From positions 1-27,151 of the IMG/VR virus record IMGVR_UViG_3300020180_000768: a stretch of 27,151 bases of DNA, one strand, 5' to 3'. A program made the position numbers and the translations under genes. This document shows, in pieces, positions 1 to 27,151 of this stretch. The DNA comes from a virus. Numbering within the stretch: the first letter of the stretch is position 1; every line of letters begins with the position of its first letter. The notes below the pieces were generated by a model, which searched no databases, was not told where the DNA came from, and saw only the letters and a list, made by a program, of their open reading frames with translations.

Positions 1-36
1 GTTATGAACTGTGAGACGGTGCAGCGGGGCTAAGGC

Positions 37-201
37 CTACCTCAGCTTCGGTCTCCCCCCGATCTTCGCGTTCGGTTTGTCCTGCTGCATGATCCAGTAG
101 TCTCTCCCCTCTTTTCTGCACTTCACGCGGCCTTCAGCGCAGAGTTTCGCCACCCTGCGGCGGCTTATGCCCCACCGCTCGGCTGCCTGAGCTGTAGTCA
201 T
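37..201 (-). CDS. small helix-turn-helix (excisionase/MerR-like) DNA-binding protein
   Basis: This is a 54-residue protein read on the minus strand from ATG at 201 to TAG at 37. The N-terminal half (about residues 3-25) has the pattern TAQAAERWGIS followed by RRRVAKLC, a typical winged-helix/excisionase-type helix-turn-helix. It is followed by an EGRV turn and a GRDYWI beta strand, as in HTH_17-type proteins. The basic tail ends GGRPKLR. Such proteins bind DNA as small regulators or directionality factors. The start codon overlaps the stop of the upstream solenoid gene as ATGA, so the gene is probably translationally coupled and last in a three-gene minus-strand operon. No integrase is visible, so an excisionase role is only one option; a transcriptional regulator of the nearby divergent promoter is equally possible. 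The reading frame is certain and the family call is likely. Confidence 0.72.
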   Translation of the reverse strand: MTTAQAAERWGISRRRVAKLCAEGRVKCRKEGRDYWIMQQDKPNAKIGGRPKLR

Positions 202-824
202 GCCCCCCCCTGGGCAGAGTAGACGATTCCGCGCGATTTAATGTAGTCTCTAAATTTGATGTTTCCAATCGCTTTGATATCGCCGCCTGAGTCGATGTAG
301 CCAGCTGAGAAGATGTAGCCACCTGAGTCGATGTAGCCAAACGACTGGATGAAGTCGCCCGAGTGGATGAAGTCACCAGATTGGACGTAGCCGCCCGAGT
401 TGATGTTTCCGCCCGAGTTGATGTGCCCCGATGCTTTGATGTCGCCACCCGATTTGACGGAGCCACCCGAGAGGATAATGCCATCTGAGTAGATGTGGCC
501 ACCCGAGTAGATGGTGCCGCGCGAAAAGATGGGGCCGCCCGATTCGATGTAGCCGACCGAGTGGATGTTTCCGCCTGAGCCGATGATGCCACCTGAAACG
601 ATATTGCCACCCGAGTCGATGAAGTCACCCGAGTTGATATCGCCAGCCGCGTAGATGGAGCTAATCGAGCTGATGTAGCCAGCCGCCTTGACCGAGCTTT
701 TGAACCGGCACCAACCCGCGCCAGCATCTATTCTGATGTTCCCGTGGAAGTCGGTAACGTCGACAGGTCCGTTGTAGTAGCCGTCAGCGTCGATGTCAGC
801 TATCGTTATTTTGAGAGTTTTCAT
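198..824 (-). CDS. beta-solenoid hexapeptide-repeat protein, shorter paralogue
   Basis: This 208-residue protein starts at ATG 824. A longer in-frame start at 893 exists, but ATG 824 has an AGGAGAAGG ribosome site just upstream, and the sequence matching its paralogue begins exactly there (MKTLK). Residues 1-45 form a conserved head (DADGYYNGPVDVTD, GAGWCRFK). The rest is about 25 repeats of six residues with the pattern G-G-x-I-x-S, predicted to stack into a parallel beta-helix. No catalytic motif is visible, and there is no signal peptide or membrane segment. It follows the longer paralogue with an ATGA overlap and overlaps the helix-turn-helix gene the same way. The function is unknown. 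Similar Gly/Ser/Ile repeat proteins occur in other phages without assigned roles. It could be a filament-forming, surface or scaffold protein; that is inference. Confidence 0.85.
   Translation of the reverse strand: MKTLKITIADIDADGYYNGPVDVTDFHGNIRIDAGAGWCRFKSSVKAAGYISSISSIYAAGDINSGDFIDSGGNIVSGGIIGSGGNIHSVGYIESGGPIFSRGTIYSGGHIYSDGIILSGGSVKSGGDIKASGHINSGGNINSGGYVQSGDFIHSGDFIQSFGYIDSGGYIFSAGYIDSGGDIKAIGNIKFRDYIKSRGIVYSAQGGA
289..496. repeat. copy 1 of a 208-bp near-identical duplication between the solenoid paralogues
   Basis: Positions 289-496 match 1125-1332 at a constant offset of 836 bases. By direct comparison 204 of 208 bases agree. The two flanking blocks (98 and 89 bases) are identical, and all four differences lie in 387-407. 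Flanking parts of the two genes are clearly more diverged, so this block looks recently copied or homogenised. Confidence 0.85.
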
Positions 825-1750
825 TTTCCTTCTCCTGCCCCAGTCTCGACCAACTCCCCGGACACGACTTTCCCGCTCCGCAGCTTTTTGCAAGTCACCA
901 ATCCGACTGAGTAGATGGAGCTACCCGATTCGACGAATCCGCCCGAGTTGATGTCGCCACCTGAGTCGATGTAGCCGACCGAGGCGATGGGGCCGCCGCC
1001 AGATTTGATGCCTCCGACCGAGACGATGTCGCCGCCAGATTTGATGTCGCCCGAGTGGACAGAGCCGCCCGAGTTAATGTCGCCACCTGATTTGATGTAG
1101 CCGACCGAGACGATGAATCTGCCCGAGTCGATGTAGCCAGCTGAGAAGATGTAGCCACCTGAGTCGATGTAGCCAAACGACTGGATGAAGTCGCCCGAGT
1201 GGATGAAGTCACCAGATTGGACAGAGCCGCCCGATTTGATGTATCCGCCCGAGTTGATGTGCCCCGATGCTTTGATGTCGCCACCCGATTTGACGGAGCC
1301 ACCCGAGAGGATAATGCCATCTGAGTAGATGTCGCCACCAGAGTCGATGTTTCCGCCCGAGAAGATGGGGCCGCCCGATTCGATGTAGCCACCCGAGTCG
1401 ATGTAGCAGCCCGAGTCGATGTGGCCGCGCGATTTGATGTATCCACCCGAAACGATATTGCCAGAGGAGTCGATGTAGCCGTCTGAGTTGATGTCGCCAC
1501 CTGATGCGATGATGCCAGATGAGTCGATGTGGCCACCCGATTTGATGTATCCGCCCGAGTTGATATCGCCAGCCGAGTGGATGGAGCCGTTAGATTCTAT
1601 GTGCCCCGCCGCCTTGACCGATGTCTTGAACCGGCACCAACCCGCGCCAGCATCTATCTTGATGTTGCCGTCGTAGTCGGTAACGTCGACAGGCCCGTTG
1701 TACCAACGGTCAGCGTCTAAATCCTTTATGGTCAGTTTGAGAGTTTTCAT
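821..1750 (-). CDS. beta-solenoid hexapeptide-repeat protein, longer paralogue
   Basis: This 309-residue protein is the first gene of the minus-strand operon. It starts at ATG 1750 with GAAAGGAAA upstream. Residues 1-50 carry the same head as its neighbour (MKTLK, DADRWYNGPVDVTD, GAGWCRFK). About 40 six-residue repeats (G-G-x-I-x-S) follow, and the C-terminus leaves the repeat pattern with a short Lys/Glu-rich tail (KKLRSGKVV, ending GAGEGK). The regular Ile every six residues, flanked by Gly and Ser, is what a parallel beta-solenoid needs. The repeat DNA is built of 18-base units and is nearly stop-free in other frames, which creates long meaningless overlapping frames rich in Ser/Thr/Arg. 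It is a paralogue of the downstream gene, with one almost identical DNA block. Function is unrecognised. Confidence 0.85.
   Translation of the reverse strand: MKTLKLTIKDLDADRWYNGPVDVTDYDGNIKIDAGAGWCRFKTSVKAAGHIESNGSIHSAGDINSGGYIKSGGHIDSSGIIASGGDINSDGYIDSSGNIVSGGYIKSRGHIDSGCYIDSGGYIESGGPIFSGGNIDSGGDIYSDGIILSGGSVKSGGDIKASGHINSGGYIKSGGSVQSGDFIHSGDFIQSFGYIDSGGYIFSAGYIDSGRFIVSVGYIKSGGDINSGGSVHSGDIKSGGDIVSVGGIKSGGGPIASVGYIDSGGDINSGGFVESGSSIYSVGLVTCKKLRSGKVVSGELVETGAGEGK
1125..1332. repeat. copy 2 of the 208-bp near-identical duplication
   Basis: This is the partner of 289-496, in direct orientation, within the longer paralogue. Recombination between the two copies would delete 836 bases and fuse the genes in frame. 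Confidence 0.85.
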
Positions 1751-2020
1751 TTTGTGTTTCCTTTCAACGCTTTTCTTCGCTGGCAGAGGTATGATACGCC
1801 AGAAATCTGGATAAAAAGAGGGCTATGGGTATTCCGCTAGAAGATCAAGTAGAAATACCAGGGACACCTAGGCGGTCGAGGCGTTCATTGACTGGGTGGT
1901 CGCGCAGAACGCCCACCCATAGCTTTCACCGTCGTGGGGGAAGTGCTTCGCCCACGCGGAGCGGAACGCCCCGTAAACCGACTAAGGTATTATGCAGACC
2001 TCGGTATTAGAGGCCGCATT
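1751..2020. promoter_or_regulatory. divergent promoter region between minus-strand operon and plus-strand late genes
   Basis: This is a 270-base gap between divergent genes. A palindromic GTATGATAC at 1789-1797 can serve as a -10 element on the minus strand (TATCAT, 1796-1791), giving a leader of about 34 bases before the solenoid gene, which has a good ribosome site. On the plus strand, GGTATTAT (TATTAT 1988-1993) would start transcription near 2000, with TAGAGG (2008-2013) as ribosome site for ATG 2021. No convincing -35 boxes are seen. The stretch 1800-1985 shows no supported gene. A plus-strand frame from ATG 1825 (61 codons) has Arg/Pro/Ser-rich out-of-frame composition and is not called. 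Confidence 0.5.
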
Positions 2021-2812
2021 ATGAAAAGAGGATTTCCGCGAGCAGGGTTTGTCTCAGACTCCCTAACAAAAATATTTCTCGGCACACTGGTCATGTCCAA
2101 CGCCAATGGCGTTTCTTGGAGCCTTTCGACTCGTTCCGGCGGTTTGCCCCCGGTTCTCCAAGCGTCGGTGAACCCGAGTACGGTCTCCAACGTGTTCTTC
2201 CCGCCAGATGGGGGAGCGACTTCGCACCAGCAGGTGAACTCGATCGTGAGTTTCCAGCGGATTCAAGTGCAAGCACCCGTCACGTTCACCCGCGTTGACG
2301 TGCCCATGTGGATCACCAACGCGACAAGCGCTGGGGCGGAAACTGGCAATATCGTCTTCACCTCCGGCGCAGTGCTGTACTCACGGACAGGTTCCACGCT
2401 AAGCCCCATCGTCGGGCAGACTGCTTCGACCACCTATACATGGGCGTCCAACAGTGCGAACTTTTCCAACATTGTCGGCGGACGGCCTGCCAGCTTTGCC
2501 TTGGCGACGTACTTGGCTCCTGGCGAGTATTTCCTGGGCGTCTTTCTTTCGACGACCAACAACTCCTCGATAGGGACTGCGACCACCCAGCTTGCGAACA
2601 GCATCTCGATCCAACTTGGCTCGACCTACACTGCAAGCGGCTACGCAGAGTTCGGCAAGACTCAATCGGGCACGAACTTCTACGTCCCGTTCCGTGGACT
2701 TGTCTCGATCACTCAGTCGGCGACTTCGATGACTTATCAGTTGTCACAGTTCACCTGCTCGGGCATAGCGGGCGTATCGGCAAACTTCCCGGTATTCCTG
2801 CGGAACATATAA
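2021..2812 (+). CDS. beta-rich phage surface protein, possible receptor-binding/tail-fibre protein
   Basis: This is a 263-residue protein if started at ATG 2021, which has TAGAGG seven bases upstream. The frame is open upstream to 1934 without convincing coding character, and ATG 2093 (starting MSNANGVSW) is an alternative. From residue 25 on it is Ser/Thr/Gly/Asn-rich with alternating hydrophobics and no charged clusters, typical of a trimeric or beta-sandwich virion protein. The segment SNANGVSWSLS recalls a motif (SNxNGVSFGL) found in metagenomic phage tail proteins. Later segments (LAPGEYFLGVFLSTTNNSS; FYVPFRGL) fit the same group. The C-terminus ends FPVFLRNI. It is followed immediately by a glycosyltransferase and a methyltransferase. 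Receptor binding is inference from composition and remembered similarity; no enzymatic motif is seen. Confidence 0.6.
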   Translation: MKRGFPRAGFVSDSLTKIFLGTLVMSNANGVSWSLSTRSGGLPPVLQASVNPSTVSNVFFPPDGGATSHQQVNSIVSFQRIQVQAPVTFTRVDVPMWITNATSAGAETGNIVFTSGAVLYSRTGSTLSPIVGQTASTTYTWASNSANFSNIVGGRPASFALATYLAPGEYFLGVFLSTTNNSSIGTATTQLANSISIQLGSTYTASGYAEFGKTQSGTNFYVPFRGLVSITQSATSMTYQLSQFTCSGIAGVSANFPVFLRNI

Positions 2813-3553
2813 ATGGTAAAGCCAGAACTGACCCTGACTCTTCAAGAGCCAGGGGGAAGTCTCAACGACGACTTCATGGGGACGCACGACAGGCTCATGA
2901 AGGGCGGATCGTGGAAGAAACAGAGGATTGTGGCCATCATGCCTTCTGGGCCGATGATCTACCCGAAGGTGTACCTGTCGCACTGTTCGCTCATCTTTCC
3001 CCCGAACAACCAAGTCGCCAGGATACTCGCCGAAGGGATGGAAGTAGGAGACGCCTACTCGCGAACCCTGGGCTCCGTCGTTACGACCCCCGACGTCCAA
3101 GACTGGGAATACGTCCTCACGATCGAGCACGACAACACTCCGGCACCCGACGGTGTGCTGTTGCTACTGGAATCTATGGAGGCCCACCCTGAACTGGACG
3201 CGATCGGTGGGCTTTATTTCACGAAGGGCCCAGGTGGTTGCGCTCAAATCTGGGGCGATCCGAAAGACCCTGTCCTAAACTTCCGGCCACAAGTCCCCAA
3301 GCTTAACACAGTCCAGGAGTGTTGCGGGCTCGGTATGGGATTCGTGCTGTACCGGATGTCGATGTTCAAAGACACCAAAATCGAACGGCCTTGGTTCAAG
3401 ACGTTGGTCGGAAACGAAGGGTGCATGACGCAAGACCTCTACTTCTGGAAGAACGCTCGCGCCGCAGGGCACAGGTGCGCGGTCGACACACGTTGCAAAG
3501 TTGGACACTACGACGGAGCAGGGGCGTTTGGGCCCGCTGGAATAACATGGTAG
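2813..3553 (+). CDS. GT-A (family 2-like) glycosyltransferase
   Basis: This 246-residue protein starts at ATG 2813, directly after the preceding stop codon. It shows the order expected for a GT-A fold: an N-terminal strand VAIMPSGPMIYP (about 43-54), then WEYVLTIEHDNTP (about 98-110), whose EHDN matches the DxD-type metal/nucleotide-sugar site. Next come a GLGMGF turn (about 182-187), TQDLYFWKNARAAGH (about 216-230), where the acidic residue is the likely base, and a C-terminal KVGHYD with the conserved His. Phages use such enzymes to modify virion proteins, DNA bases or host surface sugars; which applies here is unknown. The gene overlaps the next, a methyltransferase, by seven bases, so the two are probably made together. 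Confidence 0.75.
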   Translation: MVKPELTLTLQEPGGSLNDDFMGTHDRLMKGGSWKKQRIVAIMPSGPMIYPKVYLSHCSLIFPPNNQVARILAEGMEVGDAYSRTLGSVVTTPDVQDWEYVLTIEHDNTPAPDGVLLLLESMEAHPELDAIGGLYFTKGPGGCAQIWGDPKDPVLNFRPQVPKLNTVQECCGLGMGFVLYRMSMFKDTKIERPWFKTLVGNEGCMTQDLYFWKNARAAGHRCAVDTRCKVGHYDGAGAFGPAGITW

Positions 3554-4266
3554 AACAAACAGAAGGATCAGAAACCACAGAATCCGCACCCGTTTCGGCG
3601 TTGCTACGTATCGACTTCGGTTGCGGGAACAACAAGAAAACAGTCGCAGACCAGGAATGGACAGGCGTCGATTCTATCAAGTTCGACGCAGTGGACGTCG
3701 TAATGAACGTCTGTCGTCCGATCTACGGGAACAAAGTCGTTGGCGATTCCGATGATGGTACAGAGGAAGTCGCCCGCGTCATTGTTGGCCACAAGCCGTG
3801 GCCTTGGGCTGACAATTCTGTCACCGAGGCTTACGCCGCCCACTTCGTAGAGCATCTCGACCAGTACCAACGGTGCCACTTCTTCAACGAACTTTGGCGG
3901 GTGCTCGTCCCTGGAGGCACGTGCCAAATCGTGACTCCGCACTGGGCTTCGACGAGAGCCTACGGCGATCCGACCCACAAATGGACACCGGTCTCGGAAA
4001 TGGGATGGTACTACCTGAAGGCAGAATGGCGCAACGGCGACGAGGCAAAGGGGCTCGGAGCGAACGCTCCCCACACTGACATCGCCCACAACCCTATGGG
4101 GTATTCGTGCGACTTCGAGGCAGGCTGGGGTTATTCCATGACGGACGAACTCGCGGTCAAGAGCCAGGACAACGTGGTGTTCGCCTTGAGCAACTACATA
4201 AATGCCGCGCAGGACATGAGCGCCGTCATCACTGCCACCAAGCCGGTCGCCTCTGACGATGACTGA
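3547..4266 (+). CDS. class I SAM-dependent methyltransferase
   Basis: This is a 239-residue protein from ATG 3547, which overlaps the glycosyltransferase stop codon (ATGGTAG). The frame is open to 3319, but the upstream part is an Arg-rich shadow of the neighbouring gene. Motif I of the Rossmann fold is visible as IDFGCGNNKK (about residues 22-31). VDSIKFDAVDVVMNV follows as the second strand. The segment YAAHFVEHLD has the EHLD pattern common in class I methyltransferases. ELWRVLVPGGTCQIVTPH matches the post-motif strand (LRvLkPGG). The substrate is unknown. Coupling to a glycosyltransferase suggests a joint role in making or capping a modified sugar, protein or base. The fold is clear and the substrate call is not possible. 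Confidence 0.82.
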   Translation: MVEQTEGSETTESAPVSALLRIDFGCGNNKKTVADQEWTGVDSIKFDAVDVVMNVCRPIYGNKVVGDSDDGTEEVARVIVGHKPWPWADNSVTEAYAAHFVEHLDQYQRCHFFNELWRVLVPGGTCQIVTPHWASTRAYGDPTHKWTPVSEMGWYYLKAEWRNGDEAKGLGANAPHTDIAHNPMGYSCDFEAGWGYSMTDELAVKSQDNVVFALSNYINAAQDMSAVITATKPVASDDD

Positions 4267-4291
4267 AACCTTACCGATGTTTCTCCGGTTG

Positions 4292-4321
4292 AAAGGCTGC
4301 TCTAACTAAAGGGTAGCTTTT
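4292..4321 (+). terminator. weak hairpin with T-run after the methyltransferase gene
   Basis: AAAGGCTGC (4292-4300) can pair with GTAGCTTTT (4313-4321), giving nine pairs including two G-T, with a 12-base loop. The stem itself ends in T residues. It lies in the 57-base gap before the ribosome site of the next gene and could be a partial terminator or mRNA-processing hairpin. Confidence 0.3.
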
Positions 4322-4347
4322 CTTTGTCCAAACGGACGGAGAAAACA

Positions 4348-5055
4348 ATGCCCCTATCAAATTTTATCCAAGACGTCAACCGCGTCACGTTCTTCGACGA
4401 CTTCTTCAGCCTTAACACCGCAGCCACTACCGGCGCGTGGGTCGAAAACGGCGTCGGCACCGAGACTTTCACAATCGCAGGCGCGTCCGACGGAATCGTC
4501 TTGCTCGGCACCGGCACCAATCTCAACGACAGTTGCGAAATCCAAAGCATTGGCGCGATAGTCAAACTGGAAGCCAGCAAAAAGTACACTTTCGAGACAC
4601 GGCTCTCAGTCACCACGGCCGAGGCTGTGAAGACTTCTCTTGGCTGGTTCATCGGACTCAACGCACTCGACACGTCGATCTATGCGTTGGGAGTCATAAC
4701 TGGCACCGATCACGTCGGCATCAACAAACTTACTGGTGCCCAGACCCTTGACCTTGTGATCCGCAGAGCATCCGGCACCGTTGACCGCGTTGCGGCGATA
4801 GCGACCTACACAGACGACACGTTCACTGTGGTCCGGTTTGAAGTAGACGTGTCGTCCGTGGTCGGTACCGGTGTCGTGCGAGTTTGGATCGACGACCTTC
4901 CTGTCGTCCTGTCCGGCGGTTCCTACGACTACCAGAGCACATCGCTCCCAACGACCGTCGCGCTCACTCCCACTCTGGCTGTCTGCGGCACTGGTGCAGC
5001 CGCCGCCGCGACACTTTCTGGCGACTACGTCCGCTTGAGCTTCCCTAGAGTCTAA
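4348..5055 (+). CDS. predicted jelly-roll/lectin-like virion protein
   Basis: This 235-residue protein is called from ATG 4348, which has CGGAG six bases upstream; an in-frame TTG at 4324 is less likely. The sequence starts MPLSNFIQDV and continues with TFFDDFFS and AWVENGVGTETFTIAG. It alternates polar and hydrophobic residues along its length (KYTFETRLSV, VVRFEVDVSS, GVVRVWIDDLPV), as in concanavalin-like or jelly-roll domains with long strands. Cysteines are rare and there is no signal peptide. It sits just before the terminase genes in the same direction. Similar beta-sandwich proteins in phages often decorate capsids or fibres; that assignment is inference. It could equally be a fibre tip or a secreted adhesin-like protein. 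Confidence 0.6.
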   Translation: MPLSNFIQDVNRVTFFDDFFSLNTAATTGAWVENGVGTETFTIAGASDGIVLLGTGTNLNDSCEIQSIGAIVKLEASKKYTFETRLSVTTAEAVKTSLGWFIGLNALDTSIYALGVITGTDHVGINKLTGAQTLDLVIRRASGTVDRVAAIATYTDDTFTVVRFEVDVSSVVGTGVVRVWIDDLPVVLSGGSYDYQSTSLPTTVALTPTLAVCGTGAAAAATLSGDYVRLSFPRV

Positions 5056-5100
5056 CTAAGGTAAAGTCTCACTGGTTCGAGCGAGAAAAAGCGGTCGTGG

Positions 5101-5106
5101 TACATT
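5101..5106 (+). promoter_or_regulatory. -10-like element TACATT for a leaderless small-terminase mRNA
   Basis: TGG-TACATT is an extended -10-like sequence ending six bases before the GTG start at 5113, so the transcript would begin at or next to the start codon. No ribosome site is seen upstream of that GTG. The same arrangement recurs before 12543, 17138 and 18763. Confidence 0.5.
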
Positions 5107-5112
5107 AGTGCC

Positions 5113-5688
5113 GTGGCCGCCACTATTTCCAGCCTCCCATACGTCGCCCAGATGGCCGTCGAAAGACTGGACCGGAAACGCCAGAAGTTCGTCCTTGCCT
5201 TCTTCAAGTCTTACGACATCAAACTGGCCTGCGCCGAAGCGAACATCCAAAAGAAGGTAGGGGAGCAGTGGAGGGACGAACCAGAGATCGTCACCGCCCT
5301 CAAAATGATCCGCGAAGCATCGAGCCGCACCACCGGAGTCACCTACGAGTACCTCATCGGTATGCAAAGGGAACTGTTGGAGCGGTGTATGCAGCACCGC
5401 CCGGTGGTCGACAGCAAGGGAAAGAAATTAGAAGGAGAATGGACGTTCGATCCCTACAACGCGAACAAAGGCATAGAGAATTTAGCCAAGATGACTGGGC
5501 ACATCAACAACGCAGGAACCTCCGTCACAGTCAACGTCGCCAATCTGAACGGCAACCAGAGGGCGAACGAACTATCGCGTCTCCTGTCCACCCTTGACGC
5601 AAGGAAGAACGCCGGATCGGTGATCGACGCTGAGTACAAAGAGTTGCCCGCGCCAGAGACCTGCCACGAGGAACCACTCTTTGATTGA
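5113..5688 (+). CDS. terS: terminase small subunit (TerS)
   Basis: This is a 191-residue protein, within the usual size of small terminases. It starts at GTG 5113; ATG 5152 (MAVERLDRKRQ) is an alternative, but the -10-like element six bases before GTG favours the longer form. RKRQKFVLAFFKSYDIKLACAEANI (about residues 18-42, described here by its two ends) is the recognition helix-turn-helix region seen in many TerS proteins. It is followed by a helical segment with EYLIGMQRELLERCMQ. The C-terminal part is polar and likely contacts the large subunit. It overlaps the large terminase gene by eight bases. The family call rests on size, helix-turn-helix and position directly before TerL. Its job is to recognise phage DNA and start packaging. 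Confidence 0.78.
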   Translation: MAATISSLPYVAQMAVERLDRKRQKFVLAFFKSYDIKLACAEANIQKKVGEQWRDEPEIVTALKMIREASSRTTGVTYEYLIGMQRELLERCMQHRPVVDSKGKKLEGEWTFDPYNANKGIENLAKMTGHINNAGTSVTVNVANLNGNQRANELSRLLSTLDARKNAGSVIDAEYKELPAPETCHEEPLFD

Positions 5689-7306
5689 CAAAGAGACACG
5701 CGAGCGCATAGAAGAACTCATCGAGTACGCGAATCCGACCGAAGCCAATCGGCTTATGGACATCCTGCGAATGGAGGCCGAGGATGGACAAGCCGTCGAC
5801 GACGTCTCTTTCCTGGACTACTGCAAGCGGACTTGCCCGTTTGAACTAGACTCCTGGCAAGAACACCTTTGCGAAGTGCTTCAAGACGCCGCAGACAATC
5901 CAGGCCAGCGCATCCTGATCCACAAACCGCCCCAAACTGGTGGCACGATCATCGTTTCAGAAAGGTTCCCTGCATGGTGCATCGCAAGGAGGCCGAAGAT
6001 CCGGTTCATCTCAGCCGCGTACAACGCGACCCATTCGATAGCGTTCGGCCATGCGGTCAAGAACCTCATGCTTTCCGAGGACCACCTTGAGATGTTCCCT
6101 GGTGCTTCTGGCCAGATAAACAAACGGGTGAGCACCGAGATGTTCCGAACGCCTGCCCGTGAACTGCTCAACGATGGACAATACTCGTTCCTAGCCGTCG
6201 GCATCAAGACCGGTGTGACCGGAAAGGGCGTCTCGGGCGATGCGGAGACCGCCGGAATCCTCGTCATCGACGACCCTTATGCCAGTGACGATGCGGCGGC
6301 TAGTCCATCGACGAACGAAGCGACATGGAGGTTCTGGGAAAAGACTGTCAAGCAGAGAGTCCTCGGAGCCACAGTCATCGTCATGTTCCACTTTTATCAG
6401 ATCGACGACCTTGGCGCTAGGTTGCTGGCCCGCGAAGGCAGGTGGACTGAAAAGAACCAGAGAGGCTGGAAGGTCTACCGGTACGCGCTCGTTGGCGACG
6501 ATGACCCTGACGGCGATCTGTGCCCGCCTGGGCGCGCAGTAGGTTCGATACTGACTAAGCGGCGAACTCTGGAGCAGGCGAAGGAATGGGAGGATCAAGA
6601 CCTCACAGGCTACATGAGCCAAGGCCAAGGAAGGCCGCTCACATCCATCGCCCAGCTCATCAACCCGGACAACTTCCGCCTATGGCCAGAGGACACGCCA
6701 CCCCCGTTCGTCAAGCATTGGTACAGAGGAATCGACATGGCTCTCAAGAGAGTCAGTCCCGATGAGACAGGTTCGATCTTGCTTGGGATGATGGAGAACG
6801 GAGATATTTACGTCGAAGACATCGGGCATTGGCGCATGGACATCGAGCACACAGAAGACCGGATCATCGCCGACGCCCGGGCTGATCCCGATGGAACCTT
6901 CACCTGTATGTACAACGAGGTCGTGCAACTTTCCACGATCAGTCGCCTTCGCTACCACGAACGGGTGATGTTCCTGGAAGTCATGAGGAAGAACCGTGGG
7001 AAGTGGGCTTGCGCGGCAGGATGGGTAGGCCAATCAAACCGTGGAAGGGTCTGGTTTTCTCGGTCGTGCAAGGAGTTTCCGTACTTCAAAGTACAATGTT
7101 CACGTTTCAACGATCTTTCGACCGACCGCGACGATCTAATCGACGCATTCAGTGCAGCATATGAAGCCACCTACAAACACCAGCCCGAACAGCAGAAGTC
7201 CGAAGTCGTCGTCCATCCGGACTCTGCCAAGTTCCTCGTCGCCCTCCGGAACCGAAGTCTCAACAAAGTCAGATCAGCCTTCCGTAGCCGCGACCGCCGT
7301 CGCTGA
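5681..7306 (+). CDS. terL: terminase large subunit (TerL), ATPase and nuclease
   Basis: This 541-residue protein starts at TTG 5681, preceded by GAGGAA, and overlaps terS. The ATPase domain shows a Walker A-type loop HKPPQTGGT (residues 81-89). The Lys of the usual GK[ST] is Gly, and Lys 82 at the front of the loop probably takes its place, as in lambda-type deviant loops. Walker B is ILVIDDPY (193-200). The coupling segment follows as VIVMFHFYQIDDLGARLLA (232-250). The RNase H-like nuclease domain has Asp352 in YRGIDMA and the C-terminal RDDLIDAFSAA (Asp484, 485, 488), the usual metal ligands. It cuts concatemeric DNA and pumps it through the portal. The last 150 bases may overlap the start of the next gene. 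Confidence 0.95.
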   Translation: MIDKETRERIEELIEYANPTEANRLMDILRMEAEDGQAVDDVSFLDYCKRTCPFELDSWQEHLCEVLQDAADNPGQRILIHKPPQTGGTIIVSERFPAWCIARRPKIRFISAAYNATHSIAFGHAVKNLMLSEDHLEMFPGASGQINKRVSTEMFRTPARELLNDGQYSFLAVGIKTGVTGKGVSGDAETAGILVIDDPYASDDAAASPSTNEATWRFWEKTVKQRVLGATVIVMFHFYQIDDLGARLLAREGRWTEKNQRGWKVYRYALVGDDDPDGDLCPPGRAVGSILTKRRTLEQAKEWEDQDLTGYMSQGQGRPLTSIAQLINPDNFRLWPEDTPPPFVKHWYRGIDMALKRVSPDETGSILLGMMENGDIYVEDIGHWRMDIEHTEDRIIADARADPDGTFTCMYNEVVQLSTISRLRYHERVMFLEVMRKNRGKWACAAGWVGQSNRGRVWFSRSCKEFPYFKVQCSRFNDLSTDRDDLIDAFSAAYEATYKHQPEQQKSEVVVHPDSAKFLVALRNRSLNKVRSAFRSRDRRR

Positions 7307-7352
7307 ACACGACGCTCCGCTGTTCGACCACGTGCTGCCAAAGCCGGACGAC

Positions 7353-8141
7353 ATGACAGAAGAGGAGTGGGAAAACACGAAAGCTCTTGCACGTGAAGCG
7401 TACTCTTCAACGGAAGGTGAGAGCAAAACCGCCGTTGAAGGAGATTATTGCGCAGGCAATACGCTTCCTGAAGAGGAACCGACCACGCTCGGCGATCTGG
7501 ACGATGTGCCCGCTCCAGAGGTCGTGCGCATCCCTGGCCCAGCATTCGACGCGATGGTTTCAGCCATTGCCCGAAAGCTCAGTCCGGTCAGGAAGAAGTA
7601 TGCCCGAGTGCCCACGTTCGCAAAGGCCGGAGGCGACCATTATCAATTTGACTGTATGCTGACTCAAGACCGTGGAATGCTGATCCGAATGACGTTGAGC
7701 CGTGGCGCGGTCAGGCAAGTCACCCTTCCAGGCGAGTTGCAAACTGCAAGGCAGAAGTCGTCGGAAGCCCACAACCGGCTGACGAAGTGCCAAGGACAAT
7801 TGGAGACAGAGACGATTCGTGCGGTTCCTGTATACGCCCGCACCGATGTCCAGACCCATTGGAAGAACGGAGACTACTCGGGCGTGACCGATGCCGCACT
7901 GCTCGAAGGGCAGGCGCGAGTGGCATTTCAGGAGAAACTCGACTGCGACGACCGCATCTCCAAAGCGAACGAGGCGGTCGTCAACGCTCAGAACGATGCG
8001 ACACAAGCGCAAGGATTGGTCGAAAGCCTTATAGCTGAAACGACATCGTTCCATCCAGAGCAGAGAGTCTTCACGATCGGCGATATTCAGAACGGAACGG
8101 TACTGCCGGTCTACAAGGTCAAGCGGAAAGATGAACTATAA
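7353..8141 (+). CDS. uncharacterised protein between terminase and portal
   Basis: I do not recognise this 262-residue protein. ATG 7353 (MTEEEWEN) is chosen because the frame upstream of it overlaps TerL. GTG 7332 and ATG 7161 are possible longer starts, and the residues just before 7353 (PLFDHVLPKP) look coding. No strong ribosome site is seen for any of them. The N-terminal 60 residues are acidic and Pro-rich. The middle has a basic segment (SAIARKLSPVRKKYARVP, about 71-88) followed by a beta-rich part (RGMLIRMTLSRGAVRQVTLPG). The C-terminal half is helical and Gln/Ala-rich, suggesting coiled coil, and ends YKVKRKDEL. The position suggests a virion-assembly or DNA-handling role, but that is inference. 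Confidence 0.6.
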   Translation: MTEEEWENTKALAREAYSSTEGESKTAVEGDYCAGNTLPEEEPTTLGDLDDVPAPEVVRIPGPAFDAMVSAIARKLSPVRKKYARVPTFAKAGGDHYQFDCMLTQDRGMLIRMTLSRGAVRQVTLPGELQTARQKSSEAHNRLTKCQGQLETETIRAVPVYARTDVQTHWKNGDYSGVTDAALLEGQARVAFQEKLDCDDRISKANEAVVNAQNDATQAQGLVESLIAETTSFHPEQRVFTIGDIQNGTVLPVYKVKRKDEL

Positions 8142-8433
8142 GCGCACCTGTTCTTGCGGGGACATTTCGACTGGGGAAGGTCGGATGCCAGACAATTGCC
8201 ACGCCTGCGGCAAGTCTACTTCGCGAATGACTCATGGTGAATTCTACAAGCGTCCGTTTCTCCAGAAGGGTCGAGCCAAGTACATGAGCCCAGCGATGGA
8301 GCGCAGTGTAGCGATCAACAAGCGCAGGTGGGAAGCCGACCTTAAATCAGGGAAAGTGACACCCGACCAGTTGAAGTTCAGCCGAACGAGCCCTGACCTG
8401 CCGGACAGCTTGCGTAAATACGTGACCGAATAA
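8131..8433 (+). CDS. small zinc-ribbon-like protein
   Basis: This is a 100-residue protein from ATG 8131, overlapping the previous gene by 11 bases, with GCGGAAAG just upstream. The N-terminus has a CxC pair (TCSCGD, residues 6-11) and a CxxC pair (NCHACGKS, about 22-29), consistent with one four-Cys zinc site. The rest is basic and helical (RSVAINKRRWEADLKSGK) and then Pro-rich, ending LRKYVTE. The function is unknown. A small zinc-ribbon gene between TerL and portal could aid packaging or bind nucleic acid, but nothing in the sequence decides this. Confidence 0.68.
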   Translation: MNYKRTCSCGDISTGEGRMPDNCHACGKSTSRMTHGEFYKRPFLQKGRAKYMSPAMERSVAINKRRWEADLKSGKVTPDQLKFSRTSPDLPDSLRKYVTE

Positions 8434-8443
8434 GCAAATTGAA

Positions 8444-10054
8444 ATGAAAGGACTCACTGAACCCAAGCTGGCCAGAGATCGGTGCATCGCCGCTTTCGAC
8501 CCATATATCTACGACTCGCTCTACCTCAAGGTAAAGCGGGCGTTCGGGTTCACCGACGATGAGACGGTAAGGTGCGAAGGCGGCTATGGCGACCAGATAC
8601 CGCGCTACCCTGACATCTTTCCAAAGGATATGCCGATCGGTCGCTCGCCGAGGATGCTGACCGCGTCGAACATCGCAGTGTCGCGGGTCGCTTCCAGGAT
8701 GCCAGCGTTCACCTATCCCCAACTAGACCAGCTTGACGCCGCGATCAGATCGGAAGTCATGCGAGTCACCTACCACGGAGAGCAACACTGTTTCGCACCG
8801 TGGCACCAAGGAGTTTCCAGCGCGTTCGACGACGGAGACTCCATCGGGCAAGGCGCGGTGGAGATTTGGCCTATCGTGAACCCGAACTCGCGCAAGCCTC
8901 AAGCCCAACTCCAGAACATCGGGTGCATGGACTTCGGATGGGACCCCAACAAGCGCGACCCTCACGACTCTCGACATGTCGTGACACAAAAATGGGTGTC
9001 GGTCGAAGACGCTGAGGAACGGATCGGATCCAAGAAGGCGAAGGCCGCAGCAAGGAAGGTTTTCCAAACATCGTTGTCACCCTGCACCTGGAGCGTCCGG
9101 TGCGTGACCTATTACGACTACGGATACGGCAAGGACGGCAAGCCCACGATCATCCACTTCTGGGGCAACCTTTTTGAAGACCCGGAAGACCCTTTCGAGA
9201 GTCCGATAGGAAGACCTCCTCTCGCCTATTGCGTCAACTATTGCAAGCCAAAGATGATGCGTCCTCTGGGAAGGGTCGATATGCAGGCGTCCGACTTCGA
9301 GACCCTCAACCTGCTAGAGCAGTCGCTTCTCGATTCTGCGCTCAACGGGAAAGGCGCGGTGATGATCGACTCGAACGCGATCGACATGGATTCATGGGAG
9401 GATTTCAAGGCCGGTCTGACGAGGTTCGTCCTCTACAATTCCGCGCTGCCGAACATTCCGATGCAACAGATTCCCACAGATCAAATGCAGCAGGCGCTTT
9501 TACCGGCTATCCAGTGGTACTCGCAGCTCTATTCCCAGAACTCGATGCAGAACGAGACTGCCCGAGGTCAAGGAAGCGACCGGAAGACCGCGACACAAAA
9601 CCTGATCGAAGACCGCAACCAGACCGCCAACATGGGCTGGACAGTGGCGATGATGCTCAAGTTCCAGTCCGAGATCGGACGACTGGCAGTGGACGTGATG
9701 CGGCTCATGGACCAACACCCACGGCTGATCGACGTTCTCGGCGTGAACCTCCCCGTAAATTTGCCCGGTACCAAGGCAAGCTCTCTTTACGCGATGCTCT
9801 CGGAGCCAAGCCGAGTAGAGATCGGAGCGGACAGCATCACCAGTGGTGACGATGCGATGAAGCGGGCGCAAGACCGCGACATCCTCGTTCTATCGTTGCA
9901 GTCTGGACTTGTGGGGCCGGTCATTGACCCAAGATGGTTCGCAGAGCGATGGGTCAAGCTCTTCGGAGACGTTGATCCTCGTGTCGCGCTCGCGCAACCC
10001 GCCGCTCCTGGTAGCGGGCAAGCCCCGATGGCCTTTGGGCCAGCCGCGCGTTGA
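8444..10054 (+). CDS. portal protein
   Basis: This 536-residue protein starts at ATG 8444, ten bases after the preceding stop. It is the expected length and position (after terL, before scaffold and capsid) for the dodecameric portal through which DNA is packaged. The N-terminal part contains ASNIAVSRVASRMPAF. The wing region has IWPIVNPNSR and IGCMDFGWDPN, then VVTQKWVSVEDAEERIG, which is typical of podovirus portals. The stem and crown region follows with a Gln-rich stretch (MQQIPTDQMQQALLPAIQ) and NETARGQGSDRKTATQ, a motif similar to the loop before the C-terminal helices of other portals. The last 25 residues are Pro/Ala/Gly-rich and probably disordered. A strong terminator follows ten bases downstream. 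Confidence 0.85.
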   Translation: MKGLTEPKLARDRCIAAFDPYIYDSLYLKVKRAFGFTDDETVRCEGGYGDQIPRYPDIFPKDMPIGRSPRMLTASNIAVSRVASRMPAFTYPQLDQLDAAIRSEVMRVTYHGEQHCFAPWHQGVSSAFDDGDSIGQGAVEIWPIVNPNSRKPQAQLQNIGCMDFGWDPNKRDPHDSRHVVTQKWVSVEDAEERIGSKKAKAAARKVFQTSLSPCTWSVRCVTYYDYGYGKDGKPTIIHFWGNLFEDPEDPFESPIGRPPLAYCVNYCKPKMMRPLGRVDMQASDFETLNLLEQSLLDSALNGKGAVMIDSNAIDMDSWEDFKAGLTRFVLYNSALPNIPMQQIPTDQMQQALLPAIQWYSQLYSQNSMQNETARGQGSDRKTATQNLIEDRNQTANMGWTVAMMLKFQSEIGRLAVDVMRLMDQHPRLIDVLGVNLPVNLPGTKASSLYAMLSEPSRVEIGADSITSGDDAMKRAQDRDILVLSLQSGLVGPVIDPRWFAERWVKLFGDVDPRVALAQPAAPGSGQAPMAFGPAAR

Positions 10055-10063
10055 GACACTGTA

Positions 10064-10091
10064 AACCCCGAGGATCCCCTCGGGGTTTTTT
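10064..10091 (+). terminator. strong rho-independent terminator after the portal gene
   Basis: AACCCCGAGG (10064-10073) pairs perfectly with CCTCGGGGTT (10078-10087) around a four-base ATCC loop. A run of six T (10086-10091) follows. This separates terminase-portal transcription from scaffold-capsid transcription. Confidence 0.9.
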
Positions 10092-10099
10092 GCGCTGGG

Positions 10100-10105
10100 T
10101 ACAAT
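10100..10105 (+). promoter_or_regulatory. -10-like element TACAAT between terminator and scaffold gene
   Basis: GGG-TACAAT lies nine bases after the T-run of the terminator and 24 bases before ATG 10130, giving a leader of about 18 bases. The placement right after a terminator supports a fresh promoter for scaffold and capsid. There is no clear -35, which would fall in the terminator. Confidence 0.5.
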
Positions 10106-10129
10106 CTTCACGCCCCAACGGGCAAAACC

Positions 10130-11263
10130 ATGTTTACGCGACTCAAGAATCAATTCATGCGCTCACCCGACGAAACATCGGGCGGTGGCGGTGGACGAGA
10201 ACTGGACTCGCAGGGCGCATCGCTGGGATCACTCCTGGGCGACGTGCCTGACGACACACCCGCACAACCAGGCGTGGACGAACCTCCTGTAGAAACTACT
10301 TCGGCGCGACGGCCGAAAGCAAAGACAGAGGAAGTTCTCCAAGACGCTGCGGGCACCGATCCTAAACCAAAGGCCGACGCCAATGTCAAGGAAGAAACCA
10401 CCGAAGAAGAGAAACCTGAGACTGTCTCCGACGAGCAGTACAAGAAACTCTACGAGGACCGCACGGCTTCCAACAAGAGGCTCCGTGCGGACAACGACGC
10501 CTTGCGCGCCACTGTCGCGAAGGAGTCGGAAGATGCCCAACTGCTAAGGAACATCCAAGGGATGCTTCTGCACGAAGACCCCGCCCACAGAGTCGAAGGG
10601 CTCAAGACGATACTCGGAGTCGCCGCACAGCGTTACGACAACGATATCGTGAAAACGATCGCATCGCTCGGCTACACAGTCGAGCCTACCGAACCTGACG
10701 ACTTGTTCGCCAAGGCCAGGGAATCTGTCAAAGCCAAACTGGCTGAGAAGGTTGCAGGCCAAGGATGGAACAACGAATCTGGCGAGGACAAGATCGTTGA
10801 GCGGAACAACGCTGAACTTGTAGACATGATATTCGACGAACTCTCGCCACTGATGGCGGTTCGTCAATCTGAGCGGCCAGTAGTGGCGCAAGCCCCAACG
10901 GGCGGCGGTCACCCACAGGGTTCGTTCGACAACGTCTACGTTTCTGCCGTGCAGTCCATCCAAGAAGAAGTCCCGATGTTCGAGATTTCCAGGGCCGAGG
11001 CCGAGGAGGCTATGCGCCGGTTCAAAGACACCGGGCTTGACCTCGAATCCGCGATCCGTCTCACTTACGACGACAGGCTCCATCAGGAGCGTTCCAAGCA
11101 GGAAAAAGCGGAAGGAGTAAAGCCGATGGTGCATTCCAACGGCAAGGTAGGAAGGACGTCAGTCCTGAGCCCCGACCGCATTAACGAAGCCGCAAAGTCT
11201 GGTACGTACATCTCGCTTTCCGAGGCCATGGAAAGTTTCAGCGATCAGTCTGGCGGTAAATAA
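10130..11263 (+). CDS. scaffolding-like acidic protein
   Basis: This 377-residue protein starts at ATG 10130. It is very rich in Glu, Asp, Lys and Pro and lies directly before the capsid gene, the classic place for a scaffold. Residues 1-100 look disordered (a Gly run near 19-23, then acidic KEETTEEEKPE). A coiled-coil-like segment follows (YKKLYEDRTASNKRLRADND, about 104-123). The middle is helical (VKAKLAEKV) and the C-terminal third contains EISRAEAEEAMRRFKDTGLD (about 284-303). Scaffolds guide capsid assembly and leave before DNA fills the head. There is no protease motif, so this is not an obvious protease-scaffold fusion. The call rests on composition and position. Confidence 0.68.
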   Translation: MFTRLKNQFMRSPDETSGGGGGRELDSQGASLGSLLGDVPDDTPAQPGVDEPPVETTSARRPKAKTEEVLQDAAGTDPKPKADANVKEETTEEEKPETVSDEQYKKLYEDRTASNKRLRADNDALRATVAKESEDAQLLRNIQGMLLHEDPAHRVEGLKTILGVAAQRYDNDIVKTIASLGYTVEPTEPDDLFAKARESVKAKLAEKVAGQGWNNESGEDKIVERNNAELVDMIFDELSPLMAVRQSERPVVAQAPTGGGHPQGSFDNVYVSAVQSIQEEVPMFEISRAEAEEAMRRFKDTGLDLESAIRLTYDDRLHQERSKQEKAEGVKPMVHSNGKVGRTSVLSPDRINEAAKSGTYISLSEAMESFSDQSGGK

Positions 11264-11333
11264 AAGGGCGCATCGGCATCCCGTCGCAGTGACCTTCCCC
11301 GCTTAGTGGGAACGACACAGCGAAAAAAAAACT

Positions 11334-12431
11334 ATGAGTCTATGGACAGGTATCGTCGGCGAGGCCAACACCCGCGCGGCGATGGCATTCAACACTGTGC
11401 TCACGCAAAAGATCGTCATTGGTCTTGCAAAGCACCGCGTCTTCTTTAGGATGTTGTTCGGCGGGATTCCCCGTTCGGCTGGCAACCAAGCCCAGGGCAG
11501 TATGCCCAACGGGCACTTGACGTTCGAGAAAATCACGTATGCCTCAGGCACCAAATACGAGATGCAGTTCCTCGGACGCCTCGACGACTTCCAATTCCTT
11601 GCTGACGGCAACGATGAGGTCGCGCTCCTTGGAGCAAGCGTCAACACCGACGACGTCGCATTCTTCACATGGGACCTGGCTCACTATTACAAGAGAGAAT
11701 TCATCACAGGGTCTGAAACGAAGTCGATCCGTGGAGACCGTTTGAAGTCAGAGCAACTCGTCGACTTCAAACTCCGAAAGATAGGTGAGGAGTACGCCCG
11801 GTTCGTCAACACTCGGCTGTTCGGCAACACGAACCAGGCCCGAGGCTCGATTGCCGGACTTGACTACATCATCTCCGCGACCAACACTTACGGTGCGACT
11901 CGGTCGAGCGCCGGAAACGAGTTCCTCCAGAGCTACGTGGCCGCGTTCACCGGTTCAGCGTTCAACCTTGACCAGCTCTTGCTGGCACAGAACAACATCT
12001 GCGCCAACAACGGAGACGCGAAATGCGGGTTCATGGGAACGACCGTGTTCTCATATCTCCAGCACGAACTCCAAGAGCACGGCCTCGTGCTGATGAATCC
12101 GAACGGCCACTCCGCTGACGGCTTTGGTGCGACCCAGAACGCATACGCGCGGCACGGCATCACGGACTACTACCACGATAACGATTGCGGCAACAAGCGA
12201 GTCTACATGTTGAGCATGGGCCAGAGCGACCTTCCTTACTGGAAGTGGGTCATGGACGAAGACCCTCTAATCACGACCGGAGCGATACGTGCGCCCGAAC
12301 GACCGGACGCCTACATGATCCCCGTGGTCGCTTGGGGCGGGCTGTTCTGCGCACATCCTGCGGCCCAGGGCAAAATGACAGCGGTGGACACGACCGCAGA
12401 CATTGCGGCTCCTTCGGCTTGGGCCGCATAA
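11334..12431 (+). CDS. major capsid protein
   Basis: This is a 365-residue protein from ATG 11334. The 70-base gap before it holds a short TTCCC/GGGAA hairpin (11295-11312) and an A-rich run just before the start. Position after the scaffold, length, and content suit an HK97-fold capsid protein: mixed helices at the N-terminus (RAAMAFNTVLTQKIVIGLAK), a long polar strand region (MQFLGRLDDFQFLADGNDE), GDRLKSEQLVDFKLRKIGEE as a spine-type helix, and a C-terminal beta region with VVAWGGLFCAHP. It belongs to the group of phage capsid proteins of roughly 350-400 residues found next to this type of portal. No cleavage signal is obvious. Two hairpins follow, consistent with a highly expressed, separately terminated gene. 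Confidence 0.8.
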   Translation: MSLWTGIVGEANTRAAMAFNTVLTQKIVIGLAKHRVFFRMLFGGIPRSAGNQAQGSMPNGHLTFEKITYASGTKYEMQFLGRLDDFQFLADGNDEVALLGASVNTDDVAFFTWDLAHYYKREFITGSETKSIRGDRLKSEQLVDFKLRKIGEEYARFVNTRLFGNTNQARGSIAGLDYIISATNTYGATRSSAGNEFLQSYVAAFTGSAFNLDQLLLAQNNICANNGDAKCGFMGTTVFSYLQHELQEHGLVLMNPNGHSADGFGATQNAYARHGITDYYHDNDCGNKRVYMLSMGQSDLPYWKWVMDEDPLITTGAIRAPERPDAYMIPVVAWGGLFCAHPAAQGKMTAVDTTADIAAPSAWAA

Positions 12432-12441
12432 CTAGGGCAAA

Positions 12442-12469
12442 GTGCGACCTGTGTATTCTCATGTCGCAC
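12442..12469 (+). other. 7-bp perfect inverted repeat after the capsid gene
   Basis: GTGCGAC (12442-12448) and GTCGCAC (12463-12469) form a perfect stem with a 14-base loop, five bases before the GC-rich terminator hairpin. It could stabilise the capsid mRNA 3' end or be an operator. Confidence 0.4.
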
Positions 12470-12473
12470 CGAC

Positions 12474-12509
12474 GGCCTCCGCGAAAGCGGGGGCCAAATT
12501 CATTTTGAT
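12474..12509 (+). terminator. GC-rich terminator after the capsid gene
   Basis: GGCCTCCGC (12474-12482) pairs with GCGGGGGCC (12487-12495), nine pairs with one T-G, around a GAAA tetraloop. AAATTCATTTTGA follows, which is T-rich but not a pure T-run. Confidence 0.75.
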
Positions 12510-12529
12510 CCGCATGGGCGCCACTGGGT

Positions 12530-12535
12530 CATAAT
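12530..12535 (+). promoter_or_regulatory. -10-like element CATAAT for a leaderless connector mRNA
   Basis: CATAAT ends seven bases before the GTG start at 12543, right after the capsid terminator. TTGATC at 12505-12510 is a possible weak -35 with a long 19-base spacer. No ribosome site precedes the GTG, which supports a leaderless transcript. Confidence 0.55.
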
Positions 12536-12542
12536 CAGTGTC

Positions 12543-13550
12543 GTGACATTCGCCGAACTTCAAACCGATCTGACGCGGTTGCTGGGAAACGACCTGAACT
12601 ACTATCAGGGCGATCCTGTCCTGGACGCAGCGACAGTAGACTTCGACGTAGTCCGCAAACGATTGTTGAACTGGACGTACCGGACAGTCACTAAACTTTG
12701 CTACATCGTAGAACCGAGCATAACTTTCCAGCCGGTCGCAGAGCAATCGCTCTACACACTGCAAGAACCACCCGGAGTCAACCAAGTCGTCGACATCGGG
12801 GTTGCTCTCAGCGGAACCTACACTTTGACTTACAGTGGGCAGACTACAGGCGCGCTGAACTACAACGCGTCGGCGGCAACGGTACAGAGCGCGCTCGTAG
12901 GTTTGTCCAACATCGGAGTAGGAGAAGCCACAGTGACCGCCGTTGCAGTCGGGTTCAACGTAGCCCTGAGCGGCACGCTCACGCCACCACTCCCGCTCAT
13001 CACGATGACCTCGAGCCTCAGCGGCACGACCACGACTCCAGCGGTCAGGCAAGTCGGATTCGGAAAACGGTGCGTGAAAATTTTCGGAATGTCGCTTTCC
13101 GACGTAGTCGTGCAGAGCGCACACCGACGCGACGGGCTCTACCATAGATCTATGTTCGAGCGTCAGTACCGAGGTTGGAGACAGTCCGATTCGGGGACTC
13201 CGCTCATAGCTGTAGACCGTGGGAACCAAATCCAGCTTTACTACACCCCAGATTCTGCTTATGTGCTGTCGTCAAGCGCGAACAACTTCGCCGAGGCGCA
13301 GATTTTGTACGACGACATGGTCAACGATACAGATTTGCCTGAACTTCCAGAGGAACTCCATGACGGGCTTCCGCTTTTAGCCTACTTCCGCGCCGCTGAC
13401 CCTGTCACCGATGAAGGCGGCGCGATCCGAAGGGCGATGAGCGCCAACTCAAGATGGGGAGCCGAAGTCGAAGAAGTCAGGCGTAACAACAAGAACGCGA
13501 TGACCAGCGCGGACAGTCTGTTCATAAGAGGGCAGAGGTTCAGGTCTTGA
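12543..13550 (+). CDS. head-tail connector (adaptor) protein with an inserted beta domain
   Basis: This is a 335-residue protein starting at GTG 12543. The N-terminal 75 residues (MTFAELQTDLTRLLG, then VVRKRLLNWTYRTVTK) and the C-terminal 90 residues (PELPEELHDGLPLLAYFRAAD, then RWGAEVEEVRRNNK) are helical. They fit the podovirus adaptor family that sits under the portal (T7 gp11 / P22 gp4 type). Between them, at about residues 88-165, lies a separate beta domain with GTYTLTYSGQTTGALNYNAS, then TVQSALVGLSNI. This domain recurs twice in the next gene and is widespread as an insertion in phage and surface proteins. The gene's last bases overlap the TTG start of the large tail protein (TTGA). 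Confidence 0.75.
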   Translation: MTFAELQTDLTRLLGNDLNYYQGDPVLDAATVDFDVVRKRLLNWTYRTVTKLCYIVEPSITFQPVAEQSLYTLQEPPGVNQVVDIGVALSGTYTLTYSGQTTGALNYNASAATVQSALVGLSNIGVGEATVTAVAVGFNVALSGTLTPPLPLITMTSSLSGTTTTPAVRQVGFGKRCVKIFGMSLSDVVVQSAHRRDGLYHRSMFERQYRGWRQSDSGTPLIAVDRGNQIQLYYTPDSAYVLSSSANNFAEAQILYDDMVNDTDLPELPEELHDGLPLLAYFRAADPVTDEGGAIRRAMSANSRWGAEVEEVRRNNKNAMTSADSLFIRGQRFRS

Positions 13551-16500
13551 GCCAGAAAGTCCTGACAAGGCTCGGGCCGTTTCTGGGCCCGCACCTTTCG
13601 ATCGACAAACGGTTCGTCCAACAACCGTATTCAGCGGGGGGGACCAATTGCCGGTACGAGAACGGATCCCTTCGACCTCGCTACGGTTTTCGCAACATAG
13701 TCGGAGCCCAAAGGTACAAGGACACGGAAATGGACGCGCTCAAGCTGTTCCGAAGAGCAGGCGGAGTAGTCAGTGGGGAAGCTTACAGTACCTATGTCAC
13801 AGTCGAGCGTTACGGATCATCGACTTCTAATCTCTGTCGATTGATGACAGTGGACACCACGACCGGAGCCAGAACCAAGGTGCTCCGAACAAAAAAAGTC
13901 AACACGGTGTACGACCTTCACCTTGGCGGCGCGACAGGCGGCACGTTCAACCTGACGTTTGAAGGCCAGGTGCTTTCCGGAGTCGTGTACGACCGGCTTA
14001 GCAATGGCGCTATTAGCCTTGAGACTGACCTTGAAGGTCTTTCAAACCTGGTTCCAGCCGATGTGACGGTCGCCACGATCACTGGCGGACACCGGATCAC
14101 GTTTTCGACCGCGTGGGAAGACATGGAAGTAGCGTTCACGCTCGCTGGGGGAGCCTTGACCGGCACGACGACAACCCCAGTCCTCATAAGGTCCAGGCAT
14201 TCGCACGTCGGTAGTGAAGTCACACAAATACTTCTTGGTGGAGCGACCGCAGGCACCTACACGGTCTCGTTTTATGGTCAAACAACAAGCGCAATTGCGT
14301 TTAATGCCAGTAACTCAACAGTACAAACGGCGCTCTTGGGTTTGAGCAACGTCAATCCTGGAGACGTCACCGTCTCGGATTATGCAAATGGATTCTATTT
14401 GTTTTGGGGCGGTCGGTACTTAGGCGACGACCTCGATGCTGCGGTGATTACGATTGCAGACAGTACGACCGGTGGGGCTGGTGTCACCAGAGCTACAGTT
14501 CTGTCTGGTTCAGAGTCTACTTATGCGATCGACGGAACGAGCGCTGTTCCAATTCTTGCGGATTCGTACTACAGAATCCTTGTTGTCGACGACACTGTCT
14601 ACGGATTCAGCCATGTAGCAGGCGAAGAACTCCCGTCACCGACATCTGAGAACACGCCGCTCTGGAAGTTCACACTGGGCGATCCCTACAGTTTCGTCGC
14701 GCTCAAACAGCCCGTTGCTCCGAATGATGCAAGCGATAAGGCGACAGTCCAATATCGAAGGCAACCAGGATCGACAACACTCGGATACAAGCAATTCAAC
14801 TGGAACGGATTGGCCGACCCAGGCGATTCCACACTTGACGAGACAGTCTTTACGGCGATGGCGACAGTCGGCAGTGTCTCGGCTGCGATCACTGTGTCGG
14901 CTCAAGGGGCCGCTTCTGCGCTCGTACCATTCGCCACGATTTCACCAGGAAACCAGAACCTTCAGTACAGCGACTGCATAAAGTTCCAAATGCGAAAGAA
15001 CGCGGCGGCTTTGGCGTTTGATCTAAGGTCAGTACAAATTTACTTCAAGGACACCAATGGAGTCCGAGTCGATCTGGACACCCGTGTCTCAGGATCGAGC
15101 GCAGACGAAACTGTGAATTTGCTCTACAACGTGTACGCAAGTTTCCCACCGGGAAAGACCCGTGCCGATTGGTCGACCACTAAACATTTCGGGCTTGAGA
15201 TGACGGTGACGACTGGAACCGGAACCATTACCCTTGATCCCGTCACGCTTGGTGGAATGCCTGGACTGTACGTCCCTAATCGGGATTGGCAAATAGGTTA
15301 CTCTTGGAAGGCTACGTTAACGGGGCTGGTATCAGGAGTCGGAGGAGCGATCATCCTACCGCACCTATCCCTTAGAGGGGATATTGCATTTCTAGACTTC
15401 CACGGCGAAGACCCACCGTACATGGGAGTAATCCCTTATCTCACGCTAAAGGGTTCGAGCGAAGCTCAAGTCGATGAAACACAGATCGTAGTCAGAAAAG
15501 AGCGTGCACAAAGAAAAGAGCTTCCAGAAAACCACAAAGATCAGAATTGGGGCCAGTGGAGAATCGTGGACACCGTCACGGAGGCAAACCCGACGACGGG
15601 CTACACTTTCCAGACGGACACGGCCGCTTTTGGGCAACTGGCGGCGTTCACTACGGGAGTTTTCGAGTACGACGACATCATAGGAGCGAGCCAAATCCAC
15701 GGCTATACAGAGTGGTTGTTCCGGAAAAACAAGCAATTCACTGTGCGGGATTCAATTGTCGGCGATCCTTTGAACCTCGTCAAAACCGACAACTCCGACC
15801 TTGACCTGCTTGATCCGCTTGAAGGCGCCAACTGGATACTTTCGTCAGACTTCAAGGACCAGCCGAGAATCTCGCTCGAAGTGCCGGGTGGGAACATCGT
15901 CGTCTGCGACAATGGAGCCTATGCCCAGAGCGGCATGACGCCGCTTTCCAAATCTCCGTTCTCCAGGCTCCCTGGTTCAGTGGGATGCGCGGGAGCAGAC
16001 TCCGTGGTCGTTTGGCGCACCGAAGCGGGAGACCCTGCGGTCTATTACGTCAGCTCGAACGCCGACGCGATCTTCGTCATCCCGTCGTTTGCAGTCGCGG
16101 CAGGCGACAAACAGTTCCAACCGGAAGAACTCACGATACCTCTGCGCGGAGAAGTGAGGGACTTCCTCACCCAAGGGAGCACACTTGTGAACACAGACCG
16201 AATGGCACTCCAGGTAGACCAACGGGGAGACGCGCTCATGGTCGTCTACGTAGACCGAATCCTCATCCTGCGAAGAAAGAGCCTCATCGACGGAAGAAGG
16301 CAGTTCGAGATGTACCGCTACGACCTGTCGAGCATCGGTTCGTCTTGGCTGAAGGCCGACTTTTCCGAAGACCTTGGGCTAAGGGCCATGAGGATAAACG
16401 GAGCGATGGACGAAATCGAGTACGACACGAGCGACAGTTTCGTTCCGATCGATCCAACCTGGCACACCCCGAGCTCGACTTCGGTCGCAAGCGACACTGT

Positions 16501-17092
16501 CACGTTCGACGGCACCGCTGGACACACCGATCCTGCGTGGGCGACCGGATTCGCCATTGTCGCAAGGAAAACGGCAGGAGGGCTCACCGCCAGTTCGGCG
16601 GTCTACACCAACGCGCAAGGGTCGGGAGTCTACAAGTTTTACAACTCGTACACCAACGCGGTGGCAGGGACCGGAACTGGACTGAAGAATTTGACCGCAT
16701 CCATCGGCGAACTTTCCGAAGGCCGGGACGATGGCTTCCGAGCCCTTGGAACGACGGGAAACTACAAAGCCTACTGGCAGTCTCCCGAATTCGACGATGC
16801 CCAGTGGTGGGCGATCAACAGTACCGACACGATTCGGGCGAACCTTGACGATTGCCCGGTGGTGAACTTCTACTGCGACCGGAACGACAAAGCCGGAACG
16901 CGGACGGATGAAGGCGGAACACTCACGACCCCTGTCACGAGAACGACCACCGTCGGGAAGACAAAAGACCGTTGGCCATTATGGGCGCGTCACCGCAGGA
17001 TGCAGGTAGAGATCGTACTTTCAGAGAATTCCAGCGCAGTCCGAGGCCTAGACGTATGGCGGACTCCAGCACAAGCAAGGCTCAACTCATAA
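13547..17092 (+). CDS. large tail protein (tail nozzle / tubular protein B-like)
   Basis: This is an 1181-residue protein from TTG 13547, overlapping the connector stop; AGAGG lies upstream. The N-terminus (VQQPYSAGGTNCRYENGSLRPRYGF is the region at about 25-49, summarised here by PYSAGGTN and LRPRYGF) has the pattern of podovirus tail nozzle proteins, where a Gly-Gly-x-Asn turn precedes an Arg-x-Gly-Phe strand. Two copies of the inserted beta domain follow at about residues 128-210 and 228-315 (GQVLSGVVYD; GQTTSAIAFNAS with TVQTALLGLSNV). The middle and C-terminal parts are long beta-rich segments, and the end contains RHRRMQVEIVLSENS and RGLDVWRTPAQ, like the distal jelly-roll of such proteins. 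It should form the tail tube or tip under the connector. The nozzle call is inferred from position, size and these patterns. Confidence 0.68.
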   Translation: MSQKVLTRLGPFLGPHLSIDKRFVQQPYSAGGTNCRYENGSLRPRYGFRNIVGAQRYKDTEMDALKLFRRAGGVVSGEAYSTYVTVERYGSSTSNLCRLMTVDTTTGARTKVLRTKKVNTVYDLHLGGATGGTFNLTFEGQVLSGVVYDRLSNGAISLETDLEGLSNLVPADVTVATITGGHRITFSTAWEDMEVAFTLAGGALTGTTTTPVLIRSRHSHVGSEVTQILLGGATAGTYTVSFYGQTTSAIAFNASNSTVQTALLGLSNVNPGDVTVSDYANGFYLFWGGRYLGDDLDAAVITIADSTTGGAGVTRATVLSGSESTYAIDGTSAVPILADSYYRILVVDDTVYGFSHVAGEELPSPTSENTPLWKFTLGDPYSFVALKQPVAPNDASDKATVQYRRQPGSTTLGYKQFNWNGLADPGDSTLDETVFTAMATVGSVSAAITVSAQGAASALVPFATISPGNQNLQYSDCIKFQMRKNAAALAFDLRSVQIYFKDTNGVRVDLDTRVSGSSADETVNLLYNVYASFPPGKTRADWSTTKHFGLEMTVTTGTGTITLDPVTLGGMPGLYVPNRDWQIGYSWKATLTGLVSGVGGAIILPHLSLRGDIAFLDFHGEDPPYMGVIPYLTLKGSSEAQVDETQIVVRKERAQRKELPENHKDQNWGQWRIVDTVTEANPTTGYTFQTDTAAFGQLAAFTTGVFEYDDIIGASQIHGYTEWLFRKNKQFTVRDSIVGDPLNLVKTDNSDLDLLDPLEGANWILSSDFKDQPRISLEVPGGNIVVCDNGAYAQSGMTPLSKSPFSRLPGSVGCAGADSVVVWRTEAGDPAVYYVSSNADAIFVIPSFAVAAGDKQFQPEELTIPLRGEVRDFLTQGSTLVNTDRMALQVDQRGDALMVVYVDRILILRRKSLIDGRRQFEMYRYDLSSIGSSWLKADFSEDLGLRAMRINGAMDEIEYDTSDSFVPIDPTWHTPSSTSVASDTVTFDGTAGHTDPAWATGFAIVARKTAGGLTASSAVYTNAQGSGVYKFYNSYTNAVAGTGTGLKNLTASIGELSEGRDDGFRALGTTGNYKAYWQSPEFDDAQWWAINSTDTIRANLDDCPVVNFYCDRNDKAGTRTDEGGTLTTPVTRTTTVGKTKDRWPLWARHRRMQVEIVLSENSSAVRGLDVWRTPAQARLNS

Positions 17093-17095
17093 GGC

Positions 17096-17117
17096 CCATC
17101 CTATCATCCCAGGATGG
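17096..17117 (+). other. 7-bp inverted repeat overlapping the GroES promoter region
   Basis: CCATCCT (17096-17102) and AGGATGG (17111-17117) are perfect inverted repeats around an eight-base loop, four bases after the tail-gene stop. There is no T-run. The right arm ends seven bases before the -10-like element at 17125, so it may be an operator or a weak terminator. Confidence 0.4.
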
Positions 17118-17124
17118 AATATGG

Positions 17125-17130
17125 TACGAT
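17125..17130 (+). promoter_or_regulatory. -10-like element TACGAT for a leaderless GroES-like mRNA
   Basis: TGG-TACGAT ends seven bases before ATG 17138 and resembles the element before 5113. No ribosome site is present between it and the ATG. Confidence 0.5.
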
Positions 17131-17137
17131 TCCCTTG

Positions 17138-17431
17138 ATGACAACACTGGAAGCAGCGAACGACCGACTCATTCTGAAGATGGACGACAAGGAGGAAATC
17201 TCAGCGGGAGGCATCCACCTTGCACAAGACGCCCAAGAAAAACCGCGCAGAGGGACCGTAGTCTCGGTCGGGCCAGGAGTCTTCAACGACAAGGGAGAGA
17301 CCAACCCAATGAGTGCCGTAGTCGGCGACCGCGCCATTGTAAGCCAATGGGCCGGGAACGAGTTCAAGTTTGAAGGACAGGAATACGTCTGCGTCCATAT
17401 CGAAGACGTGATGGCATGGATAAGGGCCTGA
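17138..17431 (+). CDS. groES-like: phage-encoded GroES-like co-chaperonin
   Basis: This is a 97-residue protein, the normal size for Cpn10. ATG 17138 is chosen over an in-frame ATG at 17114 because a -10-like element lies between them and family similarity begins at ANDRLILK. The GroES pattern is clear. The mobile loop has SAGGIHL, where IHL stands for the hydrophobic tripeptide that docks on GroEL, then AQEKPRRGTVVSVGPG, then VVGDRAIVSQWAGNEFKFEG, and a C-terminal EYVCVHIEDVMAWI strand. GroES caps GroEL and helps folding in the host cytoplasm. Phage versions such as T4 gp31 adapt the host chaperonin to fold the capsid protein. It is placed right after the structural genes, with a probable own promoter. 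Confidence 0.9.
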   Translation: MTTLEAANDRLILKMDDKEEISAGGIHLAQDAQEKPRRGTVVSVGPGVFNDKGETNPMSAVVGDRAIVSQWAGNEFKFEGQEYVCVHIEDVMAWIRA

Positions 17432-17434
17432 CCA

Positions 17435-17668
17435 ATGTCCTGTAACCGAGCCGCACACGAAGCGAACGTCCGCATGGTCGCCAAAACATTCGACGCCACG
17501 ATCGAAATAGCGGGCAACGGACATTTCAAGATCGAGGGGAAAGGGTGGAGAGTGTACGTCCCGTCTACCCCGCGCTGCAGATGGGACGAGGTTCGGATCC
17601 GCAAGCACATCGTGGGCACGATATTCAAGCAAGCCTGCGAGAAGGCTTCAAGGATAGGGAAAAAATGA
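17435..17668 (+). CDS. small HicA/dsRBD-like protein (tentative)
   Basis: This is a 77-residue basic protein from ATG 17435, three bases after the GroES stop. The middle has AGNGHFKIEGKGWRVYVPS (about residues 26-44) followed by TPRCRWDEVR and a C-terminal helix IVGTIFKQACEKA. A His-containing first strand, a Pro-Ser-Thr-Pro turn and a basic helix resemble the small dsRBD-like fold of HicA-type and related phage proteins. There is no adjacent HicB-like antitoxin, so a toxin-antitoxin role is not supported. It could be an RNA-binding or mRNA-interfering accessory protein. The frame and start are reasonable; the fold is tentative. Confidence 0.55.
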   Translation: MSCNRAAHEANVRMVAKTFDATIEIAGNGHFKIEGKGWRVYVPSTPRCRWDEVRIRKHIVGTIFKQACEKASRIGKK

Positions 17669-17714
17669 CTGACTCGCATCAGACCGACAACAAGAGCAAG
17701 GCTAACGTGCCCGA

Positions 17715-18005
17715 ATGAACGAGCGTGTGTTCACGTCCGAAGGATGCTCGATCTCCGTAGCCTGGAAAGACACCGAAGCATGGGTGGCCATGATGCAAAG
17801 CGACAATCCGCTTGCACTTCTAGGTCTTGCATCTCAGGTCAAATCATTTCTGTTCGATCAGGGAATTAAGCGTATGACCACCTCAGTTAGCGCATCGGAC
17901 GAACGAACGTACAAGCTCGTGAGCGCGTTTGGTTTTGTACCTTGGGAGATCATCATGGTGTTGCCAACTTCAGAATACAGCGGGCCAGGTAGATTGGTAC
18001 CGTAA
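17715..18005 (+). CDS. short GNAT-like protein
   Basis: This 96-residue protein starts at ATG 17715; TAACGT ends seven bases before that ATG and may be another -10-like element. The C-terminal half contains IKRMTTSVSASDERTYKLVS then AFGFVPWEIIMVLP, which is the end of a GNAT acetyltransferase fold: the strand, the helix that follows acetyl-CoA, and the GF strand. The N-terminal part is too short for a full GNAT domain (usually about 140-150 residues), and no Q/R-x-x-G-x-G/A acetyl-CoA loop is visible, so it may be degenerate, minimal, or a structural relative. It overlaps the next gene by one base (TAATG). Confidence 0.6.
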   Translation: MNERVFTSEGCSISVAWKDTEAWVAMMQSDNPLALLGLASQVKSFLFDQGIKRMTTSVSASDERTYKLVSAFGFVPWEIIMVLPTSEYSGPGRLVP

Positions 18006-18754
18006 TGAATGTAGCAATAATTACTTATTGTGAAACATCAGTCGTTCCTCGCCCAGCATCACTGACATTTGAGACCCTACGGGTCGGTTATCCGACTGCG
18101 GCCGTTACCGTTTTCGACAACAGTTCCCATCCGGAGGCGCGTAATGTGTTCAAGAAATTGTCTAACTGCATCGGCGCAGACTACGTGCAGATCGAGCCGG
18201 AACGGCCGCACTACCATATCCTTTGGAGTTTAATCGAGTGCGCAACAGGTCGTCTAGTAATACTTGACCCTGACTTAGTGTTTTGGAAAGATTGCGAATT
18301 GGCAGACTTTGGAGATGCGCTTTTGGCAGGAAGAAGGCTCCCTAAATTCTATTGTCCGCTTACTCATACTCTTACTTCATCTCGAATTCATACGAGCCAC
18401 TTGATCGTTCCTGACTGCCAACTATTAGTTGAGAATGTTCGGACATCTTCGATGGAGTGGCATCCATTTCGTCCGTTCCAATACTATTGTGCACCAACAT
18501 GGAAGCGCGAAGACACCGGCAGCCAATTGTGCAAATTACTTGGCAGAAAGGCAAAACGGTTCGACAATGAATTCCTCGACCGCTATGACCACCTGTTCTG
18601 TGGCACCCACTTCCAACATGTAATGCCATACCTCGAAAAGTCGTCATTGGATGTGTTTGTTGACGGGTATCGCAATTTGGCGTCGAACGATATCTCCGCA
18701 CTTCGCGGAGTCTGGCGAGAGCAACAAAAAGCTCTGCTGGTTTGTAAGCCATAA
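18005..18754 (+). CDS. GT-A-type glycosyltransferase (second, AT-richer)
   Basis: This is a 249-residue protein from ATG 18005. The N-terminal strand NVAIITYCETS (2-12) and VTVFDNSSHPEA (34-45) are typical of GT-A starts. GRLVILDPDLVFW (about 82-94) contains the DxD motif as DPD. The later part has a HYHILWSLIECA helix and a C-terminal region with CGTHFQHVMPYL. The gene has visibly lower GC than the structural genes: 24 of 60 bases at 18001-18060 and 26 of 60 at 18361-18420. This suggests acquisition from another source. The substrate is unknown; virion glycosylation or host-surface change are both possible. It is not closely similar by eye to the glycosyltransferase at 2813. Confidence 0.7.
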   Translation: MNVAIITYCETSVVPRPASLTFETLRVGYPTAAVTVFDNSSHPEARNVFKKLSNCIGADYVQIEPERPHYHILWSLIECATGRLVILDPDLVFWKDCELADFGDALLAGRRLPKFYCPLTHTLTSSRIHTSHLIVPDCQLLVENVRTSSMEWHPFRPFQYYCAPTWKREDTGSQLCKLLGRKAKRFDNEFLDRYDHLFCGTHFQHVMPYLEKSSLDVFVDGYRNLASNDISALRGVWREQQKALLVCKP

Positions 18755-18755
18755 T
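18750..18755 (+). promoter_or_regulatory. -10-like element CATAAT for a leaderless internal virion gene
   Basis: CATAAT ends seven bases before ATG 18763 and overlaps the stop codon of the glycosyltransferase. It is the same hexamer at the same distance as before 12543. No ribosome site is visible. Confidence 0.5.
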
Positions 18756-18762
18756 CCACGGT

Positions 18763-19500
18763 ATGCCCATACCCGCAGTAGTAGGAGCAGGAATAATAAC
18801 AGGCGTAGGGGGGCTCCTTGGTGGACTCATCGGGAAAAAGGGTGCGGACCGTCAGGCGAAAGCAGCCGAAGGTATTGCTGCGAACCAGCTGGATTGGGTC
18901 AAGAACCTTTTCGGACAGCGCAAAGGAGACATCGAAGGCGTCCAGAAGTGGGCCGGAGAGCAAGGACTGCTCGATCCAAAAGCTATGTTCGACCGGATGG
19001 ATTCTGCTACGGCAGACTCCAGAGCCCGCGACACGAAGAACCTAGTGGCCGCACTTTTCAAACAGGGCGGATACCGGCCCGGTGAGACAGCGGCGGAACG
19101 AGTCCTTGGGAATTCGGAAGTCGCACACGCCAAAGCCCGCGACCAGGAATATCTGAGTATGTCGGTCGATGCGTTCAGTCGAAGGCTTGCGCTTGCAGGC
19201 GCGCCTTACGAGACTGGACTCATCGGGGGAGTCATCAACGCAGGTACGAACCTCAGCAACATCGCGGCACAGCGAGCCGACAGAGCCCAAAGCGCGGCGT
19301 CAGGGGCGATATCAGGTCTTGCGGGAGCATGGAGCAACTATGAAGCGTGGAGACAAGCACAGAAAGTAGAGAACACGAACCAGACATCGAACGTGCTGAC
19401 GGGCGGAAGCAACGCCAGTGGCGACACTTCTGGCGGAACTCAGCAGATCGGATCAGACGAGTGGGCGAAAGGGTTGTCGAACCTCGGACGGTGGGGATAA
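18763..19500 (+). CDS. internal virion (ejection) protein
   Basis: This is a 245-residue protein from ATG 18763. The N-terminus PAVVGAGIITGVGGLLGGLIG (residues 4-24, given by its ends PAVVGAG and LLGGLIG) is a Gly-rich hydrophobic segment able to insert in a membrane. It is followed by a basic and then helical, Ala-rich body (KAAEGIAANQLDWV, ALFKQGGYRPGET, AQRADRAQSAASGAISGL). The C-terminal 50 residues are Asn/Gly/Thr-rich. This resembles DNA-ejection proteins of podoviruses (T7 gp14 / P22 gp7 type), which leave the virion and build a channel across the host envelope. It is followed directly by the next internal gene with no gap. The role is inferred from the hydrophobic N-terminus, helical body and position before the peptidoglycan hydrolase. 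Confidence 0.62.
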   Translation: MPIPAVVGAGIITGVGGLLGGLIGKKGADRQAKAAEGIAANQLDWVKNLFGQRKGDIEGVQKWAGEQGLLDPKAMFDRMDSATADSRARDTKNLVAALFKQGGYRPGETAAERVLGNSEVAHAKARDQEYLSMSVDAFSRRLALAGAPYETGLIGGVINAGTNLSNIAAQRADRAQSAASGAISGLAGAWSNYEAWRQAQKVENTNQTSNVLTGGSNASGDTSGGTQQIGSDEWAKGLSNLGRWG

Positions 19501-20472
19501 GTGCGGCAGTCGCAAGAGATCGGGCAAGAGCTTGCGGGACTACTACAGACCGTCGTCAACAATTCACCCGGAAAAATGCTCCCGGCGCACAAAAGGTATG
19601 CGCTGTCGCTCATCGCCGATGGCCAGTCCGAGCGGATCATCTCCGACGGCTACAACCGGTCAGCGGCGGAAGGCGTGTCACCGGAGGCCCATTCCGCAAA
19701 CCAGACCGCCGATGCGCTCGCGGCGCAACTCGGCATACAGCCGCCTCCGATGCCTACAGCCCAGCCACAGCAGGCACAACAAGGCCAAGACCAAGGAAGC
19801 TACAACGGCACAGTCGAAGGCCAAAACGCGCAGGGGCCGGGAACTGCGACTCCGGCACAACCGGCAAACTCTGGGACGCCACCGCCCGGAACTCGCTACG
19901 ATCCTGTCACCAGGACATCAATATGGGACCCTAACTATCACGGGCATTACATGGATATGGCTGAGGGAGGGCCAGTCGGCACTCCCGCTATAACCGCACA
20001 GCCGAGTCCGACCACTACCGGAACCCAGAACCAGGACATTGGTGCGCCACCAGTCCAGCAATTCGCGTCACTCGACCAGAAACGCATCGACGAAGGATGG
20101 CAAAAATTCCACACAGCGATGTCTAGGATGCCGACTCCTCCCGATCCTTTCCAAGATGCCGGAAATTGGGCTTACCCATCTCATAGCGATGGCCGTCGCC
20201 GGGATCATCGACCCCCAATCTGCGGCAGTGATCGGCAAGGCGATATTCGAGGCGCCCGTTCTAGCCAAGGGATACATCGACCAACAGAACGACAAGCGAT
20301 ACGCGAGCGATATCCAAATTTGGCAGAACGAGACACTGCGGTACGAGCAAGCCGCGCTCGGAGTGGAGCGGTCGGTGACAGCCCAGAAAAACAACGAACA
20401 AGACGCCTACACGGCCGACTTCAACAGGAAGTCTATACTCTACGGACAAGCCGAAACGCAACAACACCTTAA
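19501..20472 (+). CDS. N-terminal part of internal virion protein; frame changes near 20140
   Basis: This frame opens at GTG 19501, immediately after the previous stop, and closes at 20472 (323 codons). Only about the first 214-220 codons look coding. They consist of a helical N-terminal region (QELAGLLQTVV, HKRYALSLIADG), a Gln/Pro/Gly-rich linker (residues 80-150), and SLDQKRIDEGWQKFHTAMSRMP. After about 20155 the translation becomes Arg-rich and out-of-frame in character, while the +1 frame becomes clearly coding. The natural product is probably a fusion to the next entry (about 771 residues) through a +1 change of frame. A mutation or sequence error cannot be excluded. Confidence 0.6.
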   Translation: MRQSQEIGQELAGLLQTVVNNSPGKMLPAHKRYALSLIADGQSERIISDGYNRSAAEGVSPEAHSANQTADALAAQLGIQPPPMPTAQPQQAQQGQDQGSYNGTVEGQNAQGPGTATPAQPANSGTPPPGTRYDPVTRTSIWDPNYHGHYMDMAEGGPVGTPAITAQPSPTTTGTQNQDIGAPPVQQFASLDQKRIDEGWQKFHTAMSRMPTPPDPFQDAGNWAYPSHSDGRRRDHRPPICGSDRQGDIRGARSSQGIHRPTERQAIRERYPNLAERDTAVRASRARSGAVGDSPEKQRTRRLHGRLQQEVYTLRTSRNATTP

Positions 20473-21817
20473 CGACCGTGAATACCGGGTCGGGCTAAGG
20501 ACGCGACTGATCAAGCTGGACAGCCTAGCGAGCAGTGGCAAACTCTCAGCAGAAGGTTTGGCCCAAGTGAACGATACAAGGAACTACATTAGTTCGGTGC
20601 TAGACTCTGGCCTGCCTGCGTTCGACGCGCACGGACAGCCTACCCAGCCGTTCAAAGAAGCAGAAAAGAGAATGGCCGAAGCCGACTCACGGATAGGGCT
20701 CAATGCGCAACGAGTCAAAAAATTGGCCTCCGCCATCGGACTGGACAAAGAAAAAGCGGAAAGGCTCGACACCCTCTTGCCTCTCGAAGCAGCCAGGATG
20801 GCCGCACAAACCGGACTGCTCAATGCTGACCGTGTCAATAGACTTTACAACGCGGTCGATGCTGCCAGCAAGATTGACTACCGAGAGTACCGCCAAGGGC
20901 TCGAAAAGGACAAGTTTGAACTGGACAAGGTCAAAGTCGGGTTCGAGGAAGTGGGCAAACGGCTCAAGGAGGCTATGTCCAGCCGCGACGCCAACGCGAA
21001 AGCGGCCGCGAAAGCTCAAGAAAGCGCTGACGCGCGTCTGAGAGACTACAAGGGGAAAGACGGGACGATTCCTCCTGGGGACAAGGCGAACGAGTACAAG
21101 GGGTTCGTCTTGGCGGCGAAAGAGGCACAAGCCAAGGTCGAGGCGGCGGCTCCTGCGATAGACGAACTCAACAGGTTGCACTCCAGGCTCAAAGACGGAC
21201 TTGACCTGATCGTTCCGACCGAACCGACATCGAGCGGAACGACCATCGGCAGTGTGTCGAGCATGGCGGCAGGCCAACCGCACGTGTCAGGGTTTATCGA
21301 AGCCTTGAAGAAGAGCGTAGGCAAGCCGTATGTATGGGGAGGAGGCCGGAAGATAGGCGACGATGAAACCGTCGATTGTTCCGGACTGGTCTGCAACGCG
21401 CTTGAGTCGATAGGGCTCAAGGCTCCAGGCTCGACCGCCCAAGAAATGTACAAGAACACGGCAGCAGTAAATCCAGGGGAAATGCAACCCGGAGACCTCC
21501 TGTTCTTTGACTGGAAGAAAGACGGAAAGGTCGACCACGTCACTGTCTACATCGGCAACGACAGGATGATCGGGGCGTCGTCAAAGAGCAAAAAAGTGGA
21601 AGAAGTAAGCGCGCGCGGATATGTCGAAAATGTGCGCCAAGGGCAATTCGTAAAGATTGGACGGATACAGAGCCTCACCCAAGGTGGAGCACCGTCGCCA
21701 TCCTTCACGCCAGGGACAACAAAACGAGTCCCCCGCGGAGCCAAGAAGGTCGTTGGAACAAAACCGCCACCGGGGCGTGAGGCTCACTACGGTTCGCAAG
21801 ACACGGGAGGAAAGTAA
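20156..21817 (+). CDS. helical internal virion protein with C-terminal NlpC/P60 peptidase domain
   Basis: This frame is coding from about 20140 to TAA 21817. ATG 20156 (MPEIGLTH) is given as the first possible internal start, but it has no ribosome site, so synthesis by fusion with the preceding frame is favoured. A hydrophobic segment LIAMAVAGIIDP comes first, then about 350 residues of charged helix. The C-terminal domain (21280-21690) is NlpC/P60: GKPYVWGGG, the catalytic Cys in DCSGLVCNAL (TGT at 21377-21379), GDLLFFDW, and the catalytic His in VDHVTVYIG (CAC at 21536-21538). It would cut peptide bonds in peptidoglycan to let DNA or ejection proteins through. The tail is basic (TKRVPRGAKKVV). 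Confidence 0.85.
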   Translation: MPEIGLTHLIAMAVAGIIDPQSAAVIGKAIFEAPVLAKGYIDQQNDKRYASDIQIWQNETLRYEQAALGVERSVTAQKNNEQDAYTADFNRKSILYGQAETQQHLNDREYRVGLRTRLIKLDSLASSGKLSAEGLAQVNDTRNYISSVLDSGLPAFDAHGQPTQPFKEAEKRMAEADSRIGLNAQRVKKLASAIGLDKEKAERLDTLLPLEAARMAAQTGLLNADRVNRLYNAVDAASKIDYREYRQGLEKDKFELDKVKVGFEEVGKRLKEAMSSRDANAKAAAKAQESADARLRDYKGKDGTIPPGDKANEYKGFVLAAKEAQAKVEAAAPAIDELNRLHSRLKDGLDLIVPTEPTSSGTTIGSVSSMAAGQPHVSGFIEALKKSVGKPYVWGGGRKIGDDETVDCSGLVCNALESIGLKAPGSTAQEMYKNTAAVNPGEMQPGDLLFFDWKKDGKVDHVTVYIGNDRMIGASSKSKKVEEVSARGYVENVRQGQFVKIGRIQSLTQGGAPSPSFTPGTTKRVPRGAKKVVGTKPPPGREAHYGSQDTGGK

Positions 21818-24800
21818 TGCCGGAGCAAGACCCCGGCATCGGGGCGTTCCTCAGTACGCTCGGAGAACAAAAGGAAGGGCCACCGCCAGTCCAGCTTGGC
21901 CAGATCGAAGCGGAGCGACAAAGGGCCAACGCCGAAGTTCTTGTGCCGAGGACCCCGCGCAAGGCACAGCCCGAACCCAAGCCTCGGCGAAAGCCAAGGG
22001 GGGCCACTGCTCCTACGGCTCAAAAGCCTGGGCCAGACTTCAGCACGTTCTTGAGCCAGTTGTCTCCCCAGCAAAACCAGGCACCATCGCCAGTCCAAGC
22101 ACCGATGACCGGGGCCACTGCTCCTACGGCTCAAAAGCCTGGGCCAGACTTCAGCACGTTCTTGAGCCAGTTGTCTCCCCAGCAAAAACAGGCACCATCG
22201 CCAGTCCAAGCACCGATGACCGGGGCCGCGCTTATTCCTATGCCCGACTACGTCCGGAAGTCGATCGACTCAAGGACGGCCCAAGCCAGTGTGCCCAGGG
22301 AACTCCAAGACCCTCGCGCTTGGCCAGAAGACTACAAGCGCAAACTGCTCGATCCGAATTCTATGGATTCAAAGCTCCACAAATACGACACAGAAAAGTA
22401 CGGAATGCCGACTTTCGGATACTTGAGCGACCCACAACGGGACAGGTACAAGCGGCAGATGGAACTCACCGCAAAACCGGGCAACGTCTACTCGGAGGCC
22501 AAGGCTATAGACAGCGCGTTCACAGGGTTCTCAGGCGAATCGTTCCTCAATCCAGGATCAAGACAAGGGCTACCGCCAGACGTGCGGCAAGCCGCCATTG
22601 GATACATGTGGCTAAAGTTCGGACTCAAGTCTGACGGCGGCAATGTTCCACCTGGCACCGGGGCGGCGCTTGGCAAGAAACTGAGCGACCCGAGTTCGTG
22701 GCCAGCGTTCAAGACCGAAGTCGAGCGCATGAAGTCAGAGCGCGAGGAACTGGAAAAAAGACCAGAGCTACACTTCCTTATTCCCTCTGAGCGTCGCATG
22801 ACCGTGACGATGCGCCTGCAACAGGACCCCACGACGATCCAGGGAGCTATGGCGCTCTACGATTTGGCGAACGGTAGAAACCCCACGTTCGGGTACAACG
22901 AATCGGCAGACCGCCGCGCGTACCGGCTGAACCTGCATTCCAAGATGGACGAGTCTGGAAGCATCCCGCCAGGATATGTCGCAGGCCACACTCAGAACGA
23001 GGCTATGTCCAAAGGCCGTTCGATGGAAGACGTCAACGATGCAGCCGAGCGAGTCGGGCTTCCTGGGACAAGGACTCAAACGGAAGCCCCGTTCGCCGAG
23101 GACGGTAAGTGGCGTGTCCGTGGTACTGACGGAGCCGTCCGTGACCAAGGGCCGAGGAAGCACTATAGCCCGCTTGAGCTCGTGCAAGGACTAGGTTCGC
23201 TCGCGTCTCTTTCTGTCAAGACCGCTGCGCGCATGGGCCTCGTGGGCATAGCCCCACAAGAGGAACTTGCGACTCACGGGGCGACTCCGTTCGCGTCAGA
23301 AGAGCAGTTCAACAAGGGCTGGCAAGAGTCGGTGACCGGAACGCTTTCAGATACCGTAGCGGAGGTAGTGCCTTACGCAATTCCATATTTAGGGCCACTT
23401 GCAGGCGTACAGGCCACTTTGCAACAAGCCATCGACGGTGGTTTGCCAGCAATCTGGGAAGGCACCGGCGTTCCCGCCGCGCTCGCCACTTTCCACAACC
23501 CGAATTCCACATGGCAAGAGCGCACTCACGCATCGGTGCCACTGCTCATCGCCGGGCTGATGTTGTGGCACGGCACAAAGGCGATAAAGAAGGTATTGCC
23601 GGTCAAGCTCCCTGTCGATGGGTTGCGCCAAGAGTGGCTCGCGATGCCCCCAGAGGTACTGTACTATTCAAAGCGGATTAGGCAAGAAATCCTCAGCACC
23701 TTGCACGAATCTGGCGCGACCGATCCCGCGAAACTCGAAGACCATGCGACGTCAGGAGCGACCATGATGACAAGGGCCGCACTGAACATCGAAAAAGACG
23801 GTGGCCGACCAGCCGCAGAATCTCTGGCGAACGTCAGGATCGAACCCGATGGGACGCTCTCCGTGCCTGACGACATCGCCGTAGAACTGAACAAAGTGTC
23901 GGCGACTTTGGACAAAGAAGCCGAGATCGTCAGCGAAAACCCGCCTGCGCCAACTGGGCCGAAGCCCGCCGAAGGAGGCGGGACCCATCTTGGCGAGACC
24001 CACTATTGGACAACCAACCACGGAAAACAAACTGCCAGGGATGAAATTTGGCCAATCAGTAGATTGAAACCTAGCCACAGCTACGTCACGTTCGATCCAA
24101 TTAAGGAGTTCCCGGCAGACCTCCAGCCTAGAAGTCGCGACCGCCAATCGCCGAAGATGCAAATTGAGGGCATCGCAAGAAACTTCGACAAAGACAGAGC
24201 GTTGGACGAGTTCAGAAACATGACTGACGGCACACCGATCGTAATGCCGGACGGGACTGTCATCTCTGGCAACGGGCGGACAATGGCGATGCAGCTGCTC
24301 GCCGACGGTCACGGAAACCAGGCTGAATGGGCACAGTACCAACGAACGTTACGGAACTTACTTGGACTCCCCCCGACCGATACAGGCGTGTACGTCCGAG
24401 TCAGAGTGGCCGACGTAGACCATGCAACCGCGAAGATGCTTGCAGAGGAAGGGAACAAATCTCCCGCCGCCGCGATGGGGCAAGTCGAGACGGCCAAGTC
24501 CGACGCAGGGAAGTTGCCGGAAAATTTCTGGCAATCCTTCAATCCTGTCGGTCAATCGTTCGACCGCTCGGTCAACTCCCCTCAGAACAGAGGTCTAGTA
24601 AATAGGTTCATCAACCAATTCCCCGAATCCGAACTATCCGGACTCCTGGCCGCTGACGGAAGCGTGGCCGTCGAAGGGCTCATGCGCTTGAAACGCGCGG
24701 CATTAATCGACCTTCTAGGAGAAAAAGGAGGACCACTCGCAGAAAGGATTTTCGAGTCCAGCGAAGAATCTGCAAGACTTACGCAAGGTTTGTTCCAGGC

Positions 24801-27151
24801 CATGCCCGACTTGCTCAAGAACAAGAGCCCTGAACTGTCCGACGCGCTCAACGCTATCTTCGACGAGTACACAAGGTTCCAGGAATTCCAGGACTCCCAC
24901 CGCTGGACATGGGAAGAGTTCAAGTCCCAAGGGCAACTCCACTCGTTGCCCCAAGACCTTGAGGACGCTTTCCACGCGCTCGGAGACGCCGTGACTACAG
25001 GCGGTTCCGGACAGAAGGTCGGCGAAGTCTTGCGCGAAATCGTCTCGTCAGGAAAGTTCAGAGACATTGCGGCAAAGCTGAGCGGTCAAGACAATCTGTT
25101 CAGCAAGACGACAAAAAAACCGTACATCGTCGCCCGGAACATGCAACCGAGTTTTGGGAAAGCTGTCGAAAACAATGGTGGAACCAGCCTAGGGGAAGGC
25201 TACTACGCCCTGCGGAACGATGCTAACGGAAGGGCCGTCATCGAGCAGATGGGTCTACAGGTAGACCGTCCGCGCACCAATGACTACAACAGGCGGTATG
25301 CAGACCAGCCCGGAATGTTCGATGAAGAACAAGCTTCGCCGACTCCGGTCGAGCCGGAGCCCACGACAGGCAGGTTGTTCAGCAAGTCGAAAAGCGAAGA
25401 AACGTCCACGGCAGGAGTGTCCGAACTCGGGCGCATCGAATTCGACGCAGACGGGAAGTCCGCGATCATCAAACTCGGGCCAGGAGCGACCATCGCAGAG
25501 GTCGTGCATGAAGCGAGCCACTACTTGCGCCGCACACTTTCGCCAGAGACGACGGCTCAAGTCGAACTGGCGATTGGCGTGGAAAAGGGAAAGTGGTCGG
25601 TCGCAAACGAGGAGCGGTTCGCCAGATCGTTCGAGAAATATCTGACAGAGCAAGCGTCGATTCCAGGACTCGATCCGGTCATGGCCCAATTGGCGCTTGC
25701 GGTGAGGGACGTTTACGCCACACGGCCCGGTGGTATCGCAGGTCAATCCGCTCCACACATCGGAAAAGGAAAGCTAGAGGTTCCCGCTTCGCTAAAGGCA
25801 GTGTTCGACTCGTTCACCACAAACCCGAGCAAGTGGCCAGGAATGGCCCCAGCCCCCGCGCCTGAGCAAACGGAAAATCCTGCCGACACTGTCGGGCCAC
25901 TCGCGCCAGAACCACCAGTCCAGAGTGTGGCTGAGGCGAAAGGGGAGACCGCACCAACCCCAAAGACAGGGGAGGACGCACAGACTGTTCCACGTGGAAC
26001 AACGGGTGCAGAAGCAGCCCCTGTTGCCAAACCGAGTACAGGTGTCTTCAAAAACACTATATACTTTGATTCAAGTACAAGTCTTTATGAAGCGCGCAGG
26101 AACGGAGACCTTAAAGAAGGAGCACTTATCGCACACCCGGCAGATGAATCCGGTGGTTTCTATTATTTTGGAGTTGAAAAAGGGAGGCCAGGTATGTATG
26201 ACAAGCTTGTTCCTCTGCATGACAGAGATGCACTTGCAAAGTGGCAGTTTCATGTAACCGAGATAGAAAGAAGCAATACACCAGATGGCATTAGAGAAGA
26301 GATTGCTGCGTTACAGGAAGAGCTTAAATATGAAGACCGTGAGGGAAAGGCAGACATCAGGGTAAAGATTGCCGCTCAAAAGAAACGGTTGCTGGCTCAT
26401 GGCGATGCTGCCGAAACCGAGAAACCGTCTCCGTTGCAGGACACTCAAGACAAGATTGATGACATTCAAGACAATATTGCTGAGTTAAAGGAAGCGCTTG
26501 AAAATGAAACCGAACCTGAGCATAAGGCAGACATCAGGAAAGAGATTGCCGTTCTAAAGGAACGAGAGAAAGTCCTAAAGGAACGAGAGAAAGTCCTCAA
26601 GAAAGAGATTAAAACCAAGAAACCGACGGACAAGACCGTCACCGATCCAGAGAGCGCGAAACCAGAGCGAACGCCGAGAGGGAAAAAGCCAGCGGAGCCA
26701 GTAGGAAAGACCGTCACCGATCCAGAGAGCGCGAAACCAGAGCGAACGCCGAAAGGGAAAAAGCCAGCGGAGCCAGTAGGAAAGACCGTCACCGACCCAG
26801 AGAGCGCGAAGAAATCGCTTGAAACAAAAGACATCACGACTGAAACTGCCGAAAACGGGACGCACACGCTACAGTTCAAAGACTATAACATCGCGCTGAA
26901 CCTTGACGACGCCGCGCTCGTTCGCTATGCCCAGAAGATCGCAGGTGAATACCCGTCCAGTTTCGATTCAGGAATAGCGATACCAAAGCGAACGCCGAAA
27001 GGGAAAAAGCCAGCGGATCCAGACGCTCTTTCCTCCAAGTTCACAGATTATGCAGACTTTGTCAGGGATTCACTCACAGCTCATGCAGACGATGTCAGGG
27101 CTTCACGCGACAAGCTGCGCAACTTCTTCATCGAAGACATGACCATCCTGT
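21817..27151 (+). CDS. giant polyvalent protein, ddrB-like ParB and zincin domains (3' end outside window)
   Basis: One frame stays open from ATG 21817 to the window edge, 1778 full codons with no stop. The start overlaps the previous stop (TAATG) and has a strong GGAGGAAA site. Order: Pro/Gln-rich start with a 37-residue duplication (62-135); unknown helical region; hydrophobic segments near 516-533 and 573-585. About 745-970 is a ddrB-like ParB domain with GTPIVMPDGTVISGNGRTMA (805-824). An HExxH zincin follows, VVHEASHYLRR (His1231, Glu1232, His1235), with EERFARSFEKYL giving the third ligand (Glu1266 or Glu1273). After about 1420 come an unknown AT-richer domain, coiled coil and Lys/Pro/Glu repeats. 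Such domain mixes define phage polyvalent proteins, thought to be packaged and injected to counter host defence. The function here is inferred. Confidence 0.85.
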   Translation, partial: MPEQDPGIGAFLSTLGEQKEGPPPVQLGQIEAERQRANAEVLVPRTPRKAQPEPKPRRKPRGATAPTAQKPGPDFSTFLSQLSPQQNQAPSPVQAPMTGATAPTAQKPGPDFSTFLSQLSPQQKQAPSPVQAPMTGAALIPMPDYVRKSIDSRTAQASVPRELQDPRAWPEDYKRKLLDPNSMDSKLHKYDTEKYGMPTFGYLSDPQRDRYKRQMELTAKPGNVYSEAKAIDSAFTGFSGESFLNPGSRQGLPPDVRQAAIGYMWLKFGLKSDGGNVPPGTGAALGKKLSDPSSWPAFKTEVERMKSEREELEKRPELHFLIPSERRMTVTMRLQQDPTTIQGAMALYDLANGRNPTFGYNESADRRAYRLNLHSKMDESGSIPPGYVAGHTQNEAMSKGRSMEDVNDAAERVGLPGTRTQTEAPFAEDGKWRVRGTDGAVRDQGPRKHYSPLELVQGLGSLASLSVKTAARMGLVGIAPQEELATHGATPFASEEQFNKGWQESVTGTLSDTVAEVVPYAIPYLGPLAGVQATLQQAIDGGLPAIWEGTGVPAALATFHNPNSTWQERTHASVPLLIAGLMLWHGTKAIKKVLPVKLPVDGLRQEWLAMPPEVLYYSKRIRQEILSTLHESGATDPAKLEDHATSGATMMTRAALNIEKDGGRPAAESLANVRIEPDGTLSVPDDIAVELNKVSATLDKEAEIVSENPPAPTGPKPAEGGGTHLGETHYWTTNHGKQTARDEIWPISRLKPSHSYVTFDPIKEFPADLQPRSRDRQSPKMQIEGIARNFDKDRALDEFRNMTDGTPIVMPDGTVISGNGRTMAMQLLADGHGNQAEWAQYQRTLRNLLGLPPTDTGVYVRVRVADVDHATAKMLAEEGNKSPAAAMGQVETAKSDAGKLPENFWQSFNPVGQSFDRSVNSPQNRGLVNRFINQFPESELSGLLAADGSVAVEGLMRLKRAALIDLLGEKGGPLAERIFESSEESARLTQGLFQAMPDLLKNKSPELSDALNAIFDEYTRFQEFQDSHRWTWEEFKSQGQLHSLPQDLEDAFHALGDAVTTGGSGQKVGEVLREIVSSGKFRDIAAKLSGQDNLFSKTTKKPYIVARNMQPSFGKAVENNGGTSLGEGYYALRNDANGRAVIEQMGLQVDRPRTNDYNRRYADQPGMFDEEQASPTPVEPEPTTGRLFSKSKSEETSTAGVSELGRIEFDADGKSAIIKLGPGATIAEVVHEASHYLRRTLSPETTAQVELAIGVEKGKWSVANEERFARSFEKYLTEQASIPGLDPVMAQLALAVRDVYATRPGGIAGQSAPHIGKGKLEVPASLKAVFDSFTTNPSKWPGMAPAPAPEQTENPADTVGPLAPEPPVQSVAEAKGETAPTPKTGEDAQTVPRGTTGAEAAPVAKPSTGVFKNTIYFDSSTSLYEARRNGDLKEGALIAHPADESGGFYYFGVEKGRPGMYDKLVPLHDRDALAKWQFHVTEIERSNTPDGIREEIAALQEELKYEDREGKADIRVKIAAQKKRLLAHGDAAETEKPSPLQDTQDKIDDIQDNIAELKEALENETEPEHKADIRKEIAVLKEREKVLKEREKVLKKEIKTKKPTDKTVTDPESAKPERTPRGKKPAEPVGKTVTDPESAKPERTPKGKKPAEPVGKTVTDPESAKKSLETKDITTETAENGTHTLQFKDYNIALNLDDAALVRYAQKIAGEYPSSFDSGIAIPKRTPKGKKPADPDALSSKFTDYADFVRDSLTAHADDVRASRDKLRNFFIEDMTIL
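22001..22222 (+). repeat. 111-bp tandem duplication (2 copies) in the giant gene
   Basis: Two adjacent 111-base units (37 codons, in frame) encode ATAPTAQKPGPDFSTFLSQL and the following Ser/Pro/Gln stretch. By eye they differ at one base (AAC to AAA, Asn to Lys), so the duplication is recent. Confidence 0.9.
26557..26598 (+). repeat. 21-bp tandem repeat encoding coiled-coil heptads
   Basis: Two 21-base units, differing only at the last base, encode KEREKVL twice, a perfect heptad. This extends a helical region with related segments at 26290-26400 and 26455-26555 (ADIRVKIAAQKK; ADIRKEIAVLKE). Confidence 0.8.
26632..26856 (+). repeat. 75-bp tandem repeats encoding Lys/Pro/Glu-rich linker
   Basis: Units begin with AAG ACC GTC ACC at 26632, 26707 and 26782 (25 codons each: KTVTDPESAKPERTP then GKKPAEPVG). 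The third is only about 30 bases faithful. A further fragment (KRTPKGKKPAD) lies at 26985-27020, separated by about 130 bases of different sequence. Confidence 0.85.

Follow-up and report, generated by a model that had tools for sequence, protein, structure and literature searches.

A divergent, incomplete giant protein of probable polyvalent class, with a DdrB-like ParB domain and a predicted zincin domain, at the edge of a virus record

What does a very large gene that is left open by the end of a virus record encode, and does its product belong with the polyvalent proteins, the class defined by Iyer et al. (2017; PMC5512222)? The window, i.e. the whole stretch of DNA analysed here, is an entire IMG/VR record of 27,151 bases, and the 3' end of the gene lies outside it. 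An earlier note, made from the letters alone, had proposed a polyvalent protein of more than 1778 residues with a ddrB-like ParB domain, an HExxH zincin-type domain and a coiled-coil and repeat tail, encoded beside internal virion and peptidoglycan hydrolase genes. Independent searches backed the domain calls, the class and the setting, and we consider it likely that the gene encodes a phage polyvalent protein that is very large and late-expressed, probably enters the virion and leaves it with the DNA, and has a DdrB-type ParB domain and a zincin of the BPP-1 clade.

A single open frame with long unmatched stretches

The gene and the parts of its product are as follows:
21817..27151, plus strand: giant gene of the probable polyvalent protein, 1778 codons or more, truncated at its 3' end by the record edge
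21817..22221, plus strand: proline-rich low-complexity N-terminus, residues 1-135 (TRF, motif listing)
22222..23928, plus strand: residues 136-704, with neither homologue nor fold detectable
23929..25065, plus strand: extended conserved ddrB region, residues 705-1083
24043..24402, plus strand: DdrB-like ParB core, residues 743-862 (Pfam, alignments)
25417..25725, plus strand: predicted zincin-like metallopeptidase domain, residues 1201-1303 (profiles, shuffles, phmmer, invariant columns, local model)
25867..26616, plus strand: segment of low third-position G+C, residues 1351-1600, without homologue
26293..26652, plus strand: charged helical, coiled-coil-like segment, residues 1493-1612 (model helices, chance-level SMC-like matches)
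26632..26810, plus strand: 75-bp tandem repeat, KTVTDPESAKPERTPxGKKPAEPVG (TRF, 2.4 copies, 98% match)

The frame (21817-27150, plus strand) opens with an ATG and runs for 1778 codons without a stop to the 3' edge of the record, as the earlier note had stated; the probability of an open frame this long arising by chance at 56% G+C is about 10^-29.5. The ATG at 21817 overlaps the stop of the upstream gene, and just 5' of it lies the Shine-Dalgarno-like GGGAGGAAAGTA, a good ribosome-binding site. Third-codon-position G+C stays at 0.63-0.68 until about residue 1350, and because of this uniformity we see no sign of the frame break that would have made the segments separate genes. Beyond that point, third-position G+C falls to 0.34-0.50 in residues 1351-1600, compared with 0.58-0.73 in most other genes, with a minimum of 0.34 at residues 1401-1500. 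No tRNAs or Rfam families were found in the window.

Most of residues 1-700 are without match in the searches run, as are residues 1340-1778 throughout. The N-terminal 135 residues hold three short F-L-S-x-L-like motifs (GIGAFLSTL once, PDFSTFLSQL twice), and a near-identical 111-bp tandem repeat spans 22000-22227 (TRF; 2.1 copies, 99% match). For residues 136-728 a tblastn search of phages gave no match even at E<=1, residues 136-704 have no PHROG match, and a structure model of residues 136-636 was too poor for use (pLDDT 38.8). Towards the C-terminus, a tblastn search of phages with residues 1395-1528 found no match even at E=1. The coiled-coil and repeat tail reported earlier is real as a charged helical segment, modelled as helices with pLDDT above 90 until about residue 1527, followed by the C-terminal repeats detected by TRF; SMC-like models matched residues 1493-1612 at chance level only. 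The unmatched N-terminal half, together with the low-G+C C-terminal stretch with its charged helix and 75-bp repeats, is particular to the window protein.

These same features could mean that the frame owes its length to misassembly, with the 111-bp and 75-bp tandem repeats and the odd segment 1351-1600 linking stretches that lie apart in the phage. The 98-99% identity of the repeats within the gene and the fall of third-position G+C to 0.34 speak for such a join, yet the frame stays open across both repeats and across the low-G+C segment, and the ParB and zincin domains both lie N-terminal to the odd segment, inside one compositionally uniform stretch. We regard an assembly product as very improbable.

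The DdrB-like ParB domain

The ParB domain named in the earlier note was recovered by profile search, residues 743-862 matching PF18763 at E=1.9e-18 with 67.2 bits against a curated cutoff of 27.6, while phrog_5143 covers residues 764-961 (E=2.4e-25). The conserved region extends to residues 705-1083, including a helical part C-terminal to the ParB core; a ddrB profile scores 297 bits here, a figure biased towards the window sequence, which is one row in that profile. A tblastn search of 50,697 phage records returned 31 relatives, including the DdrB proteins of P1, P7 and D6 and proteins of the epsilon15-type phages Piluca and TPWB-05, with every match confined to the surroundings of the ParB domain.

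We aligned 171 ParB sequences collected from contigs of viruses and bacteria. Both QPRxR and GNGR, essentially invariant in this alignment, are retained in the window protein at residues 770-774 and 818-821 respectively, including the invariant R772, R774 and R821, the last being the pocket arginine of GNGR. Other near-invariant columns are changed: W838, the sole tryptophan among the 171 sequences, replaces a tyrosine found in 169 of them, I816 replaces a glutamate (162 of 171) and S773 an aspartate (154 of 171). A tyrosine is described as conserved within the extra helix of this family (PMC5512222); the two tyrosine columns in that stretch correspond to A829 and W838, with a tyrosine at 841. 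Judged from its sequence, the domain is a genuine but divergent ParB, predicted to carry out nucleotide-dependent DNA nicking or nucleotide hydrolysis, in line with the NTP-regulated nuclease proposed for the ParB domain of polyvalent proteins (PMC5512222). Because near-invariant columns are changed (W838, I816, S773), this activity may differ or be lost, and if the substitutions abolish it, that would help to separate a structural from an enzymatic role.

Among bacteria, a genome scan placed the best DdrB-like ParB matches in Chloroflexota contigs (36-37% identity). The proteins on the contigs nearest to the window ParB (L179, L180, L182, L200; 34-37% identity) are 640-680 residues long and come from Chloroplocales-type Chloroflexota genomes. 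Outside ParB they have nothing in common with the window protein, and other window genes are unmatched there; since the likeness is limited to ParB, we infer no host from it.

The zincin-like domain

About 410 residues C-terminal of the ParB domain, the HExxH motif takes the form HEASH at residues 1231-1235 (25507-25521; H1231, E1232, H1235), and downstream of it lies the block EERFARSFEKYL, which contains E1266 and E1273. The zincin-type domain that the earlier note had assigned to this motif is not called in the window protein by Pfam, NCBIfam or PADLOC, and searches of PDB sequences found nothing relevant. An HExxH beyond ParB is present in P1 DdrB and in many phage giants. Starting from L040, one of these giants, we traced the clade to Bbp10 of phage BPP-1 and other podovirus giants; it is very widespread in IMG/VR. 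A small profile built for the purpose is thus enough to detect a very common zincin that stock libraries miss in this protein.

A first profile, in which several HExxH clades were pooled, left the window score unseparated from shuffles, and the profile was rebuilt from one clade, which did separate them. With 30 non-redundant members, the window excluded, the single-clade profile gives the window protein 18.9 bits; the highest score was 6.1 among 2000 plain shuffles and 12.5 among another 2000 into which HEASH had been planted. In the first single-clade profile the bulk of the local alignment is supplied by the EERFARSFEKYL block, at its expected place. In a phmmer search made without purpose-built profiles, residues 1195-1345 match the giant protein of Leptolyngbya phage Lbo-JY46 (E=3.7e-4 in 11,250 ORFs). 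All 10 invariant columns of a 29-sequence alignment are retained, among them HE..H, E-FA--FE and Y, including E1266 and E1273; the match to any single relative is weak, at 24% identity (pairwise E=2e-4). The structure model shows two strands, where a zincin fold would have a sheet of three, leading into the HExxH helix and then a helix with E1266 and E1273 (pLDDT 78-89). Fold searches of the PDB with the model of residues 1085-1535 returned no zincin and no significant match, and the results of a second such search were taken up by the helical segment at residues 1487-1535; among viral structures, Foldseek matches were weak, the best being polyvalent-type proteins (E=8e-3 and 0.13).

The alternative at this point is that the gene is real, ParB is its sole known domain and the HExxH arose by chance. 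The silence of the stock libraries and of the PDB fold searches fits such an accident, as does the one shuffle in 2000 that reached 12.5 bits once HEASH was planted, but the gap between 18.9 and 6.1 bits, the phmmer match, the second conserved block where it is expected and the strand-strand-helix-helix order of the model all argue against it, and we consider it very improbable. The zincin assignment is supported by the sequence comparisons and the local model, and the zincin fold stays predicted because the PDB fold searches returned no zincins.

Known giants, the genomic slot and the probable role

Two of the upstream features are as follows:
18763..19500, plus strand: small protein in the position of an internal virion protein (assigned from position and sequence alone)
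20156..21817, plus strand: NlpC/P60-domain structural peptidoglycan hydrolase (Pfam PF00877, E=1.5e-20; PHROG)

The hydrolase matches PHROG tail proteins with lysin activity, and the small protein has no family match in Pfam or PHROG. Further upstream are a large terminase, tail-like proteins, GroES and a capsid-family protein whose score is below the family cutoff, so that the giant gene sits among late, virion-protein genes (terminase, capsid-like, tail-like, NlpC/P60 hydrolase).

The ddrB-type ParB and the zincin are unrelated in activity and share one chain, and a combination of at least two such domains is a mark of polyvalent proteins (PMC5512222). The earlier note had thought the architecture worth describing; it is not new, since ParB followed by zincin is already known from P1 DdrB and at least four other groups. 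ParB and a BPP-1-clade zincin also share one polypeptide in ctCJ8213, the L040 group, L130, L085 and L250, and occur in the reverse order in L187, L188 and L207. Of the 65 ORFs with ParB that reach 1200 residues, 12, the window's among them, score with this zincin profile, and an HExxH of some kind is present in 30.

P1 DdrB (995 aa) resembles the window protein in having a DdrB-type ParB and then an HExxH zincin in one polypeptide, encoded by a late virion gene. It differs in being half as long, in belonging to a myovirus darA operon, and in a ParB domain almost at its start (GNGR at 118, HELGH at 872), with a wider spacing between ParB and zincin; identity is about 25%, in the ParB region only. 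BPP-1 Bbp10 and its relatives (phrog_9880; Pseudomonas AF gp16, Xanthomonas CP2 ORF24, Caulobacter Jess A, Cobetia Carin1) share the zincin clade, the slot after a structural hydrolase and a large size (2000-3200 aa). In contrast to the window protein, the four relatives scanned with Pfam carry an N-terminal LPD22 domain and no ddrB-ParB, and the ParB profile matched none of a wider set; the approximately 1250 residues beyond the zincin in this family are not visibly common to the window protein, which has no LPD22 by Pfam and whose match to phrog_9880 is limited to 18 residues at E=0.42. The annotated order in Pseudomonas AF is internal virion proteins A and B, structural lysozyme, giant, then holins and tail spike; in Carin1 and ctQRb9 a lysozyme gene likewise precedes the giant gene, and BPP-1, CP2 and Jess A have a gene pair that matches in layout but is unannotated.

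The giant of podovirus ctCJ8213 (2476 aa, MW202738) and the IMG/VR proteins L040 and L130 have a ddrB-ParB and then a BPP-1-clade zincin, and in ctCJ8213 a single gene separates the giant gene from the internal virion protein genes that precede it. Their ParB identity to the window protein is about 23-33%, and no common N- or C-terminal regions were found. The gp16-like proteins of Piluca and TPWB-05 (949-956 aa), whose genes follow an internal or tail-tubular protein gene, rank with the top-scoring tblastn matches of the window ParB (E about 1e-18, 31-33% identity), but they have no HExxH motif and a different N-terminal half.

The window protein is a divergent, incomplete member of a class of proteins described in many phages. 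Packaging is argued by analogy only, because no close relative was found in IMG/VR scans with the giant protein, large terminase, hydrolase and capsid protein or by megablast against phages; the tail-tube-like protein has one phage match, over 7% of its length. P1 DdrB was found in virions (39 unique peptides; PMC9024508), the 51 unique peptides of JC1 gp69 (4515 aa) are direct evidence of packaging (PMC9144972), and the P1 Dar proteins are reportedly co-ejected with DNA (PMC12810830). By this analogy the window protein most likely belongs to the virion and is ejected together with the genome, and it possibly processes itself, a peptidase having been proposed to process polyvalent proteins (PMC5512222). 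The structural hydrolase from the upstream gene would open the wall, the giant protein would pass the portal with or ahead of the genome, the zincin peptidase might cleave the polypeptide into working parts, in the head or after entry, and the ParB part might act on DNA or nucleotides early in infection. Polyvalent proteins have in general been proposed to disarm defences, a role which the earlier note took up and which the window protein may share.

The main rival to the polyvalent reading, possible though rather unlikely in our judgement, is a protein that is mainly structural, an ejection-channel or core protein like gp16 of T7 or P22, which are large, helical and needed for DNA passage; the ParB and zincin domains would then be inactive passengers or would serve assembly only, in head-maturation processing or in recruiting internal proteins. 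The adjoining structural hydrolase gene, the lack of an enzyme match over the greater part of the protein, the three ParB substitutions and the reported role of P1 DdrB in aiding the addition of DarB to the capsid (PMC9024508) are consistent with this. Against it, the HExxH with its downstream glutamates and the QPRxR and GNGR of ParB are all retained, which would be odd had both domains decayed.

Returning to the polyvalent reading, the window adds to the class a very divergent example without close relative in the collections searched, a modest advance as discovery. It is conceivable, although we think it doubtful, that the approximately 560 unmatched residues before ParB and the segment 1351-1600, the latter recently acquired, hold effector domains new to polyvalent proteins and, with the altered ParB pocket (W838, I816, S773), mark a new polyvalent subtype.

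Several other genes of the window deserve mention. The reading frame shifts near 20150, where the ORF at 19501-20472 is sensible until MPTPPDPF and noise-like after, and the next frame (20039/20156-21817) begins KMPEIGLTHLIAMA; this is either one frameshifted gene, through sequence error or in reality, or two genes, the second beginning at ATG 20156 and lacking a clear ribosome-binding site. The phage-borne GroES/Cpn10 co-chaperonin (17114-17431; PF00166, E=3.6e-24) lies between the tail and internal-virion genes. At 18005-18754, a 249-residue protein (RPASLTFETLRVGYPTAAVTVFDNSSH...) looks glycosyltransferase-like by eye, has no Pfam or PHROG match and has a third-position G+C of 0.48, below its neighbours. 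Both 12543-13550 and 13547-17092 contain TGTYTVSFYGQTTxAIxxNAS-like stretches that match major-tail and tail-sheath PHROGs; these two adjoining tail genes seem to have a repeated domain in common. Minus-strand ORFs at 134-727 and 821-1750 lie over an array of 18-bp repeats, while the remaining likely genes of the window read from the plus strand; the ORF at 821-1750 encodes about 35 copies of an SGGYID-like hexapeptide, a possible beta-helix.
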